From the IMG/VR virus record IMGVR_UViG_3300003690_003155, positions 1 to 64,000 of that record: a stretch of DNA of 64,000 bases; one strand, given 5' to 3'. Below the pieces are notes generated by a model. That model was not told the DNA's origin and did not search any database. It saw only the letters and a list, made by a program, of their open reading frames with translations. Origin of the DNA: a virus. The stretch's first letter is position 1. The number at the start of each line of letters is the position of its first letter. Positions 1-64,000 of the stretch are shown here, in pieces. Made by a program: the position numbers and the translations under genes.

Positions 1-2
1 AT

Positions 3-1679
3 GAAAGCTTGCTAGAAGATCCTAATTTTCCTGATTGGGCAAAAGATCTTCTTGCAAGAGGTATGGCCCACTCGGAAGCTGAGGATGAGGAACCTGGTTC
101 AGGTAAGATGAGTGATGAAGATTTTAAACGGTTTGAGACGCTAATGGATTCAAGTTATTTTGACGAGGATCCCGCTGGTGAGGTGTTCGATTATGAACAA
201 GAAGAGATGGAAGATATGTTGAAAGGTCGGACTGGAGCGCCCGATAATGTGAAATGGCTTGGTTCACTCGGTCCTACTCAAGGAGGCGATATACCAATGC
301 AAAGGAACTTGAATAAACATCAACCACCAACCGGCGATCTTCCGGGGTCAGCGCAGTGGCAATTCATGATACCTCCCGGTGGTGATGACAATGAATTAAT
401 TGGTAATGTTTTTGACTACATCATAAACCTCAAGCGTGAAGGAATTGGTTTTGATAAGTTACGCAAGATGAGTTTTGAAGGAGAGTTTTTACCTCAAGTC
501 GGAAATTATGTGAGAAAGATGGTTGTGGCTCATCAAGCTTTGGGTCACGCGCATGCACAGCAATCAGCCGCAGCAGATGCTCAAAAAGCTAAAGACGAGT
601 TACAAAAAGATCAGCTACCTAAAAGACCAGGCCAACCAGATGAATTCAGCGATGATGTAAATCCAAATGTTGAATGGTGGGCACCATCCGATTTTGAATG
701 GTGGGGGCGGCGGTTTGATGATGATGTTATTAATAGTGATAAGATTGAACAATATAAGAACATCGCTGATAAAATAATAGAGAATCCTTTTGACGACGGA
801 CTGCACCATTTTAATGGTCTAATGCTTCCCGACAAACACGACGGACTGCACCATTTTAATGGTCTAATGCTTCCCGACAAACGCGACGCGAAAATTAAAA
901 ACCTTAAACAAGAAGCACACGAATGGCTTGAGCATTATCATAGTACAAAGGATAGTAGAAAGCCCAATCAAGCACACATCAAACATCCATATGGAGTAGG
1001 TAGTCCTCAGAGTGCCTTACAAACTATGAGTTATCGACCAACGTTTAAACAGTTCTTTGCAGAGTCGCTTCAAGAAGGAATAACAGATAAAGCATTTATA
1101 CTATTGGCATATTCTGACAGAGGAATGAGTCAAATAAAGATTACATCTGTTCCGAAAGTAGATATGCCGACTGTGTTGTTAACTGGTCTTCGTGTAATGA
1201 ATGAAGATGGTGATGATGATAATCGCGAGGAAGGATTTGAAGTCATGGAACCAGAAGAGTTGTCTATACAAGAAGTAATAGCACAGTCTGGTGCGATCGA
1301 TGCCGATCTTACTCTTACGTATGATGATTTTCTTGCAATACGACAAGATCTCAATGGGATAAAAGCAGTTCTTGATGACGAAGCATTTGAGGATGAAGAT
1401 AGAGAAAATGTTACTAAGGTACTCACTAAGATAATTGACGATGGAGTAGCAGATTATTTTGAATTTCAAAAGGGTAATCATATGGAAGAAGAGCCTGATG
1501 TGATCTTCTTTCCAACAGATCCAAATAAATGGTGGGATATTAAGGCAACTGATCATGTTGACACTCTGATTAAGCAGCGCATTCGACAGAACTTTGGACA
1601 TGGATCGTCTGATCCATTAATTGATACAGATAACGAGAGTAAACATTCCACATTTAAGGAGTATTTTAATAAATATTAA
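3..1679 (+). CDS. Hypothetical virion/head-interior protein, 5' end outside window
   Basis: The reading frame is open to the left edge (codons before position 9 are GAA AGC), so the N terminus is missing. At least 558 acidic residues with no recognised domain. Two copies of a motif FKxFF/FKEYF are visible, one at about nt 1035-1080 followed by AESLQEG and one at the extreme C terminus. The first visible residues, ESLLEDP, look like the tail of a third copy. The motif resembles the T4 capsid-targeting/gp21-cleavage type (hydrophobic-x-Glu, then a small residue). A 45-nt tandem duplication lies inside. Packaging into the head is an inference from these motifs and from the neighbouring leader-bearing genes. 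Confidence 0.75.
   Translation, partial: ESLLEDPNFPDWAKDLLARGMAHSEAEDEEPGSGKMSDEDFKRFETLMDSSYFDEDPAGEVFDYEQEEMEDMLKGRTGAPDNVKWLGSLGPTQGGDIPMQRNLNKHQPPTGDLPGSAQWQFMIPPGGDDNELIGNVFDYIINLKREGIGFDKLRKMSFEGEFLPQVGNYVRKMVVAHQALGHAHAQQSAAADAQKAKDELQKDQLPKRPGQPDEFSDDVNPNVEWWAPSDFEWWGRRFDDDVINSDKIEQYKNIADKIIENPFDDGLHHFNGLMLPDKHDGLHHFNGLMLPDKRDAKIKNLKQEAHEWLEHYHSTKDSRKPNQAHIKHPYGVGSPQSALQTMSYRPTFKQFFAESLQEGITDKAFILLAYSDRGMSQIKITSVPKVDMPTVLLTGLRVMNEDGDDDNREEGFEVMEPEELSIQEVIAQSGAIDADLTLTYDDFLAIRQDLNGIKAVLDDEAFEDEDRENVTKVLTKIIDDGVADYFEFQKGNHMEEEPDVIFFPTDPNKWWDIKATDHVDTLIKQRIRQNFGHGSSDPLIDTDNESKHSTFKEYFNKY
795..884 (+). repeat. 45-bp tandem duplication inside a CDS
   Basis: Units 795-839 and 840-884 are identical except for one base near the end (ACAC versus ACGC). 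Each encodes 15 residues including HHFNGLMLPDK, and the frame is kept. The near-identity indicates a recent duplication. Confidence 0.95.
1668..1675 (+). promoter_or_regulatory. Late promoter motif AATAAATA
   Basis: AATAAATA ends 5 nt before the ATG at 1681 and overlaps the last codons of the upstream gene. It matches the T4 late consensus TATAAATA in 7 of 8 positions. No Shine-Dalgarno sequence lies between motif and ATG. Confidence 0.55.
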
Positions 1680-1680
1680 T

Positions 1681-2100
1681 ATGAGTGAACTTAACCATGC
1701 AGTGTCGCCGGCGTTTAATAATGCAATATTAGAGGTGATACCTTCTGTTGGGCTGCATCCTGGTCTTAGACCCGGTGAAGGAGCTGATGCGCTAGGGATA
1801 GCTAATAGCTATATGCAAAGACTAAACAAAGACACTAGTCGCCCTCAAGTGGTTGAACTTGATCCTTCTGCTGGTAGTGATTTAGTAGTATTGTATCCAG
1901 ACGCAGAGCATGGTGGGACGGTGGCTGTAATTGTTAAAGCTGGTACTGTAGTTTTCGCTGGTTTATCCTGGGAAAGCATTCAGCGACCTGCGCCAAAGAC
2001 ATCTTGGACTAATAAATTTAAATTTGGGAAACGTAAGCAAGAGCCTATAGATCCCGCAGCAACACCATGGACAGTTCCTCAACCCGGTACTGAAACTTAA
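1681..2100 (+). CDS. Hypothetical protein
   Basis: 139 residues starting MSELNHAVSPAFN. The frame is open further upstream to 1621, but the ATG at 1681 directly follows the stop of the upstream gene and a late promoter motif, so I place the start here. The centre is hydrophobic and beta-rich (SDLVVLYPDAEHGGTVAVIVKAGTVVF) and the C terminus is proline-rich. No family recognised. It lies in the + strand series of presumed late, head-associated genes. Confidence 0.7.
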   Translation: MSELNHAVSPAFNNAILEVIPSVGLHPGLRPGEGADALGIANSYMQRLNKDTSRPQVVELDPSAGSDLVVLYPDAEHGGTVAVIVKAGTVVFAGLSWESIQRPAPKTSWTNKFKFGKRKQEPIDPAATPWTVPQPGTET

Positions 2101-2111
2101 AGGATAATAAA

Positions 2112-2684
2112 ATGACAGAAACAAATAAAGAAGAAGCAAAACTAATTTGGGAAGCCTTACAAGAAGGGAGCCCGTATATCGATTGGAGAAAGCATTCACC
2201 GCCGCCGGGCGAAGGGCCTACGCGTCGCGGTGACACGTTGACCGGCAAAGAGCGCGAAGGCGCTCTGTTTAACCCTGATAAATGGGTAGATTGTCCAGAG
2301 TGTAAAGATGGTAAGTTACCTGACGGTTCAACATGCGAGCATTGTGGTGGATCAGGAAGACATCCTAAACCAGAAAAAGCAAACGAGGGAGAAAGTCTCG
2401 ATGATTGGAATGATTACATGAATGCTGAAGGAGAGAATACAGCAGGATATATCCAAATTGATCTTTATACTGGCAGTGTTCAGACTGTAAGCCCTGATCA
2501 AGTACAACAGGCAGTTAGAGGTTTGGATAAAGTCGGACCAGATTCTGGTGATAGCGACTGGGATGCTTGGAGAGGTGAAGAGTATATGGTTGTTGCTATA
2601 CCAAGAACAGTGCACTGGCCAAAATCGGCTCGGAGCGAACCTGTTCCAGATCATAGTGACTTAATTCAACCTACAAAATATTAA
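2112..2684 (+). CDS. Leader-bearing hypothetical protein with DnaJ-type zinc motif
   Basis: 190 residues; SD-like AGGA lies about 9 nt before the ATG. Residues 9-19 (AKLIWEALQEG) resemble the leader of the next genes (AQLMMEALQ), and LQE-G fits a gp21-like cleavage site. C61xxC64 and C75xxC78GGSG form a four-cysteine zinc site of the DnaJ CxxCxGxG style. Near the C terminus WRGEEYMVV is encoded by a 20-nt stretch identical to one at 10134-10153, suggesting a shared domain with the small protein there. Function unknown; head-interior cargo is an inference. Confidence 0.75.
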   Translation: MTETNKEEAKLIWEALQEGSPYIDWRKHSPPPGEGPTRRGDTLTGKEREGALFNPDKWVDCPECKDGKLPDGSTCEHCGGSGRHPKPEKANEGESLDDWNDYMNAEGENTAGYIQIDLYTGSVQTVSPDQVQQAVRGLDKVGPDSGDSDWDAWRGEEYMVVAIPRTVHWPKSARSEPVPDHSDLIQPTKY

Positions 2685-2685
2685 T

Positions 2686-3195
2686 ATGAAAGATAAAGAC
2701 GCACAACTAATGATGGAAGCCTTACAGAAGTCTCATGAAGATAAAGAAATTACAACTGAGGGAGTTGGAACGGCCGCCGCGATGGTGGGTTTAGGTGCTG
2801 TTGGTGGCGCTCTTGCGAGTAAATTTTATGATCGCTTAGAAAAAAAGTGGAAAAGAAAGAAAGTATCTAAACATAAAGATGACTATCACGTTGAGCAAGG
2901 ACCAGTCGCCGATGTTGGTCGAGGCCTCGATGAGATAGTTCAGAATATTAAAAACTTTTTTAATAATGGTCAGGTTGATATTCCAAACACTGGAAATTGG
3001 GTTGAACTAACTGATGATCCTGGGATTAACCTCGCCGGTGAGTTAGAAGTTATTATGATTGGTATCGTTAAAGGCGCTCATGTCGAGCCACCCTTTGAAC
3101 CTGACAAATGGAGTGACGATGACTACAGAAAATGGCGAGATGATCCTAGATGGGGTAAACCTGGCGGACCTGGATCGCCGCCGCCTGGAAATTAA
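2686..3195 (+). CDS. Leader-bearing protein with glycine-zipper hydrophobic segment
   Basis: 169 residues starting with the leader MKDKDAQLMMEALQ. Residues about 24-46 are a Gly/Ala-rich hydrophobic stretch of glycine-zipper type preceded by ITTE, a plausible protease site. A very basic stretch (KKWKRKKVSKHK) follows. A hydrophobic zipper next to a cationic patch is compatible with membrane interaction after delivery into the cell (inference). It starts 1 nt after the previous stop, and the region just upstream contains AAAATATTAAT, a weak late-promoter-like sequence. No named family recognised. Confidence 0.75.
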   Translation: MKDKDAQLMMEALQKSHEDKEITTEGVGTAAAMVGLGAVGGALASKFYDRLEKKWKRKKVSKHKDDYHVEQGPVADVGRGLDEIVQNIKNFFNNGQVDIPNTGNWVELTDDPGINLAGELEVIMIGIVKGAHVEPPFEPDKWSDDDYRKWRDDPRWGKPGGPGSPPPGN

Positions 3196-3199
3196 AGCT

Positions 3200-3565
3200 A
3201 TGAGAGATAAAGACGCACAACTAATGATGGAAGCTTTGCGAGTGAAAGAAGCTGATTACGTACCACCTCATGATGAGGATAAGCTGAAGCGTGCTAGGCA
3301 ACGCGGATATGACGATGATAGCGGACCATTAGATAGAGTTGCTAATTTAGTCATAGATAAATTAGGAGATATAACGGATTATAGTTCATCGGCAGATTAT
3401 TCAGTTAGCGATCTTATTGATGTAACGATAGAAGATGTAGAGTCTGAAATGGGTGAACGGCAACATGATCTTAATGAACCTGACGCTAATGATAAAATTA
3501 AAGATTTAATTATTCGTAATCTTTCTGATGACCGGAGCCATTTAATGCAAGGATATGAACGGTGA
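3200..3565 (+). CDS. Leader-bearing hypothetical protein
   Basis: 121 residues starting MRDKDAQLMMEALRVKEAD. The frame extends upstream to 3059, but the ATG at 3200 begins the 13-codon leader that is nearly identical at DNA level to those at 2686 and 3562, which fixes the start. VKE-A fits a hydrophobic-x-Glu cleavage site. The remainder is acidic and helical, with no recognised family. Its stop overlaps the GTG start of the next gene. Confidence 0.78.
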   Translation: MRDKDAQLMMEALRVKEADYVPPHDEDKLKRARQRGYDDDSGPLDRVANLVIDKLGDITDYSSSADYSVSDLIDVTIEDVESEMGERQHDLNEPDANDKIKDLIIRNLSDDRSHLMQGYER

Positions 3566-3954
3566 GAGATATAGACGCACAACTAATGATGGAAGCCTTA
3601 AGGGAGGCCCGTCTAAGTTTTGAGTATAAAAATGTTGAGGATGACGGCTGGCCTCCGGAGGGCAGAGATTGGTTAGCACATGGAGATCAACCACCACCCT
3701 CAATTCCTGACGGGAGACTATTACCTGATACAGATATTCTCGCAAGGGTAGCCCGAGTGATGGATACTTACAAGCGCTCAGGATCGTCTCCTGCGTTTGT
3801 GAGCGCTATAATAGACGATTTAAACAGATTAATTGATGGCACAGGTGATGCAGATATTCTTCGACACTATGAAGGTTGGGGCATGGATGATATAGTTCAA
3901 CTTGTGGCGATACTCCAAAACAAATTCCGTAACATAGAGAACGATTTAGAATAA
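3562..3954 (+). CDS. Leader-bearing hypothetical protein
   Basis: 130 residues with a GTG start overlapping the upstream stop (GTGA). It begins MRDIDAQLMMEALREARL; LRE-A is a possible cleavage site. The body contains a proline-rich patch and helical segments and resembles nothing I recognise. Only the leader is shared with the two preceding genes, so the family looks like one leader attached to unrelated bodies. Confidence 0.75.
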   Translation: MRDIDAQLMMEALREARLSFEYKNVEDDGWPPEGRDWLAHGDQPPPSIPDGRLLPDTDILARVARVMDTYKRSGSSPAFVSAIIDDLNRLIDGTGDADILRHYEGWGMDDIVQLVAILQNKFRNIENDLE

Positions 3955-5835
3955 ATGATAGATAAAGACGATAGACTGATTGCAGAGAGGTATTCCTCGC
4001 GAGGAAAACTAATCACAGAGGCTGAAGATCCTTACATCGCAGGTAAGGGTTGGCCAAAGTTCGGTCGTTTTCCTGGTGATGATCCTGGTGATGATACAGT
4101 CGCAGCTGGGCGCCCAGATAGTAATCAGTGGCCTTCTTATACTAATCGAGGTACTGAACTGCATATTGGTGCCTATACTCCTGAACGTTCGAAAGAGTTT
4201 GGTCAATACTTCTATGATGTTCTGAGAGCTAACAGTACTACTGTTAGTGATGAAGCAATTCACGCGCACGTAGATAACTGGATAGCTGATCAGCTAGCAC
4301 GCCGAAATCCACCAATAGATCCGACAAATCCACCACCTGAGTGGGCAACTACTATTGAATCTATCAAAGGGCTAGTACCCGCAGCTATGATGGATGCAAG
4401 AGAGGAAGATCCAACAACAGAGATGTATTCTGAAGCTATCCCTCCTCCAGCCCCTCACGCTGAGGCGATGATTCGGGAGGCAGAATACACACCGCCCGGT
4501 TGGCTGCCTGGTACTAATGTACCTCACCCAGATCGGCCAGCGCCGGTGCAGCGCGGGGCATGGGATGTACGTGGTAATGTGCAACCAGCTATTGGCAAGA
4601 CGATGGGAGACACAGTAGCTAAAAAAATAGATACTAACACACCAGAAGGAGCTTCTCAGTATATTGCAGCATGGATTTACGCCTCGACTGACGATGCTGC
4701 AAACACTGGTGAACCACCGCATAAGACTAGTACGGAAGGGTTGTTCGCGGCAGTAGAAGAGCTGTTTGATAGGTTTAATGCTGAACAAGTGAAGTGGATT
4801 AGAGATCAGTTAAGTAGCTTGAGATTTGCTTCAAAATTTGGAGATTCGACTCGAAATTTACTTGTAACTCGCATCGATGATATTACAAAAGAAAAATATC
4901 CACAAACATCAATGGTTGGAGATTTAAAGTCAGTTGAACTTGGAGACATCCCAAAGGATGTTGATTATTCCGGAATGGAACAAGATACGACAACGAATAA
5001 AAAATTTAAAGAGTTTTTCTTAGAGTACGAAGCTGATTTCGGTAAGGATCCTACTCCAGCTGCTGATTTTGGTAAGGCTCCTACTCCACAAGGAGCCCCT
5101 CCGCCAGTGGCCAGCGCACCTGGACCAGTAGGTAATCTGAAGAGTGCACTGATGGCTGCTAAGCCTGGCGATAGTTTTAGTATGATCGAAGTTGGTGATG
5201 CCTTATGGCCTGATGATACAATAACGAATAGACACGCGATTGAATTAAGATTGTATAGGCCTATGAAAATAGGAAGTATCTTTAAAGATATAGCGTTTAG
5301 AGCTAAGCATTTCGATTTTGATACCATGGGCGGGCGCACTGGTGCTCCACAGGGAGGTGGCGGCTGGGATGAATTTATAAAAGAGCTCGAAAGTCAAGTA
5401 GGTGGTACCTGGATGACCGATTATGGTATTGATCAAAAAAACCCAGAAGGTCTAGGTGGCCCAGGCCATAATTTTCAATTTGGTGATGATGTTCCAGGCA
5501 TCGTGAAACTAGGTTGGAATCCATTGAAATGGCCAGAGAATTATAGCAAAGAAATAGATAAAATGGGCATGACTCCTGAAATGAAATGGCTTCCACAAGT
5601 TAAAGTTTGGAAAGTTGACGATGATAATAGAACTCCAGGTACAGTCGGTATGATGGGCACATTTTCGCATGCAGATCCTATGGGGTATTGGAAGAAGAAG
5701 TCAACCACGGCAGGGGCGATTGGTTCTACTGATGCTGATCGTGCAGCAGATACTGCAGATCGACAGAAAAGTAGTGAATACATAGACGCTATAGCTAAAA
5801 AAATGGCCGCTGGTAAGAAAGAGTGGTGGACCTGA
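3955..5835 (+). CDS. Large leader-bearing hypothetical virion protein
   Basis: 626 residues starting directly after the previous stop. The N terminus MIDKDDRLIAERYSS is a diverged leader, with LITEAED as a possible cleavage site. Near residues 345-360 is KKFKEFFLEYEADF, the same FKxFF..E motif as in the first CDS, followed by two 10-residue repeats (ADFGKDPTPA, ADFGKAPTP) that look like a linker. It ends with KKEWWT. It may be two domains joined by a processing site. No enzymatic motif recognised. Confidence 0.75.
   Translation: MIDKDDRLIAERYSSRGKLITEAEDPYIAGKGWPKFGRFPGDDPGDDTVAAGRPDSNQWPSYTNRGTELHIGAYTPERSKEFGQYFYDVLRANSTTVSDEAIHAHVDNWIADQLARRNPPIDPTNPPPEWATTIESIKGLVPAAMMDAREEDPTTEMYSEAIPPPAPHAEAMIREAEYTPPGWLPGTNVPHPDRPAPVQRGAWDVRGNVQPAIGKTMGDTVAKKIDTNTPEGASQYIAAWIYASTDDAANTGEPPHKTSTEGLFAAVEELFDRFNAEQVKWIRDQLSSLRFASKFGDSTRNLLVTRIDDITKEKYPQTSMVGDLKSVELGDIPKDVDYSGMEQDTTTNKKFKEFFLEYEADFGKDPTPAADFGKAPTPQGAPPPVASAPGPVGNLKSALMAAKPGDSFSMIEVGDALWPDDTITNRHAIELRLYRPMKIGSIFKDIAFRAKHFDFDTMGGRTGAPQGGGGWDEFIKELESQVGGTWMTDYGIDQKNPEGLGGPGHNFQFGDDVPGIVKLGWNPLKWPENYSKEIDKMGMTPEMKWLPQVKVWKVDDDNRTPGTVGMMGTFSHADPMGYWKKKSTTAGAIGSTDADRAADTADRQKSSEYIDAIAKKMAAGKKEWWT
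5032..5088 (+). repeat. Two in-frame 10-residue repeats (linker)
   Basis: 5032-5061 and 5062-5088 encode ADFGKDPTPA and ADFGKAPTP. They directly follow an FKEFFLEYE motif, so they may be the linker after a processing site. Confidence 0.8.
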
Positions 5836-5837
5836 TA

Positions 5838-6215
5838 ATGTTTAACGAGACAGTAAAGAAGATCCTTGAAAGAGATTATCAACCTTCTCCAACTTGGGAT
5901 GGTCGTGGCCGGCCACAGTCACAAGATCTATCTCAGGTATATTCTGACGAATTGAATGATCGACTTGCTAAAAACTGGGCGGATCTGTTGGTTTGGACGT
6001 GGAACTCCGCCGACTTGATGATGTCCAATGCCGACGCGAAAGAGGACGTACGGGAGCAGTGGCGAATCATACAGGGTGAACTGGGTTTTGAATCATTTAG
6101 GGGTCAGCTTTTTACGTATCTTGAAAATCACAAAGATCGAGACGCAGGGGCTGCAGTTCTTCGCATTATTAGACCTGACCATGGTGGTGCTGGTAAATTA
6201 GTGGGAGCTCCATGA
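5838..6215 (+). CDS. Hypothetical protein
   Basis: 125 residues starting MFNETVKKILERDYQ. The frame is open from 5823, but the ATG at 5838 lies just after the upstream stop and gives a sensible amphipathic N terminus, possibly another diverged packaging leader. Tryptophan-rich centre (NWADLLVWTWNSADLMM). Its stop overlaps the start of the glycosyltransferase. No recognised family. Confidence 0.65.
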   Translation: MFNETVKKILERDYQPSPTWDGRGRPQSQDLSQVYSDELNDRLAKNWADLLVWTWNSADLMMSNADAKEDVREQWRIIQGELGFESFRGQLFTYLENHKDRDAGAAVLRIIRPDHGGAGKLVGAP

Positions 6216-7132
6216 TGAATATAGTTACTTCAGTTGGTCACGATCCAGTAAAATTACATCATTTTATAGTATATTATAAATCTATAGGCGTTGATGACTT
6301 TCATGTTGTTGTGTGGGGCGATTCTGAGAAGGTACCATATGATGAGATCGTCGCTGTCTTAGACAGTCATGACTTATCAGTTTATAAAGATTATAGAGAT
6401 ACACAAATAAACGATATACGCTTCTTATCTAACATTTACAACGAGGCAGTAACAACTAAACCTGATGAATGGTGGATAGTGGCTGACTTAGATGAGTTTA
6501 ATATATTTCCAGATAGTCTCGAAGACTATATAACTAAGTTAGAAACATCCGGCCAAACTCATGCTAAGGGTATAATGCTAGATAGAATAGGTGTTGGTGG
6601 TGCGTTATCTGAACTACAAATGGATGATGTTATATGGGAAAAGTTTCCTAACGTTGGATATATCAGCAAAACTATACGTCAATGTGCCGCTATAACTGTA
6701 CCTCTATTTAAAAAAGGTGATACTAACCTCGAATTAGGTATCGGACAACATCGAGTCGATGAACTATTATTACAAAGACAGTATACCGGCATTGACGTCG
6801 TACGTGCTAGTACTATTGAGAAAGATAACCTCGAGAGAGGAAATAGCTTCTGGAAAGATAATACTATAGAAACTCATCACTTTAGATGGTCGAAACTAGA
6901 CTTCGATCTATTAAAAAATACAGAGAATTGGTGGGTATTGCAACCACCACAGGTAAACATGCATCGTGAATTGCAGAGAGAGGTTGACTATTTAGAAGCA
7001 AATCTAACAATTGATATATCTAATGCATTGTTCTTAGTAGACGGTAGCCCACATACAGATAAAGCGTACGGTGGGTATGAGCATTGGCAAACAGTTATCG
7101 ATGATCCAGCAATTGCGTGGCAGGCCCCTTGA
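6212..7132 (+). CDS. Glycosyltransferase, GT2/GT92-like fold
   Basis: 306 residues. The N terminus MMNIVTSVGHDPVKLHHFIVYYKSIGVDDF is typical of the family that starts with 'NE..YL.EWI.YH...GV.HF', and WWIVADLDEF supplies a DxD motif at residues 92-94 for metal/nucleotide-sugar binding. Predicted to transfer a sugar from a nucleotide donor to an unknown acceptor. It overlaps the upstream stop and is followed 7 nt later by a cupin gene, so the two may act together. The target could be virion protein, DNA or host surface; the sequence does not say. Confidence 0.7.
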   Translation: MMNIVTSVGHDPVKLHHFIVYYKSIGVDDFHVVVWGDSEKVPYDEIVAVLDSHDLSVYKDYRDTQINDIRFLSNIYNEAVTTKPDEWWIVADLDEFNIFPDSLEDYITKLETSGQTHAKGIMLDRIGVGGALSELQMDDVIWEKFPNVGYISKTIRQCAAITVPLFKKGDTNLELGIGQHRVDELLLQRQYTGIDVVRASTIEKDNLERGNSFWKDNTIETHHFRWSKLDFDLLKNTENWWVLQPPQVNMHRELQREVDYLEANLTIDISNALFLVDGSPHTDKAYGGYEHWQTVIDDPAIAWQAP

Positions 7133-7139
7133 CGAGTGT

Positions 7140-7493
7140 ATGAATCTGCATAAACAAGGCAAGGTATGGGGCACTACACAGCCTCTCTTCAATAAGAATA
7201 ACGTCGAAATACATCGCATAGAGACTAATAAAGGTGGATACTGCAGCAAGCATAAACACCAACATAAGTATAATTGCTTCTACATAGAGAGAGGTAAGCT
7301 GAAGATAAGCGTATGGAAAAATGATTATGATCTAGTGGATACTACTATAATTTCTACCGGGGAAGCTACCACAGTTCCTCCTGGTGAATACCATGTATTC
7401 GAAGCACTGGAAGACTCTGTATGCTATGAGATATATTGGGTTGAGATATCTGATTCTGATATTGTAAGAGAAGACCACGGAGGTACTCGCTAA
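7140..7493 (+). CDS. Single-domain cupin
   Basis: 117 residues. The frame is open from 7071 inside the glycosyltransferase gene, but the ATG at 7140 follows that gene's stop by 7 nt and leaves a complete cupin. H38-x-H40-x-H42 with E50 and, later, PPGEYHVFEA (H85) form the two cupin metal-binding motifs. Such small cupins are often sugar isomerases/epimerases or metal-dependent binding proteins. Next to a glycosyltransferase, with RmlA/B/D-like genes elsewhere, a role in nucleotide-sugar conversion is plausible but unproven. Confidence 0.75.
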   Translation: MNLHKQGKVWGTTQPLFNKNNVEIHRIETNKGGYCSKHKHQHKYNCFYIERGKLKISVWKNDYDLVDTTIISTGEATTVPPGEYHVFEALEDSVCYEIYWVEISDSDIVREDHGGTR

Positions 7494-7526
7494 AAAACCT
7501 ATAGATAGATTAAAAAACATATGGTA

Positions 7527-7553
7527 TTTCCAGAGAAGTACGTTTAACATTGT
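7527..7553 (+). promoter_or_regulatory. Degenerate copy of the early promoter
   Basis: TTTCCAGAGAAG (7527-7538) is identical to the spacer of the promoter at 8628-8655. At the -10 position it has TTTAACATTG instead of TATAATATTG, and the -35 equivalent ATGGTA is poor. It lies in the 267-nt gap after the cupin gene and may be weak, regulated or decayed. Confidence 0.35.
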
Positions 7554-7644
7554 ATATATTATATCTTCTCTACATATAAAAGCAAATAGAAAATACTATA
7601 TAACTTCTTAAACATGAACGAGATAGCACAAAGTTGTACGCGAT

Positions 7645-7752
7645 ATGTTAGAATTCTATACATATATACACGTCGATCCAGGATTTACTAACGGCCGCGC
7701 AGACAATTTCCCAGAAGTCTTTTACTTGCAATCGCTGGAGGATAGGTTATAA
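7645..7752 (+). CDS. Possible 35-residue protein
   Basis: ATG at 7645, MLEFYTYIHVDPGFTNGRADN..., stop at 7752. The composition looks protein-like, and the stop falls exactly at the -10 box of the next gene's promoter, as for other early genes here. No good ribosome site and no homologue known to me. It may be chance. Confidence 0.3.
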   Translation: MLEFYTYIHVDPGFTNGRADNFPEVFYLQSLEDRL

Positions 7753-7753
7753 T
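7726..7753 (+). promoter_or_regulatory. Sigma70 promoter
   Basis: TTGCAA, 16-nt spacer, TATAAT. The -10 box ends 7 nt before the ATG at 7761, so transcription should start at or next to the start codon. No Shine-Dalgarno sequence lies between. Confidence 0.75.
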
Positions 7754-7760
7754 ATAGTCT

Positions 7761-8003
7761 ATGAACGCTAAGACATATGCACAATCCCAGTTGGATTTCG
7801 TAGGTGGTAACCGCGCTTCCTGGTTCAAGGATGGCGCTCGAGAACGTCGTGTGACGGTGGAGATGACCCGCCAGCCAAACGGCGAGTATTACATCAACTC
7901 AGCTAAGGCTAACTACAATGTAGGTGGCTCTGAAACTCAGGTTGGGGTGAACAATCGTTTACTTCGCAACGAGCTCCTCACTAGCAATATTACAACTGGC
8001 TAA
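7761..8003 (+). CDS. Small early hypothetical protein
   Basis: 80 residues starting MNAKTYAQSQLDFVGGNRASWFKDGARERRVTVEM. Beta-rich, slightly basic, no family recognised. Transcribed from its own sigma70 promoter and closed by a strong terminator at 8031-8075, so it is a monocistronic early unit. Codon use is more G+C-rich than in the late genes. Confidence 0.7.
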   Translation: MNAKTYAQSQLDFVGGNRASWFKDGARERRVTVEMTRQPNGEYYINSAKANYNVGGSETQVGVNNRLLRNELLTSNITTG

Positions 8004-8030
8004 TTATATAATAATTATATAACCGCAGGG

Positions 8031-8075
8031 GGGCGCGTACGCACCGGTAGCACGGTATATTCGCGCCCTCTTTTT
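8031..8075 (+). terminator. Rho-independent terminator
   Basis: GGGCGCG (8031-8037) pairs with CGCGCCC (8062-8068). The loop contains a further small ACCG/CGGT pairing, and TCTTTTT follows immediately. It lies 28 nt after the stop of the small early gene. Confidence 0.85.
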
Positions 8076-8115
8076 ATAATTTTCTTTACTTTACCGGGGG
8101 AAACCATGGGGGAAG

Positions 8116-8134
8116 TAAAGTGAAAGTAAAGTGA
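8116..8134 (+). repeat. 11-bp direct repeats upstream of early promoter
   Basis: TAAAGTGAAAG (8116-8126) followed by TAAAGTGAG (8127-8134), ending 8 nt before the -35 box at 8143. An opposite-strand copy (CTTTACTTTAC) lies about 25 nt upstream. The same unit occurs three times at 9639-9671 before another early promoter. Likely a regulator site with one-helical-turn phasing (inference). Confidence 0.7.
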
Positions 8135-8142
8135 GATACCAG

Positions 8143-8171
8143 TTGCCGTATCCCCTAGAAGTTCATATCAT
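8143..8171 (+). promoter_or_regulatory. Sigma70 promoter
   Basis: TTGCCG, 17-nt spacer, TATCAT, then ATTGG. The -10 box ends 9 nt before the GTG start at 8181. The spacer contains AGAAG and CAT at the positions where the 8628 promoter has them. Confidence 0.65.
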
Positions 8172-8180
8172 ATTGGCGTT

Positions 8181-8624
8181 GTGAGTGAGATAGATAAGAC
8201 GATAAAGGCAGATTTGACAGGGATAGCTCAGCTCGAGCTGAACGTGCCAACTCTGGAGACGCGCGGAAATGATAGCTTAGATTTCCATGATTGTTCGGTG
8301 CGGAGTATCGAGCGAGCGCTCGAACGTGCATATGAGCTTGGCCGTGAGGCTAATCGCGAATGGGGCATTCAGCTCGGTATTGAGATGGGCTTGAAGCGCG
8401 CCATGGATATTACTTCTAGGGATTTGCATAATTTCAAATTCCCGGAGGGTCAGATTCCGATCGATATGCCGCTCGAGCAGTACGCGCCGAAGGATGATTC
8501 GACATTTGAATTCTCGTACAAGACGTACGAAGAGCGCACGCTGGAGAAGGATGTTGCTGCGCGCAATGTGAGGCGTCGCCGTGCTAATCGCATGGTATCA
8601 AAGAATCGCAGAAATCGGAAATAA
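8181..8624 (+). CDS. Early protein with a DUF6900-like segment
   Basis: 147 residues, GTG start. Residues about 24-56 (TLETRGNDSLDFHDCSVRSIERALERAYELG) recall the small DUF6900 family of mobile elements (pattern 'DsLDFHdvaV..i..AL..AfeaG'); this is from memory of the family. The C terminus is strongly basic (RRRRANRMVSKNRRNRK), suggesting nucleic-acid binding. Its stop is directly followed by the next promoter (TAA AGCTTGCCG). Confidence 0.65.
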   Translation: MSEIDKTIKADLTGIAQLELNVPTLETRGNDSLDFHDCSVRSIERALERAYELGREANREWGIQLGIEMGLKRAMDITSRDLHNFKFPEGQIPIDMPLEQYAPKDDSTFEFSYKTYEERTLEKDVAARNVRRRRANRMVSKNRRNRK

Positions 8625-8627
8625 AGC

Positions 8628-8655
8628 TTGCCGTTTCCAGAGAAGCATTTATAAT
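8628..8655 (+). promoter_or_regulatory. Sigma70 promoter
   Basis: TTGCCG, 16-nt spacer TTTCCAGAGAAGCATT, TATAAT, then ATTG. It is nearly repeated at 8867-8894. The -10 box ends 10 nt before the GTG start at 8666. Confidence 0.8.
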
Positions 8656-8665
8656 ATTGTTTGTT

Positions 8666-8863
8666 GTGAGAGATATGAATCATAAAGTTAAAGTGGCGAA
8701 GGGAATCTTCGGATTCGTCTTCGAGAATAGAGACAAGCTTGACACGAACGTTTATCGGACGTTGACGCACGATCTCGGGATCATCATTCGTGGTGACAAG
8801 TTGGCGATGCCATACACAGCTGGCAAAGAGACTGTGATGGAGAAGATCATAGCTGGAAATTAA
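8666..8863 (+). CDS. Small early hypothetical protein
   Basis: 65 residues if started at GTG 8666 (MRDMNHKVKVAKGIFGF...). An ATG lies in frame at 8675 and a TTG at 8657. I prefer GTG by analogy with the preceding gene, whose start context GTTGTGAG is identical. Basic N terminus, no recognised family. Tightly flanked by two near-identical promoters. Confidence 0.6.
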   Translation: MRDMNHKVKVAKGIFGFVFENRDKLDTNVYRTLTHDLGIIIRGDKLAMPYTAGKETVMEKIIAGN

Positions 8864-8866
8864 AGC

Positions 8867-8894
8867 TTGACGAATTCGGAAAAGCATATATAAT
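8867..8894 (+). promoter_or_regulatory. Sigma70 promoter
   Basis: TTGACG, 16-nt spacer, TATAAT, then ATTG. It shares the frame TAAAGCTTG.CG..TTC..A.AAGCAT with the promoter at 8628. The -10 box ends 6 nt before the ATG at 8901, which predicts an essentially leaderless mRNA. Confidence 0.85.
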
Positions 8895-8900
8895 ATTGAT

Positions 8901-9050
8901 ATGAACGCTGATTGCGAACAGAAGATGACGGAGAAAGAAACTGATAATCTCAGAGCGTGGAAGCGTTGGGGGTTGCAGATGAAGCTATTGAAGAGTATTC
9001 ACAGAGAGATCGCGCCTAAGAAGCAATTTTTACACAATGCCCTTAACTAA
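8901..9050 (+). CDS. 49-residue early protein
   Basis: ATG at 8901, directly behind the strongest early promoter of the cluster; MNADCEQKMTEKETDNLRAWKRWGLQM..., stop at 9050. Highly charged, basic and helical, no recognised family. The reading frame overlaps the start of the following gene by 14 nt. Confidence 0.6.
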   Translation: MNADCEQKMTEKETDNLRAWKRWGLQMKLLKSIHREIAPKKQFLHNALN

Positions 9051-9576
9051 AGAAGAATTTATACCGCATGGTTTAAGCAGATTTGCTACCACCCCTAAAA
9101 AAAAGATTATGAGTACGAATAGTAAGAAGAACCCCGCCCCAGTGCTGGCATGTGTCATTACTGGACAATCGCGGAAGACATCACACAACTACTTGAACGA
9201 TAAGGCCAAGCGCCTTGGAGTTGCGAGCGATTGGTTGCTTAACAATTATGTTAGCAAGTTTGTTTGTAGTCAGCTGCGCGCTGGTAAAGCGCTTAGTGAC
9301 CTGCAAACGACAGATCTTAAGATCACAGATCAGTTATTGACTGATATGGTTAGGAAGAACTCCAAGAGCCGCATAACAAATTTCTGGTTCAAGAATGGGG
9401 TTTATCAGACATCCAAGCCAACACCCAAGAAGGTTGCGAAGACGAATCCAAAAGTCAACGTTGACGATCTCACCGCAAAGGTGAAGGAAGAGCAAGCTGA
9501 GGCTGCAACGGTCCCGGCACCTGTGAAGGAAGCTACCTTTGATGAGGTGTTGGATGAGCTTACACAGCTAAGCTAA
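9037..9576 (+). CDS. Early hypothetical protein
   Basis: 179 residues from ATG 9037; an in-frame ATG at 9110 (MSTNSKKNPAPVLACVITGQSR) could be the true start. The central part (LACVITGQSRKTSHNYLNDKAKRLGVASDWLLNNYVSKFVCSQLRAG) looks like a small helical domain, and the C terminus is a Lys/Ala/Pro/Glu-rich linker ending in an acidic helix. No family recognised. It is cotranscribed with the 49-residue gene and closed by a terminator. Confidence 0.7.
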   Translation: MPLTKEEFIPHGLSRFATTPKKKIMSTNSKKNPAPVLACVITGQSRKTSHNYLNDKAKRLGVASDWLLNNYVSKFVCSQLRAGKALSDLQTTDLKITDQLLTDMVRKNSKSRITNFWFKNGVYQTSKPTPKKVAKTNPKVNVDDLTAKVKEEQAEAATVPAPVKEATFDEVLDELTQLS

Positions 9577-9593
9577 CCCACGACACAACAACG

Positions 9594-9624
9594 AGAGGTG
9601 AGGATCCATGCGGTTCTCACCTCT
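9594..9624 (+). terminator. Probable rho-independent terminator
   Basis: AGAGGTGAG (9594-9602) pairs perfectly with CTCACCTCT (9616-9624) across a 13-nt loop, followed by the short T stretch TTTGT. It lies 17 nt after the stop at 9576. Confidence 0.65.
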
Positions 9625-9633
9625 TTGTATGCG

Positions 9634-9671
9634 TAAAGTAAAGTGAAAGTAAAGTGAAAGTAAAGTGAAAT
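9634..9671 (+). repeat. Three 11-bp phased direct repeats
   Basis: TAAAG, then TAAAGTGAAAG at 9639-9649, 9650-9660 and 9661-9671 (last base differs). The array ends 5 nt before the -35 box at 9677. Same unit and same relation to a promoter as at 8116-8134. Probably an operator or activator site. Confidence 0.8.
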
Positions 9672-9676
9672 AACTG

Positions 9677-9705
9677 TTGACTTTTTCCGTATCTGGAGCT
9701 ATAAT
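9677..9705 (+). promoter_or_regulatory. Sigma70 promoter driving the C-poor region
   Basis: TTGACT, 17-nt spacer, TATAAT. Unlike the other early promoters here, the first start codon (GTG 9740 or ATG 9773) is tens of nucleotides downstream. Transcription runs rightward into a region almost without C in the transcript. Confidence 0.8.
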
Positions 9706-9772
9706 ATATATTCTGTTTTAGTAAAAGACAGATTAAAAAGTGAAAAATAGTAATAATAATAAAAATAATAAT

Positions 9773-9961
9773 ATGATTAAGATATTAGATAAGAATGGAT
9801 TGGAGATTGAAGTTGGTCAAATTGTTAAGATTAAAGGTAATGATGTTGAAGATTGTGTAGTGTGTGGGTTTGATAATGGTAGAGTAGATGTTATAGAGTT
9901 AGGTGAAGGGTTTGTTATAGATGGTAAAGAGATAGAAGTTGTTAGTGAATTGAATGGTTAA
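9773..9961 (+). CDS. Small protein, probable SH3-like barrel
   Basis: 62 residues from ATG 9773 (MIKILDKNGLEIEVGQIVKI); an in-frame GTG at 9740 would add an Asn-rich extension. I choose 9773 because the next gene starts after the same sequence AAAAATAATAAT-ATG. The pattern of short beta strands with VGQIVKIKG...VVCGFDNGRVDVIELGEGF resembles KOW/SH3-like small barrels and is repeated in the neighbouring protein. No Ala, Pro, Thr or His and only one Gln, because of the C depletion. Confidence 0.65.
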   Translation: MIKILDKNGLEIEVGQIVKIKGNDVEDCVVCGFDNGRVDVIELGEGFVIDGKEIEVVSELNG

Positions 9962-9974
9962 TAAAAATAATAAT

Positions 9975-10319
9975 ATGAAAAAGATAATTAAAGATAGTAT
10001 GAGAGATAGTAATAAGAATTATATATTAGTTTGGTTAGGTGTTGATAATGGTAAGAGTGAAGTTATAAAAGGTGATTTAGATTTATGGATTGGAGGTACT
10101 GAAGTTATAGAAGGGAGTAATAAAGTATGGATGGGTGAAGAGTATATGGTTGTAGAAGTAGAGGTGAGTATGTTAGGTAAAAAGGTAGAGGTGTTAGATG
10201 ATGAAGGTAAGGTTATAGAAGATGGTATATGTATAGGTGTTGATGAGGATGAAGTATTGTTATATGATAGAGGTGAAGGGTTTAGTTGTGATATAAAGAA
10301 TAGTAGAGTAGTTTGGTAG
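9975..10319 (+). CDS. Small protein, paralogue of the upstream barrel protein
   Basis: 114 residues from ATG 9975 (an in-frame ATG exists at 9954). The C-terminal half (KKVEVLDDEGKVIEDGICIG..EVLLYDRGEGF) parallels the upstream protein, including the GEGF motif. The N-terminal half contains WMGEEYMVVEV, sharing 20 identical nt with the gene at 2112. No Ala, Pro, His or Gln and one Thr. Function unknown. Confidence 0.65.
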   Translation: MKKIIKDSMRDSNKNYILVWLGVDNGKSEVIKGDLDLWIGGTEVIEGSNKVWMGEEYMVVEVEVSMLGKKVEVLDDEGKVIEDGICIGVDEDEVLLYDRGEGFSCDIKNSRVVW

Positions 10320-10338
10320 TATAAAAGAAAGATATAAT

Positions 10339-10497
10339 ATGAATAAGAAATATAAAATAGTATATAAGAGTGAGTATACTTTTACTGAAGAGGAAGTAAA
10401 AGGATTAGATAATATAGATAATGTTATACAAGAATGTATTGATCAAGATAGTAGTGAACATTCTGATAAGTCTAATTGGGAGGTAGTAGAAGTATAG
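10339..10497 (+). CDS. 52-residue acidic protein
   Basis: MNKKYKIVYKSEYTFTEEEVKGLDN..., stop at 10497. AGAAAG about 9 nt upstream may be the ribosome site. The beta-strand then acidic-helix pattern is common in tiny phage proteins. C reappears in its second half. No family recognised. Confidence 0.55.
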   Translation: MNKKYKIVYKSEYTFTEEEVKGLDNIDNVIQECIDQDSSEHSDKSNWEVVEV

Positions 10498-10520
10498 TAT
10501 AACTTTTATATAGAGTAGGT

Positions 10521-10549
10521 GAGGCTATATAGACATCCTATATAGTCTC
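10521..10549 (+). terminator. Terminator hairpin
   Basis: GAGGCTATATAG (10521-10532), loop ACATC, CTATATAGTCTC (10538-10549): 12 pairs with one G-T. A pyrimidine-rich tail (TCTTCCTCTC) follows rather than a pure T run, so termination strength is uncertain. It closes the C-poor transcription unit. The rest of the gap to 10666 shows nothing else clear. Confidence 0.6.
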
Positions 10550-10666
10550 TCTTCCTCTCTATAGTACTTAAGTACGAGAATCCGGATTATATAGAGGTTT
10601 CATGGACCCCGGTTCTGAGGGCATGCAAAACTTTTTTTCGCGAATTTTTTTTCATTAGAATTATAA

Positions 10667-10674
10667 GATAAATA
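10667..10674 (+). promoter_or_regulatory. Late promoter motif GATAAATA
   Basis: GATAAATA followed by TTGTAT and then ATG at 10681; 6 nt separate motif and start codon, and no Shine-Dalgarno sequence is present. Confidence 0.55.
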
Positions 10675-10680
10675 TTGTAT

Positions 10681-11535
10681 ATGGATTGGACACCTGGAGA
10701 TTCGAATCACCCTTTAATGGAGAAAAGGAAATTACGAAAATTATTAGGATTTGAACATAAACATGGTCCTCATATTCCCGATGACGATATACAAGCAATC
10801 ATCAACAATCAGCATCACCAATCCCATCGTGCATTATTAACGCCGGATCCGGGAGGTGGATGGTCTATCCAAAAAGTATATTTTAATAAGCGTATTAATA
10901 CGATGGATAGGCGTAGATTCGAAAACGAAATAAGAATGTTAACTGAATTAGAGGAGAATTTTACAAATACACCTAAACTCGATTATTATCCATTTCCAAA
11001 GATATTATCAATTGATCATAAAAAATGTTTAACGACGATGACTTACTGTGGTCCTTGTTTAAATAAAACACATGGCTCAGAAGCAGCACACAATTGGGCA
11101 AAAGACAAGCCGAATACTATAGTTAACGAAGTAAATGATATAATAGAATGTATTATTAATAATTTAACAAATAATTTAATTATATATTCCGACATACATC
11201 CTGGAAATATATGTATTAATAATAATAATCTATTCTTAATTGATTTTGACAGTGCTTATTTCTTAAGAAAATCATCACCAGAAGCTACAAGAGAATTTTA
11301 TTCTGATTTTTACGACAAAAAACACATTATGTTAAATGATAGAAACCGTAAAATATCTGTAGAGTCCATGGCTATCTTAATTAATAAACTTGACAGTAAT
11401 GAAGATGTAAATAATGGAACCTGGAGACCGGTTAACTGTTCACATCATAAAGCTCCTAAGCCATTAAAAGCCGGAGCCAACATATGGCATATATTAACTA
11501 TGTTAGAATTGCCAATCTCTCCAGAGACATTATAA
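10681..11535 (+). CDS. Protein kinase-like protein
   Basis: 284 residues from ATG 10681 (the frame is open from a TTG at 10675). Kinase-fold landmarks in order: Lys in WSIQKVYF (about 65), Glu in RRRFENEIRML (about 80-84), catalytic loop IYSDIHPGNICI (about 169-180; Asp and Asn present, His-Arg replaced by Tyr-Ser), and metal-binding LIDFDSAYF (about 185-193, DFD instead of DFG). All key catalytic residues appear present. It could phosphorylate protein, as T7 kinase does, or a small molecule as APH/LPS kinases do. Substrate unknown. Confidence 0.7.
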   Translation: MDWTPGDSNHPLMEKRKLRKLLGFEHKHGPHIPDDDIQAIINNQHHQSHRALLTPDPGGGWSIQKVYFNKRINTMDRRRFENEIRMLTELEENFTNTPKLDYYPFPKILSIDHKKCLTTMTYCGPCLNKTHGSEAAHNWAKDKPNTIVNEVNDIIECIINNLTNNLIIYSDIHPGNICINNNNLFLIDFDSAYFLRKSSPEATREFYSDFYDKKHIMLNDRNRKISVESMAILINKLDSNEDVNNGTWRPVNCSHHKAPKPLKAGANIWHILTMLELPISPETL

Positions 11536-11544
11536 TAGGTGCAT

Positions 11545-11817
11545 ATGAAAGATCGATATTACACAGTCGAACATTTCTGTCAAGGTCATCGGACACCGCC
11601 ACGGTGTCGTGCTCTCACTGGGGTCGATTATCCAGTAATAACAAAGACTGAGACTAGATTTCATGCAAAAGAGTATGGTGATAAAACATTATCATTAGCG
11701 ATAGAGAAAGCTAAACAAAATCATACTAATGTATTTGATAACAATGGAAATGATATCTGGAACTGGGACGACTGGATAATTTCATTAGCTTGTAGCCCTA
11801 AACATAAATTGGCATAA
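11545..11817 (+). CDS. Hypothetical protein
   Basis: 90 residues from ATG 11545 (MKDRYYTVEHFCQGHRTPPRCRAL). A GTG at 11539 is in frame, but AGGTG just upstream could serve as ribosome site for the ATG. Contains two Cys and several His in the N-terminal part (FCQGHRTPPRC), possibly a metal site, and WNWDDW near the C terminus. No family recognised. Confidence 0.6.
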   Translation: MKDRYYTVEHFCQGHRTPPRCRALTGVDYPVITKTETRFHAKEYGDKTLSLAIEKAKQNHTNVFDNNGNDIWNWDDWIISLACSPKHKLA

Positions 11818-11825
11818 ATTATTAT

Positions 11826-12107
11826 ATGCTTCGAGGGATAATAAAGAATTACGATAAAAGTCCTGATACATTACCATTACAAGCTTTTCATATTAAGCTT
11901 ACACAAAGAGATCTAGATGAAATACATCATCTAGTTAAAAGAGGTTATGCAGGGTTAACATTAGCATGGAAGCCAGCAATGATTGCTGTAACTAAAATCT
12001 TAGATCAAATTAGTGAGCAAGATGAAGAATTCGCTAAATTAGATAATTATGATAGTGATGGAACAAGATACCCGGCTCATGCACCAGAACATGAAGAACT
12101 AGATTAA
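11826..12107 (+). CDS. Hypothetical protein
   Basis: 93 residues, starting 8 nt after the previous stop. Mixed alpha/beta with a hydrophobic central segment (GYAGLTLAWKPAMIAVTKIL) and an acidic C terminus. Its stop overlaps the start of the next gene. No family recognised. Confidence 0.6.
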   Translation: MLRGIIKNYDKSPDTLPLQAFHIKLTQRDLDEIHHLVKRGYAGLTLAWKPAMIAVTKILDQISEQDEEFAKLDNYDSDGTRYPAHAPEHEELD

Positions 12108-12454
12108 TGAAATCATATATAGTAGAATTCACACATAGAGTAAGTGGGAATACCTTTATTAAATTCGGACATACAAAGTATTCTGATGTAATGAAGAGGT
12201 TTGAGTTTAATCCAGAGCAATATCAAGACTATGTAATACAAGTGTTAGCTAGTATGAGACACATTACAATAGAGCAGGCAGCTACCGTAGAATCTGATTT
12301 CCTCAAAAAGTATCCTAAAAACCTGTCTCTCCCTAGATATTTCTCAGGTATTACAGAGATATACAAACCCGAGGACAAACAGGAGAGAGCTAAGATACTA
12401 CGTGAGTTTTATACATTAAAAGAAGAACATGAGTATGATTTTAATGCACGGTGA
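12107..12454 (+). CDS. GIY-YIG-like (T5orf172-type) protein
   Basis: 115 residues. The N terminus YIVEFTHRVSGNTFIKFGHTKYSDVMKRFEF has the arrangement of the GIY-YIG superfamily: a beta strand with Tyr, then K.G.T and an Arg-Phe helix. The first GIY is replaced by YIV. If active it would be a small nuclease; it may also be a degenerate, DNA-binding form. The last three codons overlap the 5' end of the tRNA-like sequence. Confidence 0.5.
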   Translation: MKSYIVEFTHRVSGNTFIKFGHTKYSDVMKRFEFNPEQYQDYVIQVLASMRHITIEQAATVESDFLKKYPKNLSLPRYFSGITEIYKPEDKQERAKILREFYTLKEEHEYDFNAR

Positions 12455-12521
12455 CCGAGCAAGCGAACGGCGTGGTCTGCAAAACCATCGTGGCAGGGAG
12501 CGTTACCCTGACCGTGCTCCA
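12446..12521 (+). tRNA. tRNA-Cys (GCA), atypical D and T loops
   Basis: A 76-nt cloverleaf with canonical spacing: acceptor GCACGGT/ACCGTGC (7 perfect pairs), D stem CCG/CGG, anticodon stem GTGGT/ACCAT with loop CTGCAAA (anticodon GCA), 5-nt variable region, T stem CAGGG/CCCTG (5 perfect pairs), then TCCA. U73, the bacterial Cys identity base, and an encoded CCA fit tRNA-Cys. However, the T loop is AGCGTTA instead of TTCRANY and the D loop lacks the GG pair, so the usual elbow contacts are missing. The 5' end overlaps the preceding gene by 9 nt. Confidence 0.65.
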
Positions 12522-12529
12522 ATTTACAT

Positions 12530-12691
12530 ATGAAAGATAGAGATAAAGTAACATCAGATATAATAAACGATGCTACACAAACTCGATTTTTTCCGAGTGG
12601 ACCGGATCAGCCGGAAGTTCAAAAATTAAGCCGGAGGAACATTTTACCTTTTCTATGGAAAAAAATAAAGGACATGATAAAGAGATTATGA
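12530..12691 (+). CDS. 53-residue protein with an MKDxD start
   Basis: ATG at 12530, MKDRDKVTSDIINDATQTRFF..., stop at 12691. The N terminus resembles the packaged-protein leader (MKDKDAQLM), and the C terminus is a basic amphipathic helix. Its stop overlaps the ATG of the methyltransferase (ATGA), which argues for real translation and coupling. Confidence 0.55.
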   Translation: MKDRDKVTSDIINDATQTRFFPSGPDQPEVQKLSRRNILPFLWKKIKDMIKRL

Positions 12692-13458
12692 CGACAAGTG
12701 AAGAACGTGGCGCACCATATAATGGACAGGCTGAACAAGATAAATTTGTTTTAAAATCTTTAAAGTTTAAGAAAAATGGAACCTTTGTTGAGATTGGTTC
12801 TAATCATCCACAAAAGATTAATAATACCTATCCGCTCGAAATACAGTATAATTGGACTGGTATTATGATAGAGTATCAAGAGAAATTTTTAGATCGTTAT
12901 AAAAGACTACGACCAAATAGTCATCATGTTATCGCAGATGCTAGAAACATAGAGTATCTTGAATTATTTGAGCAATGTAATATGCCATTTAATATAGACT
13001 ATTTGCAAATAGATATTGATGCAGAAAACTATTCTACTTTAAATACATTAGAGCAATTAGATAAAACAGTGTTAGATAAGTATAAATTTGCTACAGTAAC
13101 ATATGAACATGATATTTATAGGTCAATCAAGCGTGTCCGAAATAAAATATTGTCTCGAGACCGTGTAGAGGATAATCGTGAAGAGCTACGCGTTTCAACA
13201 ATTCTAACTCCAAATGCAGATGTTTTTAGAACCACAAGAAGAATATCAAGAGAGATATTTGAAAAAAGAGGATATAAACTAGTTTTTAGTGATGTTAAAA
13301 ATGGTAATTGTCCTTATGAGGATTGGTACGCTCATCCGGAGCTAGTTGATATAGAATATATCACTGGACTACAAGCGATGAATAAAAATACATATATATT
13401 AGATTTTTCATGTGACGAGGCAATACCTTGGAGACATATACAATATCCCAAAGATTAA
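12688..13458 (+). CDS. FkbM-type SAM-dependent methyltransferase
   Basis: 256 residues from ATG 12688; an in-frame ATG at 12655 exists, but 12688 forms an ATGA overlap with the upstream stop and is preceded by a purine-rich stretch. GTFVEIGSNHP (31-41) is the SAM-binding motif I and GIMIEYQEKF (58-67) the motif II region. NIDYLQIDIDAENYSTL matches the FkbM pattern 'iD.lKiDvEG.E'. FkbM proteins usually O-methylate sugars or small molecules, which fits the sugar-modification genes elsewhere in the window. Acceptor unknown. Confidence 0.7.
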   Translation: MTTSEERGAPYNGQAEQDKFVLKSLKFKKNGTFVEIGSNHPQKINNTYPLEIQYNWTGIMIEYQEKFLDRYKRLRPNSHHVIADARNIEYLELFEQCNMPFNIDYLQIDIDAENYSTLNTLEQLDKTVLDKYKFATVTYEHDIYRSIKRVRNKILSRDRVEDNREELRVSTILTPNADVFRTTRRISREIFEKRGYKLVFSDVKNGNCPYEDWYAHPELVDIEYITGLQAMNKNTYILDFSCDEAIPWRHIQYPKD

Positions 13459-13462
13459 AGGC

Positions 13463-13490
13463 TTGACTGTCTGGAATAAATAACTATAAT
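13463..13490 (+). promoter_or_regulatory. Sigma70 promoter
   Basis: TTGACT, 16-nt spacer, TATAAT; the -10 box ends 6 nt before the ATG at 13497. A leaderless transcript is predicted. Confidence 0.8.
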
Positions 13491-13496
13491 TAAGTC

Positions 13497-13628
13497 ATGA
13501 GAAGGCCAACAAAAATTCGGCGTCGAGTCAAGTTTAATACTGGGACTCGAGTTCATCGCCCGAAAAAAGGAGCTGGATCATATATCCGAAAAAAAAGAAG
13601 TTGCAATAGTAACAGGGACAGTCTATAA
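13497..13628 (+). CDS. 43-residue very basic protein with ArfA-like KKGxGSYxRK motif
   Basis: MRRPTKIRRRVKFNTGTRV... followed by KKGAGSYIRKK. ATG 13497 sits 6 nt behind a near-consensus promoter. The KKGxGSYxRK segment resembles the ribosome-contacting part of the rescue factor ArfA (KKGKGSYMRKGK). It also fits the general class of tiny Arg/Lys-rich nucleic-acid-binding phage proteins. The 3' end of the gene contains the next promoter. Confidence 0.6.
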   Translation: MRRPTKIRRRVKFNTGTRVHRPKKGAGSYIRKKRSCNSNRDSL

Positions 13629-13629
13629 T
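13601..13629 (+). promoter_or_regulatory. Sigma70 promoter
   Basis: TTGCAA, 17-nt spacer, TATAAT. The -10 box ends 9 nt before the ATG at 13639. A three-codon ORF (ATG GTG TTA TGA, 13631-13642) overlaps that ATG. Confidence 0.75.
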
Positions 13630-13638
13630 AATGGTGTT

Positions 13639-14670
13639 ATGAGAATTAACGATAGGAACGTAGCCTTACAGGACATAAACGAACATTCGGCCATTGCGGT
13701 TGAGGGTGTTCAGAACATATCGAAGAAGTCTGATCTTTATGATAAATTGGGATTAGATTTTGAGGTAGAAGCGGTAAATCTCGGGTCACTGACCGGAGAT
13801 GATAGTTATGATAGGTTTTACGGATTGCGTAATAATAAATCCGGAAACGTATATACAGTTGTTGGTCGTAAGTACACACCAATTCAGAATCATGAGCTCA
13901 TTGATACATTCGATGAAGTTCGCGAAATGTACGGTGGTAAATACAAAGCGGCCGGCGTGATGCGCGGGGGTAGTCGTATTTGGGTTCAGGCAGAGCTTCC
14001 TAAGAAGTATTCGTTTGATATTCCTAATCGGAAAGGTGATACAATTAATTCTATAATCACTATGTTGATCGGTCATGATGGAATTATTTCCAATTGTATT
14101 TTCCCGACATCGAGCCGAGTTGCATGTAACAATCAGTTTGTTGCAATGACTCGTGAATCTACTCGGGAATATCGAATTCAGCATTATTCGAATTATTCGG
14201 ATAGGCTAGATATTGTTAAGTCTGTTTTTGCTAAGAACATTAATAGTCTTAAGGACATGTATAAAGGGTTTGCTAATCTTGATAGTCAGGCGATGTCTAA
14301 GACTGAGCTCTATAATTTCTTGAGCGAGGTGTATCCAATGAAGGATGAGGATGACGAGCGGACAGTTGGTCTGCACAATGATGTAGCTGCCTTGTTTAGC
14401 CGGGGTGCTGGTAACCTTGGGAAGTCCCGTTGGGATGCATTTAATGCAGTGACTGAGTTTGTTGATCATCATCAACATGCGACTCGGATGGCTAATGCCA
14501 TTGAGAATAAAAATTATACTTATATCCAGAATCGGATTGGTAGTTTGAGTACTCCAGGTGGTTCGATGGACCGGTTTAAGCGCCGGGCGTTGAATTTATT
14601 GGTTGAGGGAGATTTTAGAACCGTCTCTCCAGTCCGCGCCAAGAACACTGAAATTACACTTACCGTCTAA
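13639..14670 (+). CDS. DUF932 phage/plasmid protein
   Basis: 343 residues. The segment VVGRKYTPIQNHELIDTFDEV is the family hallmark ('yrv.n..ea..l.d.l'), followed by KAAGVMRGGSRIWVQAELP and an N-terminal half of mixed beta strands. DUF932 proteins are common on phages and plasmids; no biochemical role is established to my knowledge. Transcribed alone from an adjacent sigma70 promoter and followed by a strongly folded sequence, so probably an abundant early product. Confidence 0.8.
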   Translation: MRINDRNVALQDINEHSAIAVEGVQNISKKSDLYDKLGLDFEVEAVNLGSLTGDDSYDRFYGLRNNKSGNVYTVVGRKYTPIQNHELIDTFDEVREMYGGKYKAAGVMRGGSRIWVQAELPKKYSFDIPNRKGDTINSIITMLIGHDGIISNCIFPTSSRVACNNQFVAMTRESTREYRIQHYSNYSDRLDIVKSVFAKNINSLKDMYKGFANLDSQAMSKTELYNFLSEVYPMKDEDDERTVGLHNDVAALFSRGAGNLGKSRWDAFNAVTEFVDHHQHATRMANAIENKNYTYIQNRIGSLSTPGGSMDRFKRRALNLLVEGDFRTVSPVRAKNTEITLTV

Positions 14671-14681
14671 GTAAATCACAA

Positions 14682-14730
14682 CAACATTAGGGTCCCCGGG
14701 AAACCGGGGAATCCCTATCACCAAATGTTG
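14682..14730 (+). ncRNA. Compact three-helix RNA element or terminator
   Basis: Nested pairings: CAACATT (14682-14688) with AATGTTG (14724-14730); AGGG with CCCT; CCCCGG-GAAA-CCGGGG in the centre, closed by a GNRA-type tetraloop. A T-run follows only 12 nt later (14742-14747), so this may be an elaborate terminator of the DUF932 transcript or a stable small RNA. The rest of the 150-nt gap holds a purine-rich AGGAGAGAG stretch and a late promoter. Confidence 0.5.
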
Positions 14731-14807
14731 TATAGTTTATGTTTTTTAATAGGAGAGAGCCTTTGGGAAACGCCGGATTTAAGTGATTTGTATTATGACC
14801 GGGCCGA

Positions 14808-14814
14808 CTAAATA
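14808..14814 (+). promoter_or_regulatory. Late promoter motif CTAAATA
   Basis: CTAAATA then ATTAT and ATG at 14820 (5-nt gap). The same sequence CTAAATAATTAT precedes the minus-strand start at 19806. Confidence 0.6.
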
Positions 14815-14819
14815 ATTAT

Positions 14820-15311
14820 ATGATTACGATTGATTTAAAGGCCAAACCACGAGTCAAACGTTGGTTAAAAGAAAACAAAATCAATTTTAAGACGCTACAA
14901 ACCACTGCCAACATCTTTTTTAATCAAATTCAAAAGCGTAGTAAGATTCACAAACATTATAATTTAGAAATTAAGATATGTGCACAGAGTAGCAGTGGAT
15001 ATTATTTCGGTTTTGACGAGCTTCACGTAACACAAAAGTTAGATCAGAATGGCTGGAGCTGTGATAAGAAGTTTGACACATTTGCTGCTCATTTTCTTCA
15101 TGAATTTAGACATTGGATACAAGACAATATGCTTCATGTTTCTGAGCATCGGTTAAATTATACTGATCAAGACTGTGAAAAAGAGAATGATAAATATTAT
15201 TACAACAAATGGGAGGTCGATGCTCGGAAATTTGAACGAAAATACAAGAGAGAATTTATACAATTATATTATCTCCTAGATGAGCTCTCCAGCAAAAAAC
15301 TTTTTTATTAA
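14820..15311 (+). CDS. Putative zinc metallopeptidase (HExxH)
   Basis: 163 residues. H94-E95-F-R-H98 with a downstream Glu/Asp pair in WEVDARKFE (E132, D134) gives the layout of small gluzincin or ImmA-like metallopeptidases, where the downstream acid is the third ligand. The rest is basic N-terminal helix and beta strands. Substrate unknown. The late promoter directly upstream suggests action late in infection or in the virion. Confidence 0.55.
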   Translation: MITIDLKAKPRVKRWLKENKINFKTLQTTANIFFNQIQKRSKIHKHYNLEIKICAQSSSGYYFGFDELHVTQKLDQNGWSCDKKFDTFAAHFLHEFRHWIQDNMLHVSEHRLNYTDQDCEKENDKYYYNKWEVDARKFERKYKREFIQLYYLLDELSSKKLFY

Positions 15312-15315
15312 TATT

Positions 15316-15531
15316 ATGCAAAACATATCAGAGTTCGAACGTACAAAGCCAACACAAGCATATGCTGCTATCGATAGCGCAATTGCTAAGTACCGTCAAA
15401 TAGTTAATGAGCATACTTACGACGGTCGCCAATTACTCATGGAGAGTGGTGATGCGCAACGCGCTTCATTAGCACAGCAAATTGTTAGTGACCTTGAGAA
15501 TATAAAGAGAGTGTTTCTTACTGGAGTTTAA
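15316..15531 (+). CDS. Small hypothetical protein
   Basis: 71 residues from ATG 15316 (MQNISEFERTKPTQAYAAIDSAIAKYRQIV); the frame is open from 15280 inside the previous gene. Mostly alpha-helical. The stop overlaps the stop of the convergent tail gene by 4 nt. No family recognised. Confidence 0.6.
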   Translation: MQNISEFERTKPTQAYAAIDSAIAKYRQIVNEHTYDGRQLLMESGDAQRASLAQQIVSDLENIKRVFLTGV

Positions 15532-18500
15532 GTTATAACGACATTTTTAATTTCATCGTAGTAAGGAGTTATTTTCTCTATCTCCTTTTCTATTCTTGCT
15601 TTAAGTTTATCCTTGAGTTTAGGATCTTTAATTCCGACATTTTTGATTTCAACTTGATACTTATTGCTTAATTTTTCAGGATAATTAAACTTCATTAATT
15701 TATCTATAGTATCAATGTACGTACGTTGTCCTATGGGATAGGACCAAATAATACTTTTATCATTTAAATGATAATTATAATGAGCTAACATATCAAAATA
15801 GCTCATTGTTTTATTGTACAATTTAAATGCTTTTATTTTTGCATTCCTGACAAAATATTTTTTAGGTTGTAATAATCTATTTGCTAATGTTAGGTAATAT
15901 GGAGTGCTAACAGCTCCAATGTAACAACCTGTACCTAATACATTATCTAATGCATATTTACCAGCATTAAAGTAAGCTAGTTGAAATAATTTTCCATTTA
16001 CGTATAAACACATAAAACCTTTGCGTAAGGATACATTAATAAAGAAATGGTTATAACCAGGATGTAATTGAGTTACATCGAAACTTATTTCAGTCTTTTT
16101 TCGAGCAAAAGTTCCTGTAGATGAAAATTTAGGTTTAGTTTTTAATAGTACTTTTATTTTATTTTTACTAGCACCTATCTTCTTTAAATAAGAATAAGAT
16201 GTTAATGTTTTAGTTAAACGTAAATCTGCTACATCAACTCCTGGTAATTTTTTACTATGAATTATTTGGAGGTCAAAGTTTATCTTAGTTAATCTAACAC
16301 CGTCTGAATATTCTTGTAATAGAAGTATATATTTTTTATACACACCATCCTCAAAATCATATATTAAATCTATATATGATTGTTCAAAGTTTAAATTTTG
16401 TAAATGGCAAAATTGTCTGGCTCGGAGAAATTTACGATTATTATCTAAAATAGAAATAATATTATTATCTCCTAATACAATTAATTGATCTTCATCGTCA
16501 ATTACAATACCCTGTACTCTAGATTTTTTATCTAGTCCAGATTGGATTCTTTCATCCTGATCAGTTCTTAATCCTTTTTGAATAAAGTTTCTATTTACTC
16601 CAGGGTTAGATGGGTTAAATTGTTTCAAGATAAAGGGTACATCATTACCATCGAATGCAATCTCATTTCCAAATCCATTTATATTATCAGCACTTAATAT
16701 AGTAATATTATTATTTCTGTCAAATATTTTTCCTTTTACTCCTAATGTTGTAGCAGAAGGACTAGAGGTGGTGGTACTAGAGAAGTTAGTATCAGTATTA
16801 TATGTAAAATATTTTTTAGCAGTAACTGGATTAAATAATATATGTATTTTAGATTCACCAACTTCAAAATCATCTATTACAGAATTCTCTGGCGCTGTAT
16901 CTTTTAAATTTTCAATTTTTCCTATTAAATTATTATTGTTATTAAAAACATAGATTACATTATTATCACCTAATACAAAATAGTCTGAAAAAGTATCTCT
17001 TCGACCAATTCCCTTAATACCGATTTCATCTAGTCCATCTTTTAATATTACTTCATCATATATTTCAAAATCATTATTTAAAAATAATAATTTACTCTTA
17101 ACACCGGATTTAGAATTAGCTGTAGGTAATATAATATTTGGTGTTACTAGATCAGTATTAAATACACCAAAGCCATCATCAAAATAATTACCTATAATTT
17201 GATAGCAAAACGGTAGAGTGTAATCATTTGTATCTAACCAAAAATTAACACTAAAATCACCAGAAAAATTTGCATTAAATCTTCCTAAATTCTCTCCATT
17301 CAGTATTAATTCATCATCAATTTTAGATTTATTTGGTATTACAGGTACACCTTTATAATTTAAATATTCCATATCAGAAGCTTCATTATATGGTTCATAT
17401 GCTTCAAATAATTTTTCATAGTCTCTCTCACCTATGTGATAAAAAATATAATCATTGTTAGGTTCAAATGTTAAGCTAGATGAGACGTCAAATGTTTCTG
17501 TTGTTTGTGCACCTGCAGCAGTTACTACTTCATAATATGATGTACCAGATAGAGCAGAACTAAAATCAGATACTAATGGATTATAATATCTATCTACCCA
17601 TTTCTTATCACCATCACTATCACCGGATAACCAACTACATAAATAAATTGGATTTATACCATCACTAAAAGTATTATTTTTTATTACTTCGCGTCGTTTA
17701 AATACTTTATCGGACATCAAAGGATTATCACCAGGTACGGCTCCTAAGTTATCAATTTTTGAATCTGCAATATTAAGAATAGTATATGGTGATAGTGAGT
17801 TAGGGGTAGTAAAATATGTTAACTTACTCGGTTTAAATTCTATATCATATGTACCAATATTATATGATAGTCCTATGTTATCATACCCGCCTATTTGATG
17901 TGATCCTGAATGAATTTTCTCATACACCCTATTTAAATAGGAAGGCTCAGAATTAAAATGATTATTCTCAGTATAATATTCACTTAATGTTGCTTGATTT
18001 TTTAATGGAAAAATATCAGCATGAGATACAATTTTATTATCTAGTTTATTTTGAAAAAAGTTATAGTTATTATTATAAACAAAATAGTTATTACTGATAT
18101 GGTCTACGGTTGTTGAGGTGTTTAAGCTCACCGAATCAGTATTATATGTCGAACTATATTTACTATAACTATTTGGTATATATTTAAAATCTTTAGTTAA
18201 TATTTTTCTGTTAATATCGAAGAAACTATCACTTAAATCTGCTACAGTATTTTGCCATGTACCTGGCGCTTTCATCGTTAGCGTATTAGAATCGTTTATT
18301 AATATATTAGCAGATGGTCCTGCGGTTACAGTTCCTGCTGGCTGATGGATCGCAATTATATCATTATCTAAATAAAATCTAAAATATGATGGACCAGCCG
18401 AAGTCCATCGTGCAGGAGTATCTTGATTATTAGGAGCACTTAGATAATATGTTATACTATTATATTCTTGACTAATACTAATTGTATGTTCACCAGGGTC

Positions 18501-18920
18501 TGTATTATTACTAGTAATTGCCGATAGACTACTAACAGTAAATGTAAAGAAAAATTGACTACTTAAATTACTAAAATCTGTTGAAGCTACAAATGTAGAT
18601 GTTATCGAATCTACATCAGAGAAATCAGTTTTAAGGTACCTACCTCCATGTTGTATAGTAGTAGAAAAGGACTTAATTGATGTATCAGTATGTGGTATAT
18701 TAAGCTCGGTTATAGTGGATAGCGGGTATAAATTAGTTAATGTATATTGTGTGTTAAAATTAGTTTGTTTATCTTTAGGGTCTTTATTAAAATAATATTG
18801 GTTAACTGTTAATCCGAAGTCAAAATTTTCTCTATATTTAGTAAATACTATTTTTGAGTCATGTATATGACTGTACTCTATTGGTGTAATAGATTTACTC
18901 TCTATAGGAATAATCCTCAT
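15528..18920 (-). CDS. Large tail fibre/adhesin with split LamG-like domain
   Basis: 1130 residues, the last gene of the tail-fibre series. Around residues 545-600 the pattern GDFSVNFWLDTNDYTLPFCYQIIGNYF looks like the first half of a concanavalin/LamG sandwich. Residues 947-1040 (HFFINVSLRKGFMCLYVNGKL...GCYIGAV) look like the second half. Between them lie repeated short units such as VLGDNNVIYVFNNNNNLIGKI and VLGDNNIISILDNNRKFL, which resemble beta-propeller blades. Probably a host-surface binding protein. Assignment rests on pattern and position, not on a close relative. Confidence 0.6.
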   Translation of the reverse strand: MRIIPIESKSITPIEYSHIHDSKIVFTKYRENFDFGLTVNQYYFNKDPKDKQTNFNTQYTLTNLYPLSTITELNIPHTDTSIKSFSTTIQHGGRYLKTDFSDVDSITSTFVASTDFSNLSSQFFFTFTVSSLSAITSNNTDPGEHTISISQEYNSITYYLSAPNNQDTPARWTSAGPSYFRFYLDNDIIAIHQPAGTVTAGPSANILINDSNTLTMKAPGTWQNTVADLSDSFFDINRKILTKDFKYIPNSYSKYSSTYNTDSVSLNTSTTVDHISNNYFVYNNNYNFFQNKLDNKIVSHADIFPLKNQATLSEYYTENNHFNSEPSYLNRVYEKIHSGSHQIGGYDNIGLSYNIGTYDIEFKPSKLTYFTTPNSLSPYTILNIADSKIDNLGAVPGDNPLMSDKVFKRREVIKNNTFSDGINPIYLCSWLSGDSDGDKKWVDRYYNPLVSDFSSALSGTSYYEVVTAAGAQTTETFDVSSSLTFEPNNDYIFYHIGERDYEKLFEAYEPYNEASDMEYLNYKGVPVIPNKSKIDDELILNGENLGRFNANFSGDFSVNFWLDTNDYTLPFCYQIIGNYFDDGFGVFNTDLVTPNIILPTANSKSGVKSKLLFLNNDFEIYDEVILKDGLDEIGIKGIGRRDTFSDYFVLGDNNVIYVFNNNNNLIGKIENLKDTAPENSVIDDFEVGESKIHILFNPVTAKKYFTYNTDTNFSSTTTSSPSATTLGVKGKIFDRNNNITILSADNINGFGNEIAFDGNDVPFILKQFNPSNPGVNRNFIQKGLRTDQDERIQSGLDKKSRVQGIVIDDEDQLIVLGDNNIISILDNNRKFLRARQFCHLQNLNFEQSYIDLIYDFEDGVYKKYILLLQEYSDGVRLTKINFDLQIIHSKKLPGVDVADLRLTKTLTSYSYLKKIGASKNKIKVLLKTKPKFSSTGTFARKKTEISFDVTQLHPGYNHFFINVSLRKGFMCLYVNGKLFQLAYFNAGKYALDNVLGTGCYIGAVSTPYYLTLANRLLQPKKYFVRNAKIKAFKLYNKTMSYFDMLAHYNYHLNDKSIIWSYPIGQRTYIDTIDKLMKFNYPEKLSNKYQVEIKNVGIKDPKLKDKLKARIEKEIEKITPYYDEIKNVVIT

Positions 18921-18924
18921 CTCG

Positions 18925-19806
18925 TTAGCTTGTTATTTTTGTTCCTCTTAAGTATGAGTCTTTGTACAAGGAGGCTCGGTTGCCGCTCGACGCTTTAGTA
19001 ATAATAAAGTATATTGTATCTCCTGGGCTTATTAAATCCATATAATTGAAATCAATGACTTGATTCTTAGTATCATTAGAGGACTTGAAGTCTCGTGTGG
19101 TCTTCACGTTATCATCAACATCTAGTATATTCATTCGTACATGTACGATTGGGGACTTGGCGAACCGGAAGTGACCTTGGAACAGTATTGTACTAGCAGC
19201 ATATACGGCTGTGGTTGGATATGTAATTTCAAATCCTCTAATCCCGTTCAATTGAAAATTTGTTAAGTCTGGATTGATTGTCGACCAGTCTGCACCTGAC
19301 GGTAATACTGAATGATCAAATCCAAGGTACCTCGAGACACCTCCATCCGGGACGTTCTTATTATTTTTAACGTTAAAATTAACTGATTTAAGAACTGCTG
19401 ATCCAGTGTTGAGTAGAATTGCATCGGCATTAGCGGTCACTTGAGTGTCGAGGTCGCCAATCTCGTCCACCCTGGCACTCAGTGACGTAATATCATCATA
19501 GTTCCTCTTCGCCATATCAATTACATGCTTTAAGTCTCCGTAAGTAAGATTCCTTCCATCTGTGGTGCCCGCCGTTGGAATAGTGTATTCATCAACACTT
19601 TGAGTTAAAACATTACTACCATCTAACGCGGCACTAGGATCATTTAATCTATCTTCAAAAGTTATATTGTCTGTACTAATAACGAAATCTTTAAATGATA
19701 ATAGCTTTGTACCATTATTTGTCTCTATGAGTATCTTATCAGTATTCAATATTTCCGTACCAGCATCTAAATCTGATATATTAATGATTTCGTCTTCTAT
19801 TGCCAT
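18925..19806 (-). CDS. Tail fibre/adhesin, coiled-coil stalk plus beta head
   Basis: 293 residues. The N terminus MAIEDEIINISDLDAGTEILNTDKILIETNNGT is the attachment-type sequence common in marine T4-like fibre proteins. Residues about 90-130 are a predicted coiled coil (LKHVIDMAKRNYDDITSLSARVDEIGDLDTQV), and the C terminus is a compact beta domain. More G+C-rich than the flanking genes, which may reflect exchange of the receptor-binding gene. Directly behind a late promoter. Confidence 0.6.
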   Translation of the reverse strand: MAIEDEIINISDLDAGTEILNTDKILIETNNGTKLLSFKDFVISTDNITFEDRLNDPSAALDGSNVLTQSVDEYTIPTAGTTDGRNLTYGDLKHVIDMAKRNYDDITSLSARVDEIGDLDTQVTANADAILLNTGSAVLKSVNFNVKNNKNVPDGGVSRYLGFDHSVLPSGADWSTINPDLTNFQLNGIRGFEITYPTTAVYAASTILFQGHFRFAKSPIVHVRMNILDVDDNVKTTRDFKSSNDTKNQVIDFNYMDLISPGDTIYFIITKASSGNRASLYKDSYLRGTKITS

Positions 19807-19811
19807 ATAAT

Positions 19812-19818
19812 TATTTAG
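19812..19818 (-). promoter_or_regulatory. Late promoter motif CTAAATA (minus strand)
   Basis: On the minus strand CTAAATA-ATTAT-ATG; 5 nt separate motif and start codon of the gene ending at 18925. Confidence 0.6.
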
Positions 19819-19823
19819 TTATT

Positions 19824-20966
19824 TTAGTAATTTACAAACGCTGTTATTGTATTCGTTCTTGTAGTTATTGTATCACAAGCATTCACATCAAACAAGTCTA
19901 CATAGAAATAACCAGAAGAGAGAGGTGTTGATTCAGAAGCACCAATACCGACGGCTCCTCCAGCTTGAAAATAGTATTGTATAGTGTAATCAGCTAAACT
20001 TGTTCTTGTTCCTTTAATATCTACTAAAGGAATATTGATTGTTTGTGTTTTTAATTGTATATCTTTTAGTAAGTCATTGCAGTTCCAATTTAAGAATCCA
20101 CTTAAATGGACAAACCCTGTATTAGCAGTTAGCGGAACATAAAATAAGGTACCAGCTTCAATTGTATTAGGATAAGCAATTTCCTTTAAAGTAGTATCGT
20201 TTGGATCTGCTGCTCTAGTTCTATATCTTAAAGTAATTTTACTATTATTTTTAGGTTGACCAGTAGCTGTATATATATCATCAAGTGATATTTGTATAGA
20301 GTCACCGGAATTTGAATTTTTTGCATCAACCTGTACATACTCTGTTGTGAATCCTATATTAAAGACATTTGTTCCAGTGTATCTAGGTATAGGCAAAGCC
20401 GGGTCATGACCTTCTCCACCTTGTAAATTTAGATTTATTAAACTTAATCCTAACACTTCAGGATTTTTATTAATAAAGGTCAATAATATTTTTTCATTAT
20501 CTTCTTCATTATTAAAATAATCTGTTTTAATTAGATTTATATTTTCATATACATCTATTGAAGGCTTAGACATTACAAATTTTACGTCAATAATATCTAT
20601 CTCAAGGTCATCTCTATATAGAGAAAAATAAGCATGTCTTTCTATTTCATCAGTAAATTCTGTTTGTAGTGTTTGATTAAATGTTTGTGCAGATAATGAT
20701 GGTATAATTGTAGTAGATAATGGTCTATTAATTATTAAATTTGGAGCAGAAAACCCATCACGTCCTTTAATACCTTCATCATAATCTACTACTATTTTAT
20801 TTATTTTTTGAGAGGTACTATCATCATATGCAGATAAACCAGAAAGAGCAAATGTTACATCTGTGGTACCCGTTAATGCCTGAGTTTGATAGAACGTAGC
20901 CCCTGCACCAGAATTATGTTGCAATGATCCATCACTCAAACTAACTGTATATGTAAATGTATTCAT
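19824..20966 (-). CDS. Tail-associated hypothetical protein
   Basis: 380 residues, beta-rich, Ser/Thr/Asn-rich like its neighbours. The start codon overlaps the stop of the upstream 990-residue gene (TAAATG). Contains segments typical of trimeric fibre shafts, but no domain I can name. It lies in the fibre/baseplate operon. Confidence 0.6.
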   Translation of the reverse strand: MNTFTYTVSLSDGSLQHNSGAGATFYQTQALTGTTDVTFALSGLSAYDDSTSQKINKIVVDYDEGIKGRDGFSAPNLIINRPLSTTIIPSLSAQTFNQTLQTEFTDEIERHAYFSLYRDDLEIDIIDVKFVMSKPSIDVYENINLIKTDYFNNEEDNEKILLTFINKNPEVLGLSLINLNLQGGEGHDPALPIPRYTGTNVFNIGFTTEYVQVDAKNSNSGDSIQISLDDIYTATGQPKNNSKITLRYRTRAADPNDTTLKEIAYPNTIEAGTLFYVPLTANTGFVHLSGFLNWNCNDLLKDIQLKTQTINIPLVDIKGTRTSLADYTIQYYFQAGGAVGIGASESTPLSSGYFYVDLFDVNACDTITTRTNTITAFVNY

Positions 20967-23939
20967 TTAATCAAACCCGGCCCCCGGTAACGTAGTGTCA
21001 TCTTCAATTTGCCACATGTTGAAATCTGGCCAAACTATGTCAGTTATTCCAGCAGCTGCTCTTAAATTATCTCCCGCCGTTCCTGGCAATCCTCTAATTA
21101 TTTCTCGCGCGTTGGTTTCGGCGAGCGGATCAATCATGATGTTACCAGGGACCTCTGTAATAAACGATCCCGTTTCGGCTCCAGGCGATCCGCCAACTAT
21201 TCCTGTTACTGTTTCTCCTGCTACATCTTGTGCTTTTGTTTTGACTTCATCAAGTAAGCATCTCTTTGTTTTTGCGTCTGGCGCGCCATAGCTATCTGAT
21301 TTAATTGACTTAAATGCACCGAAACTAATTTCATCGTTATCTGGCCATAAATGACCACTTGAATAAGGTGTCATTTGACCATTAGTTGATGTGCGTAATT
21401 GCCAGTGACGAATTCCAGGATTATCAGCTATTAATTCTACACTAGCATCATTAAACGCCCGAGTTATTTTTAGTGTATTAGGAAAGATAGAAGTACTATA
21501 TGTACCACCATGGTCAGGGAGTACATAATCAACTAAATCAGTAAATCCTAATTCTCCTGTACCAGTCCACCAACTTAAAGCATGTACCCAAACGGTATGT
21601 TTACCTATTCTTAGCAACCACCACTCAGTAGTATAATTATGTGTGGTTGATGTTATAGATAATATTCCGTCAGATCCTCGTCCTCCTTGCAGAGGATCAA
21701 TTTCAGGATCACCAACAGGATTATTGAATTCATAAATTCTATCATCACCGTAAGAACCATCTTGCATTGATGTCGTACATGCCACATCCCATCCATACCT
21801 CAACGGTTCTTCAGCTTCTGGTTCCTCGAAAACATCCGGTGGGTCTTCAGTTGGTATCTCACCTCCACATGCAATAAATTTATTAAGAACATCACCGTGT
21901 CCTAGCGCGGCATCTGATATGGCTTTGTCTATTTCTTCAGGAGTTAAGTTTTGATATTGTACACATATATCCTCTTCAATTATTTCTGGATCAGAGGGTG
22001 CACAAAGTGTAATTTTATCTCTTATATTTTTTTCATATTTTATATTTGCTAATCTTTGCTTTGCAGGTATTGTTATATCAATATCTAATTTATCATCAGT
22101 CATTATTCCCTCAGAACTAGCTTTCATTTTTACTAATCTCTCTCTAATGTTTTGCGATGCGAGTTGCAGATAATTAGTCATATCTACGGTATTAATTTCA
22201 TCAACAATTGGCTCTGTTGCATCACAAGGCTTGTTTATCTTAACACCTGTGACTTCAAATTTCTGAATTTCAAAAAAACTACAATAATTACTAGTTGTAA
22301 AAGTTAACCCTACATTAAGTGGAGCTAATTTACCTTCTTCACCCCAGGTAGTTTTTCCAGTATTGTTATCATAGGTATATTCACCAATATTTGACCATGG
22401 TTGATATGCTGCTCCAGTAGTGGAATTTGTTACGTTAGGAAGCTTAAATTCTGCAATAACATTATAGGCGTCAACACTAGAAAGTTTATTATAAATTGTA
22501 ACTTTTCGTCCTCTGTTAGATAAATCTATTCTATAATCAACAAAAGGAACATCTGAACCATCAGCTAGTGTAGTAGTTGTATGCATAGGTACCGCGCTCG
22601 CTGCTTGCATAGTATTCATAGGTATACAAGTTAATACTTGAGTATTGTGATATACACTACCTCGTATACCTACAGAACATGGAGTTTGTGTAAATGTACC
22701 TGCCCCGGCATTACCAAGGTGGCCTTCACCACCATCTTCAGCATACCAACCCGGTTTTTGTTCATCTTTCATACAAAAGTTACCTCTTACATCAAAACCA
22801 ACACCTAGAAAACTATTTGCGACTCTTCCTTTAGTCTCATCATTCCATTTAGTAATCGTACCGTCATCATTAACAATTTCGCCTCGTCCTTGTATAAATA
22901 ATCCTTCCGTTGCTTGAGATGTTCCAGCTACCTCAGTAGCAATAAATTCAGAAGGTGCATACCCTAATGTACTACCTATACCATTAGGGACAACTGTACC
23001 AGAGTCGGGACATACATTTTCATAAAAATAAGCACAAAATCCTTCCCCCGGTCCGTCAGGTAGATATTGTTGAAGCCACCTCGAGGCTGTTACTACAGGT
23101 GTTCCTGTACTTAGATCTGTTCCTACAACTGTAGAGCTGCCATACGCTGTCATTGATGGTACATTGAACGACCGGGCTCTAAAATCTACTCTAATAGTAT
23201 GTTCAGGATCAAATGCTGTATATTTAGGATTATAGGTTATATAACCACCGTGATGCATAAGCGGGAACGCAGCATTACCAGTTAGCGGTTCAATTGATCT
23301 ATCTAATTGATCTGACAATAAATTAAATCCTAAACTACTCATGCTTTCTACATGAGTCGGTTTTATAAGATATTCTGGTGATCTTTCTGTTTCCCCATAA
23401 AAAGATTCTTTATTATTTCTTACTGTATTACCGCCTAGAATTAAGTCAGAGTTTAAATAACCATCAATAAATGTATATGGATTAACAGTAAATTTATTTG
23501 TGGGTATGTAAACGTCAGCATTTAATAAGAAAAAATTAGTATTTATATCTTGAAAAATAAAATTAGATATTGCAAACCCTTCTGCGTCAGTAGCATATTT
23601 ACCTATAAACGTTACTGAATATCTATTGTTAGTCTTATTATAATTAATAAGTGGTTTTGTTATTGTTGAATAATTTGTACCTTCGGAGCACGTCGGTGTA
23701 AGAGCCCATATATCAGAATTTACATCTGTTGCTATTGTATCGATATTTCTTGGGTATATAGTAGATTTATAATTTGTGTCTTTATCTATTTTATATATAA
23801 TAGGTAATGCACCATATACTGTTTCTATCGAACTGCCGTTTTGACATCTATCAGCGGTAATAGAGCTAACAGTACAAACAAACATTTGACTTGTTTCTTC
23901 ATTGTAAAAAATATCTGATTGTTTTGTATCAAAGGGCAT
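20967..23939 (-). CDS. Tail protein with L-type lectin-like domain
   Basis: 990 residues. Residues about 235-560 follow the legume/L-type lectin order: HTIRVDFRARSF, GEGFCAYFYE, GSTLGYAPSE, FLGVGFDVRGNF, VGIRGSVYHN, then DYRIDLSNRGRKVTIYN. This predicts a carbohydrate-binding sandwich. The C-terminal third (TTEWWLLRIGKHTVWVHALSWW...) is another beta module. Cys-rich for a phage protein. The start lies 5 nt behind a late motif (GTAAATA) formed over the stop of the upstream gene. Likely a host-glycan adhesin. Confidence 0.6.
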   Translation of the reverse strand: MPFDTKQSDIFYNEETSQMFVCTVSSITADRCQNGSSIETVYGALPIIYKIDKDTNYKSTIYPRNIDTIATDVNSDIWALTPTCSEGTNYSTITKPLINYNKTNNRYSVTFIGKYATDAEGFAISNFIFQDINTNFFLLNADVYIPTNKFTVNPYTFIDGYLNSDLILGGNTVRNNKESFYGETERSPEYLIKPTHVESMSSLGFNLLSDQLDRSIEPLTGNAAFPLMHHGGYITYNPKYTAFDPEHTIRVDFRARSFNVPSMTAYGSSTVVGTDLSTGTPVVTASRWLQQYLPDGPGEGFCAYFYENVCPDSGTVVPNGIGSTLGYAPSEFIATEVAGTSQATEGLFIQGRGEIVNDDGTITKWNDETKGRVANSFLGVGFDVRGNFCMKDEQKPGWYAEDGGEGHLGNAGAGTFTQTPCSVGIRGSVYHNTQVLTCIPMNTMQAASAVPMHTTTTLADGSDVPFVDYRIDLSNRGRKVTIYNKLSSVDAYNVIAEFKLPNVTNSTTGAAYQPWSNIGEYTYDNNTGKTTWGEEGKLAPLNVGLTFTTSNYCSFFEIQKFEVTGVKINKPCDATEPIVDEINTVDMTNYLQLASQNIRERLVKMKASSEGIMTDDKLDIDITIPAKQRLANIKYEKNIRDKITLCAPSDPEIIEEDICVQYQNLTPEEIDKAISDAALGHGDVLNKFIACGGEIPTEDPPDVFEEPEAEEPLRYGWDVACTTSMQDGSYGDDRIYEFNNPVGDPEIDPLQGGRGSDGILSITSTTHNYTTEWWLLRIGKHTVWVHALSWWTGTGELGFTDLVDYVLPDHGGTYSTSIFPNTLKITRAFNDASVELIADNPGIRHWQLRTSTNGQMTPYSSGHLWPDNDEISFGAFKSIKSDSYGAPDAKTKRCLLDEVKTKAQDVAGETVTGIVGGSPGAETGSFITEVPGNIMIDPLAETNAREIIRGLPGTAGDNLRAAAGITDIVWPDFNMWQIEDDTTLPGAGFD

Positions 23940-23949
23940 ATAAAAATAT

Positions 23950-26283
23950 TTACTGGGTTACTATGGCTTTCGAACTGGCTCCTACTTTAAACACTCCATC
24001 TTCAAATTTATATAATTCAGTTACTGTTTCCGCAGATGTTTGTATACATATAGTATTTTCAACTATATCAAAATTTAAAATATTACTGCTTGTTAAAATA
24101 TTAGTTTTAGTTGTGGAGCTGTGTTTATTAAAAATACTACTAAATGCTGTCGATAGCGGCTCAACCATTTGAGTATATACGTTTCTAACATAAATTTCAC
24201 CAGCGTCAATATATTGTTGATCAAATAAATGGACCGCGCTCGTGGTAGGGTTATTTGTCGTAGATAATTCATATGTAGTTGTTGAACTAGTATAAATGGC
24301 GGCTGTACTAATTGAATAATATGGCACCGTTGTATCAGTAAAAAAGGTTGCTATTAGATCGGTAGAGGTTCCTGGATGACCTTCGAAGCTACCACAATCT
24401 ATAGCTGATACCGCAGATACAGAACCACATGATAATGCGTCAGTAAGAACAGTTGCACACGAATAATCAGTTAACGGAGCCGCGAACCCCTCTGCACTAC
24501 CACTAGAACAAATAGTTGTATCACTTACAATAACAGTATCAAATACACTTGTATGTCCAGTGACGCCTATATCAGAGGTAGCTACAGCCATGTTATCTAT
24601 ACTATCATAGAGAGTACCGTTTGTTTCATAGAAAGCAGCACTAATTGTAGATAGTAAGGTATTGAAAAATAAACCATCATAATATTCTGCTACTGTCGTA
24701 CAGGTAGATGTGGCAACTTCCGCGGCTGGGATATATGACGTTCCTGCATATCGTTTAGGGTATACAGATTTAATAAAATAAAATTCGTTACCATAAATAT
24801 CACTTTTTAACTTTATTCCGGTTTTATTTGTAATTAATAAATCCTCGAGCCTTGCAGATTCAGGATAAATGTTTAATACACTTATTGGATATGTGTCTGT
24901 ATTTTTCCATGTTATTTGATCTGATGTATTATCCCAAAAACTGATTGAATCTTCTCTTTTATTAATACCCGTATATGAATAATCTAGACTATTTTCTTTG
25001 CTTTGATATCCATAATTACGTAATAATTTATTATTATAAAAACTAACTGAATCACTTAGTTCAGTATTTTTATATGGAGCATTTTTTGATTTAAATAGTA
25101 AGGGTGTTACTTGCTTGGCTTTTACGTTTCGTAAAATTTCACCAGTTCTACTATTTCTGATATGACCTACGTTTTTAACTCCTGGTTCATACTTAGATGG
25201 ATCTGGAATAATATATTCTCTTCCTTTAAAGGCTGATAAGTTAATTGTAAATGAAAGGTTAGCTGAATGAAAATTAGTAACCCCTGTATTATTAAATGAT
25301 AATTGTCTTGGATAAATTTGCTTGTTTTTTAGTTCAGTAAGATCTAAGGATAAATTAGGGTTATATCTTTGAGATAAATTATTTGTTGTATTTACATGAT
25401 CAAATAATTTATATACAGTTGCATAATTTTTATTTCCGATTGCGTGATATAAATCATTAGCTAGATATTTTTTTATTATTTCCTTTTCATAAATAAATTT
25501 TAAATTATTTAAAGTCTTATTTTCTCCTCTAAAATATCTATCAGGCAATCTTTCAAAATTAACAAAGTTTTGATTAATACCTAAAATACTATCAGGAGAA
25601 GATATACTATTAGTTTTTAATTTTAATTTTTTACCATCTTTATTTATGGATACCACTTGTAATATATTTGGTACTTGCTTTAATACCATTCTCTCCATAT
25701 CTAAAATTAAATCTTTATCTGTATTATGTATTTTTTGAACAAAATGATCAGAAGCATATGAATTTAAATTTATTTGTATATTATTAGATATTTTTTGTAC
25801 ATTAATACTTGTTAACTCTGTATCAGTATTTTCTTTAATAAATTCATTATTGCTGAGTAAACGTATAATAAAGTTTTTAAGGTATTTTTGTATGCCTAAT
25901 TTAGATGATTTTAATTTATTTTTAGTTGGTGAAAATTTTACTTCTTCTCTTAAATTACTAACATCTTTTAATTGAGTTTTTATTAATTGTACAAAATAAA
26001 CTACTGCTAGTTCTAATTCGTAAATATCATCAACATCAATTTTTGATAAAAATCTCGAAACATCACTATGTAAGCTACTTAAATTTATATTTTTTAAAAA
26101 TTGAGTATAAATACCTTTTACATAATCTGTGTTAGTAGTAGTGTTAACTACTTTCTGATCTTTCCATTCTATAAGATATTTGTTATATGATAATGATAGT
26201 TCTGAGGCTTCGCGAATATCTGCATAATAGGTTTTCCATTGCAAAAACGATAATGGGTTAGTTGTATTTAAATCTACCGTCAT
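23950..26283 (-). CDS. Baseplate/tail structural protein
   Basis: 777 residues. Helical N-terminal third (residues about 15-200), mixed centre, and a Ser/Thr/Ala-rich low-complexity segment (about 530-690) before a beta-rich end. Its position after the gp6- and gp7-like genes matches the place of wedge proteins such as gp8, but I see no clear gp8 signature. The start overlaps the upstream stop (ATGA). Confidence 0.55.
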   Translation of the reverse strand: MTVDLNTTNPLSFLQWKTYYADIREASELSLSYNKYLIEWKDQKVVNTTTNTDYVKGIYTQFLKNINLSSLHSDVSRFLSKIDVDDIYELELAVVYFVQLIKTQLKDVSNLREEVKFSPTKNKLKSSKLGIQKYLKNFIIRLLSNNEFIKENTDTELTSINVQKISNNIQINLNSYASDHFVQKIHNTDKDLILDMERMVLKQVPNILQVVSINKDGKKLKLKTNSISSPDSILGINQNFVNFERLPDRYFRGENKTLNNLKFIYEKEIIKKYLANDLYHAIGNKNYATVYKLFDHVNTTNNLSQRYNPNLSLDLTELKNKQIYPRQLSFNNTGVTNFHSANLSFTINLSAFKGREYIIPDPSKYEPGVKNVGHIRNSRTGEILRNVKAKQVTPLLFKSKNAPYKNTELSDSVSFYNNKLLRNYGYQSKENSLDYSYTGINKREDSISFWDNTSDQITWKNTDTYPISVLNIYPESARLEDLLITNKTGIKLKSDIYGNEFYFIKSVYPKRYAGTSYIPAAEVATSTCTTVAEYYDGLFFNTLLSTISAAFYETNGTLYDSIDNMAVATSDIGVTGHTSVFDTVIVSDTTICSSGSAEGFAAPLTDYSCATVLTDALSCGSVSAVSAIDCGSFEGHPGTSTDLIATFFTDTTVPYYSISTAAIYTSSTTTYELSTTNNPTTSAVHLFDQQYIDAGEIYVRNVYTQMVEPLSTAFSSIFNKHSSTTKTNILTSSNILNFDIVENTICIQTSAETVTELYKFEDGVFKVGASSKAIVTQ

Positions 26284-29132
26284 AAGCTAAGTCCTTTCCT
26301 AAGTTGATAATCTAGATTATTAAAAATTATACCACCATCATTTTCCCAGCTTGCACTAAGAGAAGATGTTGATCTTGAGATTGTTGTATAAGGATTATTA
26401 TAATCTATGATACTGTTTTCAATATTTTCAGCCGATAAGGTTGTATCATATGCTGTATATGGATAAAATTCATACAATAAATCTAAACCACTAGCACCAG
26501 ATACTGTTGTATCTAATTCCCAGCCCCAGTTACTATATACATTATACGTAGACAGTGGATATGTAGCTGACACACCAGCTGTTGAACCATCTACACTTTT
26601 TGCAGGTACTTGTTGAGGTTTAATTAAAATATATTCACTATTAAATTTTTGTAATGCTACAAATTTTGTATCTGCTGTCACTTCATAAGTTAATGAAGTG
26701 ATGGGAGATGTAAAATCTATATTTCTACCAGCAGCAGAGCTTGTATAATATTGTGTGTCGAAATTATCATTAACTCTATGGTAGTCACCTAAAAGTTTAG
26801 AAATTTTAATACTAAATAAGTTATATAATCTTTTTAATTCAGGCGGTGGATTAGGTGATACAAAATCAATATCTTCATTAAAAAAGTCATAGAATGCTTG
26901 TATATTTTCTATTTTACAAAAATCAATATCAGTATTATTTGAAACAAAATTAGCTGTTTTCTCAAATATAGTTTTACCGAATACAGTAGGGCTTGAACTT
27001 GCTTGACCTACAAACGATGTAAAAACACCATCAAATAAATTATCATATTCATGTAAGAAGGATTGAAATCTATAACTTTTTAATACTTGAGAATAATCTA
27101 TATCTTCGTTTATTTTATATATTTCAACGTCATTAGTCGACGGGCTTATTGTAAAGGTATATGAACCTGTTATTATATTAGTGCCTTTTACTCCCAGAGA
27201 CACAGAACCATATGGTCCTGTAGAATCATAATCTATAGTTTGTCCATATGCAGAAAGTGAAGATAGAGAGGAAAAATTGTTTTGACGGCCAGTTACATTT
27301 AATGTCCATGTACCAGAGTCAACTGGATCAATATTAAGATATAAAAAGCTACTTAATTCTGTTTTTTCTGTTGTTAGATTATACGGTAAACTGGTAGTAC
27401 TTAAACTACTTATATTACTTGTTGATGTTGTAGCCCCACTAACCCACTCAACAAAAAATTGATTACAATCAATTGAAACATCACTTACTATACCGTCAAA
27501 ATCCTCAGTGGCTTGTATGTACAATCTTTGAGGTTGAGTATTATCTGCATCAACAAGTATAATGTGAGTCTTATTTTCTGTTAATCCATCTTGACTGTAT
27601 GGTGGTGATGGGTCAGTAGTACCTAAAAATAACCTTACCCACCCTGTGGAGCGACTAGATATGGTTAAAGAAACTTCATATTCTTTTCCTAGAACTGTAT
27701 TTACATCTTGATATAAATTGTTAACACCACCGGTGTGTGCAAAGTGAGCAGCTCCAATACCGGCTGATAAATGCCATCCTGTAAGCGGAGTTCCATCTGC
27801 AGAGATTGTAGCGGTCCAGGCGCTTAATGTGCTAGTGTGATCATCAGCAAAATTTCCATTAGAGAGAGATATGAAATTACTAGTAGGTTCATGGAAAAAT
27901 TGTGAAAAATATTTACCTATGTTTAATTCTTCATCTGCTAAGCCGATAAATAATTGAAATTTATCACCTTGTCTTTTATATTGTATAGCAGACATTTCCT
28001 TCATTCCGGTAGATGTAAAAGATAATCTTGTCGGCGCCGACGGTATTATTTTTATTGGGATTCCGGCAATAGCATTAACGTTATCAGTGCTTACTCCTGC
28101 AAAGTTTGTTTCTAAGTGATTTCTTTCGCTTAAGTTTATATCTGTAACTAAATTATCTATATAAAAGTTTTTTAATTTATGTGTACTTGTATCTAATCTA
28201 ATTAATAAATTTACACGATCACTTCCAATATAATTAATTATATCATCATAATAATAAAACTTTTCTCCAGTGTCACTAGCAGTATGTATTCTAGCCCTAT
28301 AGGTTGCTAGATCTAAACCATAAGAATCATTGAGTGATCGCCTCGTACTTGAATAAAGTAAGAATTTATCCGCCTTCGGTTGATCTTCGGATGTTATAGG
28401 AGAAACTTGACTATTAGTATCTATAAAAAAATATTGTGGATTTAATTGATATTGTACTCCGTCAATACTATTTATAAGATTTATATTTTTATCATAAAAT
28501 GCGCTATATGGTATTAAATGAGCATATTTATTATTAATATCATATGGTTTTGCCTTACTACCACTAGCCGTGAAATATACTGTATGAGGTTCGTCTGGGT
28601 CGGGAACATCTTGCCAGCTTGCTGTGAGACCAACACCTAAAGATCTATCCCCTTGTACTGGTTTTTTACCGGCGGTAATAGATATTGGATTATCTGTATC
28701 TACATCTTTTACGCTTATGCTTATTCTAGTACTTGCATAATTATATACACTTAATTGTTCTGTTAATGTATTAATATGAGAATTACCGTCTTTATCATAA
28801 AAGAAAACTGTTACAGTATATACACCCGGTACATTATATGTATGTGTTGATGAAAATACATTATCACCACTTAATGTATGTCCATCTCCAAAATCCCATA
28901 CAGCTGTTGAGATTGATAGATCTATCAAGGAGTCTTGTATAGACAGTCCAGTGGTGCCAACGGGACCGAGTAGAGGGTTAAAAGTAAATTTTGATATACG
29001 AGTAAATCCACTATGTGAACTTGCTAAAGAATGTCCAGCTATTGGAGTGGGAGCGTCCGCAGATGTATTAACAGTAATCGATATAGGTACTGGTAAAGAG
29101 AGAGGACAATTAGAATCATTTGGATCACTCAT
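26280..29132 (-). CDS. Baseplate wedge protein, gp7-like C terminus, with PKD domain
   Basis: 950 residues. Near the N terminus AVWDFGDGHTLSGDNVFSSTHTYNVPGVYTVTVFF is a complete PKD domain (WDFGDG ... HTY..PG.YTV). The C-terminal third (KTIFEKTANFVSNNTDIDFCKIENIQAFYDFF ... LKRLYNLFSIKISKLLGD ... EYILIKPQQVP) resembles the large wedge protein called gp7 in cyanophage-type myoviruses. It directly follows gp6, as in T4. The PKD domain probably contributes to surface contacts. Confidence 0.55.
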   Translation of the reverse strand: MSDPNDSNCPLSLPVPISITVNTSADAPTPIAGHSLASSHSGFTRISKFTFNPLLGPVGTTGLSIQDSLIDLSISTAVWDFGDGHTLSGDNVFSSTHTYNVPGVYTVTVFFYDKDGNSHINTLTEQLSVYNYASTRISISVKDVDTDNPISITAGKKPVQGDRSLGVGLTASWQDVPDPDEPHTVYFTASGSKAKPYDINNKYAHLIPYSAFYDKNINLINSIDGVQYQLNPQYFFIDTNSQVSPITSEDQPKADKFLLYSSTRRSLNDSYGLDLATYRARIHTASDTGEKFYYYDDIINYIGSDRVNLLIRLDTSTHKLKNFYIDNLVTDINLSERNHLETNFAGVSTDNVNAIAGIPIKIIPSAPTRLSFTSTGMKEMSAIQYKRQGDKFQLFIGLADEELNIGKYFSQFFHEPTSNFISLSNGNFADDHTSTLSAWTATISADGTPLTGWHLSAGIGAAHFAHTGGVNNLYQDVNTVLGKEYEVSLTISSRSTGWVRLFLGTTDPSPPYSQDGLTENKTHIILVDADNTQPQRLYIQATEDFDGIVSDVSIDCNQFFVEWVSGATTSTSNISSLSTTSLPYNLTTEKTELSSFLYLNIDPVDSGTWTLNVTGRQNNFSSLSSLSAYGQTIDYDSTGPYGSVSLGVKGTNIITGSYTFTISPSTNDVEIYKINEDIDYSQVLKSYRFQSFLHEYDNLFDGVFTSFVGQASSSPTVFGKTIFEKTANFVSNNTDIDFCKIENIQAFYDFFNEDIDFVSPNPPPELKRLYNLFSIKISKLLGDYHRVNDNFDTQYYTSSAAGRNIDFTSPITSLTYEVTADTKFVALQKFNSEYILIKPQQVPAKSVDGSTAGVSATYPLSTYNVYSNWGWELDTTVSGASGLDLLYEFYPYTAYDTTLSAENIENSIIDYNNPYTTISRSTSSLSASWENDGGIIFNNLDYQLRKGLSL

Positions 29133-30967
29133 TAATATTCAACTATACTTTTGGTTGTTACAGTACTTGTTACTTTTATTTTATTTTTAAACGATTGCTC
29201 GTTTTCTATATATGGTATTTGAAACGGTTTTAATGTTAATCTTGTATCAATAAATTTTATATCCCTACCATTATAAATAGGATTAAATACAGCAAAAGAC
29301 AATCCAGGAACTCCTTTATTTACGTCCGTTCTCCATGTTTTAAATTCTAATATACCATCTATTTTTTCGATCTCATTATTTAAATAACGGACATCTATAG
29401 TATCACCTAATTTTAATCCTTTTATATAAGTCGTAATTATATTAAACACTTTAGATTTTAATTCTTCTTCATTTATTAATGTTCTAGCACTTCTAACTAA
29501 ATGCAATTCTGTATAATCCTTATAACGTACCTTGGTTGATTCACTAGTAAATTTAAGACATAGATCGAAAGTAAGGTATATTGGATCTATAAATGTTATT
29601 TCACTATTAAGTAGCTTATAATTTGTAAGTTCGTTTTGTATTTTCTCCTTTAATGATGGCGATAGATAATTCGACCGCGTTACAACGGATTTATTTTTTC
29701 TTAAATTAGGTACTATGGTTAAATATATATTATTTGCATCAGAACTATCGGCGTAATAATACTGATTAAATAATGCGTTTGTTTCTAAAGAGTAATCCGT
29801 TAATCCTAATTCATCATTTAGGTATTTTAAATATCTATTGGTATAATCACTATTATTATATACTGTTACATCATAAATTAAATTTTTATAATTACGTTGA
29901 ATAAATGACTTATAATCACCCTTTGTAGTTAGTTTATATTCTGAACTAAAGAATCGAGGTGAATTTTGTTTAATCTCTGCTGTAGTTTCCTCTACACCGA
30001 AATCAGTACTATCCTCATTGTTGCTTACTGTTATATTAACAGATTCTGCCACGGTTATATAATTAAGAGAAGTATCTTTTATATCTGTAAATATTGTATC
30101 AAATTGTGTAGTATTATATACATTTGTTGAGCTACCAGAAAAGGCATTTTTTGTCATTTTACCAACCGGGCCGTTTGATTTTAAATAATAGATAGCAACT
30201 GTATCGTTTAAATTTAATTTCTTACCATTAACATTATTACCAAGTTTTAATTCGTAATTTTTATTTTCATTATACCGAACTTCAAAATGTCTACTATTAG
30301 GGTCAGATAAGAATAAACTAGGTACTCGGCTCCATTCATACCATTTATTTTCCTCGTTAACTTCTTTCACGAAAACAAAAATATTAAAGTGATCTATTAT
30401 AGTGTTTGATCCGGGTAATAAGTTTATTGTTTCAAACTGTTCACCTAATGGTTTAATTAACGGATGTTCTACTATTGTACCTTCATATAATAGCGGAGAA
30501 TCAGTAGTAGAAGAAATAGATTCAGTATCAGAGGTTATTTTTTCAAAAGTTAAGTCTTTTACGAATGTATACGTTTTACCTTGACTGGAGGAGAATGTAA
30601 ATCTTGGAATTGTATAATACCCGGCTGATAGATCGGATGTACCTTTAATTTCTATTGGTAACACGCACGATTGTTTACCAACTGGTTTATAGTCTATGAG
30701 TTTAACTATACGGTTTATATTTTCATATAATTCGGCGTCATTAAAATTACTTTCTGAACTAGTTTGATTTAAGTAAAATAATAGAGTATGGTAAGAGTAT
30801 GCAATGATATCAATCAGCGCAGAAATATTACTGCCTTCGAAGTTTTGATCAGTAAAATTTATTGTGTCGTCATTATTGAGACGTTCAATAATTAGGTCGC
30901 GCATGCTTTGTGCATCAAAGCCCGTGTATGCATTTGTCGGTAATTTGAAATTTGTAAAATTAGCCAT
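29132..30967 (-). CDS. 6: Baseplate wedge protein gp6
   Basis: 611 residues, close to T4 gp6 (660). The N terminus MANFTNFKLPTNAYTGFDAQSMRDLIIERLN and FEGSNISALIDIIAYSYHTLLFYLNQTSSESNFNDAELYENINRIVKLIDYKPVGKQ are characteristic of gp6/baseplate J proteins. The gene overlaps the gp7-like gene by one base and follows gp25, the usual order. gp6 dimers form the ring that joins baseplate wedges and controls the hexagon-to-star transition. Confidence 0.85.
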   Translation of the reverse strand: MANFTNFKLPTNAYTGFDAQSMRDLIIERLNNDDTINFTDQNFEGSNISALIDIIAYSYHTLLFYLNQTSSESNFNDAELYENINRIVKLIDYKPVGKQSCVLPIEIKGTSDLSAGYYTIPRFTFSSSQGKTYTFVKDLTFEKITSDTESISSTTDSPLLYEGTIVEHPLIKPLGEQFETINLLPGSNTIIDHFNIFVFVKEVNEENKWYEWSRVPSLFLSDPNSRHFEVRYNENKNYELKLGNNVNGKKLNLNDTVAIYYLKSNGPVGKMTKNAFSGSSTNVYNTTQFDTIFTDIKDTSLNYITVAESVNITVSNNEDSTDFGVEETTAEIKQNSPRFFSSEYKLTTKGDYKSFIQRNYKNLIYDVTVYNNSDYTNRYLKYLNDELGLTDYSLETNALFNQYYYADSSDANNIYLTIVPNLRKNKSVVTRSNYLSPSLKEKIQNELTNYKLLNSEITFIDPIYLTFDLCLKFTSESTKVRYKDYTELHLVRSARTLINEEELKSKVFNIITTYIKGLKLGDTIDVRYLNNEIEKIDGILEFKTWRTDVNKGVPGLSFAVFNPIYNGRDIKFIDTRLTLKPFQIPYIENEQSFKNKIKVTSTVTTKSIVEY

Positions 30968-30969
30968 GA

Positions 30970-31449
30970 TTAGTATTGAAATCCTTTCGTTGTAAGCGTA
31001 CCATTAACACTCTCTACTTGATTATTTAATGAAGGTATTGTAATAGATATATCTATTACGTATTCATTCCAATCTGGTCTAGCTAAAACATCAACACCGG
31101 TTACCTTTATACGTGGTTCATACAATGGTAACTCTTCAAAAATAGTAGTACCAATTAGGTCTCCGTTTTCTTTACTAATATTATCGAACAGGTATTGCTC
31201 TAGATCTAAACCAAAATTAGGATTAAGAATTTTTTGGCCTTTTTTTGTATTAAAAGCATTATGTATGGAGTTATAAATTGCTTCAGTATCGTAATCTACT
31301 TTAAAATCTTGAGCATTTTTTGAGATCCCGGTTGGTTTACTTCCCAGCCGGGTATTAAATTGTATATCTAGGTGAATATCTGCATAAGTAAAATTACGAT
31401 AATTATCCGTATTCTTTCTCTTTTTAAATATATCAAGTTTAATGGCCAT
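30970..31449 (-). CDS. 25: Baseplate wedge protein gp25
   Basis: 159 residues (T4 gp25: 132). The family segment TKKGQKILNPNFGLDLEQYLFDNISKENG is clear, followed by LPLYEPRIKVTGVDVLARPDWNEYVIDISITI. gp25 sits at the inner baseplate and helps start sheath polymerisation. First gene of the minus-strand wedge/fibre operon, 7 nt behind a late motif. Confidence 0.9.
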   Translation of the reverse strand: MAIKLDIFKKRKNTDNYRNFTYADIHLDIQFNTRLGSKPTGISKNAQDFKVDYDTEAIYNSIHNAFNTKKGQKILNPNFGLDLEQYLFDNISKENGDLIGTTIFEELPLYEPRIKVTGVDVLARPDWNEYVIDISITIPSLNNQVESVNGTLTTKGFQY

Positions 31450-31456
31450 GTATAAT

Positions 31457-31463
31457 TATTTAA
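31457..31463 (-). promoter_or_regulatory. Late promoter motif TTAAATA for gp25
   Basis: Minus strand TTAAATA-ATTATAC-ATG. A second, divergent late motif for the + gene lies about 20 nt away. Confidence 0.6.
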
Positions 31464-31481
31464 TTTATAAGTGCTTAATAC

Positions 31482-31489
31482 CATAAATA
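31482..31489 (+). promoter_or_regulatory. Late promoter motif CATAAATA
   Basis: CATAAATA followed by ATTGAA and ATG at 31496 (6-nt gap). Divergent to the gp25 promoter. Confidence 0.6.
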
Positions 31490-31495
31490 ATTGAA

Positions 31496-31993
31496 ATGAG
31501 TACGTTCGATACATTATTTGAAGCCCAGATCGGTCGGTTTGTAAAATCAGGTCCTATTGCTGGTGATTATGTTAAATTAAAGAGTAATTTTAAATCATCT
31601 GATTGGTATAAAGATTTAGACGAGTCTCGTAAGAAATATGTACAAGAAGTCTTAACTTTATCTGAGCAGGGTAAATCTCTTATGCTGTCTACTATTAAAA
31701 AGGGAGTTTATGAGACCGCTGCTACAGATTCTCAAGCCTGGAATGTAGCTGATATAGTTGTAGAGTATGCTCCTGGTTTTTATCATCAGTCTTTAACACT
31801 TCCTTTAGAACTTCTTGAATTTTCTGAGACATGGGATGAGCATAGAGCTACTGCAAAAGATCCAACTAACGATCAAGAAGATCATACTACATTAAAGCCG
31901 AAGGAAGTTGAAGATAAGGCTATTGATGTTGGACAGCAAACTCGCATACCTGATGGTGACTATAAGTTAGGTACGGCGAATTACATGCCTTAA
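31496..31993 (+). CDS. Hypothetical, possibly packaged protein
   Basis: 165 residues. The N terminus MSTFDTLFEAQIGRFVKSG is short, amphipathic and of the FxxLFEA type, similar to capsid-targeting peptides of T4 internal proteins. A lone + strand gene between two minus-strand blocks, behind its own late promoter. Body without known domain, acidic C terminus. The stop overlaps the end of the convergent gp44 gene. Confidence 0.6.
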   Translation: MSTFDTLFEAQIGRFVKSGPIAGDYVKLKSNFKSSDWYKDLDESRKKYVQEVLTLSEQGKSLMLSTIKKGVYETAATDSQAWNVADIVVEYAPGFYHQSLTLPLELLEFSETWDEHRATAKDPTNDQEDHTTLKPKEVEDKAIDVGQQTRIPDGDYKLGTANYMP

Positions 31994-32898
31994 GGGTGTA
32001 AGTCGAGTATGCAAGAATAGAAGTTGATCTCTTGATCAATACACTGACTATTCTGATAAAAGTATTTAGAGATTGTAATTAGACAGTCTCTCTTTTTTTC
32101 TTCATCCATAGGATTTGCATACATATAATTAAATAAGCGTCTAAATAATTCATCATAATCACTGTTAAACGATGCTTCGTTCTCAATGATTGCTTTACGA
32201 ATTAAAAAATATTTTCTCTGAGATAATAGGTCGATTAACCCGCCGAGAAATTCTGTTGTAATATTACTGGTAGTGTTTTCTCCATCAGATAAATAATATT
32301 TTTGTAAAGCGTTAATACCTTTTCTAAAATCCGGATAACAACTATTAACAATATTTGTAAAGTTTTCTTTGTTAATTTTTATCTCTTCAGCTTTAACAAT
32401 AGATATTAATTTAGTTAAGTATTCATTTTTATCATAAGTAATATCAAATATTTGACATCTACTTTGTAGAGCTGGAATAATCTTATGCTTATAATTTGCT
32501 GTAAGTATGAATCTTGTTAAGTCGTGATATTCTTCTATCGAGTTGCGTAGCGCTTTTTGTGCGTCAATAGATAATCCATCACACTCGTCAAGTACTATAA
32601 CCTTAATTTGCCCAAAGAGACTCTTTGTCTGCGCGAAGTTTAAAACTTTTGTACGGATTGTATCTATCCCGTTTTCATCAGATGCATTGATATAGAGATA
32701 TTGACACTTAAGAATATCCTTAACAATAATTTTAGCTAGAGAAGTTTTCCCAATACCAGGCTTTCCTACAAATAAAACATTAGGTATATTGTTATCTTCT
32801 TGTACTTTATTAAAATAATTTTTAGTACTTTTGTCTAGAACTATTTCATCTAAAGTACTCGGTCGATACTTTTCACACCAAATATCAGAAATTGTCAT
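31990..32898 (-). CDS. 44: Sliding-clamp loader subunit gp44
   Basis: 302 residues (T4 gp44: 319). AAA+ ATPase: Walker A GKPGIGKTS (45-53), Walker B IVLDECD (101-107), sensor 1 FILTANYKHKI, and the clamp-loader SRC motif (QSRCQIFDI) with the arginine finger. The N-terminal WCEKYRPSTLDEIV is the RFC box. It opens and loads the gp45 clamp with gp62. No gp62 gene is recognisable beside it. Confidence 0.92.
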   Translation of the reverse strand: MTISDIWCEKYRPSTLDEIVLDKSTKNYFNKVQEDNNIPNVLFVGKPGIGKTSLAKIIVKDILKCQYLYINASDENGIDTIRTKVLNFAQTKSLFGQIKVIVLDECDGLSIDAQKALRNSIEEYHDLTRFILTANYKHKIIPALQSRCQIFDITYDKNEYLTKLISIVKAEEIKINKENFTNIVNSCYPDFRKGINALQKYYLSDGENTTSNITTEFLGGLIDLLSQRKYFLIRKAIIENEASFNSDYDELFRRLFNYMYANPMDEEKKRDCLITISKYFYQNSQCIDQEINFYSCILDLHP

Positions 32899-33086
32899 TG
32901 TAGGGAATGTACTATCTGATGTACTTCTGCATTTTTAATCCACTCACTATTAATACTCTTATCTATTTTTAATTGTTTAAATGCCTTTTCTTCAGCTTCA
33001 AGGACATTTTGAGCTTTGACTGTATACTCTCGGCGCATAATTTTGCCTTTCCAATCGGGAGATTTAAATTCTACTTCGTAAATCAT
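32895..33086 (-). CDS. Small hypothetical protein
   Basis: 63 residues, overlapping the gp44 start by 4 nt. MIYEVEFKSPDWKGKIMRREYTVKAQNVLEAEEKAFKQL has a beta-beta-alpha pattern as in small phage proteins that resemble single-domain dsRBD or ferredoxin folds. Function unknown; cotranscribed between dut and gp44. Confidence 0.6.
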   Translation of the reverse strand: MIYEVEFKSPDWKGKIMRREYTVKAQNVLEAEEKAFKQLKIDKSINSEWIKNAEVHQIVHSLQ

Positions 33087-33091
33087 AATAA

Positions 33092-33622
33092 TTATCCAGT
33101 CGATCCAAATCCATCTTCACCTCGCTCAGTGTCATCAATTTTATCTGCTTCAGAAATTGTTGCTGTAATATGAGGGTATAATACTAATTGAGCAATTCTG
33201 CTGCCTTTGTTTAAGGTTATATTTACATCGCTAAAATTATATAATTTAACACCCAGGTCGCCTCTGTATCCATTATCGATAATACCTAAATGGGGTTGAA
33301 TGTTATGCTTAAATCCTAAGCCGCTTCTAGGTTCTACTCGAAACCAATATCCTGGTGTAATATATGCTAATGTTAGGCCTACAGGTACAACTACAGAGCC
33401 TCGTCCCGGTACTATAACCTCCTCTACGCTATATACATCATATCCGGAATCACTGTCATGAGCTCTATGTGGTAATTTGGCATCCGGATGAGTTTTCATT
33501 ACTTTGAGTTCAATCTCTTTATTACAAAATGTTACATTCGCGCTACCATCATCATTTTCACCGATTGCGAATGAGCGAAGAGAAGATAATGATTGATATT
33601 GTAACGGCTGAAAATCGTCCAT
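33092..33622 (-). CDS. dut: dUTPase, trimeric type, with N-terminal extension
   Basis: 176 residues. All five motifs: DSDSGYDVY (56-64), EPRSGLGFKHNI (97-108), GIIDNGYRGDLGVKLYNFS (113-131), KGSRIAQLVLYP (139-150) and the C-terminal RGEDGFGSTG (167-176). It hydrolyses dUTP to dUMP, keeping uracil out of phage DNA. About 50 residues precede motif 1 (FQPLQYQSLSSLRSFAIGENDDGSANVTF...), longer than usual and beta-rich. Confidence 0.92.
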   Translation of the reverse strand: MDDFQPLQYQSLSSLRSFAIGENDDGSANVTFCNKEIELKVMKTHPDAKLPHRAHDSDSGYDVYSVEEVIVPGRGSVVVPVGLTLAYITPGYWFRVEPRSGLGFKHNIQPHLGIIDNGYRGDLGVKLYNFSDVNITLNKGSRIAQLVLYPHITATISEADKIDDTERGEDGFGSTG

Positions 33623-33656
33623 ACAATGAATATAGTATATAATTTAGATTTTTCAA

Positions 33657-33663
33657 GTAAATA
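33657..33663 (+). promoter_or_regulatory. Late promoter motif GTAAATA
   Basis: GTAAATA followed by CTTTT and ATG at 33669 (5-nt gap); no Shine-Dalgarno sequence. Confidence 0.5.
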
Positions 33664-33668
33664 CTTTT

Positions 33669-34148
33669 ATGGATGACATTGATCCTGCTGATTTAATATC
33701 GCAATTAAAAACCGTACCGAGAGCTAGTAGACAATTAGCACAACAGTCAGAGAGATTTAATATTTCTAAAGATGAAGTTGAAGATTTTATTATACAAAAA
33801 TCATCTAAATTAATTCAAGATTCTTTAGAGTTAATAGATAATATGAAGGAAGTGGTTCATCATATGCCTGAAGCAGAAAATGTCTCTTCTCTCGCTGAAC
33901 TTATTAAGGCTTCAACTGGTGCTATTGAAACATTAAATAAATTAGTCGTTCAAGATAAAAAATCTAATACTACTATAAAAGCAAAACAGTTAGATATAGA
34001 TTCTAGAAAAGAACTTCAAAGCGCTGATCAACAGCATTCATTAATGTTAAGTAGAGATGAGGTTCTTGATCGTTTATTGAAAGATTCAAAAATAATTAAT
34101 GTAGAGTCAGATGTAAAGGAACCCGATAAGCTAGACCCCCCTACCTAA
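33669..34148 (+). CDS. Probable terminase small subunit (gp16-like)
   Basis: 159 residues, nearly the length of T4 gp16 (164). Helical and coiled-coil rich: LISQLKTVPRASRQLAQQSERFNISKDEVEDFIIQ, then SSLAELIKASTGAIETLNKLVVQDKKSNTTIKAKQLDIDSRKEL, an arrangement seen in cyanophage-type gp16. gp16 oligomers recognise DNA and regulate gp17. Not adjacent to gp17 here, so this remains a structural-pattern assignment. Confidence 0.45.
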   Translation: MDDIDPADLISQLKTVPRASRQLAQQSERFNISKDEVEDFIIQKSSKLIQDSLELIDNMKEVVHHMPEAENVSSLAELIKASTGAIETLNKLVVQDKKSNTTIKAKQLDIDSRKELQSADQQHSLMLSRDEVLDRLLKDSKIINVESDVKEPDKLDPPT

Positions 34149-35220
34149 GAATACCCATATCAAATGGTCTTTGAAGAGTTTGTATTTTGTTTAATAAGAT
34201 ATCTACTTCTTCTTTAGAGTTTTCTATTACTACTTCATGGACCCCGGGTACTATTTTTTGAATATTATTTAATTTATTCATTGTAAGCCATGATAAAACG
34301 GTATAGGTTCCACCTAATGCAGTAGCAATATTTTCATTAATCTCAGGCTGATTTTTCTTTAATCTTTCATAATGGTAATGATCAGTAACTAAATTTTCTT
34401 TATGAGCATCTGCGGCAACTTCTCCTGTGTTGATTATTTGCTGCATGTTTCGTTTAAATAAAGATTCAACTCGATTGCTTAATTGAACAATATTTGTTCG
34501 GGTTTCCATTTCTAATTTATCATCAATGATACTATTATAAGGTAAAGGAGTTGTATCTTGCATAAATTCATCTGCATAATGCGTGTATCTACTTTGAGGG
34601 TATTGCCATTGATAAAATAAAAAACCTACACTTTCAGATATTTCTTGTAAAATAGTATCTTCTACAGACAGTCTTTCTGATAATATTTCTTTTACTTTTA
34701 AGTGACATTTACGGTACTTATCTAACCACCACGCGATGAATTCACCATTTTTATCTTCATTTGCTATATCAAAGCTATTTGAAATTTTGCTTATTTTTTC
34801 ATTTACATTTGTAGAGTCATTTTCAGTCAAAGGAATTTTTTTCCCTTTTACAGTTAATGCAACTAAGCCTAATTCTTTATCCTGAAATATAATCGGGTTT
34901 CCAGCGTCATCCTTTCGTAAGGAATCTCCATCGTCAACGTCCATTTCTTTTCTTTTAAGGTATTTTGTTGCTTTAGGAGATTTAGCAAATTTTTGTAAGT
35001 CTAAGTTTGCATTTGCTATACCTTCCCAAAAGTCTGCTTCCGCAGTAATAGGATCTGATTCATATTTTAAACTATCATAATATTTTGATAATGCTACAAA
35101 ATTAATATATTTTTCAATTATAGAATTAAAATTTGTAGATGCGATATGAAAATCTACTGAATTAGTTAATCGAGTATTTACTATATCAGGTATTCCAGTT
35201 TTTGATGGTATTGCGCTCAT
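34141..35220 (-). CDS. Hypothetical structural protein
   Basis: 359 residues, mainly helical, last gene of the sheath-to-hub operon. Convergent with and overlapping the gp16-like gene by 8 nt. Segments such as SVDFHIASTNFNSIIEKYINFVALSKYYDSLKYES suggest a virion or assembly protein. No recognised family. Confidence 0.6.
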   Translation of the reverse strand: MSAIPSKTGIPDIVNTRLTNSVDFHIASTNFNSIIEKYINFVALSKYYDSLKYESDPITAEADFWEGIANANLDLQKFAKSPKATKYLKRKEMDVDDGDSLRKDDAGNPIIFQDKELGLVALTVKGKKIPLTENDSTNVNEKISKISNSFDIANEDKNGEFIAWWLDKYRKCHLKVKEILSERLSVEDTILQEISESVGFLFYQWQYPQSRYTHYADEFMQDTTPLPYNSIIDDKLEMETRTNIVQLSNRVESLFKRNMQQIINTGEVAADAHKENLVTDHYHYERLKKNQPEINENIATALGGTYTVLSWLTMNKLNNIQKIVPGVHEVVIENSKEEVDILLNKIQTLQRPFDMGILR

Positions 35221-35221
35221 A

Positions 35222-36868
35222 TTAACTAGCTCCTGCAGCTCGGGTTCCTATTCCTCTTTCAAATTTATCTATTTTACTACATACTAGTTTTGTATTAAAT
35301 TGGCCTTCTTGTAAAGTTGTTATGTTTCGAAGGATAAACCAAAACCCAGGGACATTTTCCATAAATTTATCTAGCTTCTCACCTGCAACTTCTATACCTA
35401 TAAATTTACCTCCGGTCATCATCCAATTATTCTTACTACCAACTCCGGTGAGATTTATTGTTACTTTATCAGAGTTATCTAATATTTTTTGTTGTAGCAT
35501 AATTTTTCCATAGCTACTATCTTGATCTGATGCAGTATGTAAGTTAAAAAATCTTTCTTTATTAGGCTTAGTGAGATCAGTTTTATTAACATTTGGAGCG
35601 AGTTCACCATCGTTTGAATTTGCATCTGGAAATGCCGTCATATAAATTGAAAAATTTTCATTAAAATCTTGAACACTACCTTTCTTATTGTTTAATTTAA
35701 ATAATTTTCGGCCGACATCATATGAAGTTATAGTATGATCTACTATTTTATCTGTAGCAGCGGTTGGTTGTTTTTTATGAAAAGTAACATTCTGTATATT
35801 TACTGGAATTAGGAGATTTTGGATATCAGGATCTGCAAATATAGAATGAGATTGTCTTTTACTATAATGCATTCTTATATCGTCTGTTTCTATTTTTATA
35901 ACACCAGCAAATTTTCTTTTAAAGTTTGTATCCGACCAGCTTTCTGCCATAGTATTAAGATCAATAGCATCATTAATTATATTAGTAAGAGATCTTAAAC
36001 TAAACATTCCATTATAATATAATAAAATACCCATATCGCCATGTATTTTAGAGACATACTTTGACATTAAATCAAACAATCCTACCATAGGAGCTGTATT
36101 TTGAGGTAAAGTATACATTATTTTTGAAGAACTTTCATCCCATTCTTGTTCATTAATTATAGGACTCCAATCTAAATTTTCTTCTGTGGTAGCTTCCATC
36201 CCACCGGTTCGACTGCAAAATCTTCGCAATAGATGTTTTATGGCGTCACTAACTTTTATACCGCATTGCTCTCGACTAAATTGAGAGACACCTTCTGATA
36301 TTGCAACATCGAGTGCTTCGTATGGGTTGTTCTCATCTGCACCCCATTCTGAATGATCCGGGCCCCAACTAACATAATCATTAGTACTCCATGGAAATTT
36401 CTGATACATTAAAGCACCGTATTCAACATCTGCAAAATAATATGTTATTGTTTTTTCATTGTTTACTAAACCTTCGACCATATTTTTAGTTATATATATT
36501 CTATCAACTAAAGTTTCTCTCTCACATCTTGTCGCAGTAGATTGTTGTTCGATTTTTATATGTAGAAACTCTCCACCTGTAGCAATATTTTCATATTGAC
36601 TATTCTCATTTTCTCCCTTTATTTCGGCGGTGTCCATTCCCATTAGTATTTTATCAGAAAGCAATTGTAAGCTTCCAATTACAAATGGAGATTTATACGT
36701 AGAGTCAAATGTTATTTTTTTGAATTCTACTTTTCTTACATTTCTTTGTTGCGCCTTTTCATTTATAAACCTTATAGATATAAAAAAATCTGTAGCGTTA
36801 GAACTAATTTGAAACGTGCCTTGTTCCGTTGATTGTTCTTGTATATCTTGTAAAGCTGGTTTTGCCAT
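35222..36868 (-). CDS. Baseplate hub protein (gp27-like)
   Basis: 548 residues. The C-terminal beta domain (KVTINLTGVGSKNNWMMTGGKFIGIEVAGEKLD...VPGFWFILRNITTLQEGQFNTKLVCSKI) matches the style of hub proteins (gp27/gpD), whose last domain forms the tube-like ring. N-terminal RFINEKAQQRNVRKVEFKKITFD starts the first barrel. Placed between gp53 and the end of the hub operon. Longer than T4 gp27 (391). Confidence 0.55.
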   Translation of the reverse strand: MAKPALQDIQEQSTEQGTFQISSNATDFFISIRFINEKAQQRNVRKVEFKKITFDSTYKSPFVIGSLQLLSDKILMGMDTAEIKGENENSQYENIATGGEFLHIKIEQQSTATRCERETLVDRIYITKNMVEGLVNNEKTITYYFADVEYGALMYQKFPWSTNDYVSWGPDHSEWGADENNPYEALDVAISEGVSQFSREQCGIKVSDAIKHLLRRFCSRTGGMEATTEENLDWSPIINEQEWDESSSKIMYTLPQNTAPMVGLFDLMSKYVSKIHGDMGILLYYNGMFSLRSLTNIINDAIDLNTMAESWSDTNFKRKFAGVIKIETDDIRMHYSKRQSHSIFADPDIQNLLIPVNIQNVTFHKKQPTAATDKIVDHTITSYDVGRKLFKLNNKKGSVQDFNENFSIYMTAFPDANSNDGELAPNVNKTDLTKPNKERFFNLHTASDQDSSYGKIMLQQKILDNSDKVTINLTGVGSKNNWMMTGGKFIGIEVAGEKLDKFMENVPGFWFILRNITTLQEGQFNTKLVCSKIDKFERGIGTRAAGAS

Positions 36869-36870
36869 TA

Positions 36871-37226
36871 TTATACTTGCTTGTTAATTTCAGATAATAT
36901 TCTACTTACATATGTTGGTTTTATAACTGTATATTTGTCACCAGTAATAGGATTATTAATCGGATTTTGTATATTATTAGCAAGACATATCAACCACCAT
37001 AAATTCTGATTTCCGTATACTTGATCTGAAAATGATGTCCATGGCATATTAGCTGTAACTCTTACTTCGAAAAATACTTGTGGATTAAGATCATCAGGAA
37101 ATGATATTTTTTTAATTATATTATAAAAAAAATACTTATCTGATTAAAGATGTTCTCATATCTAGTATCATCTAGAGATTTTAACTCTGCTATATTATTT
37201 CGAGTGAGTTGTAAATCTGTAATCAT
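36871..37226 (-). pseudogene. 53: Baseplate wedge gp53, frameshifted in an 8-T run
   Basis: No single frame covers this stretch. From ATG 37226 the product reads MITDLQLTRNNIAELK... up to QISIFFII-stop. In the -1 frame the protein continues IKKISFPDDLNPQVFFEV... with YGNQNLWWLICLANNIQNP, the gp53 hallmark, to the stop at 36871. The junction is a run of 8 T on the coding strand (37125-37132); one extra T restores a 118-residue protein. Causes could be sequencing error, programmed or transcriptional slippage, or true mutation; gp53 is essential in T4. Confidence 0.8.
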
Positions 37227-37229
37227 ATT

Positions 37230-38549
37230 TTAATCTCCATCGTTACCGCCTCTTCCCGTTGGCCAACCACCCGGGCCAGTGTTCATTCCTCCAGGTCTCG
37301 CTCCTACTGCTCCTGTTTGAGCCGCTTCATATGCTTTACCGTCATCTCCTTCATCCCAATTCCTATCACCATATACATCTGGATATGGTTCAGATTCTTC
37401 ATGACTTCGAACTGGGTTATTAATACTATCAAACATTAAATTCTTTGTCTCTGGTGTAAGACTTGTGAGAGTTAGTTGTATTTCATAACCTTCAGGAACA
37501 ATTACTTCTGTTGCCGATGTGTTTTTTGTAACTTTAAATGGAGGCATTTTTCTTCTGACTCCAATAAAGTTTATCTTGATATTACTTAAAAAACTCCATC
37601 TATAACTAAAGACACCCGGTAAGGAGGATTGATATATTACAGGCGGTGTTATTGCAGTTTTATTTACTCTATTAGGTAAATTTTGATATGTTAATAAAAA
37701 TATAAATCTATAGTTTTTCATCCATTCAGACACGTCATCATATCTTGTGTTATCTAAATAAAACGTAATATTATAACTCGGACCAGAGTCGGAATATTGA
37801 AATGTCTTTGCAAAATCAATACCAACACCAGGAGAAACTGCCGATGTTAATGCAGCCATGAATTCTATGGGCGTTTGAAGTATGGACCCTTCTTGAGACC
37901 AATTATTAGATATTGTTTTATATGAATCTTCTAAATAAGGCAAACGGTATATAAACTTAGTTTTTTTGACACCATATATGTTTTCATATGATTTTAAATA
38001 TTCTGGCATCTCGAATTTAGTTGTACCAAATGCGCTATCAGCGCCACTAGTAATAGATTCAGATAATCCTTGAAATCCGCTCATTGTGTTGTTGAGCGCT
38101 TTGCCAAATGCACTTGGTAATTTATCAGCAATATTTTTTATACTTTTAGCATAACTTTCTGGATCATCGCCCCATTTTTTACCTGGACCGTAAATTTGTT
38201 CAGTAAAAAGTTTAAGGTTTTGAAAAAAGGCTGGGACAGTTACTATATACTCTCTTAATGTAACAGTTGGTATGGTTTTTACTGCTACTGAATCTTTAGC
38301 TGATTTTGTCCATCGAAATTGTTTTGTTATATTTATATCCATATGATCTGCACCGTCAGGTGGTACAGGTACATCTGCTACAGTATCTGATATAACGTTA
38401 CTTTTTGCTCTTGATATTATTTTTCCGGCGGTCGCCTTTATTGTGTCATTAGTAGTAAGCTCCACACCATTTTTAGAATCTCCCTCCATATTTGTACATG
38501 TCGGCTTTGAAAACTCAAATAAATATCTATCGTTTATATTAGTAGGCAT
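37230..38549 (-). CDS. Baseplate tail-tube cap protein (gp48-like)
   Basis: 439 residues (T4 gp48: 364). SSLPGVFSYRWSFLSNIKINFIGVRRKMPPF and VIVPEGYEIQLTLTSLTPETKNLMFDS are the pattern of gp48/gp54 proteins that cap the hub and start tube growth. The gene follows the tape-measure-like gene, as 48 follows 29 in T4. The Gly/Pro-rich C-terminal tail is an addition. Confidence 0.6.
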   Translation of the reverse strand: MPTNINDRYLFEFSKPTCTNMEGDSKNGVELTTNDTIKATAGKIISRAKSNVISDTVADVPVPPDGADHMDINITKQFRWTKSAKDSVAVKTIPTVTLREYIVTVPAFFQNLKLFTEQIYGPGKKWGDDPESYAKSIKNIADKLPSAFGKALNNTMSGFQGLSESITSGADSAFGTTKFEMPEYLKSYENIYGVKKTKFIYRLPYLEDSYKTISNNWSQEGSILQTPIEFMAALTSAVSPGVGIDFAKTFQYSDSGPSYNITFYLDNTRYDDVSEWMKNYRFIFLLTYQNLPNRVNKTAITPPVIYQSSLPGVFSYRWSFLSNIKINFIGVRRKMPPFKVTKNTSATEVIVPEGYEIQLTLTSLTPETKNLMFDSINNPVRSHEESEPYPDVYGDRNWDEGDDGKAYEAAQTGAVGARPGGMNTGPGGWPTGRGGNDGD

Positions 38550-38564
38550 AATTATTAATTAGTA

Positions 38565-40322
38565 TCAATTTAACCATTGTTTTAAGGTAGGACCTTCACT
38601 AAACATATCAACTGGCGGAGGTTCAGGTGTATTAAGAAAGTTATTTGTTGTACTGTTTACATTTATTCCTTGTTGTACTGGATCCACTCCAGTACCCTCG
38701 TTCTTTTTTTCTCTCTTCATTTTTTGTTGAATTTCGATCCGACGTTGTTCCTCGTCGAACTTTTCGACTTCATGAAGTTTATCTTGCACCGTACCGAATT
38801 CCGTAATGTTTTCGCGAATAAGCTCTTCAGCCGCGTTATATCTTAAGTCTTCTTCTTTAGTTCTTACAGGATCTTTTAGACCAGATAATTTTCTCATTAA
38901 CCATAATGCAGGTTCTCCTGTCCAAGCAGATCGTTCCGTTGTTGGGTCACCTAAACCACCTAACCTATGTCTAGTTTGCTGCGCTTCGACAAAACGTTTA
39001 TACAGCGCATACTGATCATCAGTAAGTCTTTTTTTTGCCCATTTTAGTTTCTTCTTAGTACCTCCTGGATCATTACTACTTATATCAAGAGATTGTTCGG
39101 CCATTGAGTCAAAAATGCCAATACCAGAAGATAGAACATCATGAGTCATTACACCTTGGCCTATAAAAGGAATAGCTCTTACTCCGACTCTGGAACCAAC
39201 GCTGAGCGCACCTTGACCGGTTTTACCGACCAGTCCCCATGTTTTGAAGGGACCGAGCTGCATCAGCTCCTTCCATTTTATTCCTCCTGTGAGAAAAGCC
39301 GATTTTTCCATCGCTTTTTCTATAGATTTCGCGAGTGGCTGCATTGCTTTTTGCCACATCGTCGAGCTTGTCTGCTGGAGGGCAACACTGGCAGCGTCAC
39401 CAGCAGCATCTAGTTGGCCTTGCGATATAATAGACCTACGTGGACTTGGGTCATTGAAGCCGGGTTCGCCGTGGTGCCGCTCAGGATTTTCTGTAGATGC
39501 CTGAGCTACTTGAGGCTGGTTATTGCCGTTGGTGCGGCGATATCCGACCCAATGCTCCTCCGTGGTTCTATTAGCAGCTTCGTCCCGTTCTCTTTGTTCT
39601 TGTGCTTTTTGCCACCATCGCTTTATACCTTCGCCCCATTTGGAGGTGTTAGGTTTTAAAGCATCATAAAGCCGCTGGAATGTTTCAATGGCCTTGGCTT
39701 TATTTTCTGGAGTATTAACTTTGTTGTTATAAAAATCTTTGGCAAGATCCTCACCCTTGTTGCCCAAGTCCTCGACGGTTTCGGTTACCGAGTCGATGAT
39801 CGACTCGGCGAGGGCGGATTCGGTAGCACGCAACTTGTCAAGTTGCCGTCTTTCGTCATACCATGAAGCTTCAGGGGCAGTATCTCTACCCATGATCATA
39901 TCTGTGGCAGCTTTTAAATAATCATCCATTTTATTCAATACTGCATCTTTCATTTTCCCAGCGCGGGATGAAATTCGTTTCCCTATATCTTGTAACATTG
40001 CATCTGGGTTAAGTAAATCTCCAAACAATGCTAAAAATCCTAAACCAGCCCCTGCTCCTAAAACTTTCTTTCCGGTGAGTGCTTTAAAGAAATCTCTCAT
40101 TTCTTTTTTTGCTACTCGAGCAGAGTGACCGGCGGTGACACTCGGTGGTATTGGTCGATCGGCATCACGAGTTGAACCAGATAATCTTCTGGCGCCGCCC
40201 GCTTGGTTTCTTATTGTTCTATGAAGAGATTTAATTTCAGAAACAAAATCAGATTGATTCCGTTCTAAGTTAATAGTTCTAGCATGTATATCTGCTAACA
40301 GTCGATCTCCAGCCGCTGACAT
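38565..40322 (-). CDS. Tape measure/hub protein (gp29-like)
   Basis: 585 residues, almost the length of T4 gp29 (590). Charged helical N terminus (LLADIHARTINLERNQSDFVSEIKSLHRTIRN), then a hydrophobic Gly-rich segment (KKVLGAGAGLGFLALFGDLL, about 104-123) and long helical regions, the composition of tape measures. It sits between gp26- and gp48-like genes. Higher G+C than the flanking genes. Behind a late motif, 7-nt gap. Confidence 0.55.
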   Translation of the reverse strand: MSAAGDRLLADIHARTINLERNQSDFVSEIKSLHRTIRNQAGGARRLSGSTRDADRPIPPSVTAGHSARVAKKEMRDFFKALTGKKVLGAGAGLGFLALFGDLLNPDAMLQDIGKRISSRAGKMKDAVLNKMDDYLKAATDMIMGRDTAPEASWYDERRQLDKLRATESALAESIIDSVTETVEDLGNKGEDLAKDFYNNKVNTPENKAKAIETFQRLYDALKPNTSKWGEGIKRWWQKAQEQRERDEAANRTTEEHWVGYRRTNGNNQPQVAQASTENPERHHGEPGFNDPSPRRSIISQGQLDAAGDAASVALQQTSSTMWQKAMQPLAKSIEKAMEKSAFLTGGIKWKELMQLGPFKTWGLVGKTGQGALSVGSRVGVRAIPFIGQGVMTHDVLSSGIGIFDSMAEQSLDISSNDPGGTKKKLKWAKKRLTDDQYALYKRFVEAQQTRHRLGGLGDPTTERSAWTGEPALWLMRKLSGLKDPVRTKEEDLRYNAAEELIRENITEFGTVQDKLHEVEKFDEEQRRIEIQQKMKREKKNEGTGVDPVQQGINVNSTTNNFLNTPEPPPVDMFSEGPTLKQWLN

Positions 40323-40329
40323 ATGTAAT

Positions 40330-40336
40330 TATTTAA
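40330..40336 (-). promoter_or_regulatory. Late promoter motif TTAAATA
   Basis: Minus strand TTAAATA-ATTACAT-ATG for the tape-measure-like gene. Confidence 0.55.
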
Positions 40337-40981
40337 TTACAAATCTACGAAAAAAGAAAAATCTGCTTCAATGACTCTGAGTTTATTTAATTCCCCTAAA
40401 ATAGAATTAGTATGATTTGCTAAGGAATTTAAGATTTTAATATCAAATAATAAGAACAAACTGTATATTTCATCTAACTCCATATCTTTTATAGTATATT
40501 CTTCAGTATCTAATGTAATAGTATCTATAAATCTAAATGTATCAAAAAACATTATATCAGATTCAACTATTTCTTTTTTATTTAAAATATACTTGAGGAT
40601 AATATTTTCATCTGTTAATAGTGGAAGTTTAAATTTAAATGTTAAATCTGCGTCTTTTAATTTTGTTATTAAAGGTTCATTTACAACTGTATTGAAATCT
40701 AGGTTTATACTTTCATCGCTTACCTCGTTTTTCCAATGTTGAATTAAATATAATTTATCTCGATATGTAACGGTATCTATTTTACAAATACTGAGAATAT
40801 AATCATTTAAATACTGTAAATAAGATAAAGTAACTATATGATCATCTCGTATATTTCTAATTATAGCATATAGCTTATTTTGAAATTGAACATTTAGTTG
40901 TGGAGTAGAAATTGTGCCGCTATCCGGTAATTCTATATCCTTAGTACAAAGGTCTTTAAATTTATCGAGAAGGTTGCTCAT
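40337..40981 (-). CDS. 26: Baseplate hub protein gp26-like
   Basis: 214 residues (T4 gp26: 208). Helix-rich with the family's mid region (IVTLSYLQYLNDYILSICKIDTVTYRDKLYLIQHWK). It overlaps the next upstream gene, as 26 and 51 are paired in T4. gp26 is a minor hub component at the baseplate centre. Confidence 0.6.
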   Translation of the reverse strand: MSNLLDKFKDLCTKDIELPDSGTISTPQLNVQFQNKLYAIIRNIRDDHIVTLSYLQYLNDYILSICKIDTVTYRDKLYLIQHWKNEVSDESINLDFNTVVNEPLITKLKDADLTFKFKLPLLTDENIILKYILNKKEIVESDIMFFDTFRFIDTITLDTEEYTIKDMELDEIYSLFLLFDIKILNSLANHTNSILGELNKLRVIEADFSFFVDL

Positions 40982-41642
40982 TTTTAAGTCTTTTTATTAA
41001 AAGTGTTATATATTGTCTAAATTGATCATATGTTATATAGTCAAAATCTTGATATGTAAAATTACCTCGTCGCATAAGAAATAGTTGCTCATCTAATAAA
41101 TTTTCATATGAATATATCGTACATAAGTACAATATGTAATTAATTATATCTAAGTTATATGAAAATCTACTATTAAATTCATCGTTTATATAATAGATAT
41201 AAGAGTTATTTAATTTTTCTTTATATTCATTTATATATGGAGAACATTTTTTAATTAATGGTAAGGGAACATCTTCATAATTGTCCTTAGTTATAAAAGC
41301 TATAGTTCCGTTTTTTTCAATTTTTTTAATAAACGAGGCGTTTGAGAAAAAGTCTATTGATGGATAGCCAATAGTTATAAAATAGTCATCTATAATATGA
41401 TTACTTTCTGAATAGGTAGGTAGATCTTTAAGAAAATTTTCTTTATAAATTAGTAGGTCACCTTTATTAGTGTTTAATTTTATTGCAGAATTTTTATTAA
41501 TAAATTTTTCAGCTTTTAATTTTGTTACAAATTCAATAATATTTTTACTACAGAGTCTCTTAGCAAAAAATTCAATTAATTCTTTATATTTTTTCTCACT
41601 ATGAAGGTTCGAAGCTTCAATTAAGTCATTATAACTTATCAT
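40962..41642 (-). CDS. Baseplate hub assembly protein (gp51-like)
   Basis: 226 residues (T4 gp51: 249). Paired with and overlapping the gp26-like gene; LDIINYILYLCTIYSYENLLDEQLFLMRRGNFTYQDFD is a conserved-looking helical segment of the same structural class as gp26. In T4 gp51 is needed for hub assembly but absent from the virion. The assignment relies mostly on position and size. Confidence 0.45.
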   Translation of the reverse strand: MISYNDLIEASNLHSEKKYKELIEFFAKRLCSKNIIEFVTKLKAEKFINKNSAIKLNTNKGDLLIYKENFLKDLPTYSESNHIIDDYFITIGYPSIDFFSNASFIKKIEKNGTIAFITKDNYEDVPLPLIKKCSPYINEYKEKLNNSYIYYINDEFNSRFSYNLDIINYILYLCTIYSYENLLDEQLFLMRRGNFTYQDFDYITYDQFRQYITLLIKRLKNEQPSR

Positions 41643-42880
41643 GGTCCAGGAGGCTTAGTACCTCGAGTTTCACCAAACGACGGGTCGTTTGGATCTTCTA
41701 AGGGATTCTTCCGGGCTTCCTGATCCCGTAGGGCTTGTACATATGCTCGTTTCTGTTGTTTCGGGCTTTGATCTTTCAAAGGTGGTGTAACCGCCGGTCG
41801 AGTTGGTTTCTTCGGCTCCCATGCCTGGCCAGCTTTAAAGAAACTAGGGTTGTCACCTGGTCCCATAAATGCTCCTTCAGATTTACCAGTTCTTTCAACT
41901 AAATCACCAGTTTGAATGCCTATTTTTGACTTTTGTTCCGGAGTCATTACATCACCAGGTCCTATGAGCGTGGATTTACCGTTAACCTTGTATACACCTT
42001 TACTCTTAGCATCCGGTTTTTTTGCACTCGGACTTGGCGGAACTTCGGCAGTCCATATATCATCAGACCAATCTCCTTTTGTTTTATCTAAAGCTGGATT
42101 ATATTTTCCAGGCTCTGGTGCTGGTGCTGGTGCAGGCGGCGGAGGAGGAGCTGCTTCTATATGTGGAGTGAGTACCTCATAACGCGAAAATCTCCATTTA
42201 ACAGAAATAGAACCAGTATCCATTTCACCAGTATATTCGTTTACACCTGCATCATTTATTTGATAAGGTATACAATCTTTATACTTATAAATTTTACGTA
42301 CAACTGGACTGCTAGAACCTGGTGATCCAAATAACATAGACATAAAACTTGTTTTACGAGATGTAACCATTTGTTTTGATAAGAAAAATATATCTATATT
42401 TGCTGTAAGAACAGGCTTATCTATATTTCCATATACTCCATATAATTGAGCCCATGGTCTAAATATACCATCAATAACACTAACATTAGTTTCGTAAAAT
42501 TGAACATCAAGATCATTATCAGGATAATCATGACTCTCCATAAAAGGACCTGTAGGTAAAATACCATTAATAGTTTTTCCTCTATTTTGTACAGTATTGT
42601 GTTCAGTCGTTGTATCAACACCTGTAGCTAAGAACATATATCCTCCTCCCTTACCAAAAAACTTTTCATGAACTTTTCTATTTGTATCAATACCTGGTTT
42701 AGTATTAAATGGACGTAAACCTAATTTTTTAATTGCTTTATCATTTATAGATGCAGGGAGGTTATCAATAGACACTAAGAAGAAGTTTTGTGCAGCGGGA
42801 AATGTAGAAAAATCCTGTAATAGTTCAAAGAAAGTTTCTCTTAGATTTCTTGCATCTGATGGAGGTAATTTAACGTCCAT
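41639..42880 (-). CDS. Tube-fold baseplate protein (gp54/gp19 class) with proline-rich tail
   Basis: 413 residues. Residues about 110-240 (VQFYETNVSVIDGIFRPWAQLYGVYGN...ANIDIFFLSKQ...VVRKIYKYKDCIPYQINDAGVNEYTG...ISVKWRFSRYEV) have the tail-tube fold signature. The last 170 residues are Pro/Lys-rich with an (PA)n-like linker, unlike T4 gp54. It may be the tube initiator. Directly downstream of gp19; late motif with 5-nt gap. Confidence 0.55.
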   Translation of the reverse strand: MDVKLPPSDARNLRETFFELLQDFSTFPAAQNFFLVSIDNLPASINDKAIKKLGLRPFNTKPGIDTNRKVHEKFFGKGGGYMFLATGVDTTTEHNTVQNRGKTINGILPTGPFMESHDYPDNDLDVQFYETNVSVIDGIFRPWAQLYGVYGNIDKPVLTANIDIFFLSKQMVTSRKTSFMSMLFGSPGSSSPVVRKIYKYKDCIPYQINDAGVNEYTGEMDTGSISVKWRFSRYEVLTPHIEAAPPPPPAPAPAPEPGKYNPALDKTKGDWSDDIWTAEVPPSPSAKKPDAKSKGVYKVNGKSTLIGPGDVMTPEQKSKIGIQTGDLVERTGKSEGAFMGPGDNPSFFKAGQAWEPKKPTRPAVTPPLKDQSPKQQKRAYVQALRDQEARKNPLEDPNDPSFGETRGTKPPGP

Positions 42881-42885
42881 ACAAA

Positions 42886-42892
42886 TATTTAA
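42886..42892 (-). promoter_or_regulatory. Late promoter motif TTAAATA
   Basis: Minus strand TTAAATA-TTTGT-ATG for the tube-fold baseplate gene. Confidence 0.5.
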
Positions 42893-42897
42893 GGCTA

Positions 42898-43488
42898 TTA
42901 ACCTAATACTGCACCAGCTAATTTACCAATAGCGTTAACTGCAGTGTTAAGTTCATTATCTCTCCTGAAGAATTGATACGCTACAGTTATGGTAACAGTC
43001 GCGACTTCACCATCACCAGTAATGTTATAACCTATATCACCACAGTCTGTAGGGAACACACCGTATAGCTTATATGTACGTAATGGTTCAAATTGAGTAT
43101 CTAATTGAACTAAAGTAACTGTACTGTTATTATGAAGTACTCCATCACCAGAGGTTGTTTCATCGTTATAAGTTTCAGTTATCCAATTTTCCATTGCAAT
43201 ACGAGCTTGAGTTGTTGCATCACAATAAAAGTCAATAGTAAAGGCATCGCTTGAATTATATGACACAGTGCCAGGAATTCGGAAGTTAAATCCATTATAA
43301 GGAACATCTTTTGTTGCAATTGTTTTACCGGGTAATGTAGCTGCCGTGGCATACACTAAATCGTCTTCTGTAAATACAGGTGTACCTTTATTAGAAACGT
43401 CTAATACACGAAACTGAAAGTCACGCGCAAAGTCTCTCGTTTGCGCTACTTTGTAAAAATCTTGAATTGTTTGTTTGATATCAGCCAT
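42898..43488 (-). CDS. 19: Tail tube protein gp19
   Basis: 196 residues (T4 gp19: 163). RDFQFRVLDV, FTEDDLVYATAATLPGKTIATKDVPYNGFNFRIPGTVSY, FYCDATTQARIAMENWI and DCGDIGYNITGDGEVATVTITVAYQFF are the family blocks. Forms the inner tube. Located right after the sheath gene, as in T4. Confidence 0.92.
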   Translation of the reverse strand: MADIKQTIQDFYKVAQTRDFARDFQFRVLDVSNKGTPVFTEDDLVYATAATLPGKTIATKDVPYNGFNFRIPGTVSYNSSDAFTIDFYCDATTQARIAMENWITETYNDETTSGDGVLHNNSTVTLVQLDTQFEPLRTYKLYGVFPTDCGDIGYNITGDGEVATVTITVAYQFFRRDNELNTAVNAIGKLAGAVLG

Positions 43489-43499
43489 GATGTTATAAT

Positions 43500-43506
43500 T
43501 ATTTAG
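43500..43506 (-). promoter_or_regulatory. Late promoter motif CTAAATA for gp19
   Basis: Minus strand CTAAATA-ATTAT, then AACATC before the ATG; 11-nt gap, longer than most in this window. Confidence 0.55.
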
Positions 43507-43519
43507 TTTTTACTTTAAT

Positions 43520-46180
43520 TTATTGTCCAACTATCTCCTCAAAATTAACCTCTGTGTTAACAGCATAAAAGTTAACCAATATAAACTCTGCCGCGCGAAC
43601 AGGCTTCAAATAGATATCTACTCTCAACTCGTTTTGATCAATAACAGAAGGTGGGTTATTCCTTTCGTCACAAACAATAAGGTAATCATAAACACCTTCT
43701 GTTTGTTTGCAGTTCTCAAAAATCGGTGTTAATGTATTAACGACCTTAGTCCTTGTTAGGAACGTATTAGGTTCAAAGACAAAGAATTTCAAGGTCTGCC
43801 GGGTTCTTTTCTCTAAATCAAGAAACAGTCTACGAACATTAACTCTATCAAATGCCGTGGGTTTCCGTTGTAATGTCTTTTGACCAAATACAATAATACC
43901 TTCAGCGGGGAATTGTGTAACAGGATTAATAGCAATCCTATATAATTGATCTCTTTGACGTTGTGTCGGGCTAACCGCAATATCATTTACACCTGTGACA
44001 ACGCCGCGATTGAAACCAGCCGGTGCATACCATGGTGCAAAGTTTGAATCATTATTAGCATAAATTTTAGCTGCAACACCAGAGAACGGAATCCAGATTT
44101 GCTTACCACTTGTACCGTCCCAGACTTTTGCCCAGTTACCGTAAGTTGTAGCGAAGTTACTATTAGCAATACCAAATTGATGTCTTAATGGCCAGTATAC
44201 ATGCTTACTAAAGTTTTTAGTTTTATCATCAAGAACTTTACCAGCTTCACCTTGTACAACTAATGGCCTAAGCGCATCAGCAATAAAGATATGATCTTTT
44301 CTCGTCTGTCGAGCAAATGTCTCAAATCTATTAAAGATAGTTCTATAATTATCTCTTTGAGTTATGTAGGTTGATCCTATCATATTTTGATCTGGTGTAA
44401 AGAACCCTGTACTTGTTCCACCAACATCTTGAAAATCAGTATCAATAAAGGACTCGCTATTATTTGCCGCAAATGCATGTATTGTACCTAACCCAGCTTC
44501 AATAGAAACATCAATAGTAAATACATCAACATTCTGAGCAATTTCAAATATTCTATCTAATTTATCAGGAATACTGCCAACAAATTTAGTTGTATTATTA
44601 GTTGTATGATATACACCTAATGGAAATAATCCTTGTATTACTTCATAGTTTGGCGAATCGGTGCCATCTAAAGGCCCGCCAGAACCAACTACACTGTTTA
44701 AAATTGCAGCGTTACTATTACTAGCATGAGCAACTCTAACTGTCTTTGTAGGAACGTCTCCAACTGTTGAAGTCCAATCTCCACTGTATTCACTAATATT
44801 TGGATTTATTAAAATTTTTATATTTGGCGACGCATTATCTTGATCTTCAAGGAAAAATGATCTTTGTTGACCTCCGTTCTCGTTTTGGACTTTTCGTCTA
44901 GAGTTAAGAGATCCAGTATATCCTTCTGCTAAGAAATTAGTTAATTCTAATTCAGAATTAGCAAACGGTGTATTTCGAATTTTGAAAACACCTAAACTTA
45001 TGGTGTCGAGAAATTCTGGACCGTCAATATCAAATTTAGAAAATGTTTCTAAAGTTTTACTTGTACTACTCTTTTCTTCTGTGGCCAGGCTAGTTAAATT
45101 AAATCCTATTCTAGATCCTGGGACTGTTGCATATCCTGTTCCGGAAATTTCAGTTGCTGTACTAGTAGTAGTATATACTGCATTTACTGTATCAAAGTTA
45201 GTTGCAGGATTACTATTAGAACCATCAGCTGTTCCAACATAATAACCTTCGAAATTATTATTAGTTATTGTAGCTCCTTTATTTAGTACAATAATACCTG
45301 CTCCAGCCGTGCTTGTAAAATCACCAGTAAATGGAGCACCTTCAGGTGAACCTCCGATGTTTCCGTCATTACTCCAAGTTATGTTACCTTTGCTTGCCGA
45401 ATTAAATTGAGCTTCAGTTAACTCAACAAGAGTAGGAGATCCGATAACATAATAATCTGCAGCACTTAAAGAGCTGTTTGAATCATCAAGAGCGCCAACG
45501 TCATTACTTTGTACTTGACCGGTAACAAGAGTTTTACCTATTATACTAGCAGCAAAATTAGCATCTGAATAAGAACTGACTCCAGTGGTTGTTAAATCTT
45601 TACCCATTGCACCGGTGTTGGCCGCTGATAATCGAAATACTGCCGTTGAATCTGGTGAGGAGGCGAGCATGCCACTAAGACCGGTCATCGAAGTATTAAC
45701 AAAAGATAAAGTGTCATTAGAATCCTTCATCACTAATTCAATATTAATAGTATCAGTTGAAAGGGTGTCTGTGACTGTTATTTCCGTGCCCGCAGTAGTA
45801 GAGAGATCGATCCAGCTGCCATTGGTAGTATCAACGGCTGTTATAGTTGCTGTTGTTGGAGATGCGACAGGATAAACTAGAGCAGAATATTTTCGATCGC
45901 CGGTCGAGGAACCATAAGGTAACCGAGAGACAAAAACATTTGCGTCGCTATTAAAGACTTGTCGCGTAGAATGATAAAAATATCTCTCAGCTGCGTTTGT
46001 AGGTTTGCCGTAAATTTCTTCAAATTCCGCGAATGTGCCTACATTAAAAACCTCGTCTGTAGGTCCTTGATTGGAAAATCCAGCGACAAATACACCAGTA
46101 CCTACTGGCGCTGCAGGCCGTTGCGTCAAATCAATTTCTCTTATTTCTACTCCAGGTGATTGGATTGTTCTTCTACTCAT
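43520..46180 (-). CDS. 18: Tail sheath protein gp18
   Basis: 886 residues (T4 gp18: 659), so it carries large extra surface domains in the middle. N terminus SRRTIQSPGVEIREIDLTQRPAAPVGTGVFVAGFSNQGPTDEV and C-terminal PAEGIIVFGQKTLQRKPTAFDRVNVRRLFLDLEKRTRQTLKFFVFEPN are unmistakable sheath signatures. Contracts to drive the tube. Unlike most late genes here, it has a Shine-Dalgarno AAAGG about 7 nt before ATG and a late motif (TATTTAT, 46197-46203) 16 nt upstream. Confidence 0.95.
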   Translation of the reverse strand: MSRRTIQSPGVEIREIDLTQRPAAPVGTGVFVAGFSNQGPTDEVFNVGTFAEFEEIYGKPTNAAERYFYHSTRQVFNSDANVFVSRLPYGSSTGDRKYSALVYPVASPTTATITAVDTTNGSWIDLSTTAGTEITVTDTLSTDTINIELVMKDSNDTLSFVNTSMTGLSGMLASSPDSTAVFRLSAANTGAMGKDLTTTGVSSYSDANFAASIIGKTLVTGQVQSNDVGALDDSNSSLSAADYYVIGSPTLVELTEAQFNSASKGNITWSNDGNIGGSPEGAPFTGDFTSTAGAGIIVLNKGATITNNNFEGYYVGTADGSNSNPATNFDTVNAVYTTTSTATEISGTGYATVPGSRIGFNLTSLATEEKSSTSKTLETFSKFDIDGPEFLDTISLGVFKIRNTPFANSELELTNFLAEGYTGSLNSRRKVQNENGGQQRSFFLEDQDNASPNIKILINPNISEYSGDWTSTVGDVPTKTVRVAHASNSNAAILNSVVGSGGPLDGTDSPNYEVIQGLFPLGVYHTTNNTTKFVGSIPDKLDRIFEIAQNVDVFTIDVSIEAGLGTIHAFAANNSESFIDTDFQDVGGTSTGFFTPDQNMIGSTYITQRDNYRTIFNRFETFARQTRKDHIFIADALRPLVVQGEAGKVLDDKTKNFSKHVYWPLRHQFGIANSNFATTYGNWAKVWDGTSGKQIWIPFSGVAAKIYANNDSNFAPWYAPAGFNRGVVTGVNDIAVSPTQRQRDQLYRIAINPVTQFPAEGIIVFGQKTLQRKPTAFDRVNVRRLFLDLEKRTRQTLKFFVFEPNTFLTRTKVVNTLTPIFENCKQTEGVYDYLIVCDERNNPPSVIDQNELRVDIYLKPVRAAEFILVNFYAVNTEVNFEEIVGQ

Positions 46181-46196
46181 AGTAAACCTTTACAAA

Positions 46197-46203
46197 TATT
46201 TAT
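46197..46203 (-). promoter_or_regulatory. Late promoter motif ATAAATA for gp18
   Basis: Minus strand AATAAATA, then TTTGTAAAGGTTTACT, then ATG. The leader has room for AAAGG, so this transcript is not leaderless. Confidence 0.6.
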
Positions 46204-46247
46204 TGTTTTCCGCTGACATATTTTAGTTGATTTGGCGAAATAAGCAT

Positions 46248-46260
46248 TATAATATAAATA
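46248..46260 (+). promoter_or_regulatory. Overlapping TATAAT and TATAAATA
   Basis: TATAAT (46248-46253) runs into TATAAATA (46253-46260), and ATG follows at 46262. A weak TTGATT lies 15 nt before the TATAAT. The gene may be read by both early and late polymerase. Confidence 0.5.
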
Positions 46261-46261
46261 T

Positions 46262-47140
46262 ATGAAGGGCATCATCTTAGCTGGAGGTACTGGATCAAGA
46301 GTTTATCCTAGTACAAAAACAGTTTCAAAGCAACTTTTGCCTATTTATGACAAGCCTACAATTTATTATCCCCTATCGACTTTAATAAAATTAGGTATTA
46401 AAGATATAATGATTATAACAAATGCTCAAGCATATCCTCATTTGTTACATTTGTTTAATCAAGCAGATAAGACAGTCGATCCATGGACGAATCGTCGACC
46501 GTATTTAGGGATTAATTTTACTTTTAAAGTACAACTGTATCCAGCTGGTATAGCTGAGGCGTTAATTATTGCTGAACAATGGCAAGGAAGTGAGGATGTT
46601 TGTTTGATTTTAGGTGATAATATTTTTACGGGTATTACATTACCGGAATTCAGAGGGGCAAGTATTGTTGGTTATAAGGTAAAGAACCCGTCATTATATG
46701 GTGTTGTTGCTTTTAGCGATGATAAAGAAATTCTTTCTTTAGAAGAAAAACCAGAATGTCCAAAAAGTAATTATGCAATAACAGGTATTTATTTTTATGA
46801 TTTAACTGCGGGGGAAAGAGCCCGGCAATTAAAACCTTCTGATCGTGGAGAATTAGAAATAACTGATTTAAATAAAAATTATTTAAATGATAGCTTATTG
46901 CAATTAAATTTATTAGATAGTAATGATGCATGGTTTGATACCGGGGATCCTGATGAAATGTTTGCGGCATCGATGTATGTAAAATCTATACAAGATAGAA
47001 CTAATACAATGATTGGTTGTATTGAAGGTGAATCATGGAAGCAGGGAAATATTACCGAACAGCAATTTAAAAAGATTGTTGAAAAAATGCCTAGTTGTTC
47101 TTATAAGACTAATGCTGCTATGAGCTATTTTTGGGGATAA
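46262..47140 (+). CDS. rmlA: Glucose-1-phosphate thymidylyltransferase
   Basis: 292 residues, normal RmlA length. MKGIILAGGTGSRVYPSTKTVSKQLLPIYDKPTIYYPLSTL is the nucleotide-binding G-x-G-x-R and PKQL region; VCLILGDNIF holds the metal-binding Asp, and SLEEKP the sugar site. Makes dTDP-glucose from dTTP and glucose-1-phosphate, the first step to dTDP-4-keto-6-deoxyglucose and rhamnose. The later-step genes (RmlB- and RmlD-like) lie far away at 57060-59639. Confidence 0.92.
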   Translation: MKGIILAGGTGSRVYPSTKTVSKQLLPIYDKPTIYYPLSTLIKLGIKDIMIITNAQAYPHLLHLFNQADKTVDPWTNRRPYLGINFTFKVQLYPAGIAEALIIAEQWQGSEDVCLILGDNIFTGITLPEFRGASIVGYKVKNPSLYGVVAFSDDKEILSLEEKPECPKSNYAITGIYFYDLTAGERARQLKPSDRGELEITDLNKNYLNDSLLQLNLLDSNDAWFDTGDPDEMFAASMYVKSIQDRTNTMIGCIEGESWKQGNITEQQFKKIVEKMPSCSYKTNAAMSYFWG

Positions 47141-47143
47141 ATA
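47136..47143 (+). promoter_or_regulatory. Late promoter motif GATAAATA
   Basis: GATAAATA, formed over the stop of rmlA, followed by TTAATA and ATG at 47150 (6-nt gap). Confidence 0.55.
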
Positions 47144-47149
47144 TTAATA

Positions 47150-47488
47150 ATGAAAATCGTTACATATATGAAACCATCATGTGGCTGGAGTAATGGAGTT
47201 CGATCTATAATGCGCAAGTACGATTTGCCATTTGAAGATCGCGACATTATAAATGACTCTGAATACCGTCAGGAAATGATTCAGAAAACTGGTCAAATGT
47301 TGCAACCTTGTGTTGAGGTAGACGGTAAAATGTTGGTGGATGTTAGCGGTGAGGAGGTTGAAGCTTATTTATTAGCTAACGATTTTGTAACTGCTAGCAG
47401 TGGTGAGGCTGATGCCCCTACAAATAAAGCGTGTGCAAAGCATGAACCGGATGAAGCATCGATTGATTTTGGCCAGCCTCGAATGTAG
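47150..47488 (+). CDS. Glutaredoxin with CGWS active site and C-terminal extension
   Basis: 112 residues. KIVTYMKPSCGWSNGV gives a one-cysteine active site C11-G-W-S, close to the CGFS type that carries [2Fe-2S] clusters. MLQPCVEVDGK supplies the cis-Pro, and VSGEEVEAYL the end of the fold. A 30-residue tail with an extra Cys and His (KACAKHEPDEASIDFGQPRM) follows. Directly upstream of a SufT gene with 6 nt between, so a role in Fe-S cluster handling is likelier than plain ribonucleotide reductase support. Confidence 0.8.
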   Translation: MKIVTYMKPSCGWSNGVRSIMRKYDLPFEDRDIINDSEYRQEMIQKTGQMLQPCVEVDGKMLVDVSGEEVEAYLLANDFVTASSGEADAPTNKACAKHEPDEASIDFGQPRM

Positions 47489-47494
47489 TTAATT

Positions 47495-48064
47495 ATGGCT
47501 GGTGATCTTTTTAATCTTTCACGAGACGTGGAAGCTTCTATTATTCCAGCAGGTGATAAAGTCACTTTAGCAGAAGGAGTTCCTGCTTATATGACTCAAT
47601 CATTAGGAGGGTCATATACTGTTGTAGTTAATGGCAATATGTATCGCGTTGAGGGTAAAGACGCAGATGCATTGGGTGTTGAACCAGAAGCGACGCCAGC
47701 TGATGGAGCGGCTCGAGCCACAACTGAAGGAGAATTAGATGATCAGATTTGGGAGCAATTAAAAACGGTTTATGATCCAGAAATTCCAGTAAACTTAGCT
47801 GATTTAGGGTTGATTTATAGCCGCAAAGCTTCTCCTCTTTATGATGAAGTAACGTTTAAGCCTACTGGGGCGTGGCGAGTTGATATAAAAATGACTTTAA
47901 CGGCACCTGGTTGTGGTATGGGACCAATGCTTCAAGATGATGTTAAAAATAAAGTATTATGTATTAAGGGTGTCGATGAGGTAGATGTTCAATTAGTTTG
48001 GGACCCACCTTGGGGTAATGACATGATGTCAGATGAGGCTAAATTAGAGCTTGGAATGTTATGA
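47495..48064 (+). CDS. sufT: SufT / MIP18-family Fe-S assembly protein
   Basis: 189 residues, full length for SufT. The N-terminal domain (IPAGDKVTLAEGVPAYMTQSLGGSYTVVVNG, DADALG) and the C-terminal DUF59 domain (YDPEIPVNLADLGLIY; MTLTAPGCGMGP with Cys140; VQLVWDPPWGNDMMS) are both complete. SufT helps maturation of iron-sulfur proteins under high demand. Probably an auxiliary metabolic gene that works with the adjacent glutaredoxin. Confidence 0.9.
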   Translation: MAGDLFNLSRDVEASIIPAGDKVTLAEGVPAYMTQSLGGSYTVVVNGNMYRVEGKDADALGVEPEATPADGAARATTEGELDDQIWEQLKTVYDPEIPVNLADLGLIYSRKASPLYDEVTFKPTGAWRVDIKMTLTAPGCGMGPMLQDDVKNKVLCIKGVDEVDVQLVWDPPWGNDMMSDEAKLELGML

Positions 48065-48066
48065 TC

Positions 48067-48282
48067 TTAAATTTGAGTTCCGACTGTTCCTTTAATATTA
48101 TAATATTGTAAGTATTTTCTTACTTCATTAATATCTACAAAATATTCCGGTAACAATTCTCCGTCTTTACGTACCTCTGAACTTGATACAATAAACTGTC
48201 CAGTGCTTTCTATAATAACTGTTTTATTTTTAGTATTATATATAAAGTCAGGGTATGATTCCATTAGTGTCTTCATATCCAT
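48067..48282 (-). CDS. Small hypothetical protein
   Basis: 71 residues, starting 2 nt after the upstream tube-like gene ends. MDMKTLMESYPDFIYNTKNKTVIIESTGQFIVSS is an alpha-beta mix. No family recognised; cotranscribed with gp17 and the tube-like protein. Confidence 0.6.
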   Translation of the reverse strand: MDMKTLMESYPDFIYNTKNKTVIIESTGQFIVSSSEVRKDGELLPEYFVDINEVRKYLQYYNIKGTVGTQI

Positions 48283-48284
48283 AA

Positions 48285-48854
48285 TTAAATTAATTTTGCT
48301 TCTATTTTTGTAAACTCAAAAGTTGCAGAAGAAACAATTTCAGCTTCGTTAGTATAGTCCCAATTTATTTCAGCGAGTCTAGTTGGAAATGCCCCGATAT
48401 AATCCCATTGTATTTTTCTATTTTCATATTCATCTAAACCGTATACTGTTAAGTTAGATGCATAAATTGGTAGTTGCTGGTTAGGTTTGGTGTATTTTAT
48501 AATCTTGTCTTCGTTAAAGTGCCCGGTCTTTACATCATTAATAATATCAAGCCATTTATATATTGCCCAATAATTTTTAAACTCATTATCTACTTTAAAA
48601 TCTATATTTAAAGGATCATATGACGGTCGCGCATGTGAGCTTACTTTTATAGTTTGTGCACCATATGGAAGAGTTTTTTCAGGTACACTTATGACTGGAG
48701 TCACAGCACCAGCAATACTTATCTCTAAACTATTTGCGTCAATTTTATTTGTATTTCTAGTTATATTATCTACAATTTCTTTTATACCTTCAGGTAGATT
48801 TAAAACTAATATAAATTTATCTTGTCTATTTTTATTGAGTGGGGCTTGATTCAT
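48285..48854 (-). CDS. Tail-tube-like structural protein (gp19 fold)
   Basis: 189 residues. KFILVLNLPEGIK, SISIAGAVTPVISVPEKTLPYGAQTIKVSSHARPSYDPLNIDFKVDNEFKNYWAIYKWLD and IQWDYIGAFPTRLAEINWDYTNEAEIVSSATFEF follow the tube-fold pattern of gp19 and related baseplate proteins. The core of the second block could also be read LEISIAG... depending on the alignment. A second tube-fold protein besides gp19; overlaps the gp17 stop by 4 nt. Probably a baseplate or tail-terminus component. Confidence 0.65.
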   Translation of the reverse strand: MNQAPLNKNRQDKFILVLNLPEGIKEIVDNITRNTNKIDANSLEISIAGAVTPVISVPEKTLPYGAQTIKVSSHARPSYDPLNIDFKVDNEFKNYWAIYKWLDIINDVKTGHFNEDKIIKYTKPNQQLPIYASNLTVYGLDEYENRKIQWDYIGAFPTRLAEINWDYTNEAEIVSSATFEFTKIEAKLI

Positions 48855-50569
48855 ACTCTAACATATCCTCTTTCTTCTAAGTCTGCCATATCTGTATTAT
48901 AATTAGGTCCTTGATCCTGTTCTAAAATATTTATGTTCTTAAAGTAAACTGGAGGAGGTTTCCATGTATCATCAATATTTTGCATTTTATAATCTTGTAG
49001 AAAATTGCTAAACTTTTGATCAATGTATGGTCCTAGTTCTATTTTTGCAGGACGTTGATTGTCATCAATTTCTATAACATTATAATATTTTTGTATAACA
49101 CTATTTTCTAAAATTAATAACGCCCAGACCATAGCCATTACTCGGTCGTCGAAATCAAATCCAGGTTGCGCTGCCCAAGACCCATTAGGGTATCGTACGA
49201 AATTTTTAAGTTCTATTACTGCTGGTTTTGATCTTATGTCAACACATTTGAGCTCATTAATCCAATATCTCATATTAGTTATACCTTTATATTTGGTATT
49301 AGTATGAGCATAAACTCCTAGTCTGTCGAATTTAACTTGCCCTACTTTAGGAGACCAATTAACTATACTTCTATAATTATATTGATGATATAGGTTATCT
49401 ACGACTTGGCTGCCACAATTATTTCTCTCTATTAATACTGGGGGCGTACCCCAATGGTAACATATATCACGAACTTTAGTAGTAAACTCAAACGGGTTAA
49501 TTTCATTACTTACATATTCTGCAACTTGTTTTATATCCTGTAAATCAGTTATATCTAAAACTTGTATAACGCTATAATTTTGTCCGATGCCTTCTGCTAC
49601 GTCGACACCTATAGTATATAAATGATCTTTATCTGGTTCATCCCATACACAGTAACATCCATCATCAAACATATATGTAGGTTCTTTTGTCCTAGCGGTA
49701 AGCTGCTCGTAAAAGAGTTCATCGATAAAGGAGTCACCAGTATCAAGAAACTTACAATCAAACTCTTGCGCAAAGGCTTCTTCACTGCCTATAGATTTTA
49801 TAGTATCTTTTTTCCATTGTTCATCTCTACCAGGAACTTCATGCCATAATATTTTTTCTGAATGCCAATTATTTGTTCCTTTTTCTGCTTCTGTATATAA
49901 TGTAAAAAATAAATTACCGCTTCCGTTAGGAGTAGATGCTACGAATATTTTAGATTTTGTTGATGAAGAAATAATAGGATATACTGAGCTCCAAAACTGC
50001 TCAACGAGATTATTTGGAATAAACGCTAACTCATCTAGAATTAATACGTTAACAGATTCTCCTCGACCAGCATCTGAGCTCGTTGTACTAATACCAATAC
50101 TGCTACCGTTTGCTAATTTCATAGAAGTCTTACCATACTCTACAACTCCTGGTTTTAGATAATTTGGTAAATTTTCGTATGCGAGCCTAACTCTTCCAAA
50201 AATACTAATAGCTGTTTGTTCTTTATTAGCGACAATTAATATGCGTTGATCGTCTTGAAAGCAAGCAATCCATAAGGCATAAATTGTCATCATAGTAGTT
50301 TTCCCAGTTTGTCTGCTAGCTAAACAAGCTACAAATCTATGATCTCTTAAACTACGTAATATTCTTCTCTGAAAAGGATATAACTGTATTTTCATCTTAC
50401 CTTGATCGAGATTTACAATGTGAAAAAACCCTTCTGCAAAGTGAATAATATTCTGTCTTGCCTTTTTGAGTGACTTGACCATCTCTGGAGTCCATTCAAA
50501 CTCCATATCAGGGTTAGGTAAGTTTATGTTACCTAAATAAAATTTATCGTCTTTTTTTAGCCTCGGCAC
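48851..50569 (-). CDS. 17: Terminase large subunit gp17
   Basis: 572 residues (T4: 610), GTG start. ATPase: SRQTGKTT Walker A (85-92), LILDE Walker B (176-180), coupling motif ASTPNG. Nuclease domain: TIGVDVAEGIG, PPVLIERNNCG and DFDDRVMAMVWALL provide the acidic metal ligands. The motor that cuts and pumps DNA into the prohead. The start lies 6 nt behind a late motif that overlaps the divergent promoter of the + gene at 50583. Confidence 0.95.
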   Translation of the reverse strand: MPRLKKDDKFYLGNINLPNPDMEFEWTPEMVKSLKKARQNIIHFAEGFFHIVNLDQGKMKIQLYPFQRRILRSLRDHRFVACLASRQTGKTTMMTIYALWIACFQDDQRILIVANKEQTAISIFGRVRLAYENLPNYLKPGVVEYGKTSMKLANGSSIGISTTSSDAGRGESVNVLILDELAFIPNNLVEQFWSSVYPIISSSTKSKIFVASTPNGSGNLFFTLYTEAEKGTNNWHSEKILWHEVPGRDEQWKKDTIKSIGSEEAFAQEFDCKFLDTGDSFIDELFYEQLTARTKEPTYMFDDGCYCVWDEPDKDHLYTIGVDVAEGIGQNYSVIQVLDITDLQDIKQVAEYVSNEINPFEFTTKVRDICYHWGTPPVLIERNNCGSQVVDNLYHQYNYRSIVNWSPKVGQVKFDRLGVYAHTNTKYKGITNMRYWINELKCVDIRSKPAVIELKNFVRYPNGSWAAQPGFDFDDRVMAMVWALLILENSVIQKYYNVIEIDDNQRPAKIELGPYIDQKFSNFLQDYKMQNIDDTWKPPPVYFKNINILEQDQGPNYNTDMADLEERGYVRV

Positions 50570-50582
50570 TATAAATATTTAC
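50570..50582. promoter_or_regulatory. Overlapping divergent late promoters
   Basis: TATAAATATTTAC reads TATAAATA on the + strand (50570-50577; ATG 50583, 5-nt gap) and GTAAATA on the minus strand (50576-50582; GTG start of gp17 at 50569, 6-nt gap). The AAATATTT core is palindromic, and the whole intergenic region is 13 nt. Confidence 0.7.
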
Positions 50583-51851
50583 ATGACCGACAGAGATTTA
50601 AACTCTATTAATGAAGCTTTTATGAAAGCTACGAGTTCGAATACCGCTAAAGAGGGTGAAGAGCCGAAAAAACTTGTTACTGAAGATGTGGAGGATAGTC
50701 TTGACGAAACTGATTTCGGTGATCCTAGTCGTTATAGTGGTGATCGTTTAGATGGAGATTGGGACCCAGCACCTGGTGATATAGTAGAAGTAGAAGGTGA
50801 AGAGGAGGATTTTGTAGTTCTCGATATTGATGGAGACTATGTACATTTAGCTGCTGTGGGTGATGGAATAGAGGTTAAGAAAGATTCTATCGTGAAAAAG
50901 GAATATCCAGAAGCTACGGAATCACAGTATAGTGATCGTATACCAGTTAGAGTAAAGAGAGAGTCAATAACATTAAAGGAGAGAAAAATGGATTATTTAA
51001 AAAATATTATGAGCGAATATGAGGACACATTGTGTTCTAGTAAATATAAAGTTCGCGAGAAAAACGAGGTTGGTAAAGATCCGGTGAAGCCAGATGAATC
51101 TGTTGGAAAGAAGAAGATAAATGCGAAGACTCAACGACCAGAGGGTGAGGTTACGGAGGACGGCGCGCAACCTAAAAAGCAAAAAACGGTAGAAGATTTA
51201 CAGGTGCCCGTCGAAGCAGGAAACGAAGTTGTCGACAAAAAGGTAAAAAAAGAGAAGAAAGTTGCTAAGGAGAGTATAAATACTTGTAACAAAGGTAATA
51301 TTATGTCGGAAGATAAAACAGACGATAAGTCAATATTTGATAAGCTCTATGAGCAGGTAATGGGTGAAGACGATGATTTTGAACTCGGTCTAACTCCCGG
51401 TGATGATCTCGGTTTTGATGGCGAGGTTGATGACGCGCTCGGAGATGAAGGTGGCGAAGATGTCACAGTAACGTTAACCCCAGTACAAGCCGATGCTATT
51501 CGAGCGGTCGCTGATCAGCTCGCTCCTCCAGATGACGAGGAAGAGGATGAGTTTGGTGGCGACGAAGAGCCTGTTGGAGATGAAAACTTCGAGGGTGTTG
51601 AAGAGGATGTAACACCATCAACTGGTGTGCCTACATCTGATGGTAAGACACCTGGTACAGATCCTTCTGATGGTGGAGGTAAAGCCACTGATGTAGCTGC
51701 TGATAGTTTAGGCGGTAAGTCGACAGGTACAGGCGATGCCAAGGTTACTGACGATGAGACTACTGGTAAAGAAACTGGTGAAGGTAAAAAGCCAGGAGTT
51801 CACAAAGCCAGTGGTAAGCCCGGGCCGTTAAAGGCTAAGTCGAAGACCTAA
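50583..51851 (+). CDS. Acidic virion/scaffold-like protein with two strong internal starts
   Basis: 422 residues. Three segments each open like an independent gene: MTDRDLNSINEAFMKA at residue 1; MDYLKNIMSEYEDTLCSSKY at residue 136 (ATG 50988, preceded by AAAGGAGAG); MSEDKTDDKSIFDKLYEQVMG at residue 241 (ATG 51303, preceded by TATAAATA and AAAGG). All are in the same frame. The last segment is very acidic with a conserved-looking VTVTLTPVQADAIRAVADQL helix and a Gly/Asp/Thr-rich tail. Scaffold or packaged protein is an inference. Ended by a strong terminator. Confidence 0.7.
   Translation: MTDRDLNSINEAFMKATSSNTAKEGEEPKKLVTEDVEDSLDETDFGDPSRYSGDRLDGDWDPAPGDIVEVEGEEEDFVVLDIDGDYVHLAAVGDGIEVKKDSIVKKEYPEATESQYSDRIPVRVKRESITLKERKMDYLKNIMSEYEDTLCSSKYKVREKNEVGKDPVKPDESVGKKKINAKTQRPEGEVTEDGAQPKKQKTVEDLQVPVEAGNEVVDKKVKKEKKVAKESINTCNKGNIMSEDKTDDKSIFDKLYEQVMGEDDDFELGLTPGDDLGFDGEVDDALGDEGGEDVTVTLTPVQADAIRAVADQLAPPDDEEEDEFGGDEEPVGDENFEGVEEDVTPSTGVPTSDGKTPGTDPSDGGGKATDVAADSLGGKSTGTGDAKVTDDETTGKETGEGKKPGVHKASGKPGPLKAKSKT
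51275..51282 (+). promoter_or_regulatory. Internal perfect late promoter TATAAATA
   Basis: TATAAATA inside the 50583-51851 reading frame, 20 nt before an in-frame ATG (51303) that has AAAGG in between. Would give a 182-residue nested product. Confidence 0.6.
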
Positions 51852-51873
51852 TACAATTAAAACATAATACCTT

Positions 51874-51906
51874 TGAAAGCCCCTTACAAATGTAAGGGGC
51901 TTTTTT
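51874..51906 (+). terminator. Strong rho-independent terminator
   Basis: AAGCCCCTTACA pairs perfectly with TGTAAGGGGCTT (12 pairs, 2-nt loop), followed by TTTT. The best terminator in the late part of the window. Confidence 0.9.
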
Positions 51907-51920
51907 ATTAAATAATTAAA

Positions 51921-52232
51921 ATGTTATTTACGCGGAAATTTTTTGAAGCTTTAGGACTCCCGGATTTATATAAATTGAGAGGTAGTACAGGATCAGGAAG
52001 ATTGCATCAAAATTTATTACCAGCTAGTCATAGAACAAAACCTAATTCTTGTCATAAGCTAAAAAGATTAAAAGATGAGCAAAATGGAGTATTTCTTTTA
52101 AACGCTCAAGAAGTGCAAAGTATAAAAGAGTTATTTAAGATTACAGATTTAGAAAAGACAGGTTCTCGAAATTTAGGTAATACTGGAATAACAATGTATA
52201 TAACAGATAACAAATATTATATTAAAAAATAA
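51921..52232 (+). CDS. Hypothetical protein
   Basis: 103 basic residues starting MLFTRKFFEALGLPDLYKLRGSTGSGRLHQN. TTAAATA-ATTAAA precedes the ATG, a late-type motif. The N terminus again has the short FxxFFEALG pattern seen in presumed packaged proteins. Overlaps the next start. No family recognised. Confidence 0.6.
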   Translation: MLFTRKFFEALGLPDLYKLRGSTGSGRLHQNLLPASHRTKPNSCHKLKRLKDEQNGVFLLNAQEVQSIKELFKITDLEKTGSRNLGNTGITMYITDNKYYIKK

Positions 52233-52966
52233 TGGCATCAGCATGGAGTACAGATACAGCTACCGCGGTAAATTATCATAGCGATGCTGAGGATATTATA
52301 CGATTTAATAATAAATCGCTAGGTACAAACGAGCGTAATCAAACATATAAAAAATGGTGGAAAGAGCAAGTAAGATTATATGGAACTAGTGTTAGTTATT
52401 ATGTTCGAAAATTTGATCTAGATTTAACTGATAAAGTGTATGGTGAGAACCCATATGAAGGATATCAAACTCCGCAGACACTTACTATGTTAATGGATTT
52501 AACGGACGGTGCTATAACGTACTCTCAATATGGTTTAGTATCTGATGATGAATTAGCGGCTGTGATAGATATTGAAACTTATCAAAAAACTCTTTCTTCT
52601 TATTATGCTAGTTCGACAATTACGGAGCCAAATGCTGGAGATGTATTTCAATTAATTGAATATGGGGATGATCGGCCCGCTGGCCGTAACGGTAAGATAT
52701 TTGAGATTACTGAGCGATTAGATGAGAGTGTCAGAGAAATAAATCAATTACAAGGACATTATGTATTTAAACTCCGGGCACGGAGGAACGATCATACATT
52801 CTTACCAGGATTAACTGCAGAGGCTAAATCTACACAAGTAGTTGATGTATCAGGTGTTGGGCCGTTATCTGCTATTGAAACTGATTACATACATGATATA
52901 GATACAGAACAAACAACGTATTTTGACTATGGTACTAACGACGATGTGTATGGTGATTATTACTAA
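52232..52966 (+). CDS. Neck protein (gp14-like)
   Basis: 244 residues (T4 gp14: 256). The order 'Q.Y..WW.EQVRLYGTSVSYYVRKFDL...YGENPYEGYQTPQTLTMLMDLTDG...YSQYGLVSDDELAAVIDI' corresponds to gp14 proteins (short helix, 'iyG.dv.Y.pR', 'GED', 'kFGLeirde'). gp14 closes the filled head and joins the tail. Assigned by pattern; a distant tail-completion protein is an alternative. Confidence 0.5.
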   Translation: MASAWSTDTATAVNYHSDAEDIIRFNNKSLGTNERNQTYKKWWKEQVRLYGTSVSYYVRKFDLDLTDKVYGENPYEGYQTPQTLTMLMDLTDGAITYSQYGLVSDDELAAVIDIETYQKTLSSYYASSTITEPNAGDVFQLIEYGDDRPAGRNGKIFEITERLDESVREINQLQGHYVFKLRARRNDHTFLPGLTAEAKSTQVVDVSGVGPLSAIETDYIHDIDTEQTTYFDYGTNDDVYGDYY

Positions 52967-53156
52967 ACTCGTATTCTACATCTTTTAATACTGAGTGAAA
53001 TCTTTCGTTGATATATTTATTAATAGGTATTGGCTTAAGACAATCTGGGCTATGACCCAGTTTTTCTGCTTTATCAGAAATGATATTCACAGCTTCGAAT
53101 AAACATAACCATCGAGCTAAATGTGAATAATCTCTTGTTGGTGACTTATTTATCAT
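52935..53156 (-). CDS. Small hypothetical protein
   Basis: 73 residues, convergent with and overlapping the end of the neck-like gene by 32 nt; overlaps the start of its upstream neighbour. His- and Cys-containing, helical (HLARWLCLFEAVNIISDKAEKLGHSPDCLKPIPI). No family recognised. Confidence 0.5.
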   Translation of the reverse strand: MINKSPTRDYSHLARWLCLFEAVNIISDKAEKLGHSPDCLKPIPINKYINERFHSVLKDVEYEFSNNHHTHRR

Positions 53157-53535
53157 AAATTATTGTTGTAAGTAAAACGGTATTAATATCAATTACAATT
53201 TTATTAGCCGCTTTACATTCATCGCATTCAAATTCATTTTCTTCTGTTAGAGCAACATAGACATTATTCATTTTTTTACATTTTTGACATTCAGCTAGGA
53301 CTCGATTTTGTTCAGCTAATTGAGATAATACTAATGCTTCTTTTTCGAGATTTAATCGTGCTATATATCTAAGAATATTATTATAGAGAAGAAAAAAAAG
53401 TATTTGAAACCCTGTTGTACCTATTAATACCTGTATAAAAGTAGTAAGTGAAGGGTAAAATAAAAATGTAATACCGCTTATTGAACTCGAAATTAAAAAT
53501 ACAATTAATAAACTCTTAACTATCTGACTCATCAT
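53146..53535 (-). CDS. Membrane protein with C-terminal zinc ribbon
   Basis: 129 residues. Two hydrophobic helices (about 5-27 and 33-52), then a charged helix and a CxxC (83-86) plus CxxC (104-107) zinc ribbon (ECQKCKK...FECDECK). Topology predicts the ribbon in the cytoplasm. Small phage membrane proteins of this sort may affect host secretion, lysis or superinfection; no direct evidence. Confidence 0.6.
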   Translation of the reverse strand: MMSQIVKSLLIVFLISSSISGITFLFYPSLTTFIQVLIGTTGFQILFFLLYNNILRYIARLNLEKEALVLSQLAEQNRVLAECQKCKKMNNVYVALTEENEFECDECKAANKIVIDINTVLLTTIIYDK

Positions 53536-53881
53536 GATCTAAATCTTCTGACACTGATTTTATAAGATCCTGAATTTTTTGCAACTTAAAAGTTGCGGAT
53601 TTAACAATTTTTTTATTTAAGTGTACGGCGGGATTATCGGCAAGCTGATTTATTAAATACGTAGCATCTGATATGTTTTTAAAGGCACTACCAAGCTGTT
53701 CGATTAAGTGATCTCCTGGAAATGGTATTAAGTCAGCTTTAACTCGATTATAAGTTTTGGGACTTGCTTTTGCAATATCAGCTAATGTTTTTGTCGTAGG
53801 TCGAACATGTCTAGCCTTTACGTCTTTCCAATACTTGTTAGTATACTTATATAAATCTTCGAAAAGTATGCCTTTCATCAT
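53516..53881 (-). CDS. Hypothetical helical protein
   Basis: 121 basic, helical residues. The start ATG (or the second ATG at 53878) lies 3-6 nt behind a late motif that is half of an inverted repeat shared with the + strand gene. Head of a three-gene minus-strand operon. The N terminus KGILFEDLYKYTNKY resembles other short amphipathic starts here. Confidence 0.6.
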   Translation of the reverse strand: MMKGILFEDLYKYTNKYWKDVKARHVRPTTKTLADIAKASPKTYNRVKADLIPFPGDHLIEQLGSAFKNISDATYLINQLADNPAVHLNKKIVKSATFKLQKIQDLIKSVSEDLDHDESDS

Positions 53882-53900
53882 AAGTATTTAATAAATACTT
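53882..53900. promoter_or_regulatory. Palindromic divergent late promoters
   Basis: AAGTATTTA-A-TAAATACTT: 9-bp perfect arms around one base. + strand AATAAATA (53890-53897) lies 5 nt before ATG 53903; minus strand TTAAATA (53885-53891) lies 3 nt before ATG 53881. Confidence 0.7.
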
Positions 53901-53902
53901 AC

Positions 53903-54307
53903 ATGGGAAAGTTTGAAAATAAATTTTTATCTTTACTTAAAGAAGATGAATTTGATGATCCGGTAAGCGCTATCGCCGCTGGTCCAGAAGATGATGCACA
54001 ATCTTTTGCTAATACTTTAGATGATCCTAGTAATGCATCTGAGTTCGAAGATGTAATCGATCAGCATCCTAATGAACTTAAGGAGCTTGAAGATTTACAA
54101 GAATGGATTGGTAATATTGATGAAGTAATAGAGTATCTTAATGGCGGAATTGGGAGTGTCTTAGGTCAATTGAGATCTGATAATAAAATTGGTACTATTT
54201 TTTCTGATGTTTCTGATGCTACAAAAAGCGAAGTACTTGATGTAGTTGAAAGATTAGCTAGTTTAAATCAAATTTTCAAAAACCTCTATCTAGAAAAACA
54301 TAAATAA
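53903..54307 (+). CDS. Hypothetical, possibly packaged protein
   Basis: 134 acidic residues. The N terminus MGKFENKFLSLLKEDEFDDP is of capsid-targeting type (F..KFLSLLKE-D). The remainder is acidic and helical. Cotranscribed with the next two genes. No family recognised. Confidence 0.6.
   Translation: MGKFENKFLSLLKEDEFDDPVSAIAAGPEDDAQSFANTLDDPSNASEFEDVIDQHPNELKELEDLQEWIGNIDEVIEYLNGGIGSVLGQLRSDNKIGTIFSDVSDATKSEVLDVVERLASLNQIFKNLYLEKHK
54299..54306 (+). promoter_or_regulatory. Late promoter motif CATAAATA
   Basis: Formed over the stop codon of the upstream gene; ATG at 54315 is 8 nt downstream. Confidence 0.5.
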
Positions 54308-54314
54308 TTATATC

Positions 54315-54668
54315 ATGGCTTACAGTACAGATCATATAAATCATTTAAAGCGGGTTGTCCAGGAAACAGCAGATGTGACAAGCTCGGCTAAACTCCATTG
54401 GAAGCACGCTAGCCCAGACGAGAGTGAGGCACTTGAAGCGGCATTTCATGCGGCTAAGAAGGCCCGGAAGTTTGCCACGCTGGAATTAGAAGCTGCTGAG
54501 GCTGAGAATGCACTTGCAGAGCCAATTGCTCCTGCTCCTGCACCACAACCCGAGCCGGTTGGTGACCTCACGATCGCTGAAGAGAAACATTTAAATCAGA
54601 AGTGGGGTTCATATTGTCGCCGTCAAGGTCGTAATCTGACTGCTAGACCAGAAGGGTGGGGAGAATAA
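54315..54668 (+). CDS. Hypothetical protein with Ala/Pro linker
   Basis: 117 residues. Helical N-terminal half (Ala/Glu-rich), a Pro-Ala linker (APAPAPQPEPVG), and a short basic C-terminal module (NQKWGSYCRRQGRNL). More G+C-rich than surrounding genes. No family recognised. Confidence 0.6.
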   Translation: MAYSTDHINHLKRVVQETADVTSSAKLHWKHASPDESEALEAAFHAAKKARKFATLELEAAEAENALAEPIAPAPAPQPEPVGDLTIAEEKHLNQKWGSYCRRQGRNLTARPEGWGE

Positions 54669-54679
54669 TTTAAAATATT

Positions 54680-54985
54680 ATGTATTCAAGAGGTTCATAT
54701 ACAGTAGCTAAGCCAGTTTCGGCGTTTGGTACTACTAATAATACGACATATGGTTTAGGTGAAACGTGGGATGGTTTTATTGTTACTAAAGCTTGTACAG
54801 GGACTGTTACCATTACTCTTATTGATGGCTATAACGCACAAACGATCGACACAATCACGAGTCCTGCAGGGAAGGCGACGATGGTTCCGTTTGTGAATCC
54901 GCAACCAGGAACATACAACGTATCACTTTGTAAAGTTACAAATTCAGTCGGGTCTGAAAATGCTAATATTATCGTTTTTCAGTAA
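54680..54985 (+). CDS. Small beta-sandwich protein
   Basis: 101 residues, beta-strand rich with PGTYNVSL near the end, as in Ig-like domains. Could be a capsid decoration or fibre protein (inference). The stop overlaps the end of the convergent primase gene by 17 nt. Confidence 0.55.
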   Translation: MYSRGSYTVAKPVSAFGTTNNTTYGLGETWDGFIVTKACTGTVTITLIDGYNAQTIDTITSPAGKATMVPFVNPQPGTYNVSLCKVTNSVGSENANIIVFQ

Positions 54986-56012
54986 TTCTTGATAATAGTA
55001 ATTTACCTTTTAATTCACTATAACTATTTTTAATTATAAACCGTGATGAGATTTCGTCGCGGTTTATTTTTATGCATAAGTCATTAAAGTCTTTATATTG
55101 TAATAATTCTTCAGGCCATATAAAACATTCTTCACCCTGACTAAGTAATGAGCGAGTTTTCTCTTTTGCAGTTTGATCGCAATATTGATTGTCAAGTACC
55201 CAAATACGCTTATGAAATGGTTTCTGTCTTATTTGGTGTTCTTGCTTTTTAGTAAAACAAGATCTTCCTTTACTAATACCACCAACAGCAACTCCGTTCT
55301 TAACAAAGAAACTATCTATTGGTCCTTCAAATATAAAAATATAATCTAAATTATTGTCTACTTTATCAATATTAAATATTGTTTTATCAGCGCCTATCTT
55401 TGATAAGTATTTTGGTTTTGTATCTTTTTTATTTTGTTTTAATTTTCTTGATTGATAGAAGACGATATTTTTATCATCATAAAAAGGAATGATTATTCTA
55501 TTTTTGTGTACGAAATCATTTCTACAAAACCAAAGTGTCTTAGGCTTATTAATTGCTGTAAACAGTTTTCTCTCTTTACATGTAATAATTGCATGAGTTA
55601 TCATTGGTTCATGATTATAAAAATTACATTGAATGTTATCATATAAGTTAATACAATCATCTGGTAATGATGGTGGTGGTTTTTCAGGGGTAAGTGTATC
55701 TTGTTTAGTATCGATAGGTATATTAAATGTATCTATTTCCTTACATTCATTAATTATATCAATATAAGATTTACCTGTTACTTCTTGAACCCACTTAATC
55801 GGCGATCCAGTCCAGCCGCAATTGTGGCAAAAAATATGATCTTCCTTTACTATATAATAAAGACGTCTTTTTTTATTCCAAGATTTACCTTCCCTGCATA
55901 TAGGACATCCACCTTCATATACATTGGTTAATTTTTTGTACTTAGGGTATCCTGCGTACTGATAAAATTTTTCAACAATATACTCTTGTGGAATTACTTC
56001 ACTTAGATTCAT
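54969..56012 (-). CDS. 61: DNA primase gp61
   Basis: 347 residues (T4: 342). N-terminal zinc ribbon C36xxC39...C62xxC65 (GGCPICREGKSW...FCHNCGWTG), then a TOPRIM domain with LDYIFIFEGPIDSFFV and later RIWVLDNQYCDQTA. Makes RNA primers for lagging-strand synthesis with the gp41 helicase. Confidence 0.88.
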   Translation of the reverse strand: MNLSEVIPQEYIVEKFYQYAGYPKYKKLTNVYEGGCPICREGKSWNKKRRLYYIVKEDHIFCHNCGWTGSPIKWVQEVTGKSYIDIINECKEIDTFNIPIDTKQDTLTPEKPPPSLPDDCINLYDNIQCNFYNHEPMITHAIITCKERKLFTAINKPKTLWFCRNDFVHKNRIIIPFYDDKNIVFYQSRKLKQNKKDTKPKYLSKIGADKTIFNIDKVDNNLDYIFIFEGPIDSFFVKNGVAVGGISKGRSCFTKKQEHQIRQKPFHKRIWVLDNQYCDQTAKEKTRSLLSQGEECFIWPEELLQYKDFNDLCIKINRDEISSRFIIKNSYSELKGKLLLSRITEKR

Positions 56013-56193
56013 CTACCGGGCGAGTACTAACTAGTACCTTTGAAATAAATTGACCGGTCATTGGATCAGTATAATGCGCTTCAGTACGAATTTCATTACC
56101 CATACGAATCTCTCTTATTACAGGAGCTACAGTAGCTCCTGATGGAGCAGTAATGGTGTGTGGATTTGGAACGTATTTAATTTTGTGTGGCAT
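55999..56193 (-). CDS. Small hypothetical protein
   Basis: 64 residues between RNase H and primase, overlapping both. MPHKIKYVPNPHTITAPSGATVAPVIREIRMGNEIRTEAHYTDPMTGQFI looks like an extended beta protein. Function unknown. Confidence 0.55.
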   Translation of the reverse strand: MPHKIKYVPNPHTITAPSGATVAPVIREIRMGNEIRTEAHYTDPMTGQFISKVLVSTRPVDESK

Positions 56194-57088
56194 TTTTAAT
56201 TGCTTTGTTAATAATATTTATTATATTTTCATTATTATTAAAGGATTCTCGCCATGAAGTATAGTTTCTGACAATAGACCATAAATTTAATTTTTTAGCT
56301 TCTTCAAGAAATTTATTATAATTACTTTTAGTATTTTTGCTATCTTTTAATTGTTTTTCATATACAGGTACTTCATCTGGATAATAATCATATCCAACTG
56401 ATAGATCCATTAGTTGTAAATTTCTCTCATAAATAACCTGTTGTTGTTCTGTTAATTTAGTTAAATCTAATTTTTTAAATCGTGCTAGACCATATCTAGG
56501 AATCCCTGGTATATTATCAGATCTATCACCTGTAACTGCTCTATAATTTAAATATTGCTCTTTAGGTACTCCTGTATATTCTTCAAAATTTTGTAGTGTA
56601 ATTTCTTTCTTTTTAATAGGGCTATAAACTTTTGTATCTTGAGATATTGTTTGTAGTAAGTCCTTATCTGTAGTTACTATAACTTTTTTTCCTTTTAGGA
56701 TAGTTGAGAGCCATGCCATTAAATCATCAGCTTCCATTCTAAGCGGATACATATTATGTACTCCTAATAAAGCAATAACTTCTTGTATTTTTTCAGCGAA
56801 CTCAAGTACGTCTTTAAATTTGTCATTATCTCTGTTCGCTTTATATTGTACAGTTATCGCCTCACTTCTAAAATTAGTAGAAGGCCATTCTAATTTTTTA
56901 TCCCAGGTACAATAAATGTTTTCTGGTCTAAACTTATCAACATAAGATTTTAAAGATCGTAGAAATAAGAATATTTGGCCTGGACTATTATCTTCGTCTA
57001 ATTTAAAATTATTAGTCCAGAATATACGATATAAAAGATTGTTACCATCAATTATAAGATTATTTGTTCCACCAGTTCGCATTTTCAA
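56177..57088 (-). CDS. rnh: RNase H / 5'-3' exonuclease (T4 Rnh type)
   Basis: 303 residues (T4: 305). FEN-1 family: NLIIDGNNLLYRIFW (metal Asp), YCTWDKKLEWPSTNFRSEAI, MEADDLMAWLSTIL, VIVTTDKDLLQTI and TGDRSDNIPGIPRYG are the acidic clusters and helix-hairpin region. Removes RNA primers from Okazaki fragments. The start overlaps the rmlB-like gene by 29 nt. Confidence 0.9.
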   Translation of the reverse strand: MKMRTGGTNNLIIDGNNLLYRIFWTNNFKLDEDNSPGQIFLFLRSLKSYVDKFRPENIYCTWDKKLEWPSTNFRSEAITVQYKANRDNDKFKDVLEFAEKIQEVIALLGVHNMYPLRMEADDLMAWLSTILKGKKVIVTTDKDLLQTISQDTKVYSPIKKKEITLQNFEEYTGVPKEQYLNYRAVTGDRSDNIPGIPRYGLARFKKLDLTKLTEQQQVIYERNLQLMDLSVGYDYYPDEVPVYEKQLKDSKNTKSNYNKFLEEAKKLNLWSIVRNYTSWRESFNNNENIINIINKAIKNATQN

Positions 57089-58058
57089 TATACCACATTA
57101 TAGTATGCTTTAAATCATTTTCAAATGTGTTTTCAGTTACAGAAAATTCTAATTGGGATCCTGATTTAATCATCATTGATCGATACATTGAGTCTCTTAA
57201 GCTATATCTAATATCATGACCTTTTCTATCCTCAACAAAACTAATAAAACTTGTTGATGTGTTTAATATTTTTAGTACAAGATATACAACATCAATATTA
57301 GGTATTTCTGAATGGTATTCTGAGTCAGGAGCAAGATTATATATTTGTCCTGCGGTGCCGCGTGTTAATACGTTATAGAGTTTTTCGCAATGATCTTTGA
57401 CGTACATCCATTGACGGACATTAACACCCTTCCCATATACTGGAATTGGTTCATTATTATTAACTTTTTGTATAACAACCGGTATAAACTTTTCAGTGTA
57501 TTGTCTTGGACCAAAGTTATTTGTACATCTTGTTATAACAATATCTTTTTTGTATGTTTTATGAAATGATAGGGCTAATAAATCTGCGCCAGCTTTTGTT
57601 GCTGAATATATTGACGATGGTTCTAATAAACTATATTCTTCGCTTGGTTCAGAATTAAGTTGTAAACTGCCGTATACTTCATCTGTACCTACTTGAAGAA
57701 ATCTTGTATTGTCGGGTAATTGTTTTAATAATTCATATACACCTACATAATTACTATCTATAAAGACATCACCAGCTTCGATACTATTATCTACATGAGA
57801 CTCTGCAGCGAAATTTACAATATAATCATATTCTTTATCTAATTTAAAATCCGAGATACTTACATATATTATATCTAATTTATTACTAGACTTTTTATAC
57901 ATGTCCCATAGATAGTCTTCTGTTTTTTCAGATACACAATATGCATAACTATCTATTATTGTTATTTTGCAATTTTTACATTTTTTATACAGTAATTCGA
58001 CGAAGTGACTTCCAATAAATCCTAAGCCGCCTGTTACTAAAATATTTTTATCTTTCAT
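57060..58058 (-). CDS. rmlB: dTDP-glucose 4,6-dehydratase
   Basis: 332 residues. NAD-binding TGGLGFIGS (9-17), NFAAESHVDNS (82-92), catalytic T125-D126-E127 and Y151-x3-K155, RCTNNFGPRQ. Converts dTDP-glucose to dTDP-4-keto-6-deoxyglucose. Embedded between replication genes and overlapping both neighbours, so it is transcribed with them. Confidence 0.9.
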   Translation of the reverse strand: MKDKNILVTGGLGFIGSHFVELLYKKCKNCKITIIDSYAYCVSEKTEDYLWDMYKKSSNKLDIIYVSISDFKLDKEYDYIVNFAAESHVDNSIEAGDVFIDSNYVGVYELLKQLPDNTRFLQVGTDEVYGSLQLNSEPSEEYSLLEPSSIYSATKAGADLLALSFHKTYKKDIVITRCTNNFGPRQYTEKFIPVVIQKVNNNEPIPVYGKGVNVRQWMYVKDHCEKLYNVLTRGTAGQIYNLAPDSEYHSEIPNIDVVYLVLKILNTSTSFISFVEDRKGHDIRYSLRDSMYRSMMIKSGSQLEFSVTENTFENDLKHTIMWYIENANWWNK

Positions 58059-58726
58059 GTTTTTAATGTGTTAAGTACTTTATCAATATTTTCTTTTGTT
58101 CTATGATCCCACCAATAATGATGAGCAAAACTATCGCGAATATTTGATTCTGAAGAGTGTACATTAGATACTACTCCTTCATTTAATTCCCCGTCAATAT
58201 TTTGTCTTATATGTGGATATTCAAAATATAAATGTTTTATCATTTCTTGATCATCAGCATTTGTTTGAGACCGGGGAAGTTCAGATATTGTTGTTGGTTT
58301 TAGAAAAGTGCATGTGTTAAAAAATACTCTACTAAATATTGTATTTTTTATAATCATAAACCCAGTACATAGTCCGTGAGTATCTGATGATATAGTTATA
58401 TCTTTATGTATTAAGTTTTTAGATTCATCGAATATATTATAAGTAGGGTCTTTGATAAGAATATCAATATCGGAATATATAATATAATCGTACTGGGGAC
58501 CGAGTTTTTGGCCGTGATCATATTGTAGTTGGTTTGTGATAAGACTTAGTTTTCGAAGACGGCATATACTTTTATCTATATCATCGATTAAAATATGTTT
58601 ATATTCGTAGTTATTAGCTATAGCATACTTTTTAAAATACGGCTCAGTACATTCATATAAATCATTATATATTGATTCTTTTGGTGAATTATGATAGGTA
58701 AGAAGTAAAATACTTTTATCTTTCAT
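58055..58726 (-). CDS. Glycosyltransferase with DxD motif
   Basis: 223 residues. YDYIIYSDIDILI holds D86-x-D88; YEYKHILIDD upstream and SSDTHGLCTGFMIIKNTIFSRVFF downstream match GT-A fold enzymes of the GT34/GT32-like type. It overlaps the rmlB- and rmlD-like genes by 4-11 nt, so it probably uses the deoxysugar they make. Acceptor unknown. Confidence 0.65.
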   Translation of the reverse strand: MKDKSILLLTYHNSPKESIYNDLYECTEPYFKKYAIANNYEYKHILIDDIDKSICRLRKLSLITNQLQYDHGQKLGPQYDYIIYSDIDILIKDPTYNIFDESKNLIHKDITISSDTHGLCTGFMIIKNTIFSRVFFNTCTFLKPTTISELPRSQTNADDQEMIKHLYFEYPHIRQNIDGELNEGVVSNVHSSESNIRDSFAHHYWWDHRTKENIDKVLNTLKT

Positions 58727-59639
58727 CTGCTAGCTCTTTCGTGAGGTAGGTTTCCTTTTCACTCAATATTCTCATTAACGCATCTCGCTCCTGTGGCATA
58801 TCTAATCCGTATACTTTTAATTTATCTGTTGATAGAATACAATTAGATCTGTTAGATCTGTTAGCAACAATATGTTGTTTTAATTCATCGTAATTAATAA
58901 ATTTCCAATTTGGATTCCATAGTCCATGTTTATCTAAGATTTCACAAACTTGTTTTGTTGAAAGAGGTGCAGGATTAACACAGTTATATACACCTCCTGG
59001 CAGGTCATGAATATTAATAATTTTATTAATTACAAGAAGTAGATCCTCAATAACAGTTTTAGAGTTTACTTCATCAAGAATATTATTATATTTTAAAATT
59101 TTACTTAAGTAATTTTTTTGTGAATTAAAGTCATTGCAAACTGGCATTCTTATTCTCAATGTATAAACATTATCAAAGTTGTGTAAGCATAATTCTGCTG
59201 CATGCTTTGTTTTACTATACCAACTACTATCAGGATTAGTTAGTCCGAAATTTGGTTCATCTTCTTCTGTGTAATGTTTTTCTCCATCGTATATACATCC
59301 AGAGCTTACATTAATAATTTTTATATTATGTTGCGCGCAAAATTGAGCTAAAATAATAGGAAACGTTACATTTAAATCCCAGCAAATCTGTTTATTTTCC
59401 TCACAGGCATCTACATTTGGACTTCCAGTATATCCGACACAATTAATTATCCATTTAGCGTCACATCCTCGAATTTCATTTAATATATTATTAAATAACG
59501 TTTCTTTTAATTTTCCGGGAGTCGTATACGGGTAATGACATAAATGAACTACGTCATGTATATCTCCTGAGGTATCCAAAAAGTATTTGTATGCCTTTTT
59601 GCCTATATAACCGTTCCCTAAAACAATTATCTTATTCAT
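58716..59639 (-). CDS. SDR reductase, RmlD-like (dTDP-4-dehydrorhamnose reductase)
   Basis: 307 residues. GNGYIGKK near the N terminus is the NAD(P) loop; NVSSGCIYDG holds the catalytic Ser, and Y141SKTK145 the Tyr/Lys pair; TLRIRMPVCND follows as in RmlD. Likely reduces a 4-keto deoxysugar. No RmlC-type epimerase is visible nearby; the cupin at 7140 is the only candidate. Confidence 0.75.
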   Translation of the reverse strand: MNKIIVLGNGYIGKKAYKYFLDTSGDIHDVVHLCHYPYTTPGKLKETLFNNILNEIRGCDAKWIINCVGYTGSPNVDACEENKQICWDLNVTFPIILAQFCAQHNIKIINVSSGCIYDGEKHYTEEDEPNFGLTNPDSSWYSKTKHAAELCLHNFDNVYTLRIRMPVCNDFNSQKNYLSKILKYNNILDEVNSKTVIEDLLLVINKIINIHDLPGGVYNCVNPAPLSTKQVCEILDKHGLWNPNWKFINYDELKQHIVANRSNRSNCILSTDKLKVYGLDMPQERDALMRILSEKETYLTKELADER

Positions 59640-59946
59640 TTCTAGTATTTGTTTGCTCTTGTATTTCTTTAAAAAAATCTAAACTAGACACTCTTCTTAG
59701 TAAAGTTTCTATAGCATCATAATCTTGAGGTGTTTTACCTGAAATAAGTAATACACTATCTCCTCTAATATCATATCCTACTAATATAAATGATTTTAAA
59801 TGTTCAATTAAATAATCATTAATAAATGACATGTCTTGTTCATTAATGTCATTTGATTCAATTGCATTAATATTTGATTTTAATAAATTATCGAAATTTT
59901 TACGTTTAGGTGTTGTTTTCTTCATTAGATGTAATTTGTTTTTCAA
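59632..59946 (-). CDS. Small hypothetical protein
   Basis: 104 residues from ATG 59946; an in-frame ATG about 21 nt downstream (MKKTTPKRKNF) reduces overlap with the upstream gene and may be the true start. Basic N terminus then alpha/beta (SFILVGYDIRGDSVLLISGKTPQDYDAIETLLRRV). No family recognised. Confidence 0.55.
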   Translation of the reverse strand: MKNKLHLMKKTTPKRKNFDNLLKSNINAIESNDINEQDMSFINDYLIEHLKSFILVGYDIRGDSVLLISGKTPQDYDAIETLLRRVSSLDFFKEIQEQTNTRNE

Positions 59947-60214
59947 TTAATTTAGTTATAATTACCTCCATGCTATCTGTTTTTAATTGAAAGTTCTTAA
60001 AATGATTTCCGTCGTGCAATTCAAATTTAAAATCACCACTCCAATCATAATTAACATAACAAGTTATATATAGAGCTGCCGTTTTAGGGTTAACCATTAG
60101 TGTCCACCTACGTGAATCCTGGTGCGAATAATCAGAAAAAATTCTGTTGACAGTATATCCATTGTCTCTTAAGCGCTTAATAAAATAACCACATGTAGTA
60201 ACTTTATTTTTCAT
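59906..60214 (-). CDS. Small hypothetical protein
   Basis: 102 residues directly after the clamp gene (1-nt overlap). CGYFIKRLRDNGYTVNRIF then beta strands. In T4 a small regulatory protein, RegA, lies near the clamp and loader genes; length and pattern here do not allow that assignment. Function unknown. Confidence 0.55.
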   Translation of the reverse strand: MKNKVTTCGYFIKRLRDNGYTVNRIFSDYSHQDSRRWTLMVNPKTAALYITCYVNYDWSGDFKFELHDGNHFKNFQLKTDSMEVIITKLIEKQITSNEENNT

Positions 60215-60945
60215 TAATTTTTATAACTAGTACTAATGAATGTAAGTTTACTATTTTCAAGCTCCAGTTTCATCATAAGCATTTTATATTCATGATTTAT
60301 ATGTATAATAGCTTCAGTAAAACTCAATGTAGATATAAGTCTAAATAATTCTATATCTAAAATTAATTCATAATCCAAGTCGTCTCCGCTATATTTATCT
60401 GCTAATAAGGTTGTATAACTATCTACGTTTTGTAGTTTTTTATCTGATAGCTCGGCATATACATTTGTATTTTCAGTTTTAATATATACCTTACTTGATT
60501 CAGTTACAAAAGGCAGTGCTTTTAATATTGAATTATTTTTTTCTCTTGTTAATTTAAAATTAGTACCGAATGTGATATTGTCTATTTTATTAAAATCAAA
60601 TGCACTGGTATTAGTTAGACTATCATCAAATAAATGATATGTAAATCTGTTAATATTACTATTATATTTTATGCAATTTTCTTTTATTTCAAGACGTATA
60701 TCATCTTCATCTAAGCAGGATAGGATTTTAGTTAATTTTATTGTATCTGGTAGACATATTGTACCCTCTTCAGGGTGATCATCCCACCTGACTTTATATT
60801 CTGCTTTAAGAAAAATATTAGAATTATTATGTACTATAGTAGATATAGTATCACGTATATCTAATGTCGCAGATGAGTTTAATCTCGATATTGGATTAAG
60901 AAAATTTTGAATAAAATTATCTTTATTCTTTATTGGTAGAATCAT
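60214..60945 (-). CDS. 45: Sliding clamp gp45
   Basis: 243 residues (T4: 228). Start MILPIKNKDNFIQNFLNPISRLNSSATLDI, a central ICLPDTIKLTKILSCLDEDDIRLEI, and the C-terminal repeat ending KLELENSKLTFISTSYKN follow the two-domain clamp. Processivity factor for the polymerase and, in T4, a mobile activator of late transcription with gp33/gp55, which fits the many late promoters. Confidence 0.75.
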   Translation of the reverse strand: MILPIKNKDNFIQNFLNPISRLNSSATLDIRDTISTIVHNNSNIFLKAEYKVRWDDHPEEGTICLPDTIKLTKILSCLDEDDIRLEIKENCIKYNSNINRFTYHLFDDSLTNTSAFDFNKIDNITFGTNFKLTREKNNSILKALPFVTESSKVYIKTENTNVYAELSDKKLQNVDSYTTLLADKYSGDDLDYELILDIELFRLISTLSFTEAIIHINHEYKMLMMKLELENSKLTFISTSYKN

Positions 60946-61300
60946 TGTTTAATTTGATCCGGATATTAATTTCTTTTGCGTTTCTCGCAACTTGTCTTTC
61001 AATTAAGTTTACAAATTTAGTGATTTGCTTTTCAACAGAAGATACCCGCTCTATTAAGGTATTTAATAGAGCAGGATCTGTGTTAATTTGAGGCTGTGGT
61101 ACAGCTCGTACGACGTTGGTCTGTGGCGGTGGCGCAGCTTGTAGTCGCGGGTCAGGTTGTGGTCTTTCCTGTCCATAAATATCCTTAGATAAAGGTATAT
61201 CTTGCATAGTAGCGCTTTTTTGTACAATACCTTTATTTAGTTTAAAGGCTTGCGAATTTAATCCATGCACAAACGATTTTATCTCATCATCTGGGTTCAT
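60923..61300 (-). CDS. Hypothetical coiled-coil protein
   Basis: 125 residues between gp32 and gp45. Pro/Gln-rich centre (PQPDPRLQAAPPPQTN), then a heptad-type helix (LLNTLIERVSSVEKQITKFVNLIERQVARNAKEI), which predicts oligomers. Overlaps the clamp start by 23 nt. Function unknown. Confidence 0.6.
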   Translation of the reverse strand: MNPDDEIKSFVHGLNSQAFKLNKGIVQKSATMQDIPLSKDIYGQERPQPDPRLQAAPPPQTNVVRAVPQPQINTDPALLNTLIERVSSVEKQITKFVNLIERQVARNAKEINIRIKLNNDSTNKE

Positions 61301-61303
61301 TTA

Positions 61304-62161
61304 TTAGTCCAAACTATCAAGTAATTCCTTTACTTTATTATCATCAACCACGGTTTCGGAATCTTTTTTATCTGATGTGTCCAAATCATCAAAATTTAAA
61401 TCATCTTCTTCCTCATCGGAGGAAGCAGTTGTTGATTCTTTTGTCATATCTCCTGTTACAGATTCTTCAGTCTGACCATGAAAATGTTCATTGAGCATTG
61501 TTTGCAATTCATCGTAACTTTTGACAGGAAATACATTTTCAAGATCAATTGTATTGTCGTAAATATCTTTAATATTATCAGTTTCCACGCCTGTGATTTT
61601 CGAAGGAGTTTGAAACCGAGAGCTAACATATGTTGGATATCCGCCCTGTTCTTCTACTTTGACTCTAAAATTACATCCATCTTTCGAAAGATCAAAAATA
61701 CGTTCACCAAATTCATCAGCGTCATCTCCCTCCATTGCCTCCATTACAATTTTATGTAATTGACGACCAAATCGAAGAATTTTTACCTTACCTTCATTTT
61801 CAGGATTATCAGGATCCTTTACTACATAAACGTTAACGAGCCAATTTTCCTTACGGTTTAAAGCTTTTGACTTTTCTTTTTCTTCTTCAGAACCAGTACG
61901 AGAGAGTCTATACCGAGCCTCTGCAATAGGATCTCTTTCTCCCCATGTCTGTGGACTAATCGCACTTTGATATTGCCCGGTCATTTCACTAACCCATCCA
62001 TGTGAGTAATAATGAAAAAACGTCTTACTAGGGTCTTTTACAAAAGGCACTAAACGTAGTGTATATGTATTACCCGGTTTTAGCCGCATAATATTACTTG
62101 TATTCTGTTGTGCGGTTTGCGCCATCGCACCCTTAATTGATTCAAACATATTCGTTGTCAT
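61304..62161 (-). CDS. 32: Single-stranded DNA-binding protein gp32, zinc ligands missing
   Basis: 285 residues (T4: 301). N terminus MTTNMFESIKGAMAQ..., core LRLVPFVKDPSKTFFHYYSHGW, ERDPIAEARYRLSR, NWLVNVYVVKDPDNPENEGKVKILRFGRQLHKIV and an acidic C-terminal tail (SSDEEEDDLNFDDLD...). T4 gp32 coordinates zinc with His and three Cys in this core; here the equivalent segment reads SPQTWGERD and contains no Cys, so it should not bind zinc that way. Confidence 0.9.
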   Translation of the reverse strand: MTTNMFESIKGAMAQTAQQNTSNIMRLKPGNTYTLRLVPFVKDPSKTFFHYYSHGWVSEMTGQYQSAISPQTWGERDPIAEARYRLSRTGSEEEKEKSKALNRKENWLVNVYVVKDPDNPENEGKVKILRFGRQLHKIVMEAMEGDDADEFGERIFDLSKDGCNFRVKVEEQGGYPTYVSSRFQTPSKITGVETDNIKDIYDNTIDLENVFPVKSYDELQTMLNEHFHGQTEESVTGDMTKESTTASSDEEEDDLNFDDLDTSDKKDSETVVDDNKVKELLDSLD

Positions 62162-62799
62162 TTTCTTTTTAATATTTTATTTATAGTTTTAGTTAATTTT
62201 ATTCCCAATGGTTTGAGTTTCTCCGAAAATGTATATCGCGATCTCAAACTACTTAACGTATTATAAAAGCTATCACATACAAATTCAACTATATTTTTTT
62301 CGAGATTAATATTTTTTTCTGATACATCTAGAACCAACAAACAATAATAACTAATATCATCTTTTTTTAGATCTAAAATAAAATCAGGATATATGCCTTT
62401 TTGGATATTTAAATATTCTCTACAATTTGTTAGTTTATGCTCTACACACTTATCATAGATGAATTTAAAGCTGTTTCTTAGTCTAGTAATATTAAATTGA
62501 TCATCAGGCATAGTTAGTTCTATTTCTTTTATATATTTTTTATATATAGAAATAGCTCGAAATGTATTATAAAATTCAAACGGTACGTATTTCTCTGAAT
62601 GTAATTTATAAGGCGCACTAAAAAATAAATTCGGATCTATTTTTTTATTTTTTAATGTTATTGATATTTTTTTAAGTAATACGTATTTTTCATCGTCTAA
62701 ATTGTCGAATTTTTTTCGTGGTGTAAATCCTTTCTTATTTCTCGAAGTCTTAAGATATGTGTTGTATATATCCTGTTCAAACATTGACAATTTGATCAT
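62158..62799 (-). CDS. Helicase-loader-like protein (gp59)
   Basis: 213 basic residues, the length of T4 gp59 (217), all-helical, directly next to gp32 with a 4-nt overlap as in T4. The FDNLDDEKYVLLKKISITLKNKKIDPNLFF and YLNIQKGIYPDFIL segments are plausible, but similarity is weak. Position and size carry the call. Confidence 0.5.
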   Translation of the reverse strand: MIKLSMFEQDIYNTYLKTSRNKKGFTPRKKFDNLDDEKYVLLKKISITLKNKKIDPNLFFSAPYKLHSEKYVPFEFYNTFRAISIYKKYIKEIELTMPDDQFNITRLRNSFKFIYDKCVEHKLTNCREYLNIQKGIYPDFILDLKKDDISYYCLLVLDVSEKNINLEKNIVEFVCDSFYNTLSSLRSRYTFSEKLKPLGIKLTKTINKILKRK

Positions 62800-63074
62800 A
62801 GGTTTATAGAATTTTTCTTGAGGTACTTAGTGATGTATTTACTTTTATATAAATACGGGTCATGTTGTAAGAAAGTTCTTACTAATTGAAAATTACAATC
62901 TAACAATAATAATTCTTTAAATAATTGTCTATATTTTTTTTCTTTTAATACTAATAAAAATACATTTGCGAGATTAATTTTTCTATTTTCGCATATAGAG
63001 ACAAAACTACATAACATTAGAAAAGTATGTACAATATCTTTTTTTTCTAAAATTGTATACGGGGTTTCCATCAT
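62796..63074 (-). CDS. Small helical protein in the position of gp33
   Basis: 92 residues, overlapping the gp59-like gene by 4 nt. In T4, gp33 (112 residues), the late-transcription co-activator that bridges polymerase and clamp, lies directly upstream of 59. Helical and basic with a hydrophobic C-terminal half. Sequence alone does not prove gp33. Confidence 0.4.
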   Translation of the reverse strand: MMETPYTILEKKDIVHTFLMLCSFVSICENRKINLANVFLLVLKEKKYRQLFKELLLLDCNFQLVRTFLQHDPYLYKSKYITKYLKKNSINL

Positions 63075-63967
63075 TTTATATTTAACGGTTCAAACTGTTT
63101 ACTTAAAGTGAGTACATTATCATTTAATATTCCGCCGGCCGCATATTCATGACCTCCTCCATTACATATTTTTTTAGCGAATGTGCTTAGATTGAAATCT
63201 ATATTTCTTTTTCTCCGTAAATATACTCTATTATTTTTTAAATTAATCATCATGCAAACATCACATTTATATTCATCAACTATATATTGCCCTAAATCAT
63301 TGATATATTCATTTGCAAATGTACTGATAAAATTATAATCTTTACCTGATATGGAAAGTTTTGCTTGAAATAGCTTTATATTTTCTCTCATTTTTTTAAA
63401 CTTATAAAAATGATAACTAATTATTTTATTTTGTTCATTAGTAAATCCGAAAAAACCATTTTCAAAGTCATTAATAAAATTGTGTAATTTATCGCCATTC
63501 TTATACCAAAGTAAAAAATTTAACTTATTGCTTTCTGGGTATTTTAATTCATAGCAATCATAATCATCTGCAAAGGTGATTAGCTTTTTTTGTTCATTTG
63601 TTAGATTTATATTCGGATAAGCTTTATTAAGCATTTGATAAAGATGCTTACTACATGAAGTTTGATCTGTATTAATAAATGTCTTTGCATATGAATAATT
63701 ATTTTCATGAGATTTATGATGATCAAAAATTACTACATTTTTCTTATCTATTAAATCTTTAATCTCTGTAGTATCTAAATCAAAGAAATATACTTTTTTA
63801 TAATCTTCGATTTTGTTATAATTCAGCCAACCAAGTATTTTTTCACGTATATTAGAAACCTTTAATGTTACAGCTTTTGGCTTGGTTTGCTTAAACCAGG
63901 TATAAATTAAATAACTACAGCAACCATCAAGATCTAAATCTGTGAAAATTATTTCTTTATTAGACAT
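63071..63967 (-). CDS. DHH-family phosphoesterase
   Basis: 298 residues. FTDLDLDGCCS (motif I), YFFDLDTTE, IFDHHKSHE (the DHH motif), then a C-terminal DHHA1-type CNGGGHEYAAGG. Members degrade short oligoribonucleotides, pAp or cyclic dinucleotides. In a phage replication block it could clear nanoRNA or counter cyclic-nucleotide signalling (inference). Confidence 0.85.
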   Translation of the reverse strand: MSNKEIIFTDLDLDGCCSYLIYTWFKQTKPKAVTLKVSNIREKILGWLNYNKIEDYKKVYFFDLDTTEIKDLIDKKNVVIFDHHKSHENNYSYAKTFINTDQTSCSKHLYQMLNKAYPNINLTNEQKKLITFADDYDCYELKYPESNKLNFLLWYKNGDKLHNFINDFENGFFGFTNEQNKIISYHFYKFKKMRENIKLFQAKLSISGKDYNFISTFANEYINDLGQYIVDEYKCDVCMMINLKNNRVYLRRKRNIDFNLSTFAKKICNGGGHEYAAGGILNDNVLTLSKQFEPLNIK

Positions 63968-63973
63968 TGTATA

Positions 63974-63980
63974 TATTTAC
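63974..63980 (-). promoter_or_regulatory. Late-type promoter motif GTAAATA
   Basis: Minus strand GTAAATA-TATACA-ATG, 6-nt gap, in front of the DHH gene that leads the replication block. Confidence 0.45.
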
Positions 63981-64000
63981 ATTACTCTTCCGAATTGTAC

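What the first reader, a model, noticed from the sequence alone, without database searches (positions are those of the whole stretch)
9730..10378. 649 nt of transcribed, coding DNA with only two cytosines on the + strand
Seen base by base: C occurs at 9818 and 10099 only, while G is frequent. Two full genes are affected; their proteins almost lack Ala, Pro, Thr, His and Gln. This is not simple A+T richness, because only one of the two bases is lost. The tract starts right after a sigma70 promoter with phased repeats and stops near a terminator. Possible meanings (inference): a G-rich, C-free RNA that forms a stable R-loop, as in T4 replication origins; escape from a C-targeting enzyme; or the footprint of strand-specific C deamination on the non-template strand.
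Basis: partly seen in the sequence, partly recalled or inferred. Interest (0 to 1): 0.9.

Follow-up and report, generated by a model that had tools for sequence, protein, structure and literature searches.

The report
Phage mini-operon purged of cytosine
A marine T4-like phage carries a small, self-contained gene cassette whose message strand has been stripped of almost every cytosine, a diverged sister copy in another phage is stripped in the same way, and an unrelated gene in a cultured Flavobacterium phage shows the same thing, so some unexplained pressure removes one RNA letter from single phage genes.

Summary
Window 9730-10378 has C only at 9818 and 10099, against 179 G; the next longest C-free run in the 122-kb record is 58 nt. 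No synonymous C remains in 127 codons that could carry one, and Ala/Pro/Thr/His/Gln make up 2 of 176 residues. The tract is the transcribed part of a moron-like cassette (terminator, phased repeats, sigma70 promoter, three ORFs, terminator) that related phages lack at an otherwise syntenic site. One diverged phage, L137, has the homologous cassette at the same site, also C-purged (2 C in 265 nt from its predicted start). Between the two copies 10 of 76 substitutions involve C, against 65 of 149 in the neighbouring gene. C-loss is therefore maintained while the protein changes. Gene immuto35A_127 of a cultured Flavobacterium phage is an independent, unrelated case. R-loop propensity is not exceptional. 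C is replaced mainly by purines rather than T, which argues against a plain deamination footprint. A gene under the same promoter type has normal C. Best reading: selection on the mRNA, most likely for an open, unpaired message in a Shine-Dalgarno-less translation system. The mechanism is inferred.

The parts
9037..9576 (+). Conserved upstream gene (179 aa) with ordinary C content; left border of the insertion site
   Evidence: 87% and 80% aa identity to L099 and L117; synonymous C not depleted (38 seen, 27 expected)
9593..9626 (+). Terminator-like hairpin at the left end of the cassette
   Evidence: Sequence (GAGAGGTGAG...CTCACCTCTTTG); L137 has a hairpin with a T7 run at the same place. The terminator scanner did not list it.
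9634..9670 (+). Phased repeats AAAGTAAAGTG, 11-nt period, upstream of the -35 (UP-element-like; function inferred)
   Evidence: same repeats before the L137 cassette and before another gene of this phage at 8113
9677..9705 (+). Sigma70-type promoter TTGACT-17-TATAAT; predicted start near 9712
   Evidence: 11 of 12 consensus matches; the promoter region itself holds C (6 in 9672-9712)
9712..9732 (+). 5'-terminal RNA hairpin UCUGUUUU-AGUAA-AAGACAGA; its stem holds both C of the leader (9713, 9729)
9730..10378 (+). C-purged tract: 2 C, 179 G in 649 nt, over leader, ORF1, spacer, ORF2, spacer and start of ORF3
9773..9961 (+). ORF1, 62 aa, pI 4.2, related to the C-terminal domain of ORF2 (shared GEGF motif, DNA AGGTGAAGGGTTT)
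   Evidence: 0 of 47 possible synonymous C
9975..10319 (+). ORF2, 114 aa, pI 4.4; two small beta (SH3/KOW-like) domains; its halves match two separate genes of L137 in the opposite order
   Evidence: 0 of 80 possible synonymous C
10339..10497 (+). ORF3, 52 aa, C-poor (7 C in 159 nt)
   Evidence: its start TATAATATGAATAAGAAATATA is shared with L137 gene 2
10521..10563 (+). Terminator-like hairpin followed by a CT-rich tail; present at the empty site in relatives
   Evidence: Fold z = -2.69 for 10490-10600; same hairpin plus (CT)n in L135-L138
10566..10596 (+). Conserved boundary element ACTTAAGTACGAGAATCCGGATTATATAGAG, right border of the insertion site
   Evidence: Found in L117, L133-L138 directly after the terminator

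Best explanation
A moron-like early transcription unit, with its own promoter and terminators, inserted between two conserved units of a T4-like marine phage. Its message is under continuing selection against cytosine. Shown: strand-specific loss of every avoidable C; coincidence with the (predicted) transcribed region; maintenance in a diverged copy; an unrelated second case. Inferred: the selection acts on the RNA. Most likely form: the phage translates without Shine-Dalgarno sequences, so initiation depends on open RNA. Removing C, the only strong partner of G, is the cheapest way to make a whole mRNA unpairable while keeping the G-rich codons for Val, Gly, Asp and Glu. C is kept only in the 5' hairpin, where two amino acids need it, and towards the 3' end and terminator, where the demand ends. 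The encoded acidic SH3/KOW-like proteins would then be made early and strongly.
For: Synonymous C: 0 of 127 (window ORF1+2), 0 of 45 (L137 gene 1), 1 of 80 (immuto35A_127), with about 55 expected. Substitutions involving C: 10 of 76 in the cassette, 65 of 149 in the upstream gene, P = 2.7e-6. C-loss covers leader and spacers as well as codons. RNA folding energy -0.080 kcal/nt, against a mean of -0.194 over 51 genome windows; the least structured window that does not overlap the tract is -0.114. C9713 and C9729 sit in the 5' hairpin stem. SD use 5 of 95 genes, as in Bacteroidota phages (immuto 1/19, cr11 1/39), against Mosig 15/37, S-T4 11/31, T4 33/41. In Flavobacterium johnsoniae, which lacks SD, initiation is tuned by mRNA structure and upstream A (PMC6847099); the leaders here are AAUAAUAAUAUG-like.
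Against: Given its composition the RNA is not less folded than dinucleotide shuffles (z = 0.73), so avoidance of structure beyond C-loss is not seen. Openness near start codons would not by itself demand zero C across whole ORFs. Other genes of the same phage, equally SD-less, have ordinary C. The host is unknown and the promoters are TATAAT-type, not the Bacteroidota type. Only two copies of the cassette and one independent case are known. No expression data.
Confidence: 0.4

Rival explanations
1. Rho-proofing: Rho loads on C-rich, G-poor, unstructured RNA. A C-free, G-rich message is the exact opposite of a rut site, so the AT-rich cassette cannot be terminated early; a CT-rich, G-poor stretch appears only behind the final hairpin.
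For: YC dinucleotides: 2 in the transcript, against a mean of 54 per 649 nt. C is replaced mostly by G and A. CT-rich, G-poor tail at 10535-10566 (9 C, 2 G). rut sites defined as C-rich/G-poor in PMC9160355.
Against: Lowering C would be enough; zero C is more than Rho avoidance needs. Translation normally shields mRNA. Neighbouring genes with 15-20% C manage. Host Rho unknown.
Confidence: 0.15
2. Per-cytosine hazard in RNA: the unit stays expressible when CTP is scarce, when a CTP chain terminator such as ddhCTP is present, or when an endoribonuclease cutting at C-containing motifs is active (compare ACA-less mRNA and MazF).
For: Every avoidable C is gone, as expected if each C carries a cost; depletion is strongest 5' and relaxes in the last ORF in both copies, as expected for a hazard met during elongation. 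ACA-less messages resisting MazF are an established principle (literature located).
Against: No viperin, CTP-depleting system or C-specific RNase was looked for in a host, which is unknown. Does not explain the gain of G. A few C remain, so the operon is not wholly CTP-independent.
Confidence: 0.15
3. Mutational footprint: a transcription-coupled process deaminates C on the displaced non-template strand, and C to T over time empties the sense strand.
For: Strand-specific; begins at about the start of transcription and fades downstream in both copies; remaining C are almost all required by amino acids.
Against: T is not raised: 31.9% against 30.1% for the genome's coding strands, while G rises from 18.9 to 27.6 and A from 36.2 to 40.2. 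Tract is the most purine-rich 649-nt window. The same promoter type at 8113 drives a gene with 19.8% C. Only one gene or cassette per genome is affected. No PF00383 deaminase in the record.
Confidence: 0.14
4. R-loop-forming replication origin, as at T4 oriF/oriG.
For: Strong promoter followed by A+T-rich, G-over-C DNA, as at T4 origins with their unwinding element (PMC3016281).
Against: Hybrid-minus-duplex energy of the tract (-0.045 kcal/nt) is exceeded at several other places (minimum -0.089); no QmRLFS initiation zone. T4 origin R-loops need no specific sequence and their unwinding element is replaceable (PMC3016281). Six related records lack the cassette at this site.
Confidence: 0.07
5. 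Chance, A+T richness or assembly artefact.
For: Small acidic proteins use few C codons.
Against: Synonymous test log10 P = -14.6; independent homologue in another contig with the same promoter and site; a second case in a sequenced isolate.
Confidence: 0.01

Closest known systems
Phage morons / single-unit early-gene cassettes of T4-like phages
   Same: Own promoter and terminator, small ORFan products, inserted between conserved genes, patchily present
   Different: No described moron known to me lacks one base on its sense strand
T4 R-loop origins oriF (uvsY) and oriG
   Same: Promoter followed by A+T-rich DNA in a T4-like genome
   Different: Not a conserved locus of the family; hybrid energy not exceptional; T4 origins are not described as C-free
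ACA-less (MazF-resistant) mRNAs
   Same: Codon choice and residues that keep one word out of an mRNA
   Different: There by design and only one triplet; here natural and the whole base
Flavobacterium phage immuto gene immuto35A_127 (MW353176.1, 68286-68642)
   Same: Small acidic ORFan in an array of small genes, own promoter-like upstream sequence, 5 C in 354 nt, neighbours normal
   Different: No sequence relation found; single gene; promoter looks Bacteroidota-type

Membership tests
Phage moron / autonomous early cassette | Present in one phage and absent from relatives at an otherwise syntenic site | tested here: met
   L099/L133, L117/L134, L135, L136, L138 and L139 lack it; L137 has it
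Phage moron / autonomous early cassette | Own promoter and terminator | tested here: met
   Promoter 11/12; hairpins at 9593-9626 and 10521-10549, as sequence features only
Phage moron / autonomous early cassette | Expressed independently of neighbours | not testable with these tools
   No transcript data
T4-type R-loop origin | Transcript forms a persistent R-loop and primes replication | not testable with these tools
   Needs DRIP/S9.6 and origin mapping
T4-type R-loop origin | Hybrid-favouring sequence stands out in the genome | tested here: not met
   -0.045 kcal/nt against a minimum of -0.089 elsewhere; no QmRLFS zone
T4-type R-loop origin | Locus conserved in related phages | tested here: not met
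   Absent from six related records
C-deamination footprint | C lost to T, pyrimidine content unchanged | tested here: not met
   Tract pyrimidines 32% against 45% in coding strands; G and A gained. Ancestral composition unknown.
C-deamination footprint | Other units under the same promoter affected | tested here: not met
   Gene behind the 8113 promoter has 19.8% C
SH3/KOW-like small beta-barrel proteins | Fold similarity above noise | tested here: inconclusive
   Model pLDDT 70.5; best PDB match E = 0.03 (Spt5/DSIF KOW domains), none below 0.001

The most novel reading that the evidence does not exclude
Some phage early genes belong to an undescribed class of 'C-less' messages: RNAs purged of one nucleotide so that they are transcribed, spared or translated under a condition in the infected cell that blocks ordinary, C-containing RNA (CTP poisoning or limitation, a C-dependent nuclease, or Rho). 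The class would recur in unrelated genes and phages.
Probability: 0.25. Interest if true: 0.9.

Novelty: new variant of a known kind. Interest (0 to 1): 0.72.

Why it matters
Loss of one base from one strand of one small operon, kept up while the proteins diverge and found again in an unrelated gene of a cultured phage, points to a strong pressure on RNA (or on exposed DNA) that current models of phage gene expression do not describe. The cultured Flavobacterium phage makes the question testable at the bench, and the simple signature (no avoidable C in a gene among ordinary neighbours) can be searched for in all phage genomes.

Tried and rejected
Protein homologues of the ORFs in Pfam, PHROGs, PADLOC and GenBank phages: none convincing. 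Viral-contig search with ORF2, and with the downstream kinase-like gene: nothing. Promoter-pattern scan: only L137 plus the chance match L142. Motif scan AGGTGAAGGGTTT in C-free context: only L137 plus chance matches. Bacterial genomes: one marginal short match, L143, not pursued. DNA modification as the cause: no thymidylate-synthase/hydroxymethylase, deaminase or C5-methylase family in the record, which may be incomplete. R-loop energetics and QmRLFS: not exceptional. Structure of ORF1: model too poor to use. An all-D pattern cannot be scanned over whole collections, so the global frequency is unknown; 50 related records and 14 GenBank phages were checked instead. cr11_1 (6 C, 61 G in 250 nt) was set aside because its tract is GATAATAAT-like repeat; matches in Lak-A1 and G016 are A+T-rich and G-poor.

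Full report
Setting. The window is positions 1-64000 of a 122,091-b linear virus record. It is a distant T4-like virus: tail sheath and terminase are about 35-36% identical to pelagiphage and cyanophage T4-likes. The host is unknown. Only 5 of 95 genes have a Shine-Dalgarno core, as in Bacteroidota phages (immuto 1/19, cr11 1/39) and unlike Mosig (15/37), S-T4 (11/31) or T4 (33/41). Gene starts were taken mechanically, so these are estimates.

The observation. 9730-10378 holds C only at 9818 and 10099, with 179 G. In the whole record the next longest C-free run is 58 nt and the next skew over 649 nt is 0.416. The effect is present at both levels of coding: no synonymous C in 127 codons that could carry one (about 26 expected, log10 P -14.6), and 2 instead of about 37 Ala/Pro/Thr/His/Gln (P about 1e-15). 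Leader and spacers are affected too. Genes on either side are normal.

Anatomy. From left to right: conserved gene (9037-9576), terminator-like hairpin (9593-9626), 11-nt phased repeats, promoter TTGACT-17-TATAAT (9677-9705), predicted start near 9712, a 5' hairpin whose stem contains the only two leader cytosines, ORF1 (9773-9961), ORF2 (9975-10319), ORF3 (10339-10497), hairpin with CT-rich tail (10521-10563), conserved element (10566-10596). C is absent or nearly so until ORF3 and then returns (bins). ORF1 and the C-terminal half of ORF2 are related, and share the DNA word AGGTGAAGGGTTT. The ORF2 model is two small beta domains; fold matches are weak (KOW/SH3 class, E 0.03).

Relatives. Records with the same neighbouring genes lack the unit: L099/L133 and L117/L134 (87% and 80% identical in the upstream gene), L135, L136, L138, L139. 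In them the upstream gene is followed, with or without a hairpin and CT tail, by the conserved element. So the C-free unit is an insertion of about 0.93 kb. One record, L137 (IMGVR_UViG_3300017750_003648, upstream gene 64% identical), carries the homologous cassette at the same place, with the same phased-repeat promoter. Its gene 1 matches the C-terminal half of ORF2 (63%), gene 2 the N-terminal half (46%). From its predicted start it has 2 C in 265 nt (P 5e-17), then C rises in gene 2. Of 30 differences between the copies over 48 aligned codons, 2 involve C; over both domains 10 of 76; in the upstream gene 65 of 149; other comparisons 44-47%. The C-free state has thus been kept through many substitutions, or re-imposed. 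The cassette occurs in two lineages whose nearer relatives lack it, so it was gained or lost repeatedly.

How unusual. Over 1.38 Mb of related loci (partly redundant) no other 250-nt window passes a skew of 0.66. Of 50 related records only L137's has a G-rich C-free run of at least 103 nt. Of 14 GenBank phages, one gave a comparable non-repetitive case: Flavobacterium phage immuto_3-5A, gene immuto35A_127 (118 aa, 5 C in 354 nt, one synonymous C where 19 are expected). It sits in an array of small genes with 9-15% C, has its own promoter-like upstream sequence, and no homologue outside the immuto isolates. It is unrelated to the window's genes. The last six of the 14 phages were scanned with a longer pattern (about 125 nt), so shorter tracts would be missed there.

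Mechanism. Three facts weigh most: only the sense strand is affected; the boundary lies just inside the predicted transcript, not at the promoter; every avoidable C is gone and those left are nearly all required by amino acids. This fits selection on the RNA. C is replaced mostly by G and A (C -14 points, G +9, A +4, T +2 against the genome's coding strands), so simple C-to-T deamination is not favoured. The same phased-repeat promoter at 8113 precedes a gene with 20% C, so promoter type or strength alone does not produce it. R-loop energetics are ordinary for this genome. The RNA is the least structured long stretch sampled, and C is retained in the one leader hairpin. Since this phage and immuto both appear to translate without Shine-Dalgarno sequences, and initiation in such a host depends on unpaired mRNA (PMC6847099), an open message is my first choice. 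Rho-proofing and a per-cytosine hazard (CTP poisoning or C-motif RNases) are close rivals and could act together. All of this step is inference.

Limits. Transcription start, termination and expression are predicted, not measured. The record may be incomplete. Collection scans use exact word patterns and can miss relatives; metagenome contigs could not be searched. Two cassette copies and one unrelated gene are a small sample.

Noticed in passing
window 10681-11535: Kinase-like gene (ABC1/Pkinase; weak PADLOC matches to PD-T4-6, E 1.6e-5) next to the cassette, also missing from L099 and L117; a second insertion at the same hot spot.
   Followed up: partly
window 2686-3960; L099 and L117: Several neighbouring genes begin with the same 35-45 nt coding MRDKDAQLMMEAL-like starts, repeated in relatives; possibly a shared N-terminal tag such as a capsid-targeting signal.
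   Followed up: no
window 10566-10596; L117, L133-L138: Element ACTTAAGTACGAGAATCCGGATTATATAGAG and a hairpin with (CT)n tail recur between units in relatives; may be a unit border or regulatory site.
   Followed up: partly
window 8113-8180; L099 7223: A second copy of the phased AAAGTAAAGTGAAA promoter, before a DUF6900 gene with normal C content.
   Followed up: yes
L166:8286-8642 (MW353176.1 68286-68642): C-purged ORFan immuto35A_127 in a cultured Flavobacterium phage.
   Followed up: yes
L167:8300-8600 (MT774383.1): crAss-like phage cr11_1 has a G-rich, C-poor GATAATAAT-like repetitive stretch (6 C, 61 G in 250 nt).
   Followed up: no
L137:1469-1828 versus window 9975-10319: ORF2 looks like a fusion, in swapped order, of the two small genes of L137.
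   Followed up: partly
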